This document shows positions 1 through 64,000 of a stretch of DNA of 64,000 nt, piece by piece. The notes beneath the pieces were generated by a model that saw only the letters and a program-made list of their open reading frames with translations, had not been told where the DNA came from and did no database searches. The position numbers were made by a program, and so were the translations under genes. The number at the start of each line of letters is the position of its first letter. Positions within the stretch are counted from its first letter, which is position 1. This DNA is from Microbacterium sp. zg-Y1090 (GTDB lineage Bacteria; Actinomycetota; Actinomycetes; Actinomycetales; Microbacteriaceae): NCBI RefSeq assembly GCF_030246945.1, contig NZ_CP126742.1, positions 1,302,001 through 1,366,000 of the forward strand. The letters are read 5' to 3'.

Positions 1-1246
1 TGCCGGCGACGAGGGACTCGAGCACCCACGCGAGGTAGCCCGGGTGGATGCGGTACATCGTGGAGCAGGGGCACACCACCGGGTCCAGGCAGAAGATGTG
101 GTGCTGTGGATGCTCGGCCGCCAACCGCCGCACCAGGTTGATCTCGGTGCCGACGGCGAAGGTGGTGGGCTCGGTGGCCGCCTGGATGGCCTTGCGGATG
201 TAGTCGGTGGAGCCGGATTCATCCGCGGCATCCACCACGGGCATGGGGCACTCGGGGTGCACGATCACCCGCACACCGGGGTGCTCGGCGCGGGCCCTGT
301 CGATCTGGTCGACGGTGAAGCGCCGGTGCACCGAGCAGAACCCGTGCCAGAGGATCACGCGGCTGTCCCGCAGGGTCTCGGCATCCGTGCCGCCCCACGG
401 CTTCGTCGGGTTCCACATCGGCATCCGCTCCAGCGGCACCCCCATCGCCTTCGCCGTGTTGCGGCCCAGGTGCTGGTCGGGGAAGAAGAGCACCCGTCGT
501 CCCCGCGCGAACGCCCACTCCAGCACGGTGCGCGCATTGGACGACGTGCAGACGATCCCGCCGTGCCGGCCGACGAAGCCCTTGATGGCCGCCGAGGAGT
601 TCATGTAGGTCACCGGGACCACCGGGACGAGGCCGTCGGCGTCGGGCGCGGCCATATCGCCGAACAGGTCTTCGAGCTGCTCCCAGCACTCCTCGACCTG
701 GTCGATGTCGGCCATGTCCGCCATCGAGCAGCCGGCGGCCAGGTTGGGGAGGATCACCGCCTGCTCGGGTCGGGAGAGCAGGTCGGCGGTCTCGGCCATG
801 AAGTGCACGCCGCAGAAGACGATCGCCTCGGCCTCGGGGTGCGCCCTGGCGGCACCGGCGAGCTGGAACGAATCGCCCACGTAGTCGGCATGACGCACCA
901 CTTCGTCGCGCTGGTAGAAGTGCCCGAGCACCACGACGCGCTCGCCGAGGGTCTGCTTCGCGGCGCGGATGCGGCCGTCCAGCTCGTCGTCGGAGGCGTC
1001 GCGATATTCGGCGGGAAGCTCTCCCTGCCGCGGGGAGCCGGTGGGGATGACGTCGCCCATCGACGCGCCGGGGCCGTAGCCGGGCCTGCCGTCGAAGTCC
1101 CACGGGCCGGCGGCGAGGTCGGTGGTGCAGGTGGAGCCGGGGGAGGCGCCGGCGACGATCGCCTGGATCTCGTGGTCGACGCTCGGGGCGATCGCCCGGC
1201 TACCCGACGCGGGTGGGGTCTGCAGGCTCAGCGGGGTGGTGTTCAT
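1..1246 (-). CDS. nadA: Quinolinate synthase NadA (3' end beyond window)
   Basis: Quinolinate synthase condenses iminoaspartate with dihydroxyacetone phosphate to quinolinate, the entry to de novo NAD synthesis, using a 4Fe-4S cluster in the cytosol. The 415 residues visible include the family motifs GHFYQRDEVV, FCGVHFMAETA, CTSSNA, HPECPMPV and CLDPVVCPCSTMYRI. Their cysteines include the expected three cluster ligands. The start is ATG at 1246, preceded by AAGAGGA as ribosome-binding site, only 13 bases after the nrtR stop, so the two genes form an operon. The last visible residues are LESLVAG, still in frame at base 2, so the gene runs off the left edge. nadB and nadC would be expected just outside the window. 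The identification is firm; only the missing 3' end is unknown. Confidence 0.95.
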   Translation of the reverse strand, partial: MNTTPLSLQTPPASGSRAIAPSVDHEIQAIVAGASPGSTCTTDLAAGPWDFDGRPGYGPGASMGDVIPTGSPRQGELPAEYRDASDDELDGRIRAAKQTLGERVVVLGHFYQRDEVVRHADYVGDSFQLAGAARAHPEAEAIVFCGVHFMAETADLLSRPEQAVILPNLAAGCSMADMADIDQVEECWEQLEDLFGDMAAPDADGLVPVVPVTYMNSSAAIKGFVGRHGGIVCTSSNARTVLEWAFARGRRVLFFPDQHLGRNTAKAMGVPLERMPMWNPTKPWGGTDAETLRDSRVILWHGFCSVHRRFTVDQIDRARAEHPGVRVIVHPECPMPVVDAADESGSTDYIRKAIQAATEPTTFAVGTEINLVRRLAAEHPQHHIFCLDPVVCPCSTMYRIHPGYLAWVLESLVAG

Positions 1247-1259
1247 GGCGGTGTCCTCT

Positions 1260-1964
1260 TCAGCGGGGGAGGGGGCCGCGGTCGGCCAGTTCGACGTCGT
1301 GGTCGTAGCGGTAGAGCCGCGCCGGACGGTGACTGCCGGTGCGGAAGTCGTCGGTCGGGATGAGGGTGGCGGAGTGCTCGACCTGCCGGCGGAAGTTGGC
1401 GGGGTCGAGCCGGCGGTCGAGGATCGCCTCGTACACCTCCCGCAGCTCGGCGAGGGTGAACTGCGCCGGCAGCAGGCCGTGGGCGATGCGGCTGTAGCCG
1501 ACCTTGTTGCGCAGCCGCCACAGGGCGTACTCCACGATCTGGGCGTGGTCGAACGCCAGCGGGGGGAGGGATGCCGCGTCGAACCACGCGACGTTGTGCT
1601 GGGCGTGCGCCGCCTCCGCCTCGTCGGGGCGCACCAGCGCCCAGTAGACGATGGAGACGACCCGCGTGGGGGAGCGGTCGACCGCGCCGAACGCGTAGAG
1701 CTGCTCGAGGTAGCTGGGGGCGATGCCGGTGGTCTCGGCCAGGGTGCGGGCCGCGGCGCTGTCGAGGTTCTCGGCGACGTCGAGCCAGCCGCCCGGCAGC
1801 GCCCACCGGCCCTCGTATGGATCACGCGTGCGCCGCACCAGCGGGAGCACCACCGTGGCGCGGTCGGCGCCGGGCGTGCGGCGCAGGCTGAAGATCACGG
1901 TCGACACGGCGACGCGCGTGACGTCGCCGTGTGCTTCTGAGGCGGTCGCCGCGGTTCGTGTCAT
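1260..1964 (-). CDS. nrtR: NrtR-type Nudix-related transcriptional regulator
   Basis: The 234-residue protein has an N-terminal Nudix-fold domain (about residues 15-150) and a C-terminal winged-helix segment beginning FTLAELREVYEAIL, the architecture of NrtR regulators of NAD metabolism. The Nudix box is degenerate: the catalytic REUxEExGU stretch reads RTLAETTGI, losing two of the acidic residues. This is known for NrtR proteins that bind ADP-ribose-type ligands without hydrolysing them. It lies directly upstream of nadA on the same strand, 13 bases apart, which fits autoregulation together with its target. An ordinary Nudix hydrolase is the alternative, but the winged-helix tail and the context favour a regulator. 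Confidence 0.88.
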   Translation of the reverse strand: MTRTAATASEAHGDVTRVAVSTVIFSLRRTPGADRATVVLPLVRRTRDPYEGRWALPGGWLDVAENLDSAAARTLAETTGIAPSYLEQLYAFGAVDRSPTRVVSIVYWALVRPDEAEAAHAQHNVAWFDAASLPPLAFDHAQIVEYALWRLRNKVGYSRIAHGLLPAQFTLAELREVYEAILDRRLDPANFRRQVEHSATLIPTDDFRTGSHRPARLYRYDHDVELADRGPLPR

Positions 1965-1987
1965 GGTGACCCTAACTGTCGTCGCCG

Positions 1988-2017
1988 ATCATAGAGTCAC
2001 GCTGACCAGAAGGGCAA
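1988..2017 (-). promoter_or_regulatory. nrtR-nadA promoter with palindromic candidate NrtR operator
   Basis: Reading the minus strand, TTGCCC (2017-2012) and TATGAT (1993-1988) form a -35/-10 pair with an 18-base spacer. The spacer contains the inverted repeat GTCA-GCG-TGAC at 2006-1996. A palindrome between -35 and -10 is a classical repressor position, and NrtR is known to bind palindromes upstream of NAD genes. That this is the NrtR box is inference. Confidence 0.55.
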
Positions 2018-2054
2018 GGGCGGCCACCTGCGAAGCGGCCCCAGCCGGGTCCCC

Positions 2055-2060
2055 TACGCT
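2055..2060 (+). promoter_or_regulatory. -10 hexamer for marP
   Basis: TACGCT fits TAnnnT and lies 24 bases before the chosen ATG at 2085. A GTG at 2061 directly abuts this hexamer and would precede the predicted transcript start, so it is unlikely to be the initiation codon. Confidence 0.5.
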
Positions 2061-2084
2061 GTGGCAGAGGGGAAGGCGGGGCCG

Positions 2085-3278
2085 ATGATCATCGACGTCG
2101 TGGTGGTGGTGGTGCTCGTGGTGGCGCTGCTGCTGGGAGTGCGCAGCGGCTTGCTGGCCGGGCTGGGCGCGCTGGTCGGCGTGGTCGTCGGCGCGCTCGC
2201 CGCCTATTGGCTCATGCCCCTCGTCCTTCCCGCCGTCAGCGACGTGCTGCCCGCACCGGGATGGCGCACCGCCATCGTCATCGCGGGCACCCTGGTGCTC
2301 ATCGCGCTCGCCGCAGGACTGGGGGCCGGCATCGGCGCGATGGCGCGGCGGGGGGTGGACCGCATCCGCCTCGGGTGGCTCGAACGGCTCCTCGGTGGCG
2401 GTCTGAGCGTGCTCGTCGCCGCCCTCGCGGTGTCGCTCGTCGCCCAGACGGTCGGGACCTCCGGCATCCCGCTGCTGTCGGCGGCGGTGTCGTCGTCCCA
2501 AGCCGTCCGCACGATCGACGCGCTGACCCCTGCGCCCGTGGACGCCGCGCTCGCCCAGGTGCGCGGCGCGTTCCTCGAGGAGGGGCTGCCGCGTCTGGGC
2601 GACCTCTTCGGCCCCGGCGTCGTGCTCGATCCCGGTCAGCAGGCGCCGCAGCTCGCGCTGGACGACCCTGACCTCGACGCCGCCGCGCAGTCGATCGCCC
2701 GCATCTCCGGAGTGGCGTATGCCTGCGGCACCAGTTCCACCGGCACCGGCTTCGTCGCCGCCGACGACCGCATCATCACCAACGCGCACGTCGTCGCCGG
2801 TGTCACCGACCCGGTGGTGGAGTTCCCCGGCGGTGCGGTGCGCGACGGGCGCATCGTGTACTTCGACGCGGTCGACGACCTCGCGGTGATCGCCGTCGAC
2901 GACATCGACGTGGCGCCCCTGGCCATCGCCGCGCCCCTCGCCACGGGCGACGAAGGCGTCGTGCAGGGCTACCCCTACGGCGGACCCTTCACCTCCGGCG
3001 GTGCGCGGGTGCTGTCGGTCGGCGTCGTGGACGTGCCCGACATCTACGACAGCGCCGCCACGCCCCGCGACATCTACGCCCTCGCCGCCGACGTGCGTCC
3101 CGGCAACTCCGGGGGTCCGCTGCTGACGACGGGCGGAGAAGTGGCCGGCGTCGTCTTCGCCCGCGCCGAGTCGGGCGACCAGATCGGGTACGCGATGACC
3201 CCGGCGGAGTTCGCGCCCGTCGTGGCTGCGGCGCCGTCGCTGACGCAGCCGGTGTCGTCGGGGTCCTGCGCCGGCTGA
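2085..3278 (+). CDS. marP: MarP family membrane-anchored serine protease
   Basis: The protein has an N-terminal CvpA-like membrane domain (four hydrophobic helices in about residues 1-115), a linker, and a trypsin/HtrA-like protease domain facing the outside. The catalytic His235 is in NAHVVAG, the Asp in VDDLAVI (264/265) and the Ser342 in PGNSGGPL. Cys214 and Cys395 are placed as the disulfide pair that activates M. tuberculosis MarP, an acid- and oxidative-stress protease. Choosing ATG 2085 gives 397 residues, the length I recall for MarP, and puts the SD-like GAAGGCGG at a proper distance. It is divergent from nrtR and followed by the glycine riboswitch. Homology is clear; the physiological role here is inferred. 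Confidence 0.9.
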   Translation: MIIDVVVVVVLVVALLLGVRSGLLAGLGALVGVVVGALAAYWLMPLVLPAVSDVLPAPGWRTAIVIAGTLVLIALAAGLGAGIGAMARRGVDRIRLGWLERLLGGGLSVLVAALAVSLVAQTVGTSGIPLLSAAVSSSQAVRTIDALTPAPVDAALAQVRGAFLEEGLPRLGDLFGPGVVLDPGQQAPQLALDDPDLDAAAQSIARISGVAYACGTSSTGTGFVAADDRIITNAHVVAGVTDPVVEFPGGAVRDGRIVYFDAVDDLAVIAVDDIDVAPLAIAAPLATGDEGVVQGYPYGGPFTSGGARVLSVGVVDVPDIYDSAATPRDIYALAADVRPGNSGGPLLTTGGEVAGVVFARAESGDQIGYAMTPAEFAPVVAAAPSLTQPVSSGSCAG

Positions 3279-3286
3279 GTCGCCGC

Positions 3287-3292
3287 TATGCT
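3287..3292 (+). promoter_or_regulatory. Candidate -10 for the gcv riboswitch transcript
   Basis: TATGCT lies 36 bases before the aptamer begins, just after the marP stop. No convincing -35 is seen about 17 bases upstream, so this is a candidate only. Confidence 0.35.
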
Positions 3293-3327
3293 GGCCGGAC
3301 AAGTCGATAACGGCCCGATGACCCACG

Positions 3328-3526
3328 CGGGAGAGCTCCGGACACTCGTGTACCGGACACCGAAGGAGCAAGCCTCCCCGCCAATCTCTCAGGTACGCGT
3401 ACCGCGCAGGTCTGGGCCACTCTGAAAAGCGATCCGCGCCGCACCTGCGCGCGGGTCCGCCGACGGTGAAAGCACCGGCATCCCTTTCGGATGCGGGCGT
3501 GAAACTCTCAGGCCCATGACAGAGGG
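3328..3526 (+). ncRNA. Tandem glycine riboswitch (gcvT element)
   Basis: Two consecutive glycine aptamers precede gcvT. The first spans roughly 3328-3428, with GGGAGAGCTCC, GAAGGAGCAAGCCTCCCC, CAATCTCTCAGGTA and CACTCTGAAAAG. The second spans roughly 3429-3526, with CGACGGTGAAAG, the GCATCC/GGATGC hairpin, GTGAAACTCTCAGGCCC and GACAGAGGGG. These are the conserved strings of Rfam gcvT-type glycine switches. Known examples bind glycine and turn on glycine cleavage genes. The exact helix boundaries were drawn by eye. Confidence 0.95.
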
Positions 3527-3535
3527 GGAGTTCTT

Positions 3536-3573
3536 CAGGCGTCGGCTCCGGCGCCTGCCCGCACGAGATCGGG
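3536..3573 (+). promoter_or_regulatory. Possible riboswitch expression platform hairpins
   Basis: Between aptamer and start codon are two small hairpins. CAGGCG (3536-3541) pairs with CGCCTG (3552-3557). CCCG (3558-3561) can pair with CGGG (3570-3573), covering part of the gcvT ribosome-binding site GGGAGA. There is no U-tract, so control of translation rather than termination is more likely. This is inference from base pairing alone. Confidence 0.4.
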
Positions 3574-3580
3574 AGAACTC

Positions 3581-4717
<1,137 letters not shown>

Positions 4718-4742
4718 CCCCCCACACTTCCAGGAGCACATC

Positions 4743-5126
4743 ATGGCCGACCTCACCTCCCTGCACTACACCGCCGAGCACGAGTGGATCGCCCTCGACG
4801 GCGACGTCGCCACCATCGGCATCACCGACTACGCCGCCGACCAGCTCGGCGACGTCGTCTTCGTCGATCTGCCCGCCGTCGGATCGACTGTCACCGCCGG
4901 CCAGGTGTGCGGCGAGATCGAGTCCACCAAGTCGGTCGGCGAGCTGTACGCGCCCGTCGACGGCGAGGTCGTCGAGATCAACGACGACGTCGTCGCCGAC
5001 CCGTCGAGGGTCAACAGCGACGCCTTCGGCGACGGCTGGCTCATCAAGCTGCGCGTGGCCGACGTCCCCGTCGACGGCATGCTCGACCGCGACGGCTACC
5101 TCGCGCTCACCGGCGGCGAGGCGTGA
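4743..5126 (+). CDS. gcvH: Glycine cleavage system H protein
   Basis: This 127-residue lipoyl carrier shuttles the aminomethyl group between the P, T and L proteins. The lipoylated lysine is Lys63 in [11 protein letters not shown]. The N terminus [10 protein letters not shown] and the later [11 protein letters not shown] match the family throughout. The start is ATG 4743 after the SD sequence AGGAG. Its TGA overlaps the gcvP GTG in a GTGA junction, pointing to translational coupling. The dihydrolipoamide dehydrogenase (L protein) is not in the window. Confidence 0.97.
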
Positions 5127-7993
5127 GCGGGGCCTTCGCCGGGCGCCACATCGGCACCGACGCCGCCGCACAGCAGAGCATGCTCGCCGCGCTCGGCTAC
5201 GACAGCGTCGCCGCGCTGGTCGAGCGCGCCGTTCCCCGCTCGATCCACGCGCAGCCGCGGCCCACGAGCGACATCCCGGTCGCGGCGACCGAGGACGAGG
5301 CGCTGCGGGAGCTGCGGGAGCTCGCGGCGGCGAACCGTCCGGCGAAGGCGATGATCGGGCTGGGCTACTACGACACCCACACCCCGGCGGTCATCCAGCG
5401 GAACGTCTTCGAGAATCCCTCGTGGTACACCGCCTACACGCCGTACCAGCCGGAGATCTCGCAGGGTCGGCTCGAGGCCCTCATCAACTTCCAGACGATG
5501 GTGACCGACCTCACCGGGCTCGCGACGGCCAACGCGTCGATGCTCGACGAGGCCACCGCCGTCGTCGAGGGGATGCTCGTGGCACGGCGGGCCACCCGTG
5601 GCGCCGCCGACACCTTCCTCGTCGACGCCGATGCGCTGCCGCAGACGAAGGCGCTGCTGGCGCATCGGGCCGAGGCGCTCGGCGTCCACCTGGTGGAGGT
5701 CGACTTCGCCCAGGGGCTCCCCGACGACACCGACACCTTCGGCGCGTTCGTGCAGTATCCCGGCGCGACGGGACGCGTATGGGACCCGAGCGACGTCATC
5801 ACCGCCGTGCACGCCCGCGGCGGCCAGGTCGTCGTGGCCGCCGACCTGCTCGCGCTCACCCTGCTGCGCTCGCCCGGGTCACTCGGCGCGGACATCGCCG
5901 TGGGGACGACCCAGCGCTTCGGCGTGCCGCTCGGATTCGGCGGTCCGCACGCCGGCTACATGGCGGTGCGCGCCGGCCTCGAGCGTCAGCTGCCCGGCCG
6001 GCTGGTGGGGGTCTCGCAGGATGCCGCCGGGCACCCGGCCTACCGCCTGGCGCTGCAGACGCGAGAGCAGCACATCCGCCGCGAGAAGGCGACGTCGAAC
6101 ATCTGCACCGCCCAGGTGCTGCTCGCCGTGATGGCATCCATGTACGCGGTGTACCACGGACCCGACGGCCTCCGCCGCATCGCGACCGACGTCGCCCGCA
6201 AGGCCGAGGCCCTCGCCGGCGAGCTGCGCGGGTACGGGCTCACCCTGGCATCCGACGCCTTCTTCGACACCCTGCGCGTGTTCGTCCCCGGCGACGCGGC
6301 CCGCGTGATCGAGCGTGCGCGCTCGCGCGGCTACCAGCTGTTCTGGGCGTCGGACGCGAGCGTCGGGGTGTCGATCGACGAGACCACGACCGCAGCCGAC
6401 CTCGCCGCCGTGGCGTGGGCGTTCGGCGCGGCGGAGCAACCCGGTGCCGGGATCGGCTTCGCGGATGCCGAGCCGCTGGCGGGCGTCGACGCTTCGCTGC
6501 ACCGGCGGGAGGAGTTCCTCACCCACCCCGTGTTCACGAGCCACCACTCCGAGACGGCGATGATGCGCTACCTCAAGCACCTCGCCGATCGCGACTACGC
6601 GCTGGACCGCGGCATGATCCCGCTCGGGTCCTGCACGATGAAGCTCAACGCGGCGACCGAGATGGCGGCGGTGTCGTGGCCGGAGTTCTCGCGCGTGCAC
6701 CCGTTCGCCCCCGCCGACGACGTCGCCGGATACCTGGCGATGATCGAGCAGCTCGAATCCTGGCTGGCCGAGGTGACCGGCTACGACGCGGTGTCGCTGC
6801 AGCCCAACGCCGGCTCGCAGGGCGAGCTCGCGGGGCTGCTCGCGATCCGCGGCTACCACCGGGCCCACGGCGACACGCAGCGCACGGTGTGCCTCATCCC
6901 GTCGTCGGCGCACGGGACGAACGCGGCCTCCGCCGTGCTGGCGGGCATGTCGGTCGTCGTCGTGGCCTGCGACGAGGCGGGCAACGTCGACCTCGACGAC
7001 CTGCGCGCGAAGATCGCCGCGCACGCCGACCGGCTCGCCGCGCTCATGATCACCTACCCCTCCACGCACGGGGTGTACGAGCACGACGTGCGGGAGATCA
7101 CCCAGGCCGTGCACGATGCGGGCGGCCAGGTGTACGTCGACGGCGCGAACCTCAACGCCCTGCTCGGCTTCGCGCGTTTCGGCGACCTCGGCGGCGACGT
7201 CTCGCACCTGAACCTGCACAAGACCTTCGCCATCCCGCACGGGGGTGGCGGACCGGGCGTCGGGCCGGTGGCCGCGAAGGCGCACCTCGCGCCGCACCTG
7301 CCGTCGCACCCGATGTCGCAGCGCGCCGACCACGCCGGCGGCTTCGTCTTCGACGGCGGACCGGTCTCGGCGGCGCCGTACGGGTCGGCATCCATCCTGC
7401 CGATCTCGTGGGCGTACGTGCGGATGATGGGCGCGGAGGGCCTGCGGGAGGCGACCGGGGCCGCGGTGCTCGCGGCGAACTACATCGCGCTGCGGCTGCG
7501 CGAGCACTACCCGGTGCTGTACGCGGGGGAGGGCGGGCTCGTCGCGCACGAGTGCATCCTCGACCTGCGTCCGCTGCGGGAGGCCACCGGGATCACCGTC
7601 GACGACGTCGCCAAGCGACTCATCGACTACGGCTTCCACGCGCCCACGATGTCGTTCCCGGTCGCGGGGACGCTCATGGTCGAGCCGACCGAGTCGGAGG
7701 ACCTGGCCGAGATCGAGCGGTTCATCGAGGCGATGATCGCGATCCACGCCGAGGCGCACGCCGTCGCGGCCGGGCGCTGGCCGGCATCCGACAACCCGCT
7801 GGTGAACGCACCCCACACCGCGCAGTCGGTCGTCGCGGGGTCGTGGGAGCACCCCTACTCGCGCGAGGAGGCGGTCTACCCCGTGCCCTCGCAGGTGCGC
7901 ACGAAGTACTGGCCGCCGGTGCGCCGCATCGACAACGCCTACGGCGACCGCAACCTCGTGTGCGCCTGCCCGCCCCCCGACGCCTTCGCGTAG
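5123..7993 (+). CDS. gcvP: Glycine dehydrogenase (decarboxylating), P protein
   Basis: P protein is the pyridoxal-phosphate enzyme that decarboxylates glycine and loads the aminomethyl group onto GcvH. It is 956 residues, the size of the fused single-chain type. It begins with GRHIGTD and carries the cofactor lysine (Lys700) in [19 protein letters not shown] 5123 is chosen because it makes the common GTGA overlap with gcvH and places the conserved N terminus at the right spot. The same frame is open upstream through gcvH but shows no homology there. It is the last gene of the riboswitch operon; the palindrome starting 14 bases after the stop could terminate it. Confidence 0.96.
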
Positions 7994-8006
7994 CCCGCCG
8001 GGGCGC

Positions 8007-8073
8007 TGAGACGAATCCGGACGGCCGAGACCCTGGGTATCACCCGCGGTCTCGGCCGTCGGTCTTCGTCTCA
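8007..8073. repeat. 67-bp palindromic repeat, left copy
   Basis: Three nested perfect stems are visible: TGAGACGAA (8007-8015) with TTCGTCTCA (8065-8073); ACGGCCGAGACC (8021-8032) with GGTCTCGGCCGT (8048-8059); and GGGT with ACCC around the centre. The copy at 9157-9223 has the same length and matches at 56 of 67 positions. This copy lies between the convergent gcvP and AbiEi-like genes and includes the last codons of the latter. It could serve as a terminator in both directions. Confidence 0.85.
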
Positions 8074-9044
8074 TGGGTGGCGGCGGCCGGCGCAGTCAGC
8101 GCGCGGCGGAGTGAGAAGAGGGCGGCGGTGTCTTCGGGCGCCTCGGGGTGCAGGCCGGCGCCGATCAGGATGCCGCGCAACGGTGCGGCGGGCACGGCAT
8201 CGTGCCATCCCCAGTGGACGACCGTGCGCACGTGCCGACGCAGTCGTGCATCGCGCGCACGTTGGCGGGCGATGACGTCCTGCGCCGGACCTAACCGGCC
8301 GTCGTACTTAATTCCGCCGTCGCATTCGCCGGCGACCGATGCTGGTTCCCACAGCATGTCGCTGCGATCGTGGCCCCCGTCGCTCGTTCGGAAAGAGACC
8401 TGGAGCGTGGCTTCCGGGAAGCCGAGCCACTCGATGACGGCACGGCTCACGCTCTCGAGCGCGGTCTCCGCCAGCCGGTTCGCCCGAGTCAGCGCCCATC
8501 GCGCGACGGCGCGCCCCCGCTTACTGATGCGCTGCTCGTTGCCCTCGCGCAAGGCGGCAGCCCGGAGCGAGGGGTCGGTGCGCAGGGCGGCATCGGCGAC
8601 GGAGAGTCCGATCGCCCTGTGCCGCGACCGGGCCAGATCGACGGCGGTGTCGAGGATGCCCGTCACGAGCAGCCCGCCGACCTCGAGGATCTCGCGTTCG
8701 CCGCGGTGGGTGTGCACGCGGATGCCGGAGGCCAGGCGCGAGCGGCCGAGCGGATGCTGCAGCACGTGGACGACCATCGGGTCGCCGAACACCGGCAACC
8801 CCACGAGGGCGGCGGCCGACTCGTGGCTGAACACCGCATCGGGGTAGCCGAGTGTCACCGCGTGGACGCGCGCGAGGTACCTGTCCCAGGGAGCGAGGTC
8901 ATGCCAGGCTTCCGCCGGCGCATAGACGCCCGGCCTGATGCGCGCGAGTTCGCCGCGCGCGATGGCGCGTTCGGGGTGGGGAACCTCCGCAGTGCGCAGG
9001 AGCGGGATCGGAGCGGGCCGGGGGCCGGTGAGCTGGAGCGGCAT
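8040..9044 (-). CDS. Orphan AbiEi-antitoxin-like / nuclease-fold hypothetical protein
   Basis: The 334-residue product has an N-terminal winged-helix region resembling AbiEi-type antitoxins (motifs ARGELARIRPGVYAP and VFSHESAAALVGLP). Its C-terminal region carries a D...ExDGxxKY pattern (SDMLWE, then GECDGGIKYDG, about residues 226-245), reminiscent of PD-(D/E)XK nucleases such as the Vsr/DUF559 group. No AbiEii-type toxin is adjacent, so a toxin-antitoxin pair is not supported. The ATG at 9044 is preferred because CAGTGT lies six bases upstream, the leaderless pattern seen elsewhere here. GTG 9089 is possible. The gene is bracketed by two related palindromes and its stop lies inside one of them. 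Function unknown. Confidence 0.7.
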   Translation of the reverse strand: MPLQLTGPRPAPIPLLRTAEVPHPERAIARGELARIRPGVYAPAEAWHDLAPWDRYLARVHAVTLGYPDAVFSHESAAALVGLPVFGDPMVVHVLQHPLGRSRLASGIRVHTHRGEREILEVGGLLVTGILDTAVDLARSRHRAIGLSVADAALRTDPSLRAAALREGNEQRISKRGRAVARWALTRANRLAETALESVSRAVIEWLGFPEATLQVSFRTSDGGHDRSDMLWEPASVAGECDGGIKYDGRLGPAQDVIARQRARDARLRRHVRTVVHWGWHDAVPAAPLRGILIGAGLHPEAPEDTAALFSLRRALTAPAAATHETKTDGRDRG

Positions 9045-9156
9045 CCGGCAACACTGCCGGGGATGCGTCGCCGGCGGTGTCGCAATCACCCCCCGTTCGG
9101 GACAACTCGCGGCTCCCCACCGCTGTGCAGGAGCCCGCGCCGACCGCCCGGCCCCG

Positions 9157-9223
9157 TGAGACGAATGCGGGCGGACGAGACCGTGGGTGGCACCCGCTGT
9201 CTCGGCCGTGAGAATTCGTCTCA
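9157..9223. repeat. 67-bp palindromic repeat, right copy
   Basis: TGAGACGAAT (9157-9166) pairs with ATTCGTCTCA (9214-9223). GGACGAGAC (9173-9181) pairs with GTCTCGGCC (9199-9207) with one mismatch, and GGGTG/CACCC closes the centre. It has the same length and nested layout as the left copy, with 11 differences. Several differences are not compensated within the stems, so the copies have drifted. It lies 30 bases past the CPBP gene stop and about 110 bases upstream of the AbiEi-like start. Confidence 0.85.
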
Positions 9224-9253
9224 GCGACCATGGCAGCGACTATGGCCGCGGGG

Positions 9254-10051
9254 TCAGCGCACGGGGGCGAAGACGGCGGGCCAGAGGGCGGCGGCCAGGG
9301 GGTAGCCGACGAACGAGACCACATCGAGGATCGTGTGCGCGATCACGAACGGCATGACGCGCCCCCACCGGCGGTAGCACCACCCGAACACCACACCCAT
9401 CGCGAAGTTGCCGATGATGCCGCCGAAGCCCTGGTACGCGTGGTACGCCCCGCGCAGCGCCGCGGCGGCGAGGATGATCGACCACCACCCCCACCCGAGC
9501 CGGCGCAGCCGGTCGTAGAGCCAGCCGAGCATGATGACCTCCTCCAGCAGCGCCGCGCGCACCGCGGCGAACAGGAGGATGGGCACCGTCCACCACGCGG
9601 CATCCAGGGGGGATGCCACGACCGCCACCGAGATCCCCAGCAGGCGGCCCACGGCATACAGCGCCAGACCGGGGATGCCGATGATCGCGGTGACCAGCAC
9701 GCCGCGGCCGAGGTCGCCCCCGAACCGGCGGAAGTCCAGCCCCATCCGCCGCAGCGCGTTGGTGCCCGGCTCCCAGAGCAGGTAGACCACGAGGGCGACC
9801 AGCGCCAGGTCGAACACGATGTCGAGCACCTGGTACAGCGCGTCCCAGATCGCCGCCGCGTCGCGCGACGGGTTCAGCTGCGTCTGCTGGCGGCCGAGCG
9901 GGGTGGGGGACAGCAGGCTGCGCACGAGCGACAGCAGCGAGTACAGCGCCGACTGGCCGAGCGTGATCGCCAGCACGATCGCGATCTCCCACCACAGGCG
10001 TGCGCGCTGGGCGGGGGTTGCTCCGGAGGCGGTCGGACTGGGAGCGGTCAC
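9254..10051 (-). CDS. CPBP family intramembrane metalloprotease
   Basis: This 265-residue multi-pass membrane protein has the CPBP (Abi/CAAX-protease-like) signatures in order: LLEEVIMLGWLYDRLR, RGAYHAYQG, and a last motif PFVIAHTILD. The paired Glu and the His residues form the active site in this family. Substrates of bacterial members are mostly unknown; some process peptides or confer bacteriocin immunity. GTG 10051 is chosen because CAATCT sits exactly six bases before it. An in-frame ATG at 10123 would add a non-conserved 24-residue extension. It is divergent from oppA. Confidence 0.82.
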   Translation of the reverse strand: MTAPSPTASGATPAQRARLWWEIAIVLAITLGQSALYSLLSLVRSLLSPTPLGRQQTQLNPSRDAAAIWDALYQVLDIVFDLALVALVVYLLWEPGTNALRRMGLDFRRFGGDLGRGVLVTAIIGIPGLALYAVGRLLGISVAVVASPLDAAWWTVPILLFAAVRAALLEEVIMLGWLYDRLRRLGWGWWSIILAAAALRGAYHAYQGFGGIIGNFAMGVVFGWCYRRWGRVMPFVIAHTILDVVSFVGYPLAAALWPAVFAPVR

Positions 10052-10115
10052 CTTGTCAGATTGCCACACGTCGGCCGCGGCGGGTAAAGAGCATGTAACG
10101 CTTTGCGTCGACCTT

Positions 10116-10144
10116 TTGGTCATCTGTGATCAGGTGCCTATCGT
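10116..10144 (+). promoter_or_regulatory. Promoter of the first oligopeptide transporter operon
   Basis: TTGGTC (10116-10121) and TATCGT (10139-10144) are separated by exactly 17 bases. The transcript would carry a leader of about 65 bases ending in the strong SD AGGAGGA before oppA. The -35 is part of a small palindrome, GACC-TTTT-GGTC (10110-10121), a possible but unproven operator. Confidence 0.6.
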
Positions 10145-10215
10145 TGCAGAATCCATGCGACGGTCCGCCGACCATACCCGGCACCGCCTGCGACATCCCT
10201 GCACCAGGAGGAACA

Positions 10216-11847
10216 GTGAAGCGCAACAGCACTGCGTTCGCCGGACTGGCGCTGCTGACGGTGGGCACCCTTGCCCTCGCCGGCTGCGCTGGCGGCGGCG
10301 GCAACACCGCCGAGGAGGAGACCGGCGACGCCGGCGTCTCGACCGCCATCATCACCACCAACGGCACCGAGCCCGAGAACCCGCTGATCCCCACCGCGAC
10401 GAACGAGGTCGGCGGCGGCAAGATCCTCGACGCCATCTTCGCCGGGCTGGTCTCGTACGAGGCCGACGGCACCGCGGTCAACGACATGGCCGAGGAGATC
10501 ACGGTCGACGACCCGCAGAACCTGACCGTCAAGATCAAGGAAGGCCAGGTCTTCACCGACGGCGAAGAGGTCACCGCCGACAACTTCATCAAGGCGTGGA
10601 ACTACGGCGCCCTGGCGTCCAACGAGCAGTACAACAGCTACTTCTTCGAGGACATCGAGGGCTTCAGCTACGACGAGGACTCCGAGCTCACCGGCCTGCA
10701 GGAGGTCGACGACTACACCTTCACGATCGCGCTGAACAAGCCCGCGTCGGACTTCGCGCTGCGCCTGGGCTACTCGGCCTACTACCCGCTGCCCGACGCC
10801 GCGTTCGAGGACATGGACGCGTTCGGTGAGAACCCGATCGGCAACGGCCCGTACATGCTCGACGGCGACGGCGCGTGGCAGCACGACGTCAAGATCGACC
10901 TCGTCAAGAACGAGGACTACGAGGGTGTCCGCCAGGCGCAGAACGGTGGCCTGTCCATCACGTTCTACTCGTCGCAGGATGCCGCGTACGCCGACCTGCT
11001 CGGTGGCGAGGTCGACGTGATCGACGCGATCCCGCCGTCGTCGCTGGCCAGCTTCGAGTCGGATCTGGGTGAGCGCGCTGTCAACAAGCCCGCCGCCGTC
11101 TTCCAGTCCTTCACGATCCCGGAGCGCCTCGCGCACTTCTCGGGCGAAGAGGGCCAGCTGCGCCGCCAGGCGCTGTCGCTCGCGATCAACCGCGACGAGA
11201 TCACCGAGACGATCTTCCAGGGCACCCGCACCCCGGCGCGCGACTTCACGTCCCCGGTCATCGACGGCTGGTCGGACTCGCTCGAGGGCGCCGACGTTCT
11301 GGATTACAACCCCGAGCGCGCAGCCGAGCTGTGGGCCGAGGCCGACGCGATCTCGCCCTGGGAAGGCACCTTCCAGATCGGCTACAACGCCGACGGCGGA
11401 CACGACCAGTGGGTCGACGCGGTCTCGAACTCGATCAAGAACACCCTCGGCATCGACGCGTCGGGCGCTCCCTACCCGACCTTCGCCGAGCTGCGCGAGC
11501 TCGTGAACAACGACTCCATCACGACGGCCTTCCGCACCGGCTGGCAGGCGGACTACCCGGGTCTGTACAACTTCCTGGGCCCGCTGTATGCCACCAACGC
11601 CGGCTCGAACGACGGTGACTACTCGAACCCCGAGTTCGACGAGCTGCTCGCCGCGGGCATCTCGGCCACCGACCCGGGCGAGGCGAACGAGCTGTTCTCG
11701 GAGGCGCAGTCGGTGCTGCTGACCGACCTGCCGGCCCTCCCGCTGTGGTACGCCAACGTCACCGGCGGCTACTCGGAGAACGTCGACAACGTCGACTTCG
11801 GCTGGAACTCCGTGCCGCTGTTCCACCTGATCACCAAGTCCGAATAA
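10216..11847 (+). CDS. oppA: Oligopeptide-binding lipoprotein of ABC importer (SBP family 5)
   Basis: This extracellular solute-binding lipoprotein (543 residues) captures peptides for import. The signal peptide ends in the lipobox LALAGC with acylated Cys24, followed by a family 5 binding fold (for example EITVDDPQNLTVKIKEGQVFTDGEEV and IGNGPYMLDG). GTG 10216 follows the SD AGGAGGA and starts a proper signal peptide; the reading frame upstream of it is not signal-like. A 14-bp hairpin follows the stop, then oppB. OppA is the generic family name; the actual peptide or other ligand cannot be read from sequence. Confidence 0.9.
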   Translation: MKRNSTAFAGLALLTVGTLALAGCAGGGGNTAEEETGDAGVSTAIITTNGTEPENPLIPTATNEVGGGKILDAIFAGLVSYEADGTAVNDMAEEITVDDPQNLTVKIKEGQVFTDGEEVTADNFIKAWNYGALASNEQYNSYFFEDIEGFSYDEDSELTGLQEVDDYTFTIALNKPASDFALRLGYSAYYPLPDAAFEDMDAFGENPIGNGPYMLDGDGAWQHDVKIDLVKNEDYEGVRQAQNGGLSITFYSSQDAAYADLLGGEVDVIDAIPPSSLASFESDLGERAVNKPAAVFQSFTIPERLAHFSGEEGQLRRQALSLAINRDEITETIFQGTRTPARDFTSPVIDGWSDSLEGADVLDYNPERAAELWAEADAISPWEGTFQIGYNADGGHDQWVDAVSNSIKNTLGIDASGAPYPTFAELRELVNNDSITTAFRTGWQADYPGLYNFLGPLYATNAGSNDGDYSNPEFDELLAAGISATDPGEANELFSEAQSVLLTDLPALPLWYANVTGGYSENVDNVDFGWNSVPLFHLITKSE

Positions 11848-11862
11848 CCTGGTGATCTCACT

Positions 11863-11896
11863 CGCGAGGCGGTGACGCTCCTGTCACCGCCTCGCG
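11863..11896 (+). terminator. Intercistronic hairpin after oppA
   Basis: CGCGAGGCGGTGAC (11863-11876) and GTCACCGCCTCGCG (11883-11896) form a perfect 14-bp stem with a 6-base loop. There is no U-tract. Placed between the binding-protein gene and the permease genes, it probably acts as a partial terminator or an mRNA 3'-end stabiliser. Confidence 0.75.
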
Positions 11897-11994
11897 GGCT
11901 GTTCCGACGCCGACCACCTCGCCGCGGGGTGGCACCGGCCTGAGTGGGAGCCCGACGCGACCCGTCGGCCTCCCCGATCGCAAGGAGAGCCGAC

Positions 11995-12924
11995 GTGCTC
12001 GGTTACATCGTCAGACGCGTGCTCCAGGTGATCCCCGTCTTCTTCGGGGCCACCCTGCTCATCTACTTCATGGTGTTCGCCATGCCGGGCGACCCGATCC
12101 TCGCCCTCTTCGGCGACCGCACGCCCAACCCGGCGCTCCTGGAGGCGATCCGCGAGGAGTACCACCTCAACGACCCCTTCATCGTGCAGTACTTCTACTA
12201 CATCACCGGGGTGTTCCAGGGAGACTTCGGGGTCAGCTTCTCGGGCCAGCCCGTGAGCGAGGTCCTCGCCCGCACCTTCCCCGTGACGATCCGCCTCGCG
12301 GCGCTGGCCATCGCGATCGAGCTCGTGCTCGCGATCGTCATCGGCACGATCTCGGGGCTTCGCAAGGGCAAGCTGTTCGACAACGCCTCGCTCGTCATCG
12401 CCCTCGTGTTCGTCGCGGTCCCGGTGTTCGTCCTGGCGTTCCTCGCGCAGTACTTCCTGGCGATCCAGCTCGGCTGGTTCCGCCCCACCGTCGGGGCGCA
12501 GAACGGCTGGATGGACCTGTGGCTGCCGGCCATCGTGCTGGGACTCAGCCTCTATGCCACGAGCATGCGCCTGACCCGGGCTTCGGTCATCGACACGCTC
12601 AACCAGGACTGGGTGCGCACCGCCTACAGCAAGGGCCTGTCGCGTCGCCGCGTCATCCCGGTGCACGTGCTGCGCAACTCCCTCATCCCCGTCATCACCA
12701 ACACCGCCACCAACTTCGGGGTGCTGCTGGTGGGCGCGACCGTCACGGAGGGCATCTTCAACGTGCCCGGCGTCGGCAACGTGCTGTTCCAGGCGGTCCG
12801 TCGTCAGGAGGGCCCCACGGTCGTCTCCTTCGTGACCGTGTTCGTCATCGTCTACGTCCTGGTCAACCTGATCATCGACCTGCTCTACGGTCTGCTCGAC
12901 CCGAGGATCCGCTATGCCAAGTGA
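11995..12924 (+). CDS. oppB: Peptide ABC transporter permease OppB-type
   Basis: This 309-residue inner-membrane permease has the N terminus YIVRRVLQVIPVFFGATLL, the usual six membrane helices and an EAA-type loop (SKGLSRRRVIPVHVLRNSL) for contact with the ATPase. The start GTG 11995 has AAGGAGAG just upstream. It overlaps oppC by 11 bases. It partners with OppC to form the channel fed by OppA and powered by the downstream double ATPase. Confidence 0.93.
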   Translation: MLGYIVRRVLQVIPVFFGATLLIYFMVFAMPGDPILALFGDRTPNPALLEAIREEYHLNDPFIVQYFYYITGVFQGDFGVSFSGQPVSEVLARTFPVTIRLAALAIAIELVLAIVIGTISGLRKGKLFDNASLVIALVFVAVPVFVLAFLAQYFLAIQLGWFRPTVGAQNGWMDLWLPAIVLGLSLYATSMRLTRASVIDTLNQDWVRTAYSKGLSRRRVIPVHVLRNSLIPVITNTATNFGVLLVGATVTEGIFNVPGVGNVLFQAVRRQEGPTVVSFVTVFVIVYVLVNLIIDLLYGLLDPRIRYAK

Positions 12925-13861
12925 CCGGTTTCCCACGGCGCACTACGTCGCGCCCATCAAGACCACCACGATCAACGTCGACGCCGTCCGCGTGGAGGCC
13001 AAGCCCAGCAACCTGTGGCGCGACGCGTGGCGGGACATCCGCCGGCGTCCGACCTTCTGGGTCACCGCGCTGCTCCTGCTCGTCGTGGTCCTCATGGCGG
13101 CCTGGCCCACGCTGTTCACGCCCGTCCCGCCCAACGCGCAGTGCTTCCTCGCCAACAGCAACGGCGGCCCCGCCTCGGGACACCCGCTCGGCTTCACGTT
13201 CCAGGGCTGCGACATCTGGGCGCGCATCGTGTGGGGCGCGCGCACCTCGCTCGTGGTGGGTCTGCTCGCCACGCTCATCAGCACGCTGCTCGGCGTCATC
13301 ATGGGTGCGCTGGCCGGCTTCTACGGCGGCTGGCTGGACTCGGTGCTCTCGCGGGTCGGCGACATCTTCTTCGCCATCCCGTACATCCTCGCGGCCATCG
13401 TCGTCATGAGCGTCTTCTCGCAGAACCGCACCCCGCTCGTCCTCGCCTTCGCGATCGGCGGATTCGCCTGGGCGTCGACGGCGCGCGTGATCCGCTCCGA
13501 AGTGCTGCGGGTGCGGCAGGCGGACTTCGTGACCGCGTCCCGCGCCCTCGGCCTGTCGCGGTTCCGCACCCTCCTGGTGCATGTGCTGCCCAACGCCCTC
13601 GCGCCGGTCATCGTCGTGGCGACCATCACGCTGGGCGCCGCGATCTCCGCCGAGGCGACCCTGTCGTTCCTGGGCGTCGGACTCGGCAGCCAGACCATGT
13701 CGTGGGGTCTGGACATCAGCCAGGCGCAGTCCTCGCTGCGCGTCGCGCCCATGGCGCTGATCTACCCGTCCATCGCGCTGACCCTCACGGTCCTCGCGTT
13801 CATCATCCTGGGGGAGCTCCTGCGAGACGCCCTGGATCCGAAAGCGAGGGCACGTCGATGA
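12914..13861 (+). CDS. oppC: Peptide ABC transporter permease OppC-type
   Basis: This second permease subunit (315 residues) has an N-terminal cytosolic segment, one helix, a periplasmic loop, then five helices with the EAA loop SRALGLSRFRTLLVHVLPNAL. ATG 12914 overlaps the end of oppB. Its TGA overlaps the start of the ATPase gene in ATGA, so the three genes are translationally coupled. Confidence 0.93.
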   Translation: MPSDRFPTAHYVAPIKTTTINVDAVRVEAKPSNLWRDAWRDIRRRPTFWVTALLLLVVVLMAAWPTLFTPVPPNAQCFLANSNGGPASGHPLGFTFQGCDIWARIVWGARTSLVVGLLATLISTLLGVIMGALAGFYGGWLDSVLSRVGDIFFAIPYILAAIVVMSVFSQNRTPLVLAFAIGGFAWASTARVIRSEVLRVRQADFVTASRALGLSRFRTLLVHVLPNALAPVIVVATITLGAAISAEATLSFLGVGLGSQTMSWGLDISQAQSSLRVAPMALIYPSIALTLTVLAFIILGELLRDALDPKARARR

Positions 13862-15543
13862 TGCCGGCGAACCGCACGCCTCTGCTGTCGATCCGCGACC
13901 TCACCGTCGCGTTCGACGCGGGCAAGACCTCCACCGAAGTCCTCCACGGGATCGACCTCGACATCCACCCGGGGGAGACCGTCGCGATCGTCGGCGAGTC
14001 CGGGTCGGGCAAGTCCACGACCGCCTCCGCGATCGTCAACCTGCTCCCCGGCACCGGGCACGTCACGGGCGGGTCCATCACGCTGGAGGGCCGTGACCTC
14101 ACGACGCTCACGCAGTCGCAGATGGAGCGCATCCGCGGCCGCGAGATCGGCTACGTCCCGCAGGACCCGATGTCCAACCTGAACCCGGTGTGGAGCATCG
14201 GCTTCCAGGTCAAGGAGGCCATCCGCGCCAACGGCATCGCCAGCGGCCGCAAAGAGGTCGAGCGCCGCGCCGTCGAGGTGCTGCAGCAGGCGGGGCTGGC
14301 AGATGCCGAACGCCGGCTGCACCAGTTCCCGCACCAGTTCTCGGGCGGCATGCGCCAGCGCGCGCTCATCGGCATCGGCCTCGCCGCCGACCCGAAGCTG
14401 CTCATCGCCGACGAGCCGACCTCGGCGCTGGACGTCACCGTGCAGCGGGTCATCCTCGATCACATGGCCTCGCTCGCAGCGGAGAAGGGCACGTCGGTCC
14501 TGCTCATCACGCACGACCTGGGCCTGGCCGCCGAGCGCGCCGACACGATCGTCGTGATGAACCAGGGCGAGATCGTCGAGTCCGGGCCCAGCCGCGCGAT
14601 CCTGGAGGACCCGCAGCACCCGTACACCCAGCGACTCGTGGCCGCGGCGCCGAGCCTGGCGTCACAGCGCATCCAGGCCCGCGCCGAGGACCGCGGCATC
14701 CAGCATGAAGCCGACCTCGCCACCGCCGAGCCTGCCGTCGTGGTGCGCGATCTCGTCAAGGAGTACAAGATCCGGCAGGGGTCGTTCCGCAGCGAGCGGT
14801 TCCGCGCCGTCGACGGCGTCTCGTTCGAGATCCCGCGCGGGCGCACGCTGGCGCTGGTGGGGGAGTCGGGCTCGGGCAAGTCCACGATCGCCAAGATGGT
14901 GCTGGACCTCGAGAAGCCGACGTCCGGCTCCATCCTCATCGAGGGCGAGAACATCGCGCGGCTGTCGGGACGCAAGTCCTTCGCCCTGCGCCGCCGGATG
15001 CAGCCCGTCTTCCAGGACCCCTACGGATCGCTCGACCCGCTCCGCAGCATCGGCGGCACGATCGCCGAGCCGCTCGAGGTGCACCACGTGGGTGACGCCC
15101 GCTCACGACGCGCGCGCGTCGCCGAGCTGCTCGACCAGGTCTCGCTGCCGCAGGAGCTGGCCTCCCGCTATCCGAACGAGCTGTCCGGCGGGCAGCGTCA
15201 GCGCGTGGCGATCGCCCGCGCCCTCGCGCTGAAGCCCGACATCGTCGTGCTCGACGAGGCCGTGTCGGCGCTGGACGTGCTGGTGCAGGACCAGATCCTG
15301 CAGCTGCTGGCGGACCTGCAGTCCGAGCTCGGGCTGACGTATCTGTTCATCACGCACGACCTCGCCGTCGTGCGCGTGGTGGCCGACTTCGTCTGCGTGA
15401 TGGAGCGCGGCAGGATCGTCGAGCAGGGGACGGTGGACGAGATCTTCGCCAACCCCGCCGAGGAGTACACCCGACGTCTGCTGGAGGCGATCCCCGGCGC
15501 CTCGATGGTGCTCGGCGCCGGTTCCGGCGACCCGGAGACATGA
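13858..15543 (+). CDS. oppDF: Fused double ABC ATPase, OppD-OppF type
   Basis: The 561-residue protein contains two complete nucleotide-binding domains. The first has Walker A GESGSGKST (46-54) and signature SGGMRQRA; the second, after about residue 300, has GESGSGKST and SGGQRQRVAIARAL. Each is followed by the peptide-transporter C-terminal extension (for example QHPYTQRLV). It energises OppBC. Two in-frame ATG codons occur back to back at 13858 and 13861; the first gives the ATGA overlap with oppC. OppD and OppF are usually separate proteins, but such fusions are frequent in actinobacteria. Confidence 0.92.
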   Translation: MMPANRTPLLSIRDLTVAFDAGKTSTEVLHGIDLDIHPGETVAIVGESGSGKSTTASAIVNLLPGTGHVTGGSITLEGRDLTTLTQSQMERIRGREIGYVPQDPMSNLNPVWSIGFQVKEAIRANGIASGRKEVERRAVEVLQQAGLADAERRLHQFPHQFSGGMRQRALIGIGLAADPKLLIADEPTSALDVTVQRVILDHMASLAAEKGTSVLLITHDLGLAAERADTIVVMNQGEIVESGPSRAILEDPQHPYTQRLVAAAPSLASQRIQARAEDRGIQHEADLATAEPAVVVRDLVKEYKIRQGSFRSERFRAVDGVSFEIPRGRTLALVGESGSGKSTIAKMVLDLEKPTSGSILIEGENIARLSGRKSFALRRRMQPVFQDPYGSLDPLRSIGGTIAEPLEVHHVGDARSRRARVAELLDQVSLPQELASRYPNELSGGQRQRVAIARALALKPDIVVLDEAVSALDVLVQDQILQLLADLQSELGLTYLFITHDLAVVRVVADFVCVMERGRIVEQGTVDEIFANPAEEYTRRLLEAIPGASMVLGAGSGDPET

Positions 15544-16118
15544 GTCAGGACGCACGTCCGGACCGCCGGGTCTACCGATCGCGATCCGGAACGGTCGCAC
15601 TCGTGATCGCCGGCGCCATCACGCTGTTCCTCCTGGGGGATGCCGCACTGCGCTCGGGGGTCGGCGGGATGCTGCTGCTGGCGCCGGGGATCCTCCTGGT
15701 GGACTGGATCATCTTCGCCGTCCTGTTCGTCCCGAAGGTGCAGACCGATGCTCACGGTGTCACCGTCATCAATCCCCTCCGGTGCGCCGAGGTGCCCTGG
15801 GGCCGCGTGCGCGACATCACGACCCGGTGGCAGCTGACGCTGCATCTCGACGACGGCTCCCAGATCGCCGCCTTCGGCGGCCCGGAGGTGCGGCGCCCGC
15901 GCCCGCGTCCGCGCGCGACCCCCTGGTCGGATGCCGAGCGGCCCGGTGCCACGTCTTCGGACCTCGATCTCATCCTCGGAGAGTGGGAAAACGCCGACTC
16001 CCGGCTGTCTTCGGCGGGCGAGGTGCGCCGGTGGTGGAACCTGCCGGTGCTGTTGTCGCTGGCCGGCCTGATCGTCTGGGGGCTGCTCGCCGTCATGGTG
16101 AGCGGCATGGCGGCCTGA
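15540..16118 (+). CDS. Membrane protein with PH-like domain
   Basis: The 192-residue protein has two N-terminal helices (about residues 18-63), a cytosolic middle resembling a bacterial PH domain (VQTDAHGVTVINPLR through the HLDDGSQIAAF strand), and a C-terminal helix (LLSLAGLIVWGLLAVMV). Its ATG overlaps the TGA of the ATPase gene (ATGA), so it belongs to the transporter operon, although nothing known links such proteins to peptide uptake. Function unknown. Confidence 0.7.
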   Translation: MSQDARPDRRVYRSRSGTVALVIAGAITLFLLGDAALRSGVGGMLLLAPGILLVDWIIFAVLFVPKVQTDAHGVTVINPLRCAEVPWGRVRDITTRWQLTLHLDDGSQIAAFGGPEVRRPRPRPRATPWSDAERPGATSSDLDLILGEWENADSRLSSAGEVRRWWNLPVLLSLAGLIVWGLLAVMVSGMAA

Positions 16119-16150
16119 GTTAAGGGTTTGTAACTATTGGGCGCCTGGCT

Positions 16151-16179
16151 TTGGATGGGCTCTGTGCCGAACATATAGT
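16151..16179 (+). promoter_or_regulatory. Promoter of the second peptide transporter operon
   Basis: TTGGAT (16151-16156) and TATAGT (16174-16179) are spaced by exactly 17 bases, the best sigma-70-type promoter in the window. The leader is about 75 bases. It shares the TTGG-N17-TAT form with the oppA promoter. Confidence 0.75.
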
Positions 16180-16260
16180 TTCGGTATTCGTAGCCCGAGC
16201 GATGAAGGTCCGTCGACGCAGGCCGCGATAACCCTTGCCCGCACCAATGTAGGAGACCAA

Positions 16261-18000
16261 ATGCGTTCACGTCGAACCCTTATCGCCGGGGCCGCCATCG
16301 GCGTCACCGCCCTGGCGCTCACCGCCTGCGCGCCGCCCAGCGACGGCAACACCGGTGACAGCAACGAGCCGACCGGCACCGCGTCGATCTCGGTGTCCGT
16401 GGGCCCCAACGACTTCATCAGCTACAACGGCTTCACGCCCGAGACGTACAGCACGTACAACTCGGCGATCGTCGACCAGCTGAAGGTCGGCTTCACCTAC
16501 TTCGCGCCGGACGGCACCGTCGAGGACAACACGGACCTGGGCTCCTACGAGCTCATCTCCGAGGACCCGCTCACCGTCGAGTACACGATCTCCGACGACG
16601 CCGCCTGGTCTGACGGCACCCCGATCACCGTCGCCGACGTCGTGCTGGCATGGGGCGTGCAGAACACGAACCTCGCCGGCGCAGATGGCCCGCTGTTCAA
16701 CTCGGTCTCGGCCGACATGGGCGACGAGGTCCCCGAGGGCCCCCAGGGTGACCTCGACGGCAAGGAGTTCACGGTCGAGTACGCCGTGAAGAACCCGGAC
16801 TGGAAGATCCAGACCTGGCTGGTCGACCCCGCACACATCGTCGCGGAGCAGGCCGGTATGGAGACCGAGGAGCTCGCCCAGGCGATCCTCGACGGCGACA
16901 GCGCCGCTCTTGAGCCCGCCGCCGAGTTCTGGAACACCGGCTGGTTCACCAACCCGGGCGAGCTGCCCGACGAGGCGCTCATCCCGTCCTCCGGTCCCTA
17001 CAAGCTCGGCTCGTGGGATGCCGGTCAGTCCGTCACCCTCGTCGCGAACGAGGACTACTACGGCGAGAAGCTCGCGCCGCAGAACGCGGAGCTCGTGTTC
17101 CGCTTCGTCGGCCAGGACGCGATGGTCCAGGCGCTGGACAACGGTGACCTCGACGTCATCGCCCCGCAGCCGACCGTCGACACGCTCGCTCAGCTCGAGG
17201 AGCTCGGCGACGCCGTCAACATCCTCGCCGGTCCGTCGCTGACGTGGGAGCACCTCGACTTCAACTTCATCGAGGGCTCGCTGTTCGCCGACAACCTGGA
17301 GCTGCGTCAGGCCTTCGCCATGTGCGTGCCGCGCCAGCAGATCGTCGACAACCTCATCAAGCCGATCGACCCGGCTGCCGTCGTGCTGAACGCCCGTGAG
17401 GTGTTCCCCTTCCAGCCCACCTACGACGAGGTCCTCGAGGCTTCCTACAACGGTGAGTACGACGAGCCGAACATCGAAGAGGCAGCGCGCATCGTCGCGG
17501 AGCAGGGCGCCGAGGGTGCTGAGGTCCGCATCGGATACTCCGCTCCCAACCCGCGCCGTGCCGACGAGGTCGCTCTGATCAAGTCGTCGTGCGACCAGGC
17601 CGGCTTCAACATCGTCGACGCGGGCAACGAGGACTTCTTCGCCCCGGGCGGCACCCAGGAGCGCGGTGACTACGAGGTGGCGCTGTTCGCCTGGGCCGGC
17701 TCCGGCCAGATCGCCTCGGGCGAGAACATCTACGCCACGGGCAAGCCGCAGAACTACGGTGGCTACTCCAACCCCGAGGTCGACGCCGCATGGGCGACGC
17801 TGAAGAACAGCCTCGACCCCGAGGTGCACCTCGAGCAGACCAAGGTGATCGAGGAGCTGCTGTGGGCTGACCTGTTCGGCATCCCGGTCTTCGCCCACCC
17901 GGGCGTCGACGCTGCCAGCGCCAGCATCGACGGCGTCGAGCGGACCACCACGCAGAGTGGTATCTCGTGGAACGCGTACGCTTGGAGCAGCGCCGAGTAA
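16261..18000 (+). CDS. dppA: Peptide-binding lipoprotein of second ABC importer (SBP family 5)
   Basis: This 579-residue binding protein has the signal peptide MRSRRTLIAG...LTAC (lipobox Cys23). Twin arginines precede the hydrophobic stretch, so Tat export is conceivable. The family 5 fold is recognisable (DDAAWSDGTPITVADVVLAWG, SSGPYKLGSWD, LRQAFAMCVPRQQIVDNL). It is the first gene of a B-C-DF operon parallel to the upstream opp operon, but its sequence is quite different from OppA, so ligand preference probably differs. A 17-bp hairpin follows. The symbol denotes family only. Confidence 0.88.
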   Translation: MRSRRTLIAGAAIGVTALALTACAPPSDGNTGDSNEPTGTASISVSVGPNDFISYNGFTPETYSTYNSAIVDQLKVGFTYFAPDGTVEDNTDLGSYELISEDPLTVEYTISDDAAWSDGTPITVADVVLAWGVQNTNLAGADGPLFNSVSADMGDEVPEGPQGDLDGKEFTVEYAVKNPDWKIQTWLVDPAHIVAEQAGMETEELAQAILDGDSAALEPAAEFWNTGWFTNPGELPDEALIPSSGPYKLGSWDAGQSVTLVANEDYYGEKLAPQNAELVFRFVGQDAMVQALDNGDLDVIAPQPTVDTLAQLEELGDAVNILAGPSLTWEHLDFNFIEGSLFADNLELRQAFAMCVPRQQIVDNLIKPIDPAAVVLNAREVFPFQPTYDEVLEASYNGEYDEPNIEEAARIVAEQGAEGAEVRIGYSAPNPRRADEVALIKSSCDQAGFNIVDAGNEDFFAPGGTQERGDYEVALFAWAGSGQIASGENIYATGKPQNYGGYSNPEVDAAWATLKNSLDPEVHLEQTKVIEELLWADLFGIPVFAHPGVDAASASIDGVERTTTQSGISWNAYAWSSAE

Positions 18001-18013
18001 TTCGGCCGACGTT

Positions 18014-18052
18014 CAGATGTGCGGGTCGGCCTCCTGCCGGCCCGCACATCTG
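18014..18052 (+). terminator. Intercistronic hairpin after dppA
   Basis: CAGATGTGCGGGTCGGC (18014-18030) pairs with GCCGGCCCGCACATCTG (18036-18052): 17 bp with one G-U pair and a 5-base loop, without a U-tract. Its position is equivalent to the hairpin after oppA, which suggests the same role. Confidence 0.75.
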
Positions 18053-18094
18053 TGATCGCGACCGTTCCCGATAAACCCGAAGGGAAGCACTGTC

Positions 18095-19615
18095 GTGCTG
18101 AAGTTCATCCTGCGACGCCTGGTCCAGGCGTTCGGCATCATGCTGGGCGCCTCGGTACTGATGTACGTACTGGTCATCAACTCCGGGGATCCGCTCGCAG
18201 AGCTGCGCGAGAGCAACGCGCGCAACCGCGAGCTCCTGATCCAGCAGCGCATCGAGTACATGAATCTCGACCTGCCGTGGTGGCAGCGCTATCTCGATTG
18301 GCTGGGCGGCGTCAGCCGATGCGTCATCGGCCAGTGCGATTTCGGCACCAACCGCTCCGGCGTAGATGTCGGCACCCTCCTCGGCCAGGCTGCTTCCTCG
18401 ACACTGCGCCTCGTCCTCCTTGCCACCGTGCTCGCCCTCATCATCGGCGTCGCGGTCGGCATCCTGACCGCCGTCCGTCAGTACTCGGGCCTCGACTACG
18501 CGGTGACGTTCGGCACCTTCCTCTTCTTCTCGCTTCCGGTGTTCTGGGCCGCCGTGCTCCTCAAGGAGTACATGGCCATCGGGTTCAACAACTGGCTGCA
18601 GGACCCGGGCTTCACTCCGGTACAGATCATCCTCATCTCCGTGGTCCTCGGATTCGTGATGCAGGTGGTTCTCGCGGGCTCCGTCAAGCGGCGGATAGCG
18701 ACCTTCCTCGTCACCACGGCGTTCTTCGCCATCGTGATGCCGACCTTCACGGCACTCGACCTCTTCCGCAACCCCCAGCTCGGAATGATCGGCGTCGCCG
18801 TCCTGACCTTCGGTGTGGCGCTCAGCGTCACCGCCATGACCGTGGGGCTGCGCAACCGGGAGGTGCTCGTTCCGGCGCTCATCACGGCTGCCGGCGTCAG
18901 CATCATGCAGCTGGTGCTCTTCAACGTCTTCGTCTACTACATGAACTGGGGCGTGCTCATCCTCGGCATCGTCCTCGCGATCGCCCTGCCCTGGGTCCTC
19001 GCGCGGTTCATGAGCCACCGTTACCGCACTCAGGCGATCATCGCCGCCACGGTGACGGGCGTGATCGGTGCAGGACTCACGGCACTCGACCACCTCTTCC
19101 GGGTGTGGCCGACGTTCCTGAATCTCAAGCCTCGTCCGATCTCCACGATCGGCTCGCAGACGCCGAACTTCCGCGGTGGCTTCTGGGAGACCTTCCTCGA
19201 CTACGGCACGCAGATGCTGCTGCCGACGCTGCTGCTGACGCTCATCTCACTGGCGAGCTACAGCCGGTACACCCGCACCTCGATGCTCGAGGTGAACCGT
19301 CAGGACTACATCCGCACCGCGCGCGCGAAGGGCGCGCCGGAGCGCACCGTCATCTTCCGGCACGCGCTGCGCAACGCCCTCATCCCGATCGCGACGATCG
19401 CCGCGTTCGACTTCGCGGGCCTCATCGGCGGCGCGGTCGTTACCGAACGCGTCTTCGGATGGAAGGGGATGGGTGACCTGTTCGCCGTCGGCCTCGACCA
19501 GGTCGACCCCGCGCCGGTCATGGCGTTCTTCGTGATCACCGGTGGTGTGGCGGTGCTGTTCAACCTTCTCGCCGACATCTCCTACGCCTACCTCGACCCC
19601 AGGATCCGAGTATGA
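18095..19615 (+). CDS. dppB: DppB-type ABC permease with large membrane insertion
   Basis: The ends match the DppB/OppB family: FILRRLVQAFGIMLGASVLMY at the start, and SYSRYTRTSMLEVNRQDYIRTARAKGA (the EAA loop) plus the last helices at the end. The protein is 506 residues, against about 310-340 usually. The extra part is roughly residues 170-345. It holds several more hydrophobic helices between the third and fourth canonical helices. GTG 18095 follows GAAGGGAAG. The TGA overlaps dppC in ATGA. The frame is clean, so this is a true insertion rather than an error; its role is unknown. Confidence 0.88.
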   Translation: MLKFILRRLVQAFGIMLGASVLMYVLVINSGDPLAELRESNARNRELLIQQRIEYMNLDLPWWQRYLDWLGGVSRCVIGQCDFGTNRSGVDVGTLLGQAASSTLRLVLLATVLALIIGVAVGILTAVRQYSGLDYAVTFGTFLFFSLPVFWAAVLLKEYMAIGFNNWLQDPGFTPVQIILISVVLGFVMQVVLAGSVKRRIATFLVTTAFFAIVMPTFTALDLFRNPQLGMIGVAVLTFGVALSVTAMTVGLRNREVLVPALITAAGVSIMQLVLFNVFVYYMNWGVLILGIVLAIALPWVLARFMSHRYRTQAIIAATVTGVIGAGLTALDHLFRVWPTFLNLKPRPISTIGSQTPNFRGGFWETFLDYGTQMLLPTLLLTLISLASYSRYTRTSMLEVNRQDYIRTARAKGAPERTVIFRHALRNALIPIATIAAFDFAGLIGGAVVTERVFGWKGMGDLFAVGLDQVDPAPVMAFFVITGGVAVLFNLLADISYAYLDPRIRV

Positions 19616-20655
19616 GCAACAACTCCACACCCCAGAACGACGCGATCTACGACCTCGCAGAGGCCGAGGACGCGGCCCTCGCCGCCAAGGACACCAAGCC
19701 GCTCTCACAGGGACGGCTGGTGCTGCGACGGTTCCTCCGTCACCGTGCGGCGCTGATCTCGACCGTCCTCCTCTTCGCGATCATCATCGTCGCCTTCACG
19801 TCGATCGGCTTCGCCGGCATCCCCGGCTGGTGGGACAAGAGCTACCTCGCGGCGGGCAACGTCATCGACGGCGGCCGTCCGACGCTGAGCCTGATCCCGA
19901 CGTGGCTCGGCGGGGACGGCATCCGCTGGGGCGAGCACCCCTTCGGGCAGGACAACGTCGGCAAGGACTACTTCTCGCTCGTGATGGTCGGCACCCAGCG
20001 GTCGCTGATCATCGCCTTCACCGTGGGTATCGTCGCGACGACGATCGGCGCCGTCATGGGCGCGGTCGCGGGCTACTTCCGCGGCTGGGTCGACAACGTG
20101 CTGATGCGCATCACCGACATCTTCATCGTCATCCCGCTGCTCGTCCTCGCCGCCGTGCTCGGCAAGATCTCCGGCGGAGGCATCTTCGCGCTCGCCCTGA
20201 TGATCGGTCTCGCCTCGTGGACGGGCCTGGCGCGTCTGGTGCGCGGAGAGGTCCTCTCGCTCCGTGAGCGCGACTACGTCGCGGCCGCCCGTTCGACCGG
20301 TGCGAGCGCGTTCCGGATCATCTTCAAGCACCTGGTGCCCAACACGATCGGCATCATCGTCGTGAATGCCACGTTCGCGATCGGCGGCGCGATCCTGCTC
20401 GAGAGCTCGCTGAGCTTCCTCGGGTTCGGTGTGCGGGCGCCCGAGACGTCGCTCGGTCTGCTCATCAGCACGTACCAGGGTGCCTTCACCAACCGGCCGT
20501 GGCTGTTCTGGTGGCCGGGCATGATCATCCTGGTCATCGTGCTGGCGGTGAACTTCATCGGGGACGGTCTGCGCGACGCCTTCGATCCGCGGCAGACCCG
20601 CAAATGGAGTCCACGCAGACTGGAACGCCTGCGCGCTGAGAAGGGACTGTCGTGA
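19612..20655 (+). CDS. dppC: Peptide ABC transporter permease DppC-type
   Basis: This 347-residue second permease has an N-terminal cytosolic tail, a first helix, a periplasmic segment ending in EHPFGQDNVGKDYFS (a family hallmark), then the transport helices with the EAA loop ARSTGASAFRIIFKHLVPN. It overlaps both neighbours by four bases (ATGA upstream, GTGA downstream), so the operon is tightly coupled. Confidence 0.93.
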   Translation: MSNNSTPQNDAIYDLAEAEDAALAAKDTKPLSQGRLVLRRFLRHRAALISTVLLFAIIIVAFTSIGFAGIPGWWDKSYLAAGNVIDGGRPTLSLIPTWLGGDGIRWGEHPFGQDNVGKDYFSLVMVGTQRSLIIAFTVGIVATTIGAVMGAVAGYFRGWVDNVLMRITDIFIVIPLLVLAAVLGKISGGGIFALALMIGLASWTGLARLVRGEVLSLRERDYVAAARSTGASAFRIIFKHLVPNTIGIIVVNATFAIGGAILLESSLSFLGFGVRAPETSLGLLISTYQGAFTNRPWLFWWPGMIILVIVLAVNFIGDGLRDAFDPRQTRKWSPRRLERLRAEKGLS

Positions 20656-22385
20656 CGTACATGGACACGCATGCCGCAGACGCGGATGCCGTGCTGCGGC
20701 TCACCGATCTGCGGGTCGACTTCGCCGTCGAGTCCGGACTCGTCCGCGCTGTCAAGGGTGTGAGCCTCGATCTCCGCCCCGGCGAGGTCGTCGCGATCGT
20801 GGGTGAATCGGGTTCGGGCAAGTCGGTGAGCTCATCGGCCGCCATGGGGCTGCTCCCCGAGAACGCCCTGGTCACCGGCTCCGCCGAGGTCGGCGGCACC
20901 GAGGTCGTCGGTATCGCGCCGGAGAAGATGCGCGCGATGCGGGCCACCCAGGTGGCGATGATCTTCCAGGAGCCGATGTCGGCGCTGAACCCGGTGCTGA
21001 CGGTGGAGCGGCAGATGACCGAGGTCTTCGAGCTGCACGACGTCGCCTACGGTGCGGACGCGCGGGAGCGCTCGGTCGAGCTGCTGCAGCGCGTGGGCAT
21101 CCCCGACCCCGAGACGCGCATCTCGCAGTACCCGCACCAGTTCTCGGGAGGTCAGCGGCAGCGCATCGTCATCGCGATGGCGATCGCCCTGAACCCTCGC
21201 GTGATCATCGCCGACGAGCCCACGACGGCTCTCGACGTCACGGTGCAGGCCGAGATCCTCGACCTGATGCGGTCGCTCAAGGACGACCTCGACGCCGGCA
21301 TCCTGCTGATCACGCACAACATGGGCGTCGTGGCGGACCTCGCCGACCGCGTGGTCGTCATGTACAAGGGCGAGCTCGTCGAGCAGGGCCTGGTGACGGA
21401 CGTGCTCAAGAACCCGCAGCACCCCTACACCCGCAAGCTGCTCAACGCCGTGCCGCGCCTGTCGGGTTCGGCCCTGGGTGCGGGTACCGCGGTCACCGAG
21501 ACGCGCGAGCGCGAGCGCGCCGCGGCGACGCCGGCCGAGCGCGACCTGGTGCTCGTGGCCGAGGATCTCGCACTGGACTACGTGATGCGCGGCAAGGCGT
21601 TCCGCGCCGTCGAAGGGGTCTCCTTCGACCTCGGCAGGCGCGAGGTGCTCGGCGTCGTGGGTGAGTCCGGATCGGGCAAGTCCACGATCGCGAAGGCGGT
21701 GCTGGGCCTGCTTCCCGTGGCCTCGGGTTCGCTCAAGGTGCGCGGTGAGGACTTCGCCAAGCTGCGCGGGCGCGCCGCGAAGAACGTGCGTCGTCACATC
21801 GGCGCGGTCTTCCAGGACCCTGCGTCGTCGCTGAACCCCCGCTTCCCGATCGGCGAGTGCATCATCGAGCCGATGGTCGTGCACCGTGTGGGCGACAAGC
21901 GGTCGCGTCAGGCCCGTGCCCGCGAGCTCCTCGACGCCGTGCGCCTTCCCACCGACGTCGTCAACCGCTACCCGCACGAGCTCTCCGGCGGTCAGCGTCA
22001 GCGTGTGTCGATCGCGCGCGCGCTCTCGCTGAAGCCCGAGCTGCTGATCGCGGACGAGCCGACGTCGGCCCTCGACGTCTCCGTGCAGGCCGCAGTGCTC
22101 GACATGCTGCGCGAGCTGCAGCGGGAGTTCGACTTCGCCTGCATGCTGGTCAGCCACGACCTGGCCGTCGTCGACATGCTCGCCGACCACGTGCTGGTGA
22201 TGAAGAACGGCCACGCGGTCGAGCAGGGTGTGACGAGCACCGTGCTGCACGACCCGCAGGACGACTACACCAAGCGTCTGCTCGCCTCGTCGCCCGTCCC
22301 CGACCCGGTCGAGCAGCGCGAGCGCCGGCTGGCCCGCCGCGCGCTGCTGGACTCGCTCGGAGAAACCCCGGAGGCGGGGGAGTAG
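20652..22385 (+). CDS. dppDF: Fused double ABC ATPase, DppD-DppF type
   Basis: The 577-residue protein carries two ATPase domains: GESGSGKSV with SGGQRQRIVIAMAI, and GESGSGKST with SGGQRQRVSIARAL. Each is followed by the peptide-importer C-terminal motif (QHPYTRKLL; QDDYTKRLL). The first Walker A motif ends in SV instead of ST. The GTG start overlaps the dppC stop. It is the last gene of the operon, and a GC-rich hairpin lies 66 bases past the stop. Confidence 0.92.
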   Translation: MTYMDTHAADADAVLRLTDLRVDFAVESGLVRAVKGVSLDLRPGEVVAIVGESGSGKSVSSSAAMGLLPENALVTGSAEVGGTEVVGIAPEKMRAMRATQVAMIFQEPMSALNPVLTVERQMTEVFELHDVAYGADARERSVELLQRVGIPDPETRISQYPHQFSGGQRQRIVIAMAIALNPRVIIADEPTTALDVTVQAEILDLMRSLKDDLDAGILLITHNMGVVADLADRVVVMYKGELVEQGLVTDVLKNPQHPYTRKLLNAVPRLSGSALGAGTAVTETRERERAAATPAERDLVLVAEDLALDYVMRGKAFRAVEGVSFDLGRREVLGVVGESGSGKSTIAKAVLGLLPVASGSLKVRGEDFAKLRGRAAKNVRRHIGAVFQDPASSLNPRFPIGECIIEPMVVHRVGDKRSRQARARELLDAVRLPTDVVNRYPHELSGGQRQRVSIARALSLKPELLIADEPTSALDVSVQAAVLDMLRELQREFDFACMLVSHDLAVVDMLADHVLVMKNGHAVEQGVTSTVLHDPQDDYTKRLLASSPVPDPVEQRERRLARRALLDSLGETPEAGE

Positions 22386-22450
22386 CCACGATCAGCCCCA
22401 GGTGAGAGCGTCTTCGCACGCTCGCCGGCGGAGGCGGATATACACGGAAT

Positions 22451-22477
22451 GAGGCGGGGTCGACGAGACCCCGCCTC
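22451..22477 (+). terminator. Terminator hairpin of the dpp operon
   Basis: GAGGCGGGGTC (22451-22461) and GACCCCGCCTC (22467-22477) form a perfect 11-bp stem with a 5-base loop, followed by the moderately T-rich GCTTCCTGTATCC. It separates the transporter operon from typA. Confidence 0.75.
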
Positions 22478-22485
22478 GCTTCCTG

Positions 22486-22491
22486 TATCCT
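22486..22491 (+). promoter_or_regulatory. -10 hexamer for typA
   Basis: TATCCT lies 70 bases before the typA ATG, just after the terminator hairpin. No good -35 is visible 17 bases upstream. A leader with AAGGAAAA as ribosome-binding site follows. Confidence 0.45.
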
Positions 22492-22561
22492 GGAGTGTCG
22501 GCCTTTCGGTTTCACCGGGGGACGGCGAAGACTCTTTCCCCTCTCCCTGCAAGGAAAATCG

Positions 22562-24472
<1,911 letters not shown>

Positions 24473-24496
24473 GCCGGTGCCCGGTAGCATCGACGG

Positions 24497-25264
24497 GTGA
24501 GTGAAGACCCGCCCTCCGCCGGGGCGGATGCCGACCGCCAGGTGCGACGCGCGACCCGCGAAGGGTTGGGCGTCGCCCTGGCGACCAGCGCCTACGGGGT
24601 GTCGTTCGGCGCGCTGGCGGTGTCCGCCGGCCTCGACGTATGGCACACGTGCGTGCTGAGCCTGATGATGTTCACCGGCGGCTCGCAGTTCGCGTTCGTC
24701 GGCGTGATCGGCGCCGGGGGAGTGGCTGCCGCGCCGGCGGCCATCGCTTCGGCGAGCCTCCTGGGCGTGCGCAACGTCGCCTATGCGATGCGCATGGCTC
24801 CGGTGATCGGCGGCCGGCGCTGGCACCGGGCCGCAGCGGCGCAGTTCACCATCGACGAGTCCACCGCCGTCGCGCTCGCCCAGACCGCGCCGCGTGCGCG
24901 CCGCGCGGGGTTCTGGGTCACCGGGGTCGGAATCTACGTCGGTTGGAACCTGTCCACCCTCGCCGGAGCGCTCCTCGGCGATCTGCTCGGCGACCCCCGT
25001 GCCTACGGACTCGATGCCGCGGCCGCTGCGGCGTTCCTCGCGCTGCTGTGGCCGCGCCTGCGGCAGCGGCAGGCGATCGTGGTGGGAGTCGCGGCCGCCG
25101 TCGTCGCCACCGTGCTCACGCCGGCCCTCATGCCCGGCCTGCCGGTGCTCCTCGCCGCAGTGGTGGCGATCGTGGTGGGCGCGTTCAACTGGTTCGCGCC
25201 CCGCGGAGCCGCGACGGGCTTCGCCGAACCCGACGACGTGCCCGAGCGGGAGGGGCTGCCGTGA
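24497..25264 (+). CDS. azlC: AzlC family branched-chain amino acid exporter, large subunit
   Basis: This 255-residue membrane protein matches AzlC/YgaZ throughout (AYGVSFGALAVSAGL, MMFTGGSQFAFVGVI, NVAYAMRM, FTIDESTAVAL). With AzlD it exports branched-chain amino acids or analogues. GTG 24497 is six bases after a -10 hexamer (TAGCAT, 24485-24490), implying a leaderless transcript. The stop overlaps the azlD start in GTGA. Confidence 0.93.
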   Translation: MSEDPPSAGADADRQVRRATREGLGVALATSAYGVSFGALAVSAGLDVWHTCVLSLMMFTGGSQFAFVGVIGAGGVAAAPAAIASASLLGVRNVAYAMRMAPVIGGRRWHRAAAAQFTIDESTAVALAQTAPRARRAGFWVTGVGIYVGWNLSTLAGALLGDLLGDPRAYGLDAAAAAAFLALLWPRLRQRQAIVVGVAAAVVATVLTPALMPGLPVLLAAVVAIVVGAFNWFAPRGAATGFAEPDDVPEREGLP

Positions 25265-25575
25265 CCCTCTGGACCGCGGTGCTCCTGGCATCCGTCGTGT
25301 GCGTCGGGCTGAAGGCGGTCGGGTATCTCATCCCGCCGAAGGTGCTCGAGGCGCCGGCGCCCTCCCGCATCGCGGATCTGCTCACCGTGGCGCTCCTGGC
25401 CGCCCTCGTCGCCGTCCAGGCGCTGGGGATCGGGCAGGCCGTGGTGGTCGACGCCCGCGTGCCCGCCCTGGCGGTGGCCGCCGGGCTGCTGCTGCTGCGC
25501 GCCCCCTTCCTCGTGGTGGTGGTCGCCGCCGCCGCGACCGCCGCGCTGCTGCGCCTCGCCGGGTGGGCGGCCTGA
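25261..25575 (+). CDS. azlD: AzlD family branched-chain amino acid exporter, small subunit
   Basis: This 104-residue protein has about four hydrophobic helices and the AzlD N terminus (TLWTAVLLASVVCVGLKAVGY) followed by LIPPKVLEAP. It forms the exporter with AzlC. GTG 25261 is fixed by the GTGA overlap with azlC. Confidence 0.92.
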   Translation: MTLWTAVLLASVVCVGLKAVGYLIPPKVLEAPAPSRIADLLTVALLAALVAVQALGIGQAVVVDARVPALAVAAGLLLLRAPFLVVVVAAAATAALLRLAGWAA

Positions 25576-25595
25576 CCGCCGCCTAGACTGAACCC

Positions 25596-26000
25596 GTGAC
25601 GACGACCGGTGCCCGCGTAGTGACGTGGATCCTCGCCCTCGCCGTGGGGCTCGTCTACGGTGTGGCCGGCACGGTCGCGCAGGCCTTCCTCCTCGGGCCG
25701 ATCCCGCTGGGCCTGCTGCTGGCCGTCATCGGGGTGACCGCGCTGCTGATCGCGATGCGGCTGCTCACCGCCGACCGCTGGGCGGCTCTGGCCGCAGGTC
25801 TCGGCGTGATGGTGGCCGCGCTGGTGTTCTCCGGTGCCGGCCCGGGCGGGTCGGTCATCGTGCCCGCGCCACCCGCGGGGGAGTTCTCTCCCGGCCTGGT
25901 GTGGACCATCGCGGTTCCGCTGATCGTGGCGGTCGTCGTGGCCTGGCCGGATCTGTCCCGCCTTCCCTCTCCCGAGAGGTCGCCTAGACTGAAGCGGTGA
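25596..26000 (+). CDS. Small four-helix membrane protein (DUF6113-like)
   Basis: The 134-residue protein has four predicted membrane helices (about residues 8-30, 36-57, 63-80 and 100-118) and a basic C terminus. It resembles the actinobacterial DUF6113 group that often sits beside fdxA, recalled rather than searched. GTG 25596 lies six bases after TAGACT (25584-25589), a leaderless layout. Its TGA overlaps the fdxA GTG. Function unknown. Confidence 0.7.
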
Positions 26001-26314
26001 CGTATGTGATCGCTCTTCCGTGCGTCGATGTCAAGGACCGAGCCTGCATCGACGAGTGCCCTGTGGACTGCATCTACGAGGGTGAGAGGTCGCTGTACAT
26101 CCACCCCGATGAGTGCGTGGACTGCGGCGCCTGCGAGCCGGTCTGCCCCGTCGAGGCGATCTACTACGAAGACGACCTCCCCGCCGAGTGGGCGGACTAC
26201 TACACGGCCAACGTCGAGTTCTTCCAGGACATCGGCTCGCCTGGTGGTGCCGCCAAGACCGGGGTGATCAAGCACGATCACCCGATCATCGCCGCTCTCC
26301 CGCCGCAGGCCTGA
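25997..26314 (+). CDS. fdxA: 7Fe ferredoxin FdxA
   Basis: This 105-residue electron carrier has the 3Fe-4S/4Fe-4S pattern: [17 protein letters not shown] followed by [12 protein letters not shown], then the ferredoxin I-type C-terminal tail ([18 protein letters not shown]). GTG 25997 overlaps the preceding stop by two bases. It has its own TAGACT (25985-25990) six bases upstream, inside the previous gene, so it can be expressed independently. fdxA directly followed by dapC is a common actinobacterial pair. Confidence 0.95.
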
Positions 26315-26315
26315 C

Positions 26316-27422
26316 GTGGGGGTCGCCGACCTCGCCGACTACCCCTGGGATGCCGTCGCGCCGTACGCGGCGACCGCGCGCGCCCACCGCGGGGGCATCG
26401 TGGACCTCTCGATCGGCTCTCCGGTCGATCCGACGCCGCCCGTCATCGCGGCCGCCCTCGCCGCCGCGACCGATGCGCACGCCTACCCTCAGACGGCGGG
26501 AACCCCCGGCCTGCGCGCGGCGATCGCCGCGTGGTTCGCCCGCCGGCGCGGCGTGCCGGGGCTGACCCCCGACCACGTCCTGCCGACGGTGGGTTCGAAG
26601 GAGCTCGTCGCGCTGCTGCCGCTGCTGCTCGGCCTCGGCCCCGGGGACGTCGTCGTGCACCCGCGCGCGGCCTACCCCACCTACGAGGTCGGCGCTCGGC
26701 TGGTCGGCGCGACGCCGCTGGCCGCCGACGATCCCGCAGACTGGCCGGAGGGCACCCGCCTGATCTGGCTGAACTCGCCGGGCAACCCCGACGGGCGCGT
26801 TCTCGACCACGACCACCTGCGTGCCGCGGTGACGCGTGCCCGGGAGCTCGGCGCGGTGATCGCCGGCGACGAGTGCTACGCCGAACTGGGCTGGGACGGC
26901 CGCTGGGCGCACGAGCCCGTCCCCAGCATCCTCGACCCGCGGGTGACCGGGGGAGAGCCCACCGGCGTGCTGTCGGTCTACTCGCTGAGCAAACAGTCGA
27001 ACCTGGCCGGCTACCGCGCCGCGTTCCTCGCCGGAGACGGCGACATCGTCGCCCGGCTGCTGACGGCACGCAAGCACCTCGGCCTGATGCCGCCGGCGCC
27101 CGTGCAGGCTGCGGCTGCCGCCGCCCTCGCCGACGACGCGCACGTCGCGGCGCAGAAGGAGATCTACCGTCGCCGGCGCGCCGTGCTGCGCCCAGCCCTG
27201 GAAGGGGCGGGCTTCCGCATCGACCAGAGCGAGGCCGGCCTGTACCTGTGGGCCACCGAAGGCCGCGACGCCTGGGAGAGCATGGGCGCACTGGCCGAGC
27301 GCGGCATCCTCGCCGGTCCCGGCCACTTCTACGGCAGCCAGTTCCCGCAGCACGTGCGCTTCTCCCTCACCGCGACCGATGAGCGCATCTACGAAGCGGC
27401 CAGGCGACTGGCGCCCTCGTAG
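26316..27422 (+). CDS. dapC: Succinyldiaminopimelate aminotransferase DapC
   Basis: This fold-type I aminotransferase (368 residues) matches actinobacterial DapC, which makes N-succinyl-diaminopimelate for lysine and peptidoglycan. Visible motifs are the substrate-side LSIGSPVDPTP, NSPGNPDG, DECYAELGW and the cofactor lysine in YSLSKQSNLAGYR. GTG 26316 starts one base after the fdxA stop, so the two are co-transcribed. dapD and dapE lie 3-4 kb downstream, which supports the specific assignment over a generic aminotransferase. Confidence 0.9.
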   Translation: MGVADLADYPWDAVAPYAATARAHRGGIVDLSIGSPVDPTPPVIAAALAAATDAHAYPQTAGTPGLRAAIAAWFARRRGVPGLTPDHVLPTVGSKELVALLPLLLGLGPGDVVVHPRAAYPTYEVGARLVGATPLAADDPADWPEGTRLIWLNSPGNPDGRVLDHDHLRAAVTRARELGAVIAGDECYAELGWDGRWAHEPVPSILDPRVTGGEPTGVLSVYSLSKQSNLAGYRAAFLAGDGDIVARLLTARKHLGLMPPAPVQAAAAAALADDAHVAAQKEIYRRRRAVLRPALEGAGFRIDQSEAGLYLWATEGRDAWESMGALAERGILAGPGHFYGSQFPQHVRFSLTATDERIYEAARRLAPS

Positions 27423-27523
27423 GTTTCCTCCACCCGATCGGCCGTTCCTCTGGCGCTGATCGGAGTACGCCGCCCAGCCCAGTAGGCTGTATCCACCGAC
27501 GACCCCGACCGCAAGGAGGCTTC

Positions 27524-28834
27524 GTGAGCGACGCGAGCACCCAGCAGCCCACAGCCCCCCAGCCCGTAGCCACGGTGACGATCGGGGAGCGCACCGCAGA
27601 ACTGCCGGTCATCACCGGCGCAGACGGCGCGCCCAGCGTCGACCTGTCGACCTTCACCAAGCAGACCGGTCACACCACCCTCGACTACGGCTTCGTCAAC
27701 ACGGCGGCCACGAAGTCCGCCATCACCTACATCGACGGCGATGAGGGCATCCTCCGCTACCGCGGATACCCCATCGAGCAGCTGGCGACCAACAGCACCT
27801 ACCTCGAGGTCGCCTGGCTCCTGCTGTACGGCGAGCTGCCCACCGCCGACGAGCTCGGCGCATTCGACGAGCGCATCCGCCGTCACACGCTGCTGCACGA
27901 GGACATCAAGCGCTTCTTCTCGTCGCTGCCGCACACCGCGCACCCCATGTCGGTGCTGTCGTCGGCGACGGCGGCCCTGTCGACCTATTACGAGGGTCAG
28001 TCCGACCCCAGCAACCCCGAGCACGTGGAGCTCAACACCATCCGCCTGCTCGCGAAGCTGCCGGTCATCGCCGCCTACGCGCACAAGAGGAGCGTCGGCC
28101 AGGCGTTCCTGTACCCCGACAACTCGCTGAGCTTCGTCGACAACTTCCTGCGCCTGAACTTCGGCGTCATGAGCGAGCAGTACGAGATCAACCCCGTGAT
28201 GTCCCGGGCGCTCGAGCGCCTGCTGATCCTGCACGAGGACCACGAGCAGAACGCCTCGACGTCGACCGTGCGCCTGGTGGGATCCACGGGGGCCAACCAG
28301 TTCTCCTCGATCTCCGCCGGCATCAACGCCCTCTACGGACCGCTGCACGGCGGTGCCAACGAGGCCGTGCTCGACATGCTCGCTCGCATCCGCGACTCCG
28401 GCGAGAGCGTGCAGCGCTTCGTCGAGCGGGTCAAGAACAAGGAAGACGGTGTGAAGCTCATGGGCTTCGGGCACCGCGTGTACAAGAACTACGACCCGCG
28501 CGCGAAGCTCGTCAAGGAGTCCGCCGACGAAGTGCTCACCGAGTTGGGCGTGCACGACCCGCTGCTGGATCTCGCGAAGGAGTTGGAGGAGATCGCGCTG
28601 AACGACGATTACTTCCAGCAGCGCCGCCTGTACCCGAACGTGGACTTCTACACCGGCGTCATCTACAAGGCGATGGGCTTCCCCACCCGCATGTTCACGG
28701 TGCTGTTCGCGATCGGCCGCCTCCCCGGCTGGCTCGCCCACTGGCGCGAGATGCAGAACGACCCGCAGACGAAGATCGGCCGCCCGCAGCAGCTGTACAC
28801 CGGCTCGCCGCTGCGCGATTACCCCGGCGCCTGA
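27524..28834 (+). CDS. gltA: Citrate synthase
   Basis: This type II (hexameric) citrate synthase has 436 residues and starts the TCA cycle from acetyl-CoA and oxaloacetate. The catalytic residues are the His of GPLHGGANE, the His of FGHRVYK and the Asp of YPNVDFYTG. The N-terminal beta-rich segment typical of the large Gram-negative-like type is present. ATG/GTG choice: GTG 27524 follows the strong SD CAAGGAGGC. TAGGCT at 27483-27488 is a possible -10. Confidence 0.96.
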   Translation: MSDASTQQPTAPQPVATVTIGERTAELPVITGADGAPSVDLSTFTKQTGHTTLDYGFVNTAATKSAITYIDGDEGILRYRGYPIEQLATNSTYLEVAWLLLYGELPTADELGAFDERIRRHTLLHEDIKRFFSSLPHTAHPMSVLSSATAALSTYYEGQSDPSNPEHVELNTIRLLAKLPVIAAYAHKRSVGQAFLYPDNSLSFVDNFLRLNFGVMSEQYEINPVMSRALERLLILHEDHEQNASTSTVRLVGSTGANQFSSISAGINALYGPLHGGANEAVLDMLARIRDSGESVQRFVERVKNKEDGVKLMGFGHRVYKNYDPRAKLVKESADEVLTELGVHDPLLDLAKELEEIALNDDYFQQRRLYPNVDFYTGVIYKAMGFPTRMFTVLFAIGRLPGWLAHWREMQNDPQTKIGRPQQLYTGSPLRDYPGA

Positions 28835-28863
28835 CGCGTCGCGGCCTCGCCGAGCCGGAGGGG

Positions 28864-28892
28864 TGACCTTCGGGGCCGTTGGGGCGTAGCCT
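28864..28892 (+). promoter_or_regulatory. Candidate promoter of lldP
   Basis: TGACCT (28864-28869) and TAGCCT (28887-28892) are spaced by 17 bases. The gene start at 28929 then has a short leader with GCGGAGGC as ribosome-binding site. The -35 is weak. Confidence 0.4.
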
Positions 28893-28928
28893 GACCCGCG
28901 CACGACCATCCGTACGAGCGGAGGCGCC

Positions 28929-30533
28929 ATGTGGGAACAGACGACGGACCCTTTCGGGAGCCTCTGGCTCTCTGCATTGACGGCGGCGATCCCGATCGTC
29001 GTGTTCCTGGTGTGTCTGGTGCTGCTCAAGCTCACCGGCATCCTCGCCGCCGTGATCGCGCTGGTCGCCCAGATCATCGTGTCGATGTGGGGGTTCGGGA
29101 TGCCGGCGAGCGCCGTCGCCGGGTCCGGTCTGCTGGGCATCCTCACCGCGCTCTGGCCGATCGCCTACATCGTCGTGATGGCGCTGTGGCTGTACCGGCT
29201 GGCGGTCGCGAGCGGTCACTTCGACGTCATCCGCGCCTCGATCGGCGGCATCTCGCGTGACCAGCGCATCCAGGTGCTGCTGATCGCGTTCGCCTTCGGA
29301 GCGTTCCTGGAGGGTGCCGCCGGGTTCGGGGTCCCCATCGCCATCTGCGCTGCGCTGCTCGTGCAGCTGGGCTTCCGCCCGGTGCGGGCGGCCATGATCT
29401 GCCTCGTCGCCAACGCCGGCGCGGGCGCGTACGGCGCCATCGGCATCCCCGTGCTCGTCGGTGCCCAGGTCACCGGGATCGACGTCGCCCTGCTGTCGAA
29501 GGCGATGGTCGTCGTGCTGCAGCCGCTCACGGTGCTGATCCCCTTCCTGCTCGTCGTGATCCTCGACGGCTGGCGAGGCCTGCGGGAGACATGGCCGGCG
29601 ACACTGGTGGTCACCGTGGTCTTCAGTGGCATCCAGGGCGGGGTGCTCTGGTTCCTCGGACCCGAGCTGGCCGACCTCGGCGCCGGTCTCGGGACGATGG
29701 TCGCGCTGTTCCTCCTGGGACGGATCTGGCAGCCCAAGAACCAGTTCCGCGCCGACGGCGATGCCGTCCCCGAGGCGCAGTCCCACTCGCTGGGTGAGAT
29801 CGCACGGGCCTGGAGCCCGTTCTACATCCTGACGGCGTTCATCCTGCTGTGGAGCCTGCCGTTCTTCAAGAACCTGTTCGCCGCGGAGGGGCCGCTGGCC
29901 GGCGCCGCCTTCGCGGTGCCGATCGCCGGTTTGACCGACGAGGTGGTCACCGCGTCCGGCACCGTCGTCACCGCCACGTGGGCGTTCACGCCGATCAATG
30001 CGACCGGCACCGCCATCCTGCTGGCGGTCATCGTGTCGTACCTCACGACGCCACGCGCGTCGCGGCCGAGTCTGCTGGGGGAGTTGGGCGGGACGCTGCG
30101 CACGCTATGGCAGGCGCTCGTGCTGATCGCCCTGATCCTGGCGCTGGCGAACATCGCCAACTACTCCGGCGGTTCGACCTCGATGGGGCAGGCCCTCGCG
30201 GCGATGGGCGTGCTGGTGCCGCTCGTGGCCCCCGTCATCGGCTGGGTCGGGGTGTTCCTCACCGGCTCGGTGGTCAACAACAACACCCTCTTCGGGCCGT
30301 TGCAGGTGGCCAGTGCGCAGGGCATCGGCGCCGACCCGTCGCTGCTGGTGGCGGGCAACACCGCCGGCGGCAACACGGCGAAGGTCATCTCTCCGCAGTC
30401 GATCGCGATCGCCGCCGGGGCGGTGGGATTGTCGGGCCGCGAGAGCGAGATCCTGCGGGCGTCGATCCTCTACAGCCTGGGGATGCTGGTGTTCATCTGC
30501 CTGTGGTGCTTCACGCTGTTCCTGGTGTTCTGA
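28929..30533 (+). CDS. lldP: L-lactate permease
   Basis: This 534-residue, roughly 12-14 helix transporter matches the LctP/LldP family of lactate (and glycolate) proton symporters: DPFGSLWLSALTAAIP at the N terminus, FGAFLEGAAGFGVPIAI, and NNTLFGPLQVASAQ near the end. Lactate dehydrogenase genes are not adjacent in this window. It converges with dapD with only three bases between stops and no visible terminator, so read-through antisense RNA is possible. Confidence 0.92.
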   Translation: MWEQTTDPFGSLWLSALTAAIPIVVFLVCLVLLKLTGILAAVIALVAQIIVSMWGFGMPASAVAGSGLLGILTALWPIAYIVVMALWLYRLAVASGHFDVIRASIGGISRDQRIQVLLIAFAFGAFLEGAAGFGVPIAICAALLVQLGFRPVRAAMICLVANAGAGAYGAIGIPVLVGAQVTGIDVALLSKAMVVVLQPLTVLIPFLLVVILDGWRGLRETWPATLVVTVVFSGIQGGVLWFLGPELADLGAGLGTMVALFLLGRIWQPKNQFRADGDAVPEAQSHSLGEIARAWSPFYILTAFILLWSLPFFKNLFAAEGPLAGAAFAVPIAGLTDEVVTASGTVVTATWAFTPINATGTAILLAVIVSYLTTPRASRPSLLGELGGTLRTLWQALVLIALILALANIANYSGGSTSMGQALAAMGVLVPLVAPVIGWVGVFLTGSVVNNNTLFGPLQVASAQGIGADPSLLVAGNTAGGNTAKVISPQSIAIAAGAVGLSGRESEILRASILYSLGMLVFICLWCFTLFLVF

Positions 30534-30536
30534 CGC

Positions 30537-31484
30537 TCAGGCGTGCAGAGCCTCGTTCAGTGTGACGCCGACGCCCTCGCGCCGCACGGCCTCGACGGCG
30601 CCGGTGAGCGAGTTGCGGCGGAACAGCACGCCGGAGGCGCCGGAGAGCTCTGCGGCCTTCACGACCTGGGGCGCGCCGTCGTGACGTGCCGGCCCGTCGG
30701 CGAGCACGACCTTCGTGCCGGCGGTGACATACAGCCCGGCCTCCACCACGCAGTCGTCGCCGAGCGAGATGCCGATGCCGGCGTTGGCGCCCAGCAGCGT
30801 CCGCGCGCCGATTGACACCCGGTGGCTGCCCCCGCCGGAGAGCGTGCCCATGATCGAGGCCCCGCCGCCGATGTCGCTGCCGTCGCCGACGACGACGCCC
30901 TGTGAGATGCGCCCCTCCACCATCGAGGCGCCCAGCGTGCCGGCGTTGAAGTTGACGAATCCCTCGTGCATCACCGTGGTGCCGGGGGAGAGGTAGGCGC
31001 CCAGGCGCACGCGGGAGGTGTCGGCGATGCGCACGCCAGCGGGAACGACGTAGTCGGTGAGGCGCGGGAACTTGTCGAGGCCCTGCACCTGGATGCCGTG
31101 GCGCTGCAGCGACGGGCGCAGCGCGGCGGCGTCGTCGGGGAGCATCGGGCCGGCGTTGGTCCACGCGACGATCGGAAGGTGACCGAAGATGCCGTCGAGG
31201 TTGAGGTCGTTCGGTGCGACGAGGCGGTGGGACAGCGCGTGCAGCCGCAGGTACGCGTCGGCGGTCGAGCCGGGCGCGGCATCCAGGTCGATCTCCAGCG
31301 ACACCGCCGACACGGTCACCCGGCGTCGCTCATCGGGTCCGGTGAGGCCATCGAGATCCGCCTCGGCGTCGACGTCGACAGGGCGACGACCCGCCTCGGG
31401 GCGGGGGAACCAGGCGTCGAGCACGGTGCCGTCCGCCGCAGTGGTCGTCAGTCCCGTGGCCCAGATCCATCGTGCATCGCTCAT
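30537..31484 (-). CDS. dapD: Tetrahydrodipicolinate N-succinyltransferase
   Basis: DapD adds succinyl from succinyl-CoA to tetrahydrodipicolinate in the succinylase branch of the diaminopimelate pathway. The 315-residue protein is of the actinobacterial type: N-terminal domain, then a left-handed beta-helix with hexapeptide repeats (about residues 150-280, for example [19 protein letters not shown] and [16 protein letters not shown]). The start ATG 31484 lies six bases after TAATCT on the minus strand. It is divergent from dapE, 43 bases apart. Confidence 0.95.
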
Positions 31485-31490
31485 CCCTCC

Positions 31491-31521
31491 AGATTATCGG
31501 GCTGCGCCGGCTGGCTAGACT
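31491..31521. promoter_or_regulatory. Back-to-back dapD/dapE promoters in 43 bp
   Basis: The dapD -10 is TAATCT on the minus strand (31496-31491) and the dapE -10 is TAGACT on the plus strand (31516-31521), each six bases from its start codon. The -35 region expected for each lies on top of the other's -10, so the two promoters cannot easily be occupied together. Confidence 0.6.
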
Positions 31522-31527
31522 CGGGGG

Positions 31528-32604
31528 ATGCCACGGCTAGACCTCACCGCGTCCTCCGTCGACATCACCCGCGCGATCTGCGACATCCCCAGCGTCTCGG
31601 ATGACGAGACCGCGCTGGCCGACGCGATCCACGAGGTGCTGATCGAGCTGCCGCACCTCGAGGTGCACCGCGACGGCGACACGATCGTGGCGCGCACCGA
31701 CCTCGGCCGCGCCCAGCGCGTCGCGATCGCCGGCCACCTCGACACGGTGCCGATCAACGCCAACCTCCCCACCCGCCACATCGAGGTCGACGGCGAGCCC
31801 TATCTGTGGGGTCGCGGCACCGTCGACATGAAGGCGGGGGTGGCGGTGCAGCTCAAGCTGGCCGCGGAGCTCGTGGACCCCCGGGTCGACATCACCTGGC
31901 TCTGGTACGACCACGAGGAGGTCGAAGCCTCGCGCAGCGGGCTGACGCGCCTGGCCCGCAGCCGCCCCGACCTGTTCGCCGCCGACTTCGCCATCCTGGG
32001 AGAACCTTCCGGCGGCGAGGTGGAGGGCGGCTGCAACGGGACGCTCCGCGCCGTGGTGCGCACCCGGGGCGTGCGGGCGCACAGCGCCCGGGCCTGGATG
32101 GGCGACAACGCCATCCACGCCGCCGCCCCTGTGCTGGCCCGGCTCGCCGACTACCGCCCGCAGGAGATCGAGGTCGAGGGCCTCGTGTACCGGGAGGGTC
32201 TCAACGCCGTCCGCATCGCGGGTGGCGTCGCCGGCAACGTCATCCCCGACCTCTGCGAAGTGGAGGTGAACTATCGCTTCGCCCCGAGCCGCGACGCCGC
32301 CGAGGCGGAGCGCCATGTGCGGGAAGTCTTCGCGGGGTACGAGGTGGAGATCACCGACGCCGCGGAGGGCGCGCGGCCGGGGCTGGATGCCGCGCTGGCG
32401 CAGGAGTTCGTCGCCGCCGTGGGTGCCACGCCCAAGCCCAAGTACGGCTGGACCGACGTGGCGCGGTTCTCGGCGATGGGCGTTCCTGCCGTCAATTACG
32501 GGCCGGGCGACGCGATGCTCGCCCACCACGACGAGGAGCGCGTGCCGCTGGCGCAGATCGACGCCGTCGAGCGGGGTCTTCGCGCATGGCTGAGCGCTCC
32601 CTGA
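31528..32604 (+). CDS. dapE: Succinyl-diaminopimelate desuccinylase
   Basis: DapE is a binuclear zinc M20 peptidase that removes succinate to give LL-diaminopimelate. Metal and catalytic residues are visible in GHLDTVPIN, GRGTVDMKAG, and YDHEEVE (general-base Glu followed by a metal Glu), with later TDVARFSAMGVPAVNYGPG. The 358-residue length is typical. The start is ATG 31528, six bases after TAGACT. Its end overlaps the next gene by 19 bases. Confidence 0.94.
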   Translation: MPRLDLTASSVDITRAICDIPSVSDDETALADAIHEVLIELPHLEVHRDGDTIVARTDLGRAQRVAIAGHLDTVPINANLPTRHIEVDGEPYLWGRGTVDMKAGVAVQLKLAAELVDPRVDITWLWYDHEEVEASRSGLTRLARSRPDLFAADFAILGEPSGGEVEGGCNGTLRAVVRTRGVRAHSARAWMGDNAIHAAAPVLARLADYRPQEIEVEGLVYREGLNAVRIAGGVAGNVIPDLCEVEVNYRFAPSRDAAEAERHVREVFAGYEVEITDAAEGARPGLDAALAQEFVAAVGATPKPKYGWTDVARFSAMGVPAVNYGPGDAMLAHHDEERVPLAQIDAVERGLRAWLSAP

Positions 32605-33809
32605 CGCGTCCCACCCTCCGCCTGCCGGCGGGGATGCCGCTGTCGCTGCAGGTGGCGGCACTGTACGTGGGCGCACGGATCATCACGACGGGACTGCTGC
32701 TGGCCGCGGCGGCTCTCTCGGGGCCCGGCTCACGGTTCGGCGCCGACGCCACTGTGGGCGACCTGCTCTCCGGTTGGGACGCGCAGTGGTACTGGCTCGT
32801 GGCTGTGGCGGGTTACCCTGCTGCGCTTCCCATCACCGAGGCGGGCCTCGTCGCCGAGAACGCGTGGGCCTTCCTGCCGGTGTATCCGGCCGTGGCAGCG
32901 GTCGTGGGGCTGCCGCTGGGGTCGTGGGTGGCGGGCGCCGGCGTGGTCTCGCTGCTGGCCGGCTACGGCGCGACCTACGTGCTGTGCCGTCTGCTGACGC
33001 AGCGCATCGGCAGGGCGGCGGCGCTCTGGTCCGCTGCGATGTTCGCGTGCGCTCCGCTGGCGGCGATGTTCCACGTCGGCTATGCGGAGTCGCTGTTCCT
33101 GCTGGTGCTGATGCTCGGGCTGTGGGCCGTGGCGCGCCGGCGCTACGGGTGGCTGTACGCCCTCGTTCCGCTCATGGGGTTCACCCGGCCGGGCGTGCTC
33201 GCCTTCTCGCTCTTCCTGGCGCTCCACGGCATCCATCGCTGGCTCACCCGTCGCACCGAGCCGCTCCCGGCTCGTGATGTCGTGAACATCGTCGTGACCG
33301 GCCTGCTCGCCGCCGTCGTGGGGTTCTCCTGGATCGTCATCGCCGGCGCGGTCACCGGACATCCCGACGCGTACCTGTCGACCGAACTGGCGTGGCGTCG
33401 CTCGTGGCTGCCCGATGCCGGTGCGGGATTCGTGCCCTTCGAGGGGTTCGTGCAGGGAAGCGCCTTCTGGGCGGGAGTCCTGGGGCTGCCCGCCGCCGTC
33501 GGGGTGATCGTGCTCGTGCTGCTGGTCGGGCTGACGGCCGTGGCCCTGTGGCGAAGCCGTTACGCGCGCGCACTCGGGGTGGATCTGCGGCTCTGGAGCG
33601 CGAGCTACCTGCTGTATCTGCTGGCCGTCTTCTTCCCGCAGTCCAGCACCTGGCGCCTGCTGCTGCCGCTCTCGCCGCTGTGGGGCGCGGTCGCCGTGCC
33701 CCGCTCCACCGCCTGGCGGGTGGGGGTGCTGGCACTGTGCCTGGCCGGTCAGGCGTGGTGGATCTACGAGATGTACGCCCTCGGGAACACCTTCTGGAGG
33801 GTCCCCTGA
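32586..33809 (+). CDS. GT-C type membrane glycosyltransferase (PIG-V-like mannosyltransferase)
   Basis: The 407-residue protein has about ten membrane helices. Its first external loop, SGWDAQWYWLVAVAGYP, resembles the WD loop of PIG-V and other polyprenyl-phosphate-dependent mannosyltransferases. Such enzymes add sugars to lipids or proteins on the outer face of the membrane. ATG 32586 lies inside the end of dapE (19-base overlap), so they share a transcript. The acceptor and sugar are not predictable. Confidence 0.7.
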   Translation: MAERSLTRPTLRLPAGMPLSLQVAALYVGARIITTGLLLAAAALSGPGSRFGADATVGDLLSGWDAQWYWLVAVAGYPAALPITEAGLVAENAWAFLPVYPAVAAVVGLPLGSWVAGAGVVSLLAGYGATYVLCRLLTQRIGRAAALWSAAMFACAPLAAMFHVGYAESLFLLVLMLGLWAVARRRYGWLYALVPLMGFTRPGVLAFSLFLALHGIHRWLTRRTEPLPARDVVNIVVTGLLAAVVGFSWIVIAGAVTGHPDAYLSTELAWRRSWLPDAGAGFVPFEGFVQGSAFWAGVLGLPAAVGVIVLVLLVGLTAVALWRSRYARALGVDLRLWSASYLLYLLAVFFPQSSTWRLLLPLSPLWGAVAVPRSTAWRVGVLALCLAGQAWWIYEMYALGNTFWRVP

Positions 33810-33856
33810 CCAGAGCGATGGGCGAGCCGGAATTATCCCATAGCCGTTTCACACGA

Positions 33857-33862
33857 TAAACT
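33857..33862 (+). promoter_or_regulatory. -10 hexamer for the DUF3117 gene
   Basis: TAAACT, in the AT-richer stretch GATAAACT, lies 31 bases before ATG 33894. AAAGGGAG serves as ribosome-binding site. No clear -35. Confidence 0.4.
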
Positions 33863-33893
33863 CAGCGAGGACCTACGACGAAAGGGAGCCCGT

Positions 33894-34067
33894 ATGGCAG
33901 CCATGAAGCCGCGAACCGGTGATGGACCGATGGAGGCCGTGAAGGAGGGACGCCTGATCATCGTGCGCGTTCCCCTCGAGGGCGGCGGCCGCCTGGTCGT
34001 CTCCGTCAACGACGACGAGGCGAAAGAGCTCTATGACGTCCTCGGTGGCGTCGTCAACGCAGCCTGA
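33894..34067 (+). CDS. DUF3117 small conserved protein
   Basis: This 57-residue protein starts MAAMKPRTGDGPMEAVKEG and continues LIIVRVPLEGGGRLVVSV, then ends with an acidic helix, matching the DUF3117 family found across actinobacteria. The ribosome-binding site AAAGGGAG precedes ATG 33894. It is monocistronic: it has a plausible promoter and a strong terminator 11 bases after the stop. In M. tuberculosis, as I recall, a DUF3117 gene also lies near dapE. Function unknown. Confidence 0.88.
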   Translation: MAAMKPRTGDGPMEAVKEGRLIIVRVPLEGGGRLVVSVNDDEAKELYDVLGGVVNAA

Positions 34068-34078
34068 CACATCCGTGA

Positions 34079-34118
34079 CACGAGAGCGGCCGGTCCTTCG
34101 GGGCCGGCCGCTCTCGTG
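34079..34118. terminator. Bidirectional terminator with UUCG tetraloop
   Basis: CACGAGAGCGGCCGG (34079-34093) pairs perfectly with CCGGCCGCTCTCGTG (34104-34118). The stem continues through T-G, C-G and C-G pairs to a TTCG loop (34097-34100), giving 18 bp. It lies between the DUF3117 stop and the convergent O-methyltransferase stop and can serve both. Confidence 0.88.
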
Positions 34119-34123
34119 TGCGG

Positions 34124-34759
34124 TCAGCGTGAGGCGACGGTCGTCAGCTGCAGCAGGCCCTCGCCCGCGATCGACAGCGCACCGATGACGGCGGGCGATG
34201 CCTGGGTCTCCTGGATGAGGGAGCGATACGCGCTGGTGATCGGGTCGCGTCGCACCGGATCGGCCACGGCGCCTCCGCCGAGCACGCGAGGCACCAGCAC
34301 GGTGCCCCCGGCGCGCACGAGGCGCAGGCCGTGCTCGACGTACTCGATGACGCCCTCGGGGTCGGCGTCGATCAGCACGATGTCGTAGGAGGCTTCGTTC
34401 ATGCGCGGCAGCACGTCGGCTCCGCGGCCGGCGATGAAGCGCGCACGCGCGGGCGCGATGCCCGCGGCCGAGAACGCCTGGCGGGCGGCGCCGAGATGCT
34501 CCGGCTCGATGTCGATGGTGGTGAGGGTCGCCTGGGGCGATCCGTGCAGCAGCCAGAGTCCGGAGACCCCGGCGCCGGTGCCGACCTCGACGATGTTCAG
34601 GGCTTTGGAGGCCGCCGCGATCACGGCGCACTGTGCGCCGACCGGGGCGCTGATGGGCTCGGCGCCCAGCTCGAGCGCATGCGCCCGTGCCCTTCCGATC
34701 GCGTCGGGTTCGACCGTCACCTCCGCTGCGAACCTGCGGTTCGCGTCGTGCTCGCCCAT
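34124..34759 (-). CDS. Class I SAM-dependent O-methyltransferase (methyltransferase family 3)
   Basis: This 211-residue protein is of the catechol-O-methyltransferase-like family 3: GAQCAVIAAASKALNIVEVGTGAGVSGLWL (SAM loop GTGAG), ATLTTIDIEPEHL, DIVLIDADPEG and the metal-site region. ATG 34759 follows GGAGGT and a TACGCT -10 on the minus strand. It resembles Rv1220c in position next to tatB. The small-molecule substrate is unknown. Confidence 0.88.
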   Translation of the reverse strand: MGEHDANRRFAAEVTVEPDAIGRARAHALELGAEPISAPVGAQCAVIAAASKALNIVEVGTGAGVSGLWLLHGSPQATLTTIDIEPEHLGAARQAFSAAGIAPARARFIAGRGADVLPRMNEASYDIVLIDADPEGVIEYVEHGLRLVRAGGTVLVPRVLGGGAVADPVRRDPITSAYRSLIQETQASPAVIGALSIAGEGLLQLTTVASR

Positions 34760-34829
34760 GGCACCTCCAGGAGTCAGCGTACGCGGGTGATCCGCGGCAA
34801 CCCCGCAGGCGCACGGGTAACCTGGAGGC

Positions 34830-35207
34830 ATGGTGTTCGGGCTCACGTGGGAGAAGCTGCTGCTGATCGCCGTGATCGCCGGCATGCTCATCGGCCCCGA
34901 GCGACTGCCGCGCTACGCAGAGGGTCTCGCCCGCCTCACGGTCAAGGCGCGGGACTGGGTCTCCGGCGCGAAGACGCGTGTGCAGGAGGAGATGGGCGAA
35001 GGCCTCGACGACGTCGACTGGCGGAAACTGGACCCTCGTCAGTACGACCCGCGCCGCATCATCCGTGAGGCGCTGCTGGACGACGCTCCCACGACCACGG
35101 TGCGCGCCGCGGCGACCGGCGCGGCGATGACGACCGCTGCTGCGCCTGCGACGCCGCCGCTGCAGAGGCCCGACGGGCCGCCTCCCTTCGACAGCGAAGC
35201 GACCTGA
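34830..35207 (+). CDS. tatB: Sec-independent translocase subunit TatB
   Basis: TatB binds twin-arginine signal peptides with TatC. The 125-residue protein has an N-terminal helix (LTWEKLLLIAVIAGMLI), the GPERLPRYAE hinge and an amphipathic helix, then a Pro/Ala-rich tail. It starts at ATG 34830, six bases after TAACCT (34818-34823). The MVFGLTWEK start and isolated position, separate from tatA/tatC, are typical of actinobacterial TatB. TatA-like function is the alternative. Confidence 0.88.
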   Translation: MVFGLTWEKLLLIAVIAGMLIGPERLPRYAEGLARLTVKARDWVSGAKTRVQEEMGEGLDDVDWRKLDPRQYDPRRIIREALLDDAPTTTVRAAATGAAMTTAAAPATPPLQRPDGPPPFDSEAT

Positions 35208-35210
35208 GCC

Positions 35211-36368
35211 CTAGCGGGGAGCGAACGGCAGGGATCTGCCGGCCAGGCCACGCCCGCGGGCGAGCAGGTCGGCCGCCAGCGCGGTGATCGCGGCCGCCGC
35301 CGGGTCGTCGGGTGCCCCGACGACGACGGGCACGCCCGCATCCCCGGCCGCCCGCAGCGACGGGCTGAGCGGCACGGTGGCCAAGAGCGGCACCTCGGCG
35401 CCGTCGGCCGACAGCGCGCGGGCGACCGCGGCGCCGCCGCCGCTGCCGAACAGGTCGAGCACCGTGCCGTCGGGCAGTGTCATCGCGGCCATGTTCTCGA
35501 CCACGCCGATGACGTGCTGCCCGGTCTGGCGGGCGACCAGGCCGCTGCGGACGGCGACATCGGATGCCGCGGACTGCGGGGTCGTCACGACGAGCACCTC
35601 CGCGTGGGGGAGGAACTGACCGACCGAGATGGCGACATCGCCGGTGCCCGGCGGCATGTCCAGCAGGAGCACGTCGAGGTCGCCGAAGTACACGTCGGTG
35701 AGGAACTGCTGGATGGTGCGGTGGAGCATCGGCCCGCGCCAGGCCACGGCGCCGGGGGCCGCAGTGTCACGGGGGAGGAACATCCCGATCGAGATCGCCT
35801 TCACGCCGTGCGCGACCGGCGGCAGCATCAGGTCGTCGATGCGGGTCGGCTGGGGCGGCATCCCGTCGCCATCGACCAGTCCCAGCAGGCCCGGGATCGA
35901 GAAGCCGTGCACGTCGGCGTCGATGACGCCCACGGCGGCGCCCCGGGCCGCGAGCGCGACGGCGAGGTTGGCGGTGAGCGACGACTTGCCCACGCCGCCC
36001 TTGCCGCTCGTGACGGCGATGACGCGGGTGAGGGAATCCGGGCCGAACGGCATCTGCCGCGCGGCGCGACCGCCCCGCAGCCGCTCCGTGAGCGCGGCGC
36101 GCTGCGCGGGGGTCATCACACCGATCTCGAGGTCGACCCCGTCGATTCCGGGGACGCCCATCGCCGCAGCGCGCACGTCGGCCTCGATCCGGTCCGCGGC
36201 AGGGCATCCGACGATCGTGAGGTCGATTCCCACGCGGGCGCGGGCGCCGTCGACACCGGCGTCGACGCTGATGCTGCGCACCATGTCGAGCTCGGCGAGG
36301 GGACGGCGCAGCTCCGGATCGGTGACGGCGCCGACCGCCGCGCGAACGGCGTCGTCGAGTGCGGTCAT
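35211..36368 (-). CDS. mrp: Mrp/ApbC family Fe-S carrier P-loop ATPase
   Basis: The 385-residue protein joins an N-terminal DUF59/MIP18 domain (about 1-95) to a deviant Walker A ATPase (TSGKGGVGKSSLTANLA) with DADVHGFSIPGLLG and LLLDMPPGTGD. Mrp proteins help load iron-sulfur clusters. The C-terminal CxxC of many homologues is absent; only one Cys (VGCPAAD) is seen, in the N-terminal domain. It ends three bases from the tatB stop and overlaps the DUF1003 gene by four bases. Confidence 0.92.
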   Translation of the reverse strand: MTALDDAVRAAVGAVTDPELRRPLAELDMVRSISVDAGVDGARARVGIDLTIVGCPAADRIEADVRAAAMGVPGIDGVDLEIGVMTPAQRAALTERLRGGRAARQMPFGPDSLTRVIAVTSGKGGVGKSSLTANLAVALAARGAAVGVIDADVHGFSIPGLLGLVDGDGMPPQPTRIDDLMLPPVAHGVKAISIGMFLPRDTAAPGAVAWRGPMLHRTIQQFLTDVYFGDLDVLLLDMPPGTGDVAISVGQFLPHAEVLVVTTPQSAASDVAVRSGLVARQTGQHVIGVVENMAAMTLPDGTVLDLFGSGGGAAVARALSADGAEVPLLATVPLSPSLRAAGDAGVPVVVGAPDDPAAAAITALAADLLARGRGLAGRSLPFAPR

Positions 36369-36928
36369 CGGTTCGCGTGCCCGTCGTCGGCGGTCTGTGG
36401 TCGGTCGGCGACGTCGTCGCCTTCTTCGGACTCTGGGCGGCGCTCGAGAGCGCGGGCGAGCTCCTGACGGAGCACGTCGCGGGTGACGACCTCGCTGGTG
36501 ACCTCGGTCAGCGCCATGCGCAGGGCCACGATCTCCCGGGCCAGGTACTCGGTGTCCGCCAGGTTGCGCTCGGCGCGCTGGCGGTCCTGCTCGATCTGCA
36601 CGCGGTCGCGGTCGTCCTGACGGTTCTGGGCCAGCAGGATCAGCGGGGCGGCGTACGAGGCCTGCAGCGACAGCATGAGGGTGAGGGCGGTGAACCCGTT
36701 CGCGGCCGAGTCGAAGCGAAGGTGCACCGGCATGAGGGTGTTCCAGGAGAGCCACGCGATGCAGAACAGGCTCAGCAGCAGCAGGAACATCGGCGTGCCC
36801 ATGGCACGCGCGATCCACTCGGTGAACCGGCCGAACCGGTCGTTGGAGGGCTGCGGGGGGCCGCTGCGGGCGAGCATCCCCGGGCGTCCCCGGGGCGCCT
36901 CGAGGGTCGCCTTGCGTGCGCGCGCCAT
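36365..36928 (-). CDS. DUF1003 membrane protein
   Basis: This 187-residue protein has two membrane helices (GTPMFLLLLSLFCIAWLSWN and a second from FTALTLMLSLQASYAAPLIL) joined by a short loop. A coiled, charged C-terminal region follows (QNRQDDRDRVQIEQDRQRAE). It matches DUF1003. It overlaps mrp by four bases and the upstream MgtE-N/CBS gene by one base (TGATG), so all three are one operon. In mycobacteria the same trio occurs. Function unknown. Confidence 0.88.
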   Translation of the reverse strand: MARARKATLEAPRGRPGMLARSGPPQPSNDRFGRFTEWIARAMGTPMFLLLLSLFCIAWLSWNTLMPVHLRFDSAANGFTALTLMLSLQASYAAPLILLAQNRQDDRDRVQIEQDRQRAERNLADTEYLAREIVALRMALTEVTSEVVTRDVLRQELARALERRPESEEGDDVADRPQTADDGHANR

Positions 36929-38202
36929 CAGCGGCCGACCGTTCGGCGGGAGACGCTGTCATGACGGGGCGCATCGTGAGAGCGCCAGTCGTCGGGCAGC
37001 AGGTAGTCCAGCACGTCGTCGACGCTGACCGCGCCGACGAGGCGGTGGCCCTGATCGACCACGGGGAGCGACACGAGGTTGTAGGTCGCCAGCAGTCGCG
37101 CCACCTCGGATGCGGGCGCCGTGGCCGGCACGGGCTCGAGGGAGTCGTCGATGATGGCGCCCAGACGCTCGTGCGGCGGGTATCGCAGCATCCGCTGGAA
37201 GTGGACGACGCCCAGCAAGCGGCCGGTGGGCGTCTCGAAGGGGGGCAGCGTGATGTACACGGCGGCCGCGAGGGCCGGGTGCAGCTCGTGCCGCCGGATG
37301 AGCGCCAGCGCCTCGGCGACCGTGTTCTCGGCCGAGAGCACGATGGGCTCGTTCGTCATGAGGCCGCCGGCGGTGTCGGGGCCGTACTCCAGCAGCGCCC
37401 GCACGTCCTCGGCCTCGTCGGGTTCCATCAGCTCGAGCAGCTGCGCGATGCGGCCCTCGGGGAACTGGCCGAGCAGGTCGGCGGCGTCGTCGGGCTCCAT
37501 GTGGTCGAGGACGTCGGCGGCGCGCTCGTCGCCGAGGTTCTCGAGGATGTGCATCTGCTCGTCTTCCGGCATCTCCTCGAGGGCGTCGGCGAGGCGGTCG
37601 TCGGGCAGCTCGCCGGCGACTTCGAGCAGCCGCTCGGCAGGCAGGTCCAGCAGGGTGTTCGCGAGGTCGGCGGGGCGCAGCTCCGAGTAGGTGGCCACGA
37701 GCTGCTCGGCGGACTGCGCCTCACCGGGCACCTGGTGCTCGCGCACCTCGTCCCAGGCCGCGAACGTCGTCGGCCCCTTGGCGAAGGGCGCCGCGCTGGT
37801 CTTGGGTCGGCGCAGGAACAGCTGGGACACGTCCCAGTCGCCGAGGCGGCTGCGATCGATGGCGACGTCTTCGATGACGGCGGTGCCGCTGCCGTCGCGC
37901 AGGTACACCTTGCGCCCGAGCAGCTCCGCCATGACGCGCACCTCGCCGCCGCGCTGCTGGAAGCGGCGCACGTTGATCAGGCCGGTCGTGATGACCTGGC
38001 CCGTGGCGATCGAGGTCACGCGGCCGATCGACAGGAACACGTGGCGGCGGCCGGGGATCTCCACGACCAGCCCGATGACGCGCGGCGGGTCGTCCTTGCG
38101 GAAGATGACGACGACGTCGCGCACCTTGCCCAGACGGTCGCCGGCAGGATCGAAGACCGTGCAGCCGACCAGCCGCGCGACGAAGACCCTCTGCGTGCTC
38201 AC
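36928..38202 (-). CDS. Soluble MgtE-N / CBS domain protein
   Basis: This 424-residue cytosolic protein has a PRC-barrel-like N-terminal half (about 1-150), an MgtE N-terminal superhelical domain (LRPADLANTLLDLPAERLL through ADVLDHMEPDDAADLLGQFPEG), and a CBS pair (about 275-400). The membrane pore of MgtE magnesium channels is missing, so it is more likely a sensor or regulator than a transporter. GTG 38202 is six bases after TACGCT on the minus strand. It starts the operon with DUF1003 and mrp. Confidence 0.85.
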   Translation of the reverse strand: MSTQRVFVARLVGCTVFDPAGDRLGKVRDVVVIFRKDDPPRVIGLVVEIPGRRHVFLSIGRVTSIATGQVITTGLINVRRFQQRGGEVRVMAELLGRKVYLRDGSGTAVIEDVAIDRSRLGDWDVSQLFLRRPKTSAAPFAKGPTTFAAWDEVREHQVPGEAQSAEQLVATYSELRPADLANTLLDLPAERLLEVAGELPDDRLADALEEMPEDEQMHILENLGDERAADVLDHMEPDDAADLLGQFPEGRIAQLLELMEPDEAEDVRALLEYGPDTAGGLMTNEPIVLSAENTVAEALALIRRHELHPALAAAVYITLPPFETPTGRLLGVVHFQRMLRYPPHERLGAIIDDSLEPVPATAPASEVARLLATYNLVSLPVVDQGHRLVGAVSVDDVLDYLLPDDWRSHDAPRHDSVSRRTVGR

Positions 38203-38275
38203 GCCCCCAGCGTAGTGCGCGGGGTGCACCCGCGCGGCCCCGGCCCGCCGCGCGGACGCGTGCGAAGATGGGGGG

Positions 38276-38989
38276 ATGAGCATGATGGGCGCGTTCGGAT
38301 CGGGGCGCAACGCGGTGGGGGAGACCGTCGCGGTGTTCACCTCGTACGAGGCCGCACAGAAGGCCGTCTCGACGATGATCGCCGCGGATGTGCCCGCGCG
38401 GGACATCACGATCGTCGGTCAGGGACTGCGGTCGATCGAGAAGGTGACCGGCCGTCTCGGCTACGCCACCGCCGCTCGTCAGGGGGCCACCAACGGCCTG
38501 CTGCTGGGCCTGCTGTTCGCGGCGATCTTCGTGCTCGGCGCACCGGAGGTTCCCATCCAGCTGTTCGCCGGTGTGCTGCTCGTCGGCATCGCCGTCGGCA
38601 TGCTGATGAGCATCATCGCGTACTCGTTCATCCGTCGCCGCCGCGACTACGCCTCGATCACGCAGGTCGCGGCGGAGCGCTATGAGGTCACCGTGCAGGC
38701 GGCCAGCGTGCACAAGGCCCGGCAGGTGCTCGGTCGCGCGGGAGCTCCCGCTGCGGCGCCTGCTGGGACGCCGGCCGGCGCCGCAGCGGCACCCGGCTCG
38801 GCGCCGCTGCCTCCGCGCCCTGCCGCTCCGGTGCCCCCACCCCCGATGGACCCCAGCGAACCGCCGCGCTACGGCGAGCGGATCACCCCGCCCCGGCAGA
38901 ACGGGGACGCCGACGCGGCATCCCCGACGGACGCCGGTGCTGACGGCGGGAGCGCCGGCGGATCCGACGGCGGCGCCGCGGGCTTCTGA
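38276..38989 (+). CDS. General stress protein 17M-like membrane protein
   Basis: The 237-residue protein has an N-terminal YflT/GSP17M-like domain (VFTSYEAAQKAVSTMIAADVP), a Gly-rich helical hairpin in the membrane (about 70-125), a small domain, and a Pro/Ala/Gly-rich disordered tail from about residue 155. ATG 38276 lies six bases after GAAGAT. It shares a stop/start TGATG with the following hydrolase. Role in stress is inferred from the family name only. Confidence 0.78.
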   Translation: MSMMGAFGSGRNAVGETVAVFTSYEAAQKAVSTMIAADVPARDITIVGQGLRSIEKVTGRLGYATAARQGATNGLLLGLLFAAIFVLGAPEVPIQLFAGVLLVGIAVGMLMSIIAYSFIRRRRDYASITQVAAERYEVTVQAASVHKARQVLGRAGAPAAAPAGTPAGAAAAPGSAPLPPRPAAPVPPPPMDPSEPPRYGERITPPRQNGDADAASPTDAGADGGSAGGSDGGAAGF

Positions 38990-39651
38990 TGCCGTCGCCG
39001 GTCGTCTCGCTGCCTTCGGGCGATACGGTCGTCTCGGCGGATGCCGAGTCGCCGCCTTCCCCGTGGGCGGCGATGGCGGTGGCACACGGCGCAGGCGCCG
39101 GCTACCGGCATCCCTTCCTGGTGGGCTTCACCCGGGGGATGGTCGCTGCGGGCGTCGCGACGCTGCGCTTCAACTTCCCCTACGTGGAGGCCGGCCGGCG
39201 CATGCCGGGACCGCCCGCTGCGGCCGTGGTGACATGGCAGGCGGCCGAGGCCACGCTGCGGGAGCTGCACCCGGACCTGCCGCTCTGGGCGGTGGGCAAG
39301 TCCTATGGCGGGCGCATGGCGTCGCTCGCCGCGGCCGACGGGATGATCGCCCCCACGGGACTGGTCTACCTCGGCTACCCGCTGCACCCCCCGGGGCGCC
39401 CCGATAAGCCGCGCGTCGATCATCTGCCGCGGGTGACGCCGCCGCAGCTGTTCGTCGAGGGCACGAACGATCCGTTCGTCGATCCGCACGAGCAGCTGCA
39501 GCAGGCGGTGGCGACGTGCCGCGACGCGTCGGTGCACTGGATCGAGGGCGGCAACCACTCCTTCGAGGTGAAGGGACGCCGGCGGCCCGCCGACGAGATC
39601 GGCGAGCAGCTGGCCGCCGACGTCGCCGGGTGGATGCGCACGCACGCCTGA
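38989..39651 (+). CDS. Alpha/beta hydrolase of the KANL3/Tex30-like group
   Basis: The 220-residue protein has the hydrolase elements: AVAHGAGAGYRHPF near the start, nucleophile elbow GKSYGG with the Ser, the acid Asp in EGTNDPFVDP, and the His in GGNHSFEV. It resembles the small KANL3/Tex30 (dienelactone-hydrolase-like) hydrolases. The start codon overlaps the preceding stop. Substrate unknown. Confidence 0.82.
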   Translation: MPSPVVSLPSGDTVVSADAESPPSPWAAMAVAHGAGAGYRHPFLVGFTRGMVAAGVATLRFNFPYVEAGRRMPGPPAAAVVTWQAAEATLRELHPDLPLWAVGKSYGGRMASLAAADGMIAPTGLVYLGYPLHPPGRPDKPRVDHLPRVTPPQLFVEGTNDPFVDPHEQLQQAVATCRDASVHWIEGGNHSFEVKGRRRPADEIGEQLAADVAGWMRTHA

Positions 39652-39666
39652 GGCCGCGCACCATCC

Positions 39667-39706
39667 GCGCTGAGGGGCGTTTCGGCGCCGCCGCGGCGTT
39701 CAGCGC
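39667..39706. terminator. Possible terminator between hydrolase and ggt
   Basis: GCGCTGA (39667-39673) pairs with TCAGCGC (39700-39706). The 26 bases between them are GC-rich and can pair further. It overlaps the stop codon of the convergent ggt gene. Moderate support only. Confidence 0.4.
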
Positions 39707-41502
39707 CCGGCGGCGTACCCCTGCATGCCGCGGGGGTTGGCGGCTGCCCACAGCACGCCACGGCTGCGGTCGATGCCGACACCGCTCAGTCGTCCGAGGG
39801 CCCAGGGACCCGACCGCGTCACGTCGTGGCCGCGCTCCGCCAGTCCGGCCAGCACGTCGTCCTCGAGCCGGTCCTCGGCGATGACGCCCGCCGGTGTCCA
39901 CGTGCGCGGCCAGAACGAGTCGATCAGCGCGGTCGTGTGCAGCGTGGGCGCGTCGATGGCCTGCTGCGCGGAGTACCCGCCGGCGAGCATCCGTACGAGC
40001 ATGGGCAGCTGCCACTGCTCCTGCTGGTCTCCGCCCGGCGTGCCGCACGCCATCACGGCAGCACCGTCGCGCAGCACCAGGGTCGGGGTCAGCGTGGTGC
40101 GGGGACGACGGCCGGGGCGGAGGGCCGACGGCGACTGCTCGTCGAGCCAGGTCATCTGCAGTCGCGTGCCGAGGCAGAAGCCGAGCTCGGGCACAGTGGG
40201 CGAGGACTGCAGCCAGCCGCCCGACGGGGTCACCGCCACGATGTTGCCCCACCGGTCGACGACGTCGATGTGGCAGGTGTCGCCGCGCGTCTGCCCCGAC
40301 CTCGCGACGGTCGGCTCACCGGCGCCGGCCACGGCGGCCGTCTCGCCGGTATCGGTGCGCAGGGGCGGGCGGAACGGATGCCGGCCCGGCAGCGTCCCCG
40401 GTCGCCACTCGTGCGACGCGCAGTCGCCGATCTGGCGGCGCCGGGAGGCGATGTAGTCCTCCGACAGCAGCGCCGCGACGAGCCCGTCGTCGCCGTCGTC
40501 CCCGAAGTAGGCGTCGCGATCGGCGAGGGCGAGCTTGAGCGCCTCGACGATGGTGTGCGCGCCGTGCGCGGTCGCCGGGTCCAGCGCGTCGTCGTCGAAG
40601 CCGTCGAGGATGCGCAGCGCCTCCAGCAGCGCGGGGCCCTGGGTCCACGGGCCCGCCTTGGCGACCGTGTGACCGCGGAACCGCGCCGACACCGCCGGCT
40701 CGTACCCGGCGTCGAAGCCGGCGAAGTCGGCCGGGGTGACCACTCCCGCGTGATCGGTCCCGGACGAGTGCCGGTGGGGGGTGGCGAGGAAGGCGGATGC
40801 CGCCTGCGCGACGAGCCCGGTCTTCCATTCGCGCCGTGCGGCGTCGATGCGGGCCCGCCGGTCGGGTGCGGCGGAGCCCGCGGCGACGAGACCCTCGAGC
40901 ACCCTCGCATAGGCGGGGTTGCGCACCAGGTCGCCGGCGGCGGGCACGACACCCTCCGGCATCCACAGCTCTGCGGAGCTCGGCCAGGCGTCGCGGAACA
41001 GCCCCGACACCCGCTCGATGGTCGCCGAGACCGCCGCGAGCAGCGGATGCCCGTCACGCGCGTAGCCGATCGCGTAGGCGAGCACGTCGCCGACCTCCCA
41101 CGTGCCGTGGTCGCGCAGCAGCAGCAGCCACGCATCCACCGCGCCGGGCACGGCCGCGGCGAGGCCACCGGCACCGGGGACGAGGTCGAGCCCCTCACCG
41201 CGCAGGTGCGGGATCGACGCCCCCGCGGGAGCCGGCCCCTGGCCCATCAGCACCGTGGGTGCGCCGGCGTCGGCATCCCCGCGCTGGAAGATCCCGACCA
41301 GGTCGCCGCCGGGGCCGTTGAGGTGAGGCTCGACCACGTGCAGCACGAAGCCGCCCGCGACGACCGCGTCGAACGCATTGCCGCCGCGCTCGAGCACGGA
41401 CTGCGCCACCGCCGTCGCGGTGGCGTGCGTCGAGGCGGCCATGCCGAAGGTGCCCTCGAGGGTCGGCCGCGTGGTGAACGCCGGCGGCGGCGTGAAGCTC
41501 AC
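39700..41502 (-). CDS. Gamma-glutamyltransferase family protein
   Basis: This 600-residue N-terminal nucleophile hydrolase is of the gamma-glutamyltranspeptidase family, which cleaves glutathione or similar gamma-glutamyl compounds after self-processing. The expected nucleophile is Thr409 in GDTCHIDVVD. The region GGNAFDAVVAGGFVLHVVEPHLNGPGGD near the start and the late CGTPGGDQQ replace the classic glycine-rich motifs. No signal peptide is evident at the GTG start, so it may act in the cytosol. It lies 70 bases downstream of pepP, separated by a 15-bp hairpin. Confidence 0.87.
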   Translation of the reverse strand: MSFTPPPAFTTRPTLEGTFGMAASTHATATAVAQSVLERGGNAFDAVVAGGFVLHVVEPHLNGPGGDLVGIFQRGDADAGAPTVLMGQGPAPAGASIPHLRGEGLDLVPGAGGLAAAVPGAVDAWLLLLRDHGTWEVGDVLAYAIGYARDGHPLLAAVSATIERVSGLFRDAWPSSAELWMPEGVVPAAGDLVRNPAYARVLEGLVAAGSAAPDRRARIDAARREWKTGLVAQAASAFLATPHRHSSGTDHAGVVTPADFAGFDAGYEPAVSARFRGHTVAKAGPWTQGPALLEALRILDGFDDDALDPATAHGAHTIVEALKLALADRDAYFGDDGDDGLVAALLSEDYIASRRRQIGDCASHEWRPGTLPGRHPFRPPLRTDTGETAAVAGAGEPTVARSGQTRGDTCHIDVVDRWGNIVAVTPSGGWLQSSPTVPELGFCLGTRLQMTWLDEQSPSALRPGRRPRTTLTPTLVLRDGAAVMACGTPGGDQQEQWQLPMLVRMLAGGYSAQQAIDAPTLHTTALIDSFWPRTWTPAGVIAEDRLEDDVLAGLAERGHDVTRSGPWALGRLSGVGIDRSRGVLWAAANPRGMQGYAAGR

Positions 41503-41515
41503 GCGCGGCGATCCC

Positions 41516-41564
41516 GGTCGCGCGGGCGCGGCGCGTCGTGCTCGCGGTGCGCGCCCGCGCGACC
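41516..41564 (-). terminator. Intergenic hairpin between pepP and the ggt-like gene
   Basis: GGTCGCGCGGGCGCG (41516-41530) and CGCGCCCGCGCGACC (41550-41564) form a perfect 15-bp stem around a 19-base loop. It begins nine bases after the pepP stop and ends 13 bases before the ggt start codon. It may cut off or attenuate ggt transcription. Confidence 0.65.
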
Positions 41565-41572
41565 CGCGGTCA

Positions 41573-42991
41573 TCACGCCGGCTTCTCGCCGGCGATCCAG
41601 GCCTCGACCTCGTCGGCCGTGCGCGGGATGCCCGCGGAGAGGTTGACCGGGCCGTCCTCGGTCATGAGGATGTCGTCCTCGATGCGCACGCCGATGCCGC
41701 GGTACTCCTCGGGCACGGTGGTGTCATCGATCTGGAAGTACAGTCCGGGCTCGATGGTGAACACCATGCCCGGCTGCAGGATGCCGTCGTAGTACATCTC
41801 GCGCCGCGCCTGCGCGCAGTCGTGCACGTCGATGCCCAGGTGGTGGCTCGTGCCGTGCACCATGTAGCGGCGGTGGTGGCCGCCGGTGTCGGCGTCGAGG
41901 GCCTCCTCGGCCGTCACCGGCAGCAGACCCCACTCCGCCGTGCGGCGCGCGAGCACGGCCAGCGCCGTCTCGTGGAGGGTGCGGAAGGTGACGCCGGGCC
42001 GGGCCGCCGCGAACGCGGCATCCGCCGCCTCGCGCACGGTCTCGTAGATGCGCCGCTGGATGTCGGTGAAGGTCCCCGACACCGGCAGCGTGCGCGTGAT
42101 GTCGGCGGTGTAGAGGCTGTCGACCTCGGCGCCGGCGTCGATGAGGATGAGGTCGCCCGGCAGCACCGCCCCGTCGTTGCGGGTCCAGTGCAGGTAGCAG
42201 GCGTGGGGTCCGGATGCCGCGATCGTGTCGTAACCCACCGCGTTGCCGTCGCTGCGCGCCCGCTGGTGGAACACGCCCTCGACCACCCGTTCGCCGCGGG
42301 GATGCTCGATGATGCGCGGGAGGTTGGCGACGATGTCGTCGAACCCGTCGGCGGTGACCTCGACCGCGAGGCGCATCTGCGCGATCTCGTAGTCGTCCTT
42401 GATCAGCCGCATCTCGGAGACGACGCGGGTGAGGTCGGCATCCTCGCCGACGACGAGGTCGTCGTCGCCTGCGGCGAAGTCGTCGAGGTGTGCGGTGGCG
42501 ATGCCGAGCTCCCCGGCGACGCCGTCGAGGTCGGGGCGCGGGCCGATCCAGAACTCGCCGATCGAGGCGTCGGAGTAGAACTCCGCCGTCGTGCGGTCGG
42601 CGCGCTCCCGGAAGTACAGGGTCACGTCGTGGCCGTCGTCGGTGGGCTCGAACACCAGCACCGCGTCGGGCTGGCTGTCGGCGCCCCACCCGGTGAGGTG
42701 GGAGAACGCCGAGTGCGCCCGGAAGGGGTAGTCGGTGTCGTTGCTGCGCTGCTTGAGCGAGCCGGCGGGCACCACGAGCCGCTGACCGGGGAACGCCTCG
42801 GACAGCGCCGCCCGCCGCCGTGCGGCATAGGGCGCCTGCGCGCGCTCCTCGGGGAGGATGGCGGGACGCTCGGCCCAGCCGGTCGAGATCGTGTCCAGGA
42901 AGCCCTGGCCGTAGTTCTGACGCCGGTTGGTGCTGGTGTCGGTCTGCTGCGGTTCGGTCGCGGTCGTGCCGCTGTCGCCTGACGAGTTCAT
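41573..42991 (-). CDS. pepP: Xaa-Pro aminopeptidase (aminopeptidase P)
   Basis: This M24B metallopeptidase (472 residues) releases N-terminal residues preceding proline. The creatinase-like N-terminal domain is followed by the pita-bread domain. Metal ligands are visible as Asp in ILIDAGAE, Asp in YTADITRT, His in GTSHHLGIDVHD, Glu in TIEPGLYF and Glu in VRIEDDI. ATG 42991 has GACACT six bases upstream. With two peptide importers in the window it fits intracellular peptide breakdown. Confidence 0.94.
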   Translation of the reverse strand: MNSSGDSGTTATEPQQTDTSTNRRQNYGQGFLDTISTGWAERPAILPEERAQAPYAARRRAALSEAFPGQRLVVPAGSLKQRSNDTDYPFRAHSAFSHLTGWGADSQPDAVLVFEPTDDGHDVTLYFRERADRTTAEFYSDASIGEFWIGPRPDLDGVAGELGIATAHLDDFAAGDDDLVVGEDADLTRVVSEMRLIKDDYEIAQMRLAVEVTADGFDDIVANLPRIIEHPRGERVVEGVFHQRARSDGNAVGYDTIAASGPHACYLHWTRNDGAVLPGDLILIDAGAEVDSLYTADITRTLPVSGTFTDIQRRIYETVREAADAAFAAARPGVTFRTLHETALAVLARRTAEWGLLPVTAEEALDADTGGHHRRYMVHGTSHHLGIDVHDCAQARREMYYDGILQPGMVFTIEPGLYFQIDDTTVPEEYRGIGVRIEDDILMTEDGPVNLSAGIPRTADEVEAWIAGEKPA

Positions 42992-43031
42992 GCTTCCAGT
43001 GTCCCACCTGCAGACGTGAGAGCAGTGAGAA

Positions 43032-44048
43032 TCAGCCCGCCGGCTCCAGCTGCACCACCAGGGGGCGGTGATCGCTGCCGACGCCGTCCATGGACGTCAG
43101 CACGACGGAGCCGCTCACGGTCCAGGCATCCGTCGTCATGACGTGGTCGATGGGGGAGCCGATGAGGGAGGGCACGTCGGTCGGCCAGGTGCCGGCGGCC
43201 CCGGTGCCGCTGTCGGCGGCGGCGTCGCGGCAGCGGCCGAGGTGCCCGCCGTCGACGCCCATGCGCAGCATGTGGTCGATGGTGGCGTTGAAGTCCCCGG
43301 CCATGATGACGTCATCGGCGGCGCACTGGTCGGCGAGCCACTGCAGATCGTCGCGCCACGCCTGCATGGCGTTCTGGCGGGGCGCGACGGCGTGGGCGGC
43401 GACGATGATCGGCCCGCTGCCGTCCACCGGCATCGCGACGGCGCTCGGCACGACCGAGGTGTTGCTGGAGCCGTCGCGGGACGACTCGATCACGGCGTAG
43501 TCGCCGAGGTCCGGTGAGATGAGCAGGGTGGTCGACGAGGCATCCCACAGCCCGTGCTTGGTGTGGTGCGCCCACATCGGGTGCCCCATCTCGCGCATCG
43601 CCTCGGCCACCGCCGAGCCGGTCTCGATGGTCGTCTCCGGCAGGGCGACGACGTCCGCCTCCATCGTGACGGCCGTCTGGGCGATCTTCTCGGGAGCGGT
43701 GGCCTCACCCCCGGCGGTGTTCCAGGTCATCACGCGCAGGCTCGTCTCGCCCTTGGCCGGGAGGGCTTCTGCGCCCACTCCGCGTTCCGCGACCATCACG
43801 GCGCCGGCGCCGGCGGCGAGGAGGCACACCGTGGCGATCGACAGCGCGAAGGCGCGCATCGGTCGGGCCAGCGCCAGCAGGAGCGCCAGCAGGAGCATCG
43901 TCGCGAACGCCAGCACGATGAGCGGACGGAAGGCGACGATCTGGGCGATCGGGAACATCCGCTCCACACGGAAGAAGGACGGCCATGTCACGATCGCGGC
44001 GCCGATCGCGAACAGGACCGTCAGGAGGATCCCGGTCAGACGCAGCAC
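43032..44048 (-). CDS. Membrane-anchored endonuclease/exonuclease/phosphatase family protein
   Basis: The 338-residue protein has three N-terminal membrane helices (about 5-25, 35-60 and 65-88) and then an EEP domain: MTWNTAGG, ADVVALPETT, VAAHAVAPR, MAGDFNATIDH, and the final SDHRPLVVQL with the catalytic Asp-His. The domain likely faces outside and hydrolyses phosphodiesters. GTG 44048 is six bases after TAGAGT on the minus strand. Substrate unknown. Confidence 0.85.
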   Translation of the reverse strand: MLRLTGILLTVLFAIGAAIVTWPSFFRVERMFPIAQIVAFRPLIVLAFATMLLLALLLALARPMRAFALSIATVCLLAAGAGAVMVAERGVGAEALPAKGETSLRVMTWNTAGGEATAPEKIAQTAVTMEADVVALPETTIETGSAVAEAMREMGHPMWAHHTKHGLWDASSTTLLISPDLGDYAVIESSRDGSSNTSVVPSAVAMPVDGSGPIIVAAHAVAPRQNAMQAWRDDLQWLADQCAADDVIMAGDFNATIDHMLRMGVDGGHLGRCRDAAADSGTGAAGTWPTDVPSLIGSPIDHVMTTDAWTVSGSVVLTSMDGVGSDHRPLVVQLEPAG

Positions 44049-44129
44049 GTCGCGACTCTATGACAGCACCCTGGGAGATCGACCGACGACGCACCCGCCG
44101 TGCGCGTGTCGCGCCGGTACGCTCGGAGG

Positions 44130-44996
44130 GTGAGTGCAGGACGGCGACGCGTCGAGGGGCCCAGCGACCTTCATCTGCACTCCGTGCACTCCGACGGCAC
44201 CGAGCCGCCGGCCCAGGTGATGCAGGCCGTGCATCGGCGAGGGCTGCGGACCGTGTCGCTCACCGACCACGACACCACCGCCGGCTGGGCCGAGGCCGCG
44301 GAGGCCGCGACCTCGCTCGGGATCACGTTCCTGCCGGGGATGGAGCTCAGCAGCACCCACGAGTGGCGCAGCGTGCACGTGCTCGGCTACCTCTTCGATC
44401 CGGACGACCCAGCGCTGCGGGCCGAGACCGACCGCATCCGGACCGCTCGCATCGGTCGCGCGGAGCGGATCGTCGCCGGCATCGCTCGCGACTACGACCT
44501 GACGTGGGACGACGTGGTGGAGCAGACCGGGGAAGGTGCGACCGTGGGCCGCCCCCACATCGCCGACGCGCTGGTCGCGCGGGGTCTCGCCGCCGACCGC
44601 AGCGACGCGTTCGCGGGCATCCTCGCCCCCGGCGGCGACTATTACGTGCCGCACTACGCGCCCGACGTCGCCACCGCCGTCTCGCTCATCGCCGGTGCCG
44701 GGGGCGTGCCGGTCATCGCCCACCCCGCCGGGCGCGGGCGCATGATGCCGCTGTCGCTCTATGAAGAACTGGTGGGTCTCGGCCTCGGCGGGGTCGAGCT
44801 CGGCCACCGGGAGAACTCCCCGGAGGGCGCGGCGGTGCTCGCCGACTTCGCGCGGCGCCATGACCTCATCGTCACCGGCTCGAGCGACTACCACGGTCTG
44901 GGCAAGCCGAATCTGCCGGGCGAGCACACGACGTCCGATGAGATGGTCGCCCGCATCATCGATCGCGCCACGGGCAGCACCCCGGTGTACCCGTGA
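44130..44996 (+). CDS. PHP domain phosphoesterase (RNase AM/TrpH-like)
   Basis: This 288-residue protein is of the PHP family, with metal-binding motifs DLHLHSVHSDGT, SLTDHDT, the later ITFLPGMELSSTHEWRSVHVLG, IAHPAGRG and TGSSDYHG. Family members such as E. coli RNase AM (YciV) degrade short 5'-phosphorylated oligonucleotides and 3',5'-bisphosphonucleotides. GTG 44130 is chosen because TACGCT (44118-44123) sits exactly six bases before it. An in-frame start 30 bases upstream would lie before the promoter. Confidence 0.87.
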   Translation: MSAGRRRVEGPSDLHLHSVHSDGTEPPAQVMQAVHRRGLRTVSLTDHDTTAGWAEAAEAATSLGITFLPGMELSSTHEWRSVHVLGYLFDPDDPALRAETDRIRTARIGRAERIVAGIARDYDLTWDDVVEQTGEGATVGRPHIADALVARGLAADRSDAFAGILAPGGDYYVPHYAPDVATAVSLIAGAGGVPVIAHPAGRGRMMPLSLYEELVGLGLGGVELGHRENSPEGAAVLADFARRHDLIVTGSSDYHGLGKPNLPGEHTTSDEMVARIIDRATGSTPVYP

Positions 44997-45056
44997 CGCG
45001 CGCGGCGCATTCCCCGGGCCGCACCGCGGCCGCAGGGTCAGCAGAGAGGACGCCCC

Positions 45057-45977
45057 ATGCCCACCGGCCCTGACGTCACCGTGATCGGCGAGGCACTCGT
45101 CGACATCGTCCATGCGCCCGACGGCATCCGCACGAGTCCCGGTGGCAGTCCCGCCAACGTCGCCCTGGCGCTCGCGCGGCGCGGGCTGGCCGCAGAGCTG
45201 GTCACCCAGCTCGCCGACGACGACCACGGCCGGGCCGTGCGCGCGTGGCTCAGCGGGTCCGGGGTGGCGGTGCGCGTTCCCGGCGTCCCCGCGCGCACGT
45301 CCACCGCTGTGGCACGCCTGGATGCCGAGGGTGCGGCGTCCTACGCGTTCGACATCGTCTGGGCGCCGCAGCCGTGGTCCACGTCGACGGCCCCTGTCGT
45401 GCACGCGGGTTCGATCGCCGCCGTGCTGCGCCCCGGCGCCGACGTCGTCGCGGCGGCGCTCGACGCGGCCCGGGAGCACGCGGTGGTCACTTACGACCCC
45501 AACATCCGGCCGTCGCTGATCACGGATCCCGACGACGTGCGCACGCGCGTCGCCCGCCTGGTCGCCCTGTCGGACGTCGTGAAGGTCAGCGGCGAGGACC
45601 TCGACTGGCTGCATCCGGGTGAGGATCACCGACAGGTGGCGGCGGACTGGGCGGCGGCCGGACCGGCACTGGTGGTCGTCACCGAAGGCGCTGACGGGCT
45701 GTACGCGGTGCACGGTTCGGGAGCGGTCGAGGTGCTGGCCGCACGAGTGCAGGTCGTGGACACCGTCGGCGCGGGTGACACGGTGATGGCCGCGCTCATC
45801 GCGGAGCTGCACGCCCCGACGGCGGCGGACGCCCGCGCCCGCATCGCCGGGTGGAGCAGCGGAGAGCTCGAGGCGCTGCTGCGACGCTGCGCCGCCGCCG
45901 CAGCGATCACCGTGTCGCGTCCTGGCGCCGACCCGCCCTGGGCGGCGGAGCTGCGCGCCGCACCCCCGATGGCCTGA
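45057..45977 (+). CDS. PfkB family carbohydrate kinase (fructokinase-like)
   Basis: This 306-residue ribokinase-fold sugar kinase has the N-terminal GEALVDIV, the PfkB signature 1 region PGGSPANVALALARRG, TYDPNIRPSL and signature 2 DTVGAGDTVMAALI with the catalytic Asp. It is closest in style to bacterial fructokinases. ATG 45057 has AGAGAGGAC upstream. It follows the PHP gene by 60 bases in the same direction. The substrate sugar is a guess. Confidence 0.83.
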   Translation: MPTGPDVTVIGEALVDIVHAPDGIRTSPGGSPANVALALARRGLAAELVTQLADDDHGRAVRAWLSGSGVAVRVPGVPARTSTAVARLDAEGAASYAFDIVWAPQPWSTSTAPVVHAGSIAAVLRPGADVVAAALDAAREHAVVTYDPNIRPSLITDPDDVRTRVARLVALSDVVKVSGEDLDWLHPGEDHRQVAADWAAAGPALVVVTEGADGLYAVHGSGAVEVLAARVQVVDTVGAGDTVMAALIAELHAPTAADARARIAGWSSGELEALLRRCAAAAAITVSRPGADPPWAAELRAAPPMA

Positions 45978-45997
45978 GCGACGGCGCCCCGGGATCG

Positions 45998-46429
45998 TCA
46001 GCCCGCGAGGGCGCGGGCCTTCAGCGACTCGTACTCGGCCGGGGTGATGGTGCCCTCGTCGAGCAGGCGCTTGGCCTTGGCGATCTCCTCGCTGGGGCTG
46101 GGGCTGGTTCCCGCGACCGACTGGATGTAGGCCGCCTGAGCATCGCGCGCCGACTCGGCCGCCCGCGCGCTGCGGTCGGCCATGCCGCCGCCGCGCGCGA
46201 TGAGGTACACCAGCGCCGTGATGATCGGGAAGAAGATGAGGAAGAAGATCCACACCGCCTTCCACCCGCCGCTCAGCTGGTGGTCGCGGAACAGATCGCT
46301 GATGATCGCGAACAGGGCGAAGAGGTAGGCGATGAAGATGAGCGCCGACAGGAACCACCAGATGAGATCCCAGAACGAGCCCCAGAAACCCTGATACTCC
46401 ACCACGTCGATGAAACGCACGGGGATCAC
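45998..46429 (-). CDS. Small membrane protein with PLDc-N-like helices and SHOCT domain
   Basis: The 143-residue protein has two membrane helices (about 17-45 and 58-78, separated by DLFRDHQLSGGWKAVW, as in PLDc-N regions) and a C-terminal SHOCT motif (EEIAKAKRLLDEGTITPAEYESLKARAL). GTG 46429 follows GAAGGGC. A TAGAGT -10 on the minus strand (46477-46472) would give a leader that begins in the hairpin at 46441-46467. Function unknown. Confidence 0.8.
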   Translation of the reverse strand: MIPVRFIDVVEYQGFWGSFWDLIWWFLSALIFIAYLFALFAIISDLFRDHQLSGGWKAVWIFFLIFFPIITALVYLIARGGGMADRSARAAESARDAQAAYIQSVAGTSPSPSEEIAKAKRLLDEGTITPAEYESLKARALAG

Positions 46430-46440
46430 CGCCCTTCGTC

Positions 46441-46467
46441 GCCGACGACGCGCAGTGCGCCGTCGGC
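46441..46467 (-). promoter_or_regulatory. Hairpin at transcript start of the SHOCT gene
   Basis: GCCGACG (46441-46447) pairs with CGTCGGC (46461-46467), with an inner GCGC/GCGC pair. It lies just downstream of the TAGAGT -10 (46477-46472, minus strand), so it would form the 5' end of the SHOCT mRNA. It could protect the mRNA end or bind a regulator. Confidence 0.4.
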
Positions 46468-46527
46468 GCTCACTCTAGACCCGCCGCTGCGCGCGGGGAA
46501 CGGGGCGGTTCGAGGCGGTCCGCTGGC

Positions 46528-47985
<1,458 letters not shown>

Positions 47986-48137
47986 GATATTGAGCCTGTC
48001 TGGCGGTGAGAGTCCGCCGGGATGAGTGGGTCCACGCCTTTCACTCAGCCGGAGGCGCGGGGCCCCGATCCATTGCCGGGGCACTTCCAGCCTACCGGAG
48101 ATGCTCGAACGCCCCTGCGGGTGCGTATCGTGGGACC

Positions 48138-48854
48138 GTGGCCCGGTGGTTCTTCCAGCGCACGCGTCCTGCGGCGCGCACGCTCTCCCTGCGCTCGCGC
48201 GGCGATGCCGGCGGCGCCCGTCGTGTCGACTTCGAAGCGCTCGCGCCCGACGTCGACACGTTCCTCGGGCAGGCCGCCTATCTGCAGCTGGGGTACTTCG
48301 AGACGCTGAGCGCGCTCATCGCCCCGACCCCCGAGCTGGCGCAGAAGGAGTCGCTGTCGCTCGCGGCCGGCGCCGCGCTGCTCAAGCACCGGGGACTCGT
48401 GCGCCTCATCCGCGACCGCGGCGACGACGCGCTGGAGATCATGCTCCCGTTCCGGGAGCAGCTCGACGCGTTCCGGCGTGCGACGCACGGCGCCCGGCCG
48501 CTGGAGACGATGCTCTCGGTGCACATCACCGCCGGGATGCTCGACGACTTCTACCTCGCGCTGGCATCGAGCTACGGCGAGACCGGTCGCGAGGCCGCCG
48601 GCATCCTCGGCGCGGCGGACGACCGGCAGGCCATCCAGGACATGATCGTGGCCGCCATCGCCTCCGACGAGGAGTGGCGTTCGCTGCTGGCGCTGTGGGG
48701 GCGACGCCTCGTGGGCGACACGCTTCTGGTGGCACGCGCGGCACTGCGTCCGTCGATCCTCGACGAGGCCGACGAGAAGAAGGTGGAGCCGGTCTTCACC
48801 GACCTGCTGGCCGCCCACTCGCGCCGCATGGGTGCGATGGGCCTCGACGCCTGA
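48138..48854 (+). CDS. Ferritin-like fold protein (MiaE_2 family)
   Basis: This 238-residue all-helical protein resembles the actinobacterial ferritin-like MiaE_2 family. Helical segments include QAAYLQLGYFETLSALIA and HITAGMLDDFYLALASSYG. A full set of diiron Glu/His ligands is not obvious by eye, so catalysis is uncertain. GTG 48138 is six bases after TATCGT (48126-48131). It is divergent from the helicase gene and sits beside DUF3107, as in other actinobacteria. Confidence 0.75.
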   Translation: MARWFFQRTRPAARTLSLRSRGDAGGARRVDFEALAPDVDTFLGQAAYLQLGYFETLSALIAPTPELAQKESLSLAAGAALLKHRGLVRLIRDRGDDALEIMLPFREQLDAFRRATHGARPLETMLSVHITAGMLDDFYLALASSYGETGREAAGILGAADDRQAIQDMIVAAIASDEEWRSLLALWGRRLVGDTLLVARAALRPSILDEADEKKVEPVFTDLLAAHSRRMGAMGLDA

Positions 48855-48890
48855 GGCGTCTCGCGGAGACGGATCCGACGCCGCGGACGC

Positions 48891-49181
48891 TCAGCCGATC
48901 CGCAGCCGCGCGCGCTCCGCCTCATCGTCGCGCAGACGGCGCCGGGTGAGCACGGGGAGCAGGGGGAAGAGCACGACCGCCGGCGCGGCGAACGAGGCCA
49001 GCCAGATCCACGGGGTGTCGATGCCCGCTCCGGCCCAGGTCATCGCCGTCCAGACCACGCCGGCGATCGCTGCGCCGAAGACAGGGGCGAGGCCCGCGCC
49101 ACGGGTGTCGCGGCCGCCGACGGCGAAGTGCGCGCCGAAGCCGACGACCACCCCGGCGATGAGGGCGAGAAGGATCTGCAC
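48891..49181 (-). CDS. Small three-helix membrane protein
   Basis: The 96-residue protein has three hydrophobic segments (about 3-20, 32-50 and 57-78) and a basic C terminus (RRRLRDDEAERARLRIG). GTG 49181 begins three bases after the DUF3107 stop, so the two are probably one transcript. No family recognised with confidence; function unknown. Confidence 0.6.
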   Translation of the reverse strand: MQILLALIAGVVVGFGAHFAVGGRDTRGAGLAPVFGAAIAGVVWTAMTWAGAGIDTPWIWLASFAAPAVVLFPLLPVLTRRRLRDDEAERARLRIG

Positions 49182-49184
49182 GGG

Positions 49185-49409
49185 TCAGCCGACGAAGCCG
49201 ATGCGGCGCGACTCCTCGGTGCCGATCTCGATGTAGGCGAGGGTCGCGGTGGGCACGATGTAGGAGTTGCCCTTCACGTCGGCGAAGCTGACGTGGGTGG
49301 CGCCGGACTCCAGAGCCTGCGCGACCGAGCTCTTGACGGCGTCGGCCGACTCGTTGGTCTCGAAGCCGAGCTCACGGCCGGTGTTGACGATGCCGATGCG
49401 GATCTCCAC
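49185..49409 (-). CDS. DUF3107 conserved small protein
   Basis: This 74-residue protein reads VEIRIGIVNTGRELGFETNE at the start and ends SYIVPTATLAYIEIGTEE plus a short tail, the DUF3107 family conserved throughout actinobacteria. GTG 49409 is preceded by GGAAAGG. An upstream in-frame start at 49475 would add a non-conserved stretch. Function unknown. Confidence 0.9.
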   Translation of the reverse strand: MEIRIGIVNTGRELGFETNESADAVKSSVAQALESGATHVSFADVKGNSYIVPTATLAYIEIGTEESRRIGFVG

Positions 49410-49565
49410 GGGTGACTGCCTTTCCGGCCCCGGCCATCGCCGCGGGCGCATTCCGACTCTACGACACGGCGGCACCCGCGAGGCGGCGCCGACGCGGCCG
49501 CTCGCTGTCGGCGAACGGGGCCGTGCGTCGGGCGATGTCGCCGGGGCGGGTTAGCGTGGCATGCG

Positions 49566-52500
49566 ATGCGACAGACTCAGCAGCCGGCACCCGAAGCCGG
49601 CACCGACGCCGCCTTCGTCCCGGACTCCGCTCAGCGCCGCGTGCTGGCCCTCGAGCCCGGTGCCTCGGCGGTGGTCGTCGGCGCGCCCGGAACCGGCAAG
49701 ACGGCGACCCTCGTGGCGCGCGTGCACGCGCTCGTGCAGGCGGGGGTCGATCCCGACGCTATCGTCGTGCTCACGGCCAGTCGCACCGCGGCCACGCTGC
49801 TGCGCGATCGCCTCGCCCTGGCGATCGGGCGGGCGACCGCCGGCCCGCTCGCACGCTCGGTGGCGTCGCTGGCGTTCCAACTGGTGCGCGGAGCCGAAGT
49901 GCATGCGGGTGCCGAGCCTCCGCAGCTGCTCACCGGCGCCGACGAAGACCAGCTGGTGCAGGAGCTGCTCGCCGGTGACGCCGACGACGAAGCCACCGGC
50001 TCGTCGCGGTGGCCGGAATGGCTGCCCGCCCCCATCCGGTCGACGGCCGGGTTCCGGGCCGAGGTGCGCACCTTCCTCGCCGAGTGCACGACGCTCGGCG
50101 TCGCCCCGTCGCGCCTGCACGCGCTGGGGGAGCGGCTGCAGCTGCCGGCCTGGCGGTCGCTGGCCTCTTTCGCGATCGAGTACGAGCGTGTCCGCGCCGA
50201 CATGCGGGGAGCGCATCGCGACGCTGCGGGACTCGTGCGCGAAGCCGTCGGCATCCTGCGCACGAGCGCTCCCGGTGCACCGGCGCTCGGCGCCTTCGCC
50301 GGGGTGCGGGTGGTGCTCGTCGACGACGCGCAGGAGCTCACCCTCGGCGGCGTGGAGCTGCTGGAGGCGTGCCGCGCCCTGGGGATCGCCGTGACGGCGT
50401 TCGGCGATCCCGACGTCGGTTCGGGCAGCTTCCGGGGGGCCTCGCCGCGCAACTTCGCGCGCCTGGCCGCAGCGGCGGACCCGATCGTGCTCACCGGCGC
50501 CCATCGCGGCTCTCCCGCGCAACGGGCGCTGCTGGCGGCGGTCACCGAGCGCATCGGCGCTGTCGGCATCGTCAGCCATCGCCTGCGCCCGGCAGACCCG
50601 GACGACACCGTCGTACCGGATGCCACGGTGCGTGCGTTCGCGCTGCGCTCTCCGTCCGAGGAGTTCGACGCCATCGCGCGCCTGCTGCGCGAGCGTCACC
50701 TGCGGGACGGGGTGGCGTGGGATCGGTGCGCCGTCATCGCCCACGACACCCGTCAGGTCGCCGCGCTGGAAGCGGAGTTGAGCGCGCGGGAGGTGCCCGC
50801 CCGTGCCAGCGGTCCCGGTCGGGCCCTGGGGGTGCTGCGCCCCGTGCGCGACCTGCTGCGACTGCTCGAGCTGTCCGCCCGTCCGTCTTCGGAGTGGGCC
50901 TACGACGACGTCGCCGACGTGCTGCTGGGCATCGCCGGCGGAATGGACCCCGTCGAGCTGCGGCGGCTGCGCACAGCCCTGCGCCAGGCGGAGCTGGTCG
51001 CCGGCGGGGAGCGCGGCGGGCAGGAGCTGGTGGTGTCCGGCATGGCGCGTCCGCTCGAACTCGACCTCGTCGACACCAGGGAGGCACGCCGCGCCGCGCG
51101 GGCGGCGCGCACCCTCGAGAGTCTCGCTTCGCAGCACGCGGCGGGAGCCACGGTGCACGAGATGCTGTGGACGGCGTGGGAGCGGTCGGGACTGCAGGCC
51201 CCGTGGGCCGAGGCCGCCGCCGGGCACGGACCGCTCGCCGAGCAGGCCAACCGCGACCTCGACGCCGTGGTGGCGCTGTTCCAAGCCGCCAAGCGCGCGG
51301 TCGAGCGTGAGGACGGTGCGCCGCCGCTGGCGTTCGTCCGCAGCATCCTCGACAGCGACGTGGCCGAGGACCGCCTCACCGCACCGCCCCCCGAGGCATC
51401 CGTGCGGGTGCTCACCCCCGCGGGTTCGCTCGGCCTGGAGTTCGACACCGTGGTGGTGGCGGGTGTGCAGGAGGGCGTCTGGCCCAACACCCGCCTGCGC
51501 GGGAGCCTGCTGGAGACGTGGCGGCTCGCGGGTGCGGTCGCGGGCGACGATGCCACCGATGTGCTCGATCGCCGGCGCCAGGCGATGCACGACGAGCTGA
51601 GGCTGTTCGCCCGTGCGGTCTCCCGTGCGACCTCGCGACTGATCGTGACGGCTGTGGACGACGACGACACCGGGCCGAGCGTGCTGTTCGAGCTGCTGCC
51701 CGATCCGGAGCCGGCTCCGCGTGAAGCGGAGCATCCGCTCACCCTGCGTGGGCTCGTGGCGCTGCACCGTCGAGCGCTCACCGATGTCGCCGCACCGGCT
51801 GCGGCACGCGCGGCCGCCCCGGGCCAGCTGGCCCTGCTCGCCGACGCGGGCGTCGCCGGAGCCGATCCGGCACAGTGGTACGGCGTCGCCGGGCCCACCT
51901 CCACCGCGCCGCTGCGGGACCTCGAGAAGGAAGACGTGCGCGTCTCGCCGTCGCGGCTGCAGGCGCTGGAGGAGTGCCAGCTCAGCTGGGTCATCGGCGA
52001 CCTGGGAGGCGACCCGGGGGGCTCGGTCGCCGGCCTCGGAACCCTGATCCACGCCGCGCTCGAGCACGGGGCGGGTCTGGACGAAGAGGGGCTGTGGGAC
52101 ATCGTGGCGCAGCGCTGGGGCGAACTCGAGTTCGACGCCGTGTGGCGCGCGCGCGCCGAGCAGACCCGCGCCCGCGACCTCGTCCGCCGGCTCCACCGCT
52201 ACCTGCGCGACGCCGAGCGCGACGGGGTGCGTCTGGTCAGCGCGGAACCGCACTTCGAGGTGCCGATCGCGCTTCCCGATGCCGCAGAGCACGGCGCCCT
52301 GCTCAGCGGCTACATCGACCGCGTCGAGATCGGCCCCGACGGTCAGGTGGTCATCGTCGATCTCAAGACAGGCAAGACCGAGCCGCAGACCGACAAGGCC
52401 GTCGCCGACAACCCGCAGCTGGCGGCCTATCAGCTGGCGTTCGAGACCGGAGCCGTGCCCGCGCCGGAAGGCGCCCGCCCCGGCGGCGCCAAGCTTCTCG

Positions 52501-52712
52501 TGCTGCGCCCGTCCGCGGCATCCAAGGACTACGTGACACCCCGGCAGCTGCCGTTCGACGACGAATCCCGTGCCGCGTTCGTCTCCCGCGTCGTCGCCGC
52601 CGTCGAGGTCATGCGCGGCGACGCGTTCGTCGCCCCCTACGAGGAGCACTGCCGTGATGAGCATTCCTACGGCCTGTGCCGCATCCACACGATCGGAGCG
52701 GTGAGCTCGTGA
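49566..52712 (+). CDS. adnA: AdnA-like helicase-nuclease subunit
   Basis: This 1048-residue UvrD-family protein with a C-terminal RecB-like nuclease pairs with the next gene as AdnA of the AdnAB double-strand-break resection machine. Walker A is GAPGTGKT (Lys45). The Walker B motif reads VVLVDDAQEL instead of DExxD, and other motor motifs are weak, which fits AdnA being the lesser motor. The nuclease motif is in IVDLKTGK (Asp932, Lys934). Three cysteines (LEECQ, EEHCRD, GLCRI) flank the nuclease, one short of an AddB-type Fe-S set. ATG 49566 follows TAGCGT by eight bases. It overlaps adnB by four bases. Confidence 0.9.
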   Translation: MRQTQQPAPEAGTDAAFVPDSAQRRVLALEPGASAVVVGAPGTGKTATLVARVHALVQAGVDPDAIVVLTASRTAATLLRDRLALAIGRATAGPLARSVASLAFQLVRGAEVHAGAEPPQLLTGADEDQLVQELLAGDADDEATGSSRWPEWLPAPIRSTAGFRAEVRTFLAECTTLGVAPSRLHALGERLQLPAWRSLASFAIEYERVRADMRGAHRDAAGLVREAVGILRTSAPGAPALGAFAGVRVVLVDDAQELTLGGVELLEACRALGIAVTAFGDPDVGSGSFRGASPRNFARLAAAADPIVLTGAHRGSPAQRALLAAVTERIGAVGIVSHRLRPADPDDTVVPDATVRAFALRSPSEEFDAIARLLRERHLRDGVAWDRCAVIAHDTRQVAALEAELSAREVPARASGPGRALGVLRPVRDLLRLLELSARPSSEWAYDDVADVLLGIAGGMDPVELRRLRTALRQAELVAGGERGGQELVVSGMARPLELDLVDTREARRAARAARTLESLASQHAAGATVHEMLWTAWERSGLQAPWAEAAAGHGPLAEQANRDLDAVVALFQAAKRAVEREDGAPPLAFVRSILDSDVAEDRLTAPPPEASVRVLTPAGSLGLEFDTVVVAGVQEGVWPNTRLRGSLLETWRLAGAVAGDDATDVLDRRRQAMHDELRLFARAVSRATSRLIVTAVDDDDTGPSVLFELLPDPEPAPREAEHPLTLRGLVALHRRALTDVAAPAAARAAAPGQLALLADAGVAGADPAQWYGVAGPTSTAPLRDLEKEDVRVSPSRLQALEECQLSWVIGDLGGDPGGSVAGLGTLIHAALEHGAGLDEEGLWDIVAQRWGELEFDAVWRARAEQTRARDLVRRLHRYLRDAERDGVRLVSAEPHFEVPIALPDAAEHGALLSGYIDRVEIGPDGQVVIVDLKTGKTEPQTDKAVADNPQLAAYQLAFETGAVPAPEGARPGGAKLLVLRPSAASKDYVTPRQLPFDDESRAAFVSRVVAAVEVMRGDAFVAPYEEHCRDEHSYGLCRIHTIGAVSS

Positions 52713-55700
52713 GCACCGTCATCCCCGCCCACGTCATCGCCGCAGCGCTCGGGCAGTTCCCGCCGACGCCCGAGCAGGCCGCCGTCATCGAATCATCGCT
52801 GCAGCCCGGCCTCGTCGTCGCCGGGGCCGGCAGCGGCAAGACCGAGACGATGGCCGGACGCGTCGTGTGGCTCGTGGCCAACGGGCTCGTCCGGCGCGAC
52901 CAGGTGCTCGGCCTCACCTTCACGCGCAAAGCGGCGGGCGAACTCGCCGAGCGCATCCAGCGCCGGCTGCAGCGCCTCGCCGAGTTCGAGCGGCGTGGTC
53001 TCGTGCCCCACCTGCCGCGGCTGCACGCGGAGGGCCGGCTCGACGTCTTCGCCGCCGCGACGACGGACGCCGAGCGCCGGGCCGCCCTGGCGGCACTGAC
53101 GGCGCACACCGGCGCCGTCGCCCCCGGCGGTGACGACGAATCGCTCCTCCTGCGGCCCACCGTCGCGACCTACAACAGCTTCGCCGACGCCATCGTGCGC
53201 GAGCACGCCGTGCGCATCGGGCGCGACGGCGAGGCGGCCGTGCTCAGCGACTCCGCCGCCTGGCTGCTGATGCGGCGGGTCGTGCTCTCCTCCGACGATC
53301 CGCGGCTCGAGGAGCGCGGCGAATCGGTGCGCACCCTCATCGATGCGGCGCTGCGCATCGCCCGCGACAGCGTCGACAACCTCGTTCCGCTGCCCGACCT
53401 CGCCGCGTTCCCCGCCCGCTTCGCCGACGTGCTGGAGCGGCCATCGGAGAATCGTCGCACCGTCGTGTACGCCGATGTGGCGCGGGCGGCCGACAAAGTG
53501 GACGCGCTGTCGCTGCTGGCGGACCTCGCCGCCGAGTACGGGCGGCAGAAGGCGCGGCTGGGCGTCATCGACTTCTCCGACCAGGTCGCCGGCGCACTCG
53601 AAGTGGTCGGCAGCCACCCGGCCGTCGCCGACGAGCTGCGCGACCGTTACCGGGTGGTGCTGCTGGACGAGTACCAGGACACCTCGGTCGTGCAGACCGA
53701 CCTGCTGGCGACGCTCTTCCGCGGCACCGGGGTGATGGCGGTGGGCGACCCCCACCAGTCGATCTACGGCTGGCGCGGCGCCAGCGCCGGCAACCTGGGG
53801 GACTTCGCGCGGGCGTTCGCCGACGGCGGCGCCAGCGGACGGTTCGCGCTGCGCACGAGCTGGCGCAACAGCCGGCAGGTGCTCACGGCCGCGAACGCCG
53901 TGCTCGAACCGCTGTCGGCGGGCGCCCCCGTGCCGGTGGACGAGCTGCTCGCCCGCCCCGGAGCCCCGGACGGCGACGTGCGGATCGCGTTCGAGGACGA
54001 CCTGGATGCCGAGACCGATCGCGTGGCGGCGTGGTTCGAGGACGTCCGTCGTCAGCGCGCCCGGGCGGGCAGGCCGACGACCGGGGCGATCCTCTTCCGC
54101 AGCAAGAAGCACATGGTGCGCTTCGCCGACGCCCTCGGTCGCCGCGGCATCCCTCACCGCATCCTGGGACTCGGCGGCCTGCTGTCGACGCCGGAGGTCG
54201 TGGACGTCGTCTCCGCGCTGCGGGTCATCGCTGATCCGACGGCCGGTTCCTCGCTCATCCGGCTGCTGTCGGGTCCCCGGTGGGCGATCGGCCTGGCGGA
54301 CCTCCGCGCCCTGGCGCAACTGGCGCGCCGCATCGTGCGGCACGACCACGCGCTGCAGCCGCTGGACCCCGATGTCGCCGAGCGGCTGCGCGGTTCGGCG
54401 GGCGAGGACCAGGGTTCGCTCATCGACGCCCTCGACTTCGTGCTGCGCCACCCCGCCGACCACGGCTGGCTGGCGGGATTCACCCCCGCCGCCCGCGAGC
54501 GGCTGCGGGAGGCGGGCGCGGTCTTCGCCGGCCTGCGCCGGGCGGCGCGACTGCCCATCCCCGAACTCGTGCGGCTGATCGAGCTGGAGCTGCGGCTGGA
54601 CGTGGAGCTCGCGGCGAACGAGGCCCGGGGCCCTGCCCGCATCGCGAACGAGCAGCTGCGCGCGTTCGTGGACGAGCTGCACGGCTTCCTCGCCGCCGAC
54701 GAGACCGGGTCGCTCTCGAGCCTGCTGGCATGGCTCGACCACGCCGAGAAGCTCGACGAGTTCGCTCCGCGCACCGAGCCGCCCGAGGACGACGTGGTGC
54801 AGCTGCTCACCATCCACGGCTCGAAGGGGCTCGAGTGGGATGCCGTCGCCGTGGTGCGCCTGGTCACCGACGAGCTGCCCACCGCGGCGAAGGACACCAA
54901 GGGGTGGCTCGGCTTCGGCGTGCTGCCCTACGAGTTCCGCGGCGACGCGCCGTGGCTGCCGCGCCTGCAGTGGTCGAGGCAGGACGCGCCCACCCAGCAG
55001 GCGCTCAAGGCATCACTCGAGCAGTTCGTCGCCGATCAACGCGCCCGCCAGCTCGAGGAGGACAGGCGCTTGGCCTACGTCGCCGTGACGCGCGCCCGCG
55101 ATCACCTGCTGCTGTCCGGGTCGAGCTGGTCGGGGACGCGCAGCGCCCGGGAACCCAGCGTGTTCCTGCGGGAGATGGCCGAGGCCCTGCACCTCGAGCC
55201 GCCGGCGCCGGAGGCCGGCGAGAACCCCTACCTCGGCGAGCGGCGGCTGCTGAGCTGGCCGATCGACCCGCTGGGTGCTCGGCGCCCCGCCGTGCAGGCC
55301 GCTGCGACGGCGGTCGCGCGGGCGAGGAAAGCCGAGCCGGTCGAGCCGCAGCCCGAGCTGGAACTGCTGCTGGCCGAGCGGGCGGCACGCGCCGCCGACC
55401 GGGTGCGCTCCGCGCCGACGCGCATTCCGGCGTCGCGCTACAAGGACTTCATCGCCGATTTCGCCGGCACCGTCGCCGCCATCGCGCGGCCGCTGCCCGA
55501 GCGTCCCTACCGCCAGACCCGGCTGGGCACCCTCTTCCACGCGTGGGTCGAGCACCGGTCCGGGCTGGTGGGTGCGGGCTCCTCCGCCGACGACGCCCTG
55601 TGGGAGCTCGACGACGAGGCGGCCGACGGGGGCGTGGGGCTGTCGGCTGACGACGCCGAGGCGATGGCCGCGCTGAAGGACGCCTTCGCGGCCACGGAGT

Positions 55701-55996
55701 GGGCGCCCCTGCGGCCCATCGCCGTGGAAACCGAGATCGACTTCACCATGCCCGGCCCCGATGGGCGCGAGCACGTCATCATCTGCAAGCTCGACGCCGT
55801 CTACCGGCGCGCCGATCGCATCGAGATCGTCGACTGGAAGACCGGGCGTCCGCCGCGCAACGACGACGAGCGCCGTGAACGCATGGTGCAGCTGGAGCTG
55901 TACCGGCAGGCGTATCACGCCAAGCACGGGGTGCCGCTGGAAGACATCGACGTGGCGCTGGTGTACGTCGCCGACGGCGTGGTGCTGCGCGGCTGA
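52709..55996 (+). CDS. adnB: AdnB-like helicase-nuclease subunit
   Basis: This 1095-residue partner of AdnA has a full set of UvrD motor motifs: GAGSGKTET (Lys44), LTFTRKAAGEL, VVLLDEYQDTS, GDPHQSIYGWRGA, IHGSKGLEWDAV and YVAVTRARDHLL. The C-terminal PD-(D/E)XK nuclease motif is IVDWKTGR (Asp1042, Lys1044). It is the lead motor that translocates on one strand while both nucleases cut. GTG 52709 overlaps the adnA stop (GTGA), ensuring equal synthesis. There is no recBCD or addAB in the window. Confidence 0.93.
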   Translation: MSTVIPAHVIAAALGQFPPTPEQAAVIESSLQPGLVVAGAGSGKTETMAGRVVWLVANGLVRRDQVLGLTFTRKAAGELAERIQRRLQRLAEFERRGLVPHLPRLHAEGRLDVFAAATTDAERRAALAALTAHTGAVAPGGDDESLLLRPTVATYNSFADAIVREHAVRIGRDGEAAVLSDSAAWLLMRRVVLSSDDPRLEERGESVRTLIDAALRIARDSVDNLVPLPDLAAFPARFADVLERPSENRRTVVYADVARAADKVDALSLLADLAAEYGRQKARLGVIDFSDQVAGALEVVGSHPAVADELRDRYRVVLLDEYQDTSVVQTDLLATLFRGTGVMAVGDPHQSIYGWRGASAGNLGDFARAFADGGASGRFALRTSWRNSRQVLTAANAVLEPLSAGAPVPVDELLARPGAPDGDVRIAFEDDLDAETDRVAAWFEDVRRQRARAGRPTTGAILFRSKKHMVRFADALGRRGIPHRILGLGGLLSTPEVVDVVSALRVIADPTAGSSLIRLLSGPRWAIGLADLRALAQLARRIVRHDHALQPLDPDVAERLRGSAGEDQGSLIDALDFVLRHPADHGWLAGFTPAARERLREAGAVFAGLRRAARLPIPELVRLIELELRLDVELAANEARGPARIANEQLRAFVDELHGFLAADETGSLSSLLAWLDHAEKLDEFAPRTEPPEDDVVQLLTIHGSKGLEWDAVAVVRLVTDELPTAAKDTKGWLGFGVLPYEFRGDAPWLPRLQWSRQDAPTQQALKASLEQFVADQRARQLEEDRRLAYVAVTRARDHLLLSGSSWSGTRSAREPSVFLREMAEALHLEPPAPEAGENPYLGERRLLSWPIDPLGARRPAVQAAATAVARARKAEPVEPQPELELLLAERAARAADRVRSAPTRIPASRYKDFIADFAGTVAAIARPLPERPYRQTRLGTLFHAWVEHRSGLVGAGSSADDALWELDDEAADGGVGLSADDAEAMAALKDAFAATEWAPLRPIAVETEIDFTMPGPDGREHVIICKLDAVYRRADRIEIVDWKTGRPPRNDDERRERMVQLELYRQAYHAKHGVPLEDIDVALVYVADGVVLRG

Positions 55997-56039
55997 CCCG
56001 GGGCACGGCCGGGACCGCGGGAGCGCCGGAGCGCGGGAG

Positions 56040-57320
56040 CTACTCGGCGGCGCGCCAGCGGCGCAGCGCGTTGCGCGCGGACTCGTCCCGCTCCTGCTCG
56101 TGCGCCGAGCCGGGATCCTCGGAAGGCAGCGCATCGTCCATGCCGTGGTCCGTGCCCGCCGAGCGCGGCGCCGGGGAACCGGCGTCATCGTCGGAGAACA
56201 GTGAGAGTTCGAGGGGCTGGGTGACCTGCGCGGCCGGGTCGCCGTCGTCGGCGGCGGTGTCCTGCGCGAACATCGACAGCGTCGAGGGGTCGTAGGCATC
56301 GGTCTGCATCGAGGTGTCGACGATCTCGCCGGTCGCGTCGGACATGCGGCCGACGCTCGCGAGGGCGTCGTCGACGTCGACGGCGTCGGTGGACACCAGG
56401 GGCGTCTCGCCGACCCCCTCGGCCAGCGACTCCAGCAGCGCGACGGCGTCGGCCACCACGCTCTCGCTGCCCGCGGCGTGGCCGTGAACGAGCCACTTGG
56501 CGAACTCCAGCTCGGCGTGGAGCCGGGCGCGGTCGCGCAGGCGGGCATCCGGTGCCCGGTGCGCGCGCGTCAGGTAGCCGCCGTAGACGTCCTCCGCTGC
56601 GGTGGGAGCGCTCGCGAGCCACTTCAGGTCGGCGGCGGGGTCTCCGACGCTGAGGCCGTGCCAGTCGAGCAGGCCGGTCACGGTGGGGATGTCGTCGACG
56701 TCTTCGAGGAGGAACGCCGTGGGCTCGACGCCGCCGAGGGTGACGGCGGCCTCGAAGCGCCAGAGCGCGTCTGCCGCCAGCGCCGTGCTCCACCGGCGCA
56801 GCAGGGCGAAGGGCAGCAGCCCGGTCGCCTCGGCGCGGTCCAGCATCCGCTCGGCTTCGTCGCGCACCTGAGCCGGCGTGCGCGAGGGCAGTCCGGCGTC
56901 GCGGACGACCGACGTCGGCAGCGCGTGCACATCGGCGATCGCCGCTCCGAGCGACTCGGCCACACCGCGCCCGGGCGGCACGTGGGCGGCCTCGACCCGG
57001 TAGCCCGGCAGCAGGTCGCACACCACGACACGGGATGCGCCCAGGCCAGCCTCGCCCAGCACCTCGGGGGCTCGGAAGGGCAGCACGCCGCGGACGCCGG
57101 CGGACAGGGCCCGCAGCACACGCACCTGCGCGGCCAGTTCGTCGGCGGCGTCGGCGGAGGTGGGGACGCGCACGACGACGCGGCGACCGTCATCGAGGTC
57201 CGCGACCGCCGCGTCGAAGCGGCCGGCGGCGCCTTCGGTCAACTCACCCACTCCGACGACGACCGCCCGGGGGAGGGCCGACGTGACCGACGCGGCTAGA
57301 GTGAAGGGTGAGCGTGCCAT
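56040..57320 (-). CDS. Phosphotransferase-fold protein lacking the catalytic loop
   Basis: The 426-residue protein has an APH-type kinase fold (about 1-290) and a long acidic, Ser/Asp-rich tail. The metal-binding region GLLDWHGLSVGDPAADLKWLA (about 216-236) is normal. The catalytic loop, HGDLxxxN in active enzymes, reads LGGVEPTAF (about 193-202), without the catalytic Asp. It may be a pseudokinase or a ligand-binding protein. ATG 57320 is placed by TACCCT seven bases upstream on the minus strand. It is convergent with adnB and divergent from nudC. Confidence 0.75.
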   Translation of the reverse strand: MARSPFTLAASVTSALPRAVVVGVGELTEGAAGRFDAAVADLDDGRRVVVRVPTSADAADELAAQVRVLRALSAGVRGVLPFRAPEVLGEAGLGASRVVVCDLLPGYRVEAAHVPPGRGVAESLGAAIADVHALPTSVVRDAGLPSRTPAQVRDEAERMLDRAEATGLLPFALLRRWSTALAADALWRFEAAVTLGGVEPTAFLLEDVDDIPTVTGLLDWHGLSVGDPAADLKWLASAPTAAEDVYGGYLTRAHRAPDARLRDRARLHAELEFAKWLVHGHAAGSESVVADAVALLESLAEGVGETPLVSTDAVDVDDALASVGRMSDATGEIVDTSMQTDAYDPSTLSMFAQDTAADDGDPAAQVTQPLELSLFSDDDAGSPAPRSAGTDHGMDDALPSEDPGSAHEQERDESARNALRRWRAAE

Positions 57321-57385
57321 GCCCACCAGGGTAGGTTGCGCGCGCTCCGATCACCCCCGCGCCACGCCCGCAAGGAAGGTCCTGG

Positions 57386-58300
57386 ATGACGGTGCCCGAC
57401 AGCCCGCAGCCCCTGTGGCCGCTTGCCTCCGGGCTCGACCGCGCCGCGGAGGAACGCGCCGACGAGGGACTCATCGACCGTCTGCGCGCCGATGCCGGCA
57501 CCCGTGTCCTGGTGCTGCACGGCGACCGCGTGCCGCTGGCATCCGACGCCGCCATCGCCTGGGTGACGCCCGCTCAGCCGGAGGGCCCGGCGGTGCACTG
57601 GGCGTTCCTCGGACGCGACGCCGATGGTGCGGCGCTGCTGCTGGCCGCCGTCGCCGCAGACGCCCCCGTGCCCCACCGGTGGGAGCGCTGGGGTGCGCTG
57701 CGGACCGTCGGGGGCGATCTCGCCGGGGTCGACGCGCCCGCGTTCGCGACGGGGCTGAGCCTGGGGCGGTGGCTCGTCGACGCGCCGTTCTGTCCCGCGT
57801 GCGGGTCGGCCACTCGCGTGCACTCCTCGGGCTGGGCGCGCACGTGCACCGGCTGCGGGCGTCAGCACTTCCCGCGCACCGATCCCGCCGTCATCGTCGC
57901 CGTCAGCAGCCCCGACCGGAAGCGCCTGCTGCTGGGGTCGAACGCGCTGTGGGCGCAGCAGAACCGGTACTCCACGTTCGCGGGCTTCGTCGAGGCGGGC
58001 GAGTCGCTGGAGTCGGCGGTGGCCCGCGAGGTGCACGAGGAGGCGGGCGTGCGGCTGTCGCAGGTGCGGTACGGGGGGTCCCAGGCCTGGCCGTATCCGC
58101 GCTCCCTCATGCTGGGCTTCCACGCCGTCGCCGACGACGAGCATGCCGCGCGGGCCGACGGCGAGGAGATCGTCGCGGTGCGCTGGTTCGACCGCGCCGA
58201 GATCGGTGCGGCCCTGGGCGGTGGGGGAGAGGTCCTTCTCCCCGGCCCTGCGTCCATCGCCCGTCGCCTGATCACCCAGTGGCACGCGGAGGCACGGTGA
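57386..58300 (+). CDS. nudC: NAD(+) diphosphatase / NAD-RNA decapping Nudix enzyme NudC
   Basis: NudC splits NADH and removes NAD caps from RNA. The 304-residue protein has a zinc ribbon (CPAC...CTGC), a canonical Nudix box GFVEAGESLESAVAREVHEEAGV, and the NudC-specific SQAWPYPRSLMLGF. All catalytic Glu residues are present. ATG 57386 follows AAGGAAGG. Its TGA overlaps the uvrD2 GTG, so the two are coupled; this pair also occurs in mycobacteria. TAGGTT (57332-57337) is a possible -10 that overlaps the divergent gene's -10. Confidence 0.95.
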   Translation: MTVPDSPQPLWPLASGLDRAAEERADEGLIDRLRADAGTRVLVLHGDRVPLASDAAIAWVTPAQPEGPAVHWAFLGRDADGAALLLAAVAADAPVPHRWERWGALRTVGGDLAGVDAPAFATGLSLGRWLVDAPFCPACGSATRVHSSGWARTCTGCGRQHFPRTDPAVIVAVSSPDRKRLLLGSNALWAQQNRYSTFAGFVEAGESLESAVAREVHEEAGVRLSQVRYGGSQAWPYPRSLMLGFHAVADDEHAARADGEEIVAVRWFDRAEIGAALGGGGEVLLPGPASIARRLITQWHAEAR

Positions 58301-60054
58301 GCATCGATCCCCTCGCCGGGCTCGACGAGACGCAGTTGACCGCGGCGACCGCGCTGCGCGGGCCGGTGTGCGTTCTTGCCGGTGCGGGCACCGGCAAGAC
58401 CCGCGTCATCACGCACCGCATCGCCCACGGTGTCGACACCGGGGCGTACTCGCCCGGTCGGGTCATGGCCGTGACGTTCACGACCAAGGCAGCGGGCGAA
58501 CTGCGCGGACGGCTGCGGGCGCTCGGGGTGCCCGGCGTCTCCGCCCGCACGTTCCACGCCGCCGCCCTGGCACAGCTGAACTTCTTCTGGCCGCAGCTGG
58601 CCGGCGGCAGCGCCCCGTCGATCGTCAACGGCAAAGTGCGCATGCTCGCGCATGCCTCCGACGCGCTGGGCTTCGATCCCGGACCGGCCGCCCTCCGTGA
58701 CGTCGCCGCCGAGATCGAGTGGCGGAAGGTCACGATGCGCAGCATCGAGGAGTACGCCCTCGCCCGCCCGCGGGGAGTGGCCGGACTCGACGTGTCCCAG
58801 GTGGTCGATCTGCAGCGCTCCTACGAGAAGCTGAAGGACGAGCGCCACCAGCTGGACTTCGAGGACGTGCTGCTGGCCTGCGCGGGCATGATCGAGACCG
58901 AGCCGCACGTGGCGGCCGCCGTGCGCGAACAGTACCGCCACTTCACGGTGGACGAGTTCCAGGACGTCTCTCCGGTGCAGTATCGCCTGCTCGAACTGTG
59001 GCTCGGCGAGCGGCGCGACCTGTGCGTCGTCGGCGATGCCAGCCAGACCGTGTACTCCTTCGCCGGCGCCGATCCGCAGTACCTGCTGGGCTTCGCCGAG
59101 CGGCATCCCGACGCCCGGGTGGTGCGGCTCGAGCGCAACTACCGGTCGGATGCCGCGGTCCTCGCCGTGGCCAACGACCTCATGCGGGACCGTCCCGGCG
59201 CCCTCTCGCTCGTCGCCGCCTCGGGGGAGGAGCCGGGACCCACCCCGACGGTGACGAGCTATCCCGACGACGCGGCCGAAGCCGCGGGCGTCGCCCGTGC
59301 CGTGGCGGCCCAGATCGCCGCCGGCACCGATCCGGACGACATCGCCGTGCTGTACCGCGCGAACGCACAGTCCGCGTCGATCCTCGCCGCCCTGGCCGAG
59401 CGGCAGATCGCGGCGACGGTGCTCGGCGGCAAGCGGTTCTTCGATCTGCCCGAAGTGCGTCAGGCGATCCTCGAGCTGCGCGGCGCGACGGTCGCGCCGC
59501 TGGACACCGCCTTCCTGCCGACGGTGCGCGACATCCTGCGTCGGGCCGGGCTCACCGACGAGCCTCCGCCGGCCGGCGGTGCGGTGCGCGACTCGTGGGA
59601 GGCGCGGGCGGCGATCCTGCGGCTGGCCGAGGAGGCGCCGGCAGGAACCACGCTGCGCACCTTCACCGACGACCTCATCGCCCGCGCGAAGGATCAGCAC
59701 GAGCCGTCGCTGCGCACGGTCACGCTGGCCACCCTGCACGCTGCGAAGGGCCTGGAGTGGAAGCACGTGCACCTGATCGGCATGGCCGAGGGGCTGCTGC
59801 CGATCTCCTACGCCACGACGCTCGAGACCATCGACGAGGAGCGGCGCCTCGCCTATGTCGGAATCACGCGCGCCGCGCAGACCCTCTCGCTGTCGTGGGC
59901 GCGGGGAACGGGACAACGGGAGCGAGCGGTGTCGCGCTTCGTGCGGGAGATCGGCACAGGCAGTCTGCGTGCGGCAGATGCGCGTGCCACGTCGGGCGGG
60001 CGTGGCGGGCGTGGATCGTCGCCGACCGGCTCGCGCGGCCCGGTCTCGCGCTGA
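58297..60054 (+). CDS. uvrD2: UvrD2-type superfamily I DNA helicase
   Basis: This 585-residue 3'-5' helicase has motifs AGAGTGKTRV (Lys34), VTFTTKAAGEL, VDEFQDVSPVQ, GDASQTVYSFAGA, ERNYRS, LHAAKGLEWKHV and YVGITRA. Mycobacterial UvrD2 is about 700 residues with an HRDC domain and a tetracysteine tail; here the protein ends soon after the motor with a Gly/Arg/Ser-rich tail. GTG 58297 overlaps the nudC stop. The last 191 bases overlap, tail to tail, the coding region of the TOMM-like gene on the other strand. Confidence 0.9.
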   Translation: MSIDPLAGLDETQLTAATALRGPVCVLAGAGTGKTRVITHRIAHGVDTGAYSPGRVMAVTFTTKAAGELRGRLRALGVPGVSARTFHAAALAQLNFFWPQLAGGSAPSIVNGKVRMLAHASDALGFDPGPAALRDVAAEIEWRKVTMRSIEEYALARPRGVAGLDVSQVVDLQRSYEKLKDERHQLDFEDVLLACAGMIETEPHVAAAVREQYRHFTVDEFQDVSPVQYRLLELWLGERRDLCVVGDASQTVYSFAGADPQYLLGFAERHPDARVVRLERNYRSDAAVLAVANDLMRDRPGALSLVAASGEEPGPTPTVTSYPDDAAEAAGVARAVAAQIAAGTDPDDIAVLYRANAQSASILAALAERQIAATVLGGKRFFDLPEVRQAILELRGATVAPLDTAFLPTVRDILRRAGLTDEPPPAGGAVRDSWEARAAILRLAEEAPAGTTLRTFTDDLIARAKDQHEPSLRTVTLATLHAAKGLEWKHVHLIGMAEGLLPISYATTLETIDEERRLAYVGITRAAQTLSLSWARGTGQRERAVSRFVREIGTGSLRAADARATSGGRGGRGSSPTGSRGPVSR

Positions 60055-60727
60055 CGAGCCGGCGGGCGATGACCGCCGCGTCGTAGAGGATGCTCCGGGG
60101 TGTCGCCGGGACGGGCAGCGCCAGGGCCTGGGCGGCGACGGCGGGCCAGGCCGGATCGGTGTCACGCCGGTGCGCGTGGAGGCAAGACAGGCAGGCGGTG
60201 CGGCCGGGGTGGACGACGGGCCCGACGTGCACCCGGTCGGAGCCGAGCAGCAGCGGCAGGTGCGCGATGTCGTCCCGCATGAACCGCGTCACGCGCCGGG
60301 GGTCGAGGAGGTAGGCCCCGACGGCCACAACCGGCGGTCCCGCATCGACCGCACGTGCGGGCAGCTCCCACCACGGGGCGAGCTCGGCCGCGGCGCCCGT
60401 CTCGGCGAAGGCGTCGACGATGGCGTCGGCGAGGTCGCCCGGGAAGTCGTGGGGCAGCTCCACCCGCACCGCCGGCGGTGGCGGCTCGTCGCGCCCGCCC
60501 AGCACCGGTTCGAGCGCCCGGCGCAGCCGCAGCGCGGCGCTCCGGTCCGCACCGAAGGCACGCGCGCACGCGTCGTACGCCGCAGTCGGGATGCCGCCGG
60601 CGAGGACGGCGATCATCCGCTCCTCCCACGGGGCGAGGTCGTCGAGCACGACGACGGCGTCGACGCCGAACTGCAGGCTGGTCTCGCTGCGCCAGAGCGG
60701 GGGATGCCGGGGGTCCAGTCGGAGCAT
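59864..60727 (-). CDS. Orphan ThiF/TOMM cyclodehydratase C-like protein
   Basis: The 287-residue protein resembles the ThiF-like (leader-binding/E1-like) component of TOMM cyclodehydratases: PVVHPGRTACLSCLHAHRR, DTDPAWP, and the final WHAHLPHADCLC. Cys179, Cys182, Cys256 and Cys258 form the expected structural zinc site. No YcaO partner or precursor peptide is nearby, so heterocycle formation is not supported; such orphans beside uvrD2 occur in other actinobacteria. ATG 60727 has CACAAT six bases upstream. The second Cys pair lies inside the region that overlaps uvrD2 on the opposite strand. Confidence 0.78.
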   Translation of the reverse strand: MLRLDPRHPPLWRSETSLQFGVDAVVVLDDLAPWEERMIAVLAGGIPTAAYDACARAFGADRSAALRLRRALEPVLGGRDEPPPPAVRVELPHDFPGDLADAIVDAFAETGAAAELAPWWELPARAVDAGPPVVAVGAYLLDPRRVTRFMRDDIAHLPLLLGSDRVHVGPVVHPGRTACLSCLHAHRRDTDPAWPAVAAQALALPVPATPRSILYDAAVIARRLVSARPGRASRSATIHARHARPTWHAHLPHADCLCRSPARSATPLAPVVPFPAPTTARGSARRA

Positions 60728-60824
60728 GAGCCGATTGTGCGTCGCTGACCGCGCCCGCCGGGGCGGCTGTCCACAGCGTCCCCACCCCGCCGGGTGCGCG
60801 CCCCGCTGGGGAGGAGGCGCTGGG

Positions 60825-62279
60825 TCAGACCGGGCGGGGCCCGGCGGCGTCACCGTCGGGGTCGTCCTCGGCCGCCCCGTCCGTGTCGCCCGCTCCGTCC
60901 TCGGTTCCGCCATCCGCCGGTGCCCCGGCGCCGCCGCCTGCGGCATCCGCCTGAGCATCGTTCAGCAGCGCTTCGAGTGCTTCGTCCATCGCGTCGCGTT
61001 CGGGTTCGTCGCCCCGGGCGTGCGCCTGCATGCGGGCGACGAGCGCTGCGGGGTCGTCGATGTCGGCGGCGCCGGGCATGAGGTCGGGGTAGTCCCACAG
61101 CGAGTCGCGGCCGGCGATGCCCACGGCGTCGGTCACGGAGCGCCACATCGCGGCGGCTTCGCGCAGGCGCCGCGGTCGCACCTCCAGCCCCACGAGCGAT
61201 CCGAGCGCCTGCTCGGCAGGCCCGCCCACGGCGCGACGGCGACGCACGACCTCGGCGATGCGGTAGGCCTCGGGCAGACGCGCCGTGGCGTCGTCGGTGA
61301 CGACGTCGACCCAGCCCTCGATGAGCGCCAGAAGGGTCTCCAAGCGACCGAGCGCGGCGGTCTGCGCCTCGGTGCGCTGGGGGAGGAGGGCGCCGCTTTC
61401 GAGAGCCTGACGCAGCTCCTCGGGCTGCGAGGGGTCGAAGCGCGCCGCGAGGTCCTCCAGCGCCGAGGTGTCCACACGGATGCCGCGGGCGAACTCGGTC
61501 ACCTGGGTGATGACGTGCAGGCGCAGCCATTTGGCGTGGCGGAACAGGCGCGCGTGGGCGAGCTCACGGGTCGCGAGGTAGAGGGCCAGCTGGTCGTCGG
61601 CGATGCCGAGGTCGCGGCCGAAGTCGGCGAAATTCTGCGGCAGGATCGCCGCCTCGCCGGCGGGCATGACCGGAAGGCCCACATCGCCGCCGCTGACCAC
61701 CTCGGTCGACAGTCGCCCCACGACGGCGCCCAGCTGAGCGGCGAAGAGCGACCCGCCGACGGTGCGCATCAGCTTGCCTGCGCCCTGCACGACCGCGCGC
61801 ATCTCCTCGGGCACCTGCTCGTCCAGTGCGTCCGTGAGCGCATCGGCGATGCTCAGCGCCACCGGTTCGGCAAGCTCCTGCCACACCGGCAGGGTCGCCT
61901 CCACCCAGCCACCGCGCGTGAGGGTGCGGGCGGGGGCGGAGAGCTCGGAGATGGTGGTGGCCTCGCTCAGCCAGAGCGTCGCCAGGGTGAATGCCTCACC
62001 CAGGTCGGCGCGCTCGGTGTTGCTGATGCCCAGGCCGCCCTGGTTGGCGATGTGCAGCGCCTGACGTTTGGCCATGTCCCAGGGAATCCCGTCCGCGGGC
62101 GCCTGCGCGAACATGCCGCGCAGGTTCTGCATGACCGTCGCCATCATGGCGGGGTCGATGCCCATTCCCGACAGTCTCGCGAGCTGATCGGGATCCAGCG
62201 CCCCCGGCTGCCCGCCGAACAGCTGACGCATCAGTTCCTGGAACTCGTCCTCGGGGGAGCGGTCTTCGCCGTCGGCCAT
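60825..62279 (-). CDS. Zinc-dependent metalloprotease-like protein (Zincin_2 / F420-associated family)
   Basis: The 484-residue protein matches the actinobacterial family annotated as zincin-like or F420-biosynthesis-associated: EFQELMRQLFGGQPG near the start, WDMAKRQALHIANQGG, LPQNFADFG, and RELAHARLFRHAKWLR around residue 240. The last is where HExxH would be, yet the first His is replaced by Arg, so protease activity is uncertain. The C terminus is acidic and Gly/Asp-rich. ATG 62279 follows GAAAGG and a TAGCGT -10 on the minus strand. Confidence 0.82.
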   Translation of the reverse strand: MADGEDRSPEDEFQELMRQLFGGQPGALDPDQLARLSGMGIDPAMMATVMQNLRGMFAQAPADGIPWDMAKRQALHIANQGGLGISNTERADLGEAFTLATLWLSEATTISELSAPARTLTRGGWVEATLPVWQELAEPVALSIADALTDALDEQVPEEMRAVVQGAGKLMRTVGGSLFAAQLGAVVGRLSTEVVSGGDVGLPVMPAGEAAILPQNFADFGRDLGIADDQLALYLATRELAHARLFRHAKWLRLHVITQVTEFARGIRVDTSALEDLAARFDPSQPEELRQALESGALLPQRTEAQTAALGRLETLLALIEGWVDVVTDDATARLPEAYRIAEVVRRRRAVGGPAEQALGSLVGLEVRPRRLREAAAMWRSVTDAVGIAGRDSLWDYPDLMPGAADIDDPAALVARMQAHARGDEPERDAMDEALEALLNDAQADAAGGGAGAPADGGTEDGAGDTDGAAEDDPDGDAAGPRPV

Positions 62280-62315
62280 GTCGGGCGCCTTTCAGCAGGT
62301 GGGGGATGTCCCGTT

Positions 62316-62324
62316 CTACGCTAG
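62316..62324. promoter_or_regulatory. Overlapping divergent -10 elements
   Basis: CTACGCTAG is a palindrome except for its central base. It provides TACGCT on the plus strand (62317-62322) for the PDZ protease and TAGCGT on the minus strand (62323-62318) for the metalloprotease-like gene. The two transcripts would therefore overlap at their 5' ends. Confidence 0.45.
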
Positions 62325-62362
62325 TGGCACGCTCCCCTCGCACCACCCGGCAGGTTTTCGCC

Positions 62363-62390
62363 GGTCGCGAACGACCGGTCGCGAACGACC
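62363..62390 (+). repeat. Tandem 14-bp hairpin repeat in the PDZ protease leader
   Basis: GGTCGCGAACGACC occurs twice without a gap (62363-62376 and 62377-62390). Each unit folds as GGTCG-CGAA-CGACC, a 5-bp stem with a tetraloop. The pair ends ten bases before the SD AGGAAGG of the downstream gene. Confidence 0.8.
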
Positions 62391-62410
62391 CGGCACAGGA
62401 AGGCCTGCCA

Positions 62411-63538
62411 GTGGCCCTTTTCGATGAGAACGTCACGATCGTCCCCGCCCCGCGGCGGCGGCCCTCCCGGGGGACCATCGCCGGCATCTGGGCCCTGGTG
62501 GTCGCACTCGTGGTGCTGCTCGTGCTCACCTTCCTGCCGACGGCGTATGTGATCCAGCAGCCCGGCCCCGTGTACGACACCCTCGGCACCGCGCGCACCG
62601 CCGACGGCACCGACGTGCCGCTGATCTCGGTGGAGGGCGCCGAGACCTACCCGACGGCCGGCACGCTGGATCTGCTGACGGTGCAGGTCGAGGGCAACCG
62701 CGAGCGTCCGCCGTCGTGGTTCGAACTCGCACTGGCCTGGTTCGATCGCACGCGCGCCGTCGTCCCCATCGATGAGGTGTTCCCGCGGGGCCAGACCAGC
62801 GAGGAGCGCAGCGAGGAGAGTTCGGCGATGATGGTCGACTCGCAGCAGGAGGCCACCGCCGCGGCGCTGGGCGAGCTGGGGTACGACGTCGGCGCCGAGC
62901 TGACGGTGCATTCCCTCACCGATGACTCCGCGGCACGGGATCTGCTGGAGGAGGGCGACGTGATCGTGGCGGTCGACGGCCGCGACGTCGCCGATGCCGC
63001 GGCCGTCCGGGCCGTCGTCGCCGAGGCCGCCGGTGCGCCGGTCACCCTCACCGTGCGCCGCGACGGCGAGACCCGCGACGTGTCGGTCACGCCGACCGAG
63101 CAGGAGGTGGACGGCGAGACGCTGTGGCTGCTGGGCGTGACGCTCATGCAGTCGTACGACTTCCCGATCGACGTCACCATCCAGCTCGACAACGTCGGCG
63201 GGCCGAGCGCGGGCATGATGTTCGCCCTCGGCATCATCGACCTGCTCACGCCGGGCGAACTCAACGGCGGCGCCGACGTGGCGGGAACGGGCACCATCGT
63301 CGGCACGGGCGAGGTGGGACCCATCGGCGGCATCCGTCAGAAGCTCTGGGGCGCGCAGGATGCCGGAGCGGAGATCTTCCTCGCGCCGACGGCGAACTGC
63401 GGCGAGGTCGTCGGCCATGTCCCCGACGGGCTGCAGGTGTTCGCGGTCGAGACGCTCGACGACGCGCTCGAGGTGCTCGAGACGGTGCGGGACGAGGGCG
63501 ACCTGGCGGCCCTACCCACCTGTGAACCTGCCCGCTGA
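62411..63538 (+). CDS. PDZ-domain Lon-type (S16) membrane protease
   Basis: The 375-residue protein has an N-terminal membrane helix (about 20-42), an external region, a PDZ domain (about 175-240) and a Lon-like S16 protease domain. The catalytic Ser is in NVGGPSAGMMFALGI; the Lys partner is expected in the following GGIRQKLWGA. Family members occur across actinobacteria and some firmicutes; substrates are unknown. GTG 62411 follows AGGAAGG and gives the conserved start ALFDENV; the open frame upstream contains the leader repeats and is not coding-like. Confidence 0.88.
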   Translation: MALFDENVTIVPAPRRRPSRGTIAGIWALVVALVVLLVLTFLPTAYVIQQPGPVYDTLGTARTADGTDVPLISVEGAETYPTAGTLDLLTVQVEGNRERPPSWFELALAWFDRTRAVVPIDEVFPRGQTSEERSEESSAMMVDSQQEATAAALGELGYDVGAELTVHSLTDDSAARDLLEEGDVIVAVDGRDVADAAAVRAVVAEAAGAPVTLTVRRDGETRDVSVTPTEQEVDGETLWLLGVTLMQSYDFPIDVTIQLDNVGGPSAGMMFALGIIDLLTPGELNGGADVAGTGTIVGTGEVGPIGGIRQKLWGAQDAGAEIFLAPTANCGEVVGHVPDGLQVFAVETLDDALEVLETVRDEGDLAALPTCEPAR

Positions 63539-63595
63539 TCGTTTCTCGGCGTCTGCTCGGCATCCCGGCGGAACGGAGCCGCCTAGGATTGAGGG

Positions 63596-64000
63596 GTGAC
63601 CACGACCTCAGCGCCGAACCAGGCCACGCCCAGCACCTCCCGCAGAGCCATCACGATCACCCTCGCGATCATCGCGCTGCTGGTGATCGCGTTCTTCGCG
63701 TTCTCCAACCTGTACGCCGACTGGCTCTGGTACGAGCAGCTCGGCTTCGACAGCGTGCTGGTGACGCAGTGGACCGCGCGGGTGACCATGTTCGCCATCG
63801 GCTTCTTCGCCATGGCGGTGCCGGTGTGGATCGCCATCCAGCTCGCCTATCGCCTGCGACCGGTGTACGCGCGTCTCAGCTCGCAGCTGGACCGCTACCA
63901 GGAGGTCGTGGAGCCCCTGCGCCGCCTGGCGATGTGGGGCATCCCGGTCTTCTTCGGCTTCTTCGCCGGCTTCGCCGCGTCGTCGCAGTGGGAGACCACG
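63596..64000 (+). CDS. UPF0182 family membrane protein (3' end beyond window)
   Basis: The 135 residues visible contain a first membrane helix (ITITLAIIALLVIAFFAFSN), the hallmark LYADWLWYEQLGFDSVL, and two more helices, ending in FFGFFAGFAASSQWETT. Full UPF0182 proteins are about 900-1000 residues with seven N-terminal helices and a large external domain. GTG 63596 is six bases after TAGGAT (63584-63589). The gene continues past the right edge. Function unknown; it follows the PDZ protease as in mycobacteria. Confidence 0.92.
   Translation, partial: MTTTSAPNQATPSTSRRAITITLAIIALLVIAFFAFSNLYADWLWYEQLGFDSVLVTQWTARVTMFAIGFFAMAVPVWIAIQLAYRLRPVYARLSSQLDRYQEVVEPLRRLAMWGIPVFFGFFAGFAASSQWETT

Follow-up and report, generated by a model that had tools for sequence, protein, structure and literature searches.

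Passages of PMC8049555 and PMC3733652 describe REP/RAYT systems as a gene passed on vertically and in many cases bracketed by palindromes, which are dispersed through intergenic regions with a bias towards the 3′-ends of genes. The parts of PMC3733652 that deal with TIRtrons report TIRYT genes bounded by their own terminal inverted repeats; the paralogues of a genome have specific repeats, and some of these repeat families are dispersed. The main text of that REP paper (PMC3733652) contains no word beginning with 'Actinobacteria'. According to part of PMC7319586, the binding sites of AbiEi-type antitoxins are 23-bp inverted repeats that lie upstream of the antitoxin genes themselves. The locus analysed here lies in a 64,000-nucleotide stretch of Microbacterium DNA (the window) and consists of a gene for a predicted nuclease bracketed by palindromes. 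It probably represents a domesticated gene-plus-palindrome partnership that works in the manner of REP/RAYT with an unrelated enzyme.

The palindromes and the gene they bracket

The left near-palindromic element (8007..8073, no strand assigned) begins 13 bp beyond the stop codon of gcvP, and the right one (9157..9223, likewise without a strand) lies 30 bp beyond the stop of a gene for a CPBP protein. Both are 67 bp long and are identical at 56 of 67 positions, which bears out an earlier note on this DNA that had described two palindromes of equal length around a single gene. Symmetric positions are complementary in 27 of 33 pairs in the left element and 26 of 33 in the right, and the ends are nearly symmetric (TGAGAC...GTCTCA). 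GAGAC cores occur at 8008-8012 and 8027-8031 in the left element, mirrored at 8049-8053 and 8068-8072, and at 9158-9162 and 9177-9181 in the right, mirrored at 9199-9203 and 9218-9222. Folded as plus-strand RNA, the elements reach −51 (left) and −41.3 kcal/mol (right), with z scores of −9.8 and −6.1, and 0 of 200 shuffles folded as well. Rfam yielded no match for these elements or for five representative loci.

The nested stems proposed in the earlier note are better interpreted as a short motif that occurs four times, with two copies 19 bp apart in each arm. Among 138 palindromes from 77 loci, 75 contained an internal direct repeat offset by exactly 19 bases (1.3 expected from shuffles); the remaining offsets in the tested range of 8 to 26 gave 1 to 4 cases each against 1.2 to 2.0 from shuffles. 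Each such element therefore consists of four copies of a ∼9-bp motif, the two arms being inverted. An alignment of 66 elements (A4, seven of them of other sequence types or from the pairs of other genomes) contained 32 symmetric pairs, of which 26 had changed in both members, and 85.7% of cells were paired (34.5 to 45.3% for slid partners). Neither value was reached by any of 500 shuffles; these shuffles keep the kinship between copies, and related copies can inflate the result. Pairing peaked at the motifs and dropped in the spacers, to about 0.60 to 0.67 at mid-spacer, a profile biased upward since the 138 elements were chosen for palindromy. As the spacers are paired too, the symmetry reaches past the motifs, which would fit an intermediate in hairpin or cruciform form, or the copying of one arm from the other.

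The bracketed gene is on the minus strand at 8040..9044 and encodes 334 aa from its likely start; the open reading frame as listed spans 8040-9089 (349 aa), and the start at 9044 agrees better with the family alignment. The stop codon (8040-8042) falls inside the left element, as previously noted, so that the final 34 coding bases belong to it, and the right element lies upstream of the gene, 112 bp from the likely start. The top fold matches of the protein are AbiEi and Vsr-like nucleases: residues 12-189 of the model are predicted to adopt an AbiEi-like fold, and residues 192-299 a Vsr/I-Bth0305I-like nuclease domain. This agrees with the AbiEi-like N terminus and the D...ExDGxxKY C-terminal pattern recognized at the outset. 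The conserved residues of the nuclease domain are E197, D229, E240-x-D242-G-x-x-K246-Y247 and R264, and the putative catalytic ones are invariant or almost so across 49 diverse family members (alignment A3; 85 of 90 family proteins have an open frame longer than 270 aa). In these 49 sequences, Pfam recognized AbiEi_4 alone, in 11 members. No Y1/HUH transposase domain was found in the family by Pfam, or in the window protein. NCBIfam holds no family for the window protein, and several of its database relatives are named AbiEi antitoxin or regulator. A Pfam Transposase_20 match with an E-value of 0.039, below the cut-off, and two weak matches, the only ones from a PDB sequence search, were judged to be due to chance.

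Both neighbours are conserved. To the left lies gcvP (glycine dehydrogenase; 4784..7993 as listed, plus strand; TIGR00461), whose family match begins at residue 121 of the listed frame. To the right lies the gene for a CPBP (Rce1-like) membrane protease (9254..10123, minus strand; PF02517). A gcvT-gcvH-gcvP glycine cleavage cluster occupies 3581-7993, directly left of the palindrome-gene unit.

Matched flanks at family loci and dispersed copies

A member of the gene family is present in 87 of 99 sampled genomes of the genus, identified as Microbacterium through named relatives in databases, and, among the best candidates (up to 11 per genome), in 147 of the 196 genomes sampled from the class. 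The 90 family loci of the genus were reduced to 86 by dropping four that lacked full flanks (L030, L040, L046, L125). The left and right flanks matched each other, with a local score of at least 30, at 79 of the 86 loci; among the controls, such matches were seen for 15 of 686 shifted pseudo-genes and for 65 of 1500 cross-locus pairs. Seven loci fell below the threshold (L037, L039, L049, L099, L102, L111, L148). For 49 of 61 loci, the own downstream partner was the best match among all loci. These figures support the suggestion in the earlier note of a gene-plus-repeat unit resembling REP/RAYT. The note had also considered that close relatives might carry the gene without the repeats; this is seldom so. 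Among the 30 best orthologue loci, 19 are flanked left and right by elements of the window's own type, and most of the remaining ones have either a different matched pair or one palindrome. Of three paralogues examined in the window's own genome, L130 barely reached a score of 30, L306 gave a partly low-complexity match and L305 gave none. The gene at L037 (G017, C2) has an in-frame stop, lacks a flanking pair and lies near a long poly-G run; its genome still contains 10 strand-wise element matches.

Outside the genus, the flanks matched at 19 of 24 loci (17 inverted, 2 direct), compared with 31 of 552 cross pairs. Such flanks were seen in other actinomycete families, and in Jiangella they are inverted terminal repeats; the window repeats, being palindromic, are ambiguous in orientation. 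In four remote genomes, 30 loci drawn from 47 family matches entered the test and one was too short; 18 of the remaining 29 passed, some of which look tandem-repeated (L285 and L289, for example), and 11 failed. Plasmid records gave two matches to the family in 72,556, both weak and with less than 80% coverage, and phage records gave none in 50,697. At four loci outside the genus (L160, L163, L165, L174) the upstream flank is coding-like and resembles, by eye, the end of an MshC/CysS-type gene; this shared stretch suggests that there, too, the locus is fixed.

A pattern search of the own genome returned 19 half-site matches, and the reversed control pattern returned none. With a covariance model made from ten copies, 46 strand-wise matches were obtained, corresponding to 23 elements in this 3.07-Mb genome (G000); two lie within the range of the window, in keeping with the observation that it holds no third copy. 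The same model detected 19 elements in the related genome G031 and 23 in G025. Gene calls made with a crude ORF and GC3 method placed 14 of the 23 own copies between convergent genes, eight between co-directional genes and one between divergent genes, often with a stop codon within tens of bases; the background, taken from the 64-kb window alone, was 8 convergent pairs of 44 neighbouring gene pairs. By these crude calls, a neighbouring gene points its 3′-end at 22 of the 23 copies, from one side or both (in one case from more than 1 kb away), and one copy lies inside a predicted frame. Element doublets with a distance of about 0.7 to 1.25 kb are seen repeatedly. The same elements bracket one ordinary gene in the own genome (L192, C1:922548-923838; by eye, its translation resembles aminodeoxychorismate lyase) and one in G025 (L209, C18:347658-348926; by eye, a CorA-type transporter). 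The idea that the bracketing of a gene in a single genome is special in itself was rejected, since doublets in G000, G025 and G067 hold ordinary genes.

This placement raises the explanation that the repeats are dispersed bidirectional terminators or RNA-stabilizing hairpins, kept for convergent transcripts, and that the gene is flanked by coincidence or for insulation. The excess of convergent sites, the 3′-ends facing nearly all copies, the strong hairpins and the positions largely kept between species would all suit it, and the earlier note had named terminator-like repeats as the plain alternative. Its account of the placement was right, and many copies are indeed scattered at 3′-ends; the strong association with the gene family is, however, left unexplained, as are the tracking of the protein by the palindromes and the private types of paralogues described below. 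The T-tract type of terminator had 0 matches at 7900-9400. Actinobacterial terminators may lack a T tract, and termination could still be a secondary function. As the primary explanation it is considered rather unlikely.

Private types, inheritance and concerted change

Six sequence types of palindrome were tested, and each has dispersed copies. Half-sites of the type flanking the gene of G093 were matched 37 times in G093 itself, twice and weakly in G027, and nowhere in seven further genomes. The type flanking the G071 gene gave 36 matches in its own genome and between 0 and 7 in each of eight others. In G067, a second family gene sits between two sites of the G071 type, and seven such sites coexist with window-type elements (at least 52 strand-wise matches, or at least 26 elements). 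The type of a paralogue in G054 had five matches there, one in G012 and none in seven others; the Jiangella-type end had 11, 15, 1, 9 and 11 in five Jiangella genomes and none in five others; the G110 type had 13 in G110, eight in G129 and none in six others. The window type itself was present in all 19 genomes with a best protein E-value of at most 7.3e-80 and in 29 of the 80 others (19/47 plus 10/33). Genomes G028, G049 and G062 have 20, 8 and 20 strand-wise window-type matches and no close orthologue of the gene, which speaks against strict pairing; loss of the gene, another cognate or orphan elements are possible reasons.

At 27 loci with a CPBP neighbour, the similarity between palindromes correlated with that between the bracketed proteins (r 0.73) more than with that between the CPBP neighbours (0.44). 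The partial Mantel r was 0.66 given the CPBP neighbour (0 of 999 permutations as high), while the reverse partial was 0.15 (37 of 999), a single neighbour protein being an imperfect control for phylogeny. The palindrome sequence thus appears to follow the bracketed protein. Gene and palindromes almost certainly form a co-evolving unit, and this co-diversification makes it very likely that the protein binds its palindrome.

Binding alone could also mean that the protein is a regulator which autoregulates through the upstream palindrome and acts elsewhere through the dispersed copies, its nuclease domain being incidental. The four-motif architecture suits protein binding, and AbiEi-type antitoxins offer the precedent of upstream inverted repeats (part of PMC7319586, as above). 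Such an operator system would not account for the second copy at the stop codon, nor for dispersed copies that lie past 3′-ends rather than at promoters (one of 23 is between divergent genes), and it fits poorly with putative catalytic residues that hardly vary among diverse members. It is therefore given little probability.

The family gene adjoins gcvP, the CPBP gene or both at 26 of 29 other loci and so occupies a fixed place; the gene itself seems not to be moving in Microbacterium, and the unit looks domesticated rather than mobile. At least one flank identified a positional counterpart in G031 or G025 for 18 of the 23 own elements; none was found in these genomes for those at 410869, 1648973, 1923466, 2608185 and 2682621. 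With the more distant G067, both flanks are shared in 11 pairs for G000, 13 for G031 and 17 for G025. As judged from these comparisons, the positions of the gene and of the elements are mostly vertically inherited. No target-site duplication was evident by eye, and no base-precise empty site was found, the two candidates in G031 being strongly diverged. In the own genome, two elements surround a 203-aa gene (L198, C1:2549399-2550177). At the corresponding site in G031 (L226) there is a single element, and its flanks match the outer flanks of the G000 pair; G025 (L213) has a listed counterpart for the first element alone. Loss of that gene from G031 by recombination between elements is possible.

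In G067, the elements are more like one another than like their positional counterparts in other genomes. The mean identity between elements within G067 was 0.856, compared with 0.741, 0.724 and 0.678 for orthologous pairs with G000, G031 and G025 and 0.721, 0.732 and 0.703 for non-orthologous pairs with the same genomes; elements not 67 bp long were dropped (2 of 23 in G000, 1 of 23 in G025), and 24 of the at least 26 in G067 were used. Within G067, spacer identity was 0.852 (0.604 at orthologous G031 positions), motif identity 0.96 (0.951) and centre identity 0.727 (0.629), and 12 of 13 G067 elements were on average nearer to their siblings than to their orthologues. The elements of G067 thus appear to have evolved in concert at old, shared positions. 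For G000, G031 and G025, within-genome identity (0.752 to 0.780) was, as a set, not above the orthologous values (0.759 to 0.818); homogenization is apparently clear in G067 alone of the four genomes compared. Concerted change could also stem from selection following the specificity of the protein, with no cutting involved.

The lack of homogenization in three of the four genomes is among the points that favour a decayed transposon with MITEs, in which the enzyme would now be inactive and the likeness of elements within a genome a relic of past bursts. The inverted terminal repeats outside Microbacteriaceae, the dispersed solo ends and the near absence of plasmid carriers and absence of phage carriers among the records searched fit it as well. 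The conserved putative active site argues against it, as does homogenization in G067 at positions common to other species; nor was a build-up of same-type gene copies noticed in any genome examined. This relic hypothesis is hardly probable.

For the preferred partnership of gene and palindrome, a cut-and-convert mechanism can be proposed. The AbiEi-like N-terminal part would read the ∼9-bp motif, present four times per element, and the Vsr/homing-endonuclease-like domain would nick or cut at or near the element, either as a duplex or as an extruded hairpin. Repair from another copy would convert the cut one and, rarely, seed a new one. Such conversion would keep the element population uniform, letting the elements track drift in protein specificity; dispersed copies would survive mainly right after stop codons and may secondarily serve as bidirectional terminators. 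That the predicted nuclease does act on the palindrome, homogenizing and rarely spreading its copies, is given an even chance. A broader proposal is made more tentatively: a class-wide, selfish and then domesticated family might combine a Vsr/homing-endonuclease-type nuclease with an AbiEi-like DNA reader and maintain private four-site palindromes by cut-and-convert, enzyme and target drifting together into a sequence language of their own in each species and paralogue. REP/RAYT would then be matched by a second solution of independent evolutionary origin.

Comparison with known systems

The AbiEi fold of the window protein is common to the type IV toxin-antitoxin system AbiE and to Rv2827c. 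Unlike these, the window gene has no adjacent gene for an AbiEii nucleotidyltransferase toxin (its neighbours are gcvP and the CPBP gene), and its product has an additional C-terminal nuclease domain. The Vsr-like nuclease fold is shared with Vsr and with the EDxHD homing endonuclease I-Bth0305I, but the window gene is bracketed by its presumed target rather than inserted in it. The TnsA protein of Tn7 works with TnsB, C and D, whereas gcvP and the CPBP gene are what adjoin the window gene. Terminal inverted repeats, inverted in 17 of the 19 matched among the 24 loci outside the genus, recall insertion sequences and MITEs. The GC hairpin followed by a T tract that marks intrinsic terminators was not found in the region searched.

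If many members of the family are palindrome-partner nucleases, their annotation as AbiEi antitoxins or regulators misleads; a large set of repeats would also gain a candidate enzyme. With matched protein-site pairs, of which a genome sometimes has several, direct tests of specificity, of concerted evolution and of the domestication of mobile elements become possible; if the cut-and-convert family is real, they amount to a natural set of matched nuclease-site pairs. No report of this gene-palindrome pairing was found in the open-access literature (most subscription papers, and preprints, lay outside the scope), which points to an enzyme-repeat partnership undescribed so far.

TIRtrons are similar in having genes with their own repeats, different repeats for paralogues and dispersed copies, and different in that TIRYT genes encode HUH tyrosine transposases, a domain not found in the window family. 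Compared with REP/RAYT, an AbiEi fold and a Vsr-like nuclease replace the HUH/Y1 tyrosine transposase, and a 67-bp element with four motifs 19 bp apart replaces a GTAG-tagged unit of 20–40 bp. The unpaired GTAG/CGTC end tag of REPs is absent; the CGTC near the ends of the window copies is paired and is missing from other types. As no HUH/Y1 domain was found, the unit is not a member of REP/RAYT or of the TIRtrons. The likeness to REP/RAYT is nonetheless one of organization: a gene of the window type flanked by palindromes (79/86 loci of the genus), palindromes that are also dispersed (23 own copies), and a family gene vertically inherited at a fixed locus beside gcvP and/or the CPBP gene (26/29 other loci). 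The pairs described here thus offer a comparison for the question of what benefit systems of the REP/RAYT type bring to their hosts.
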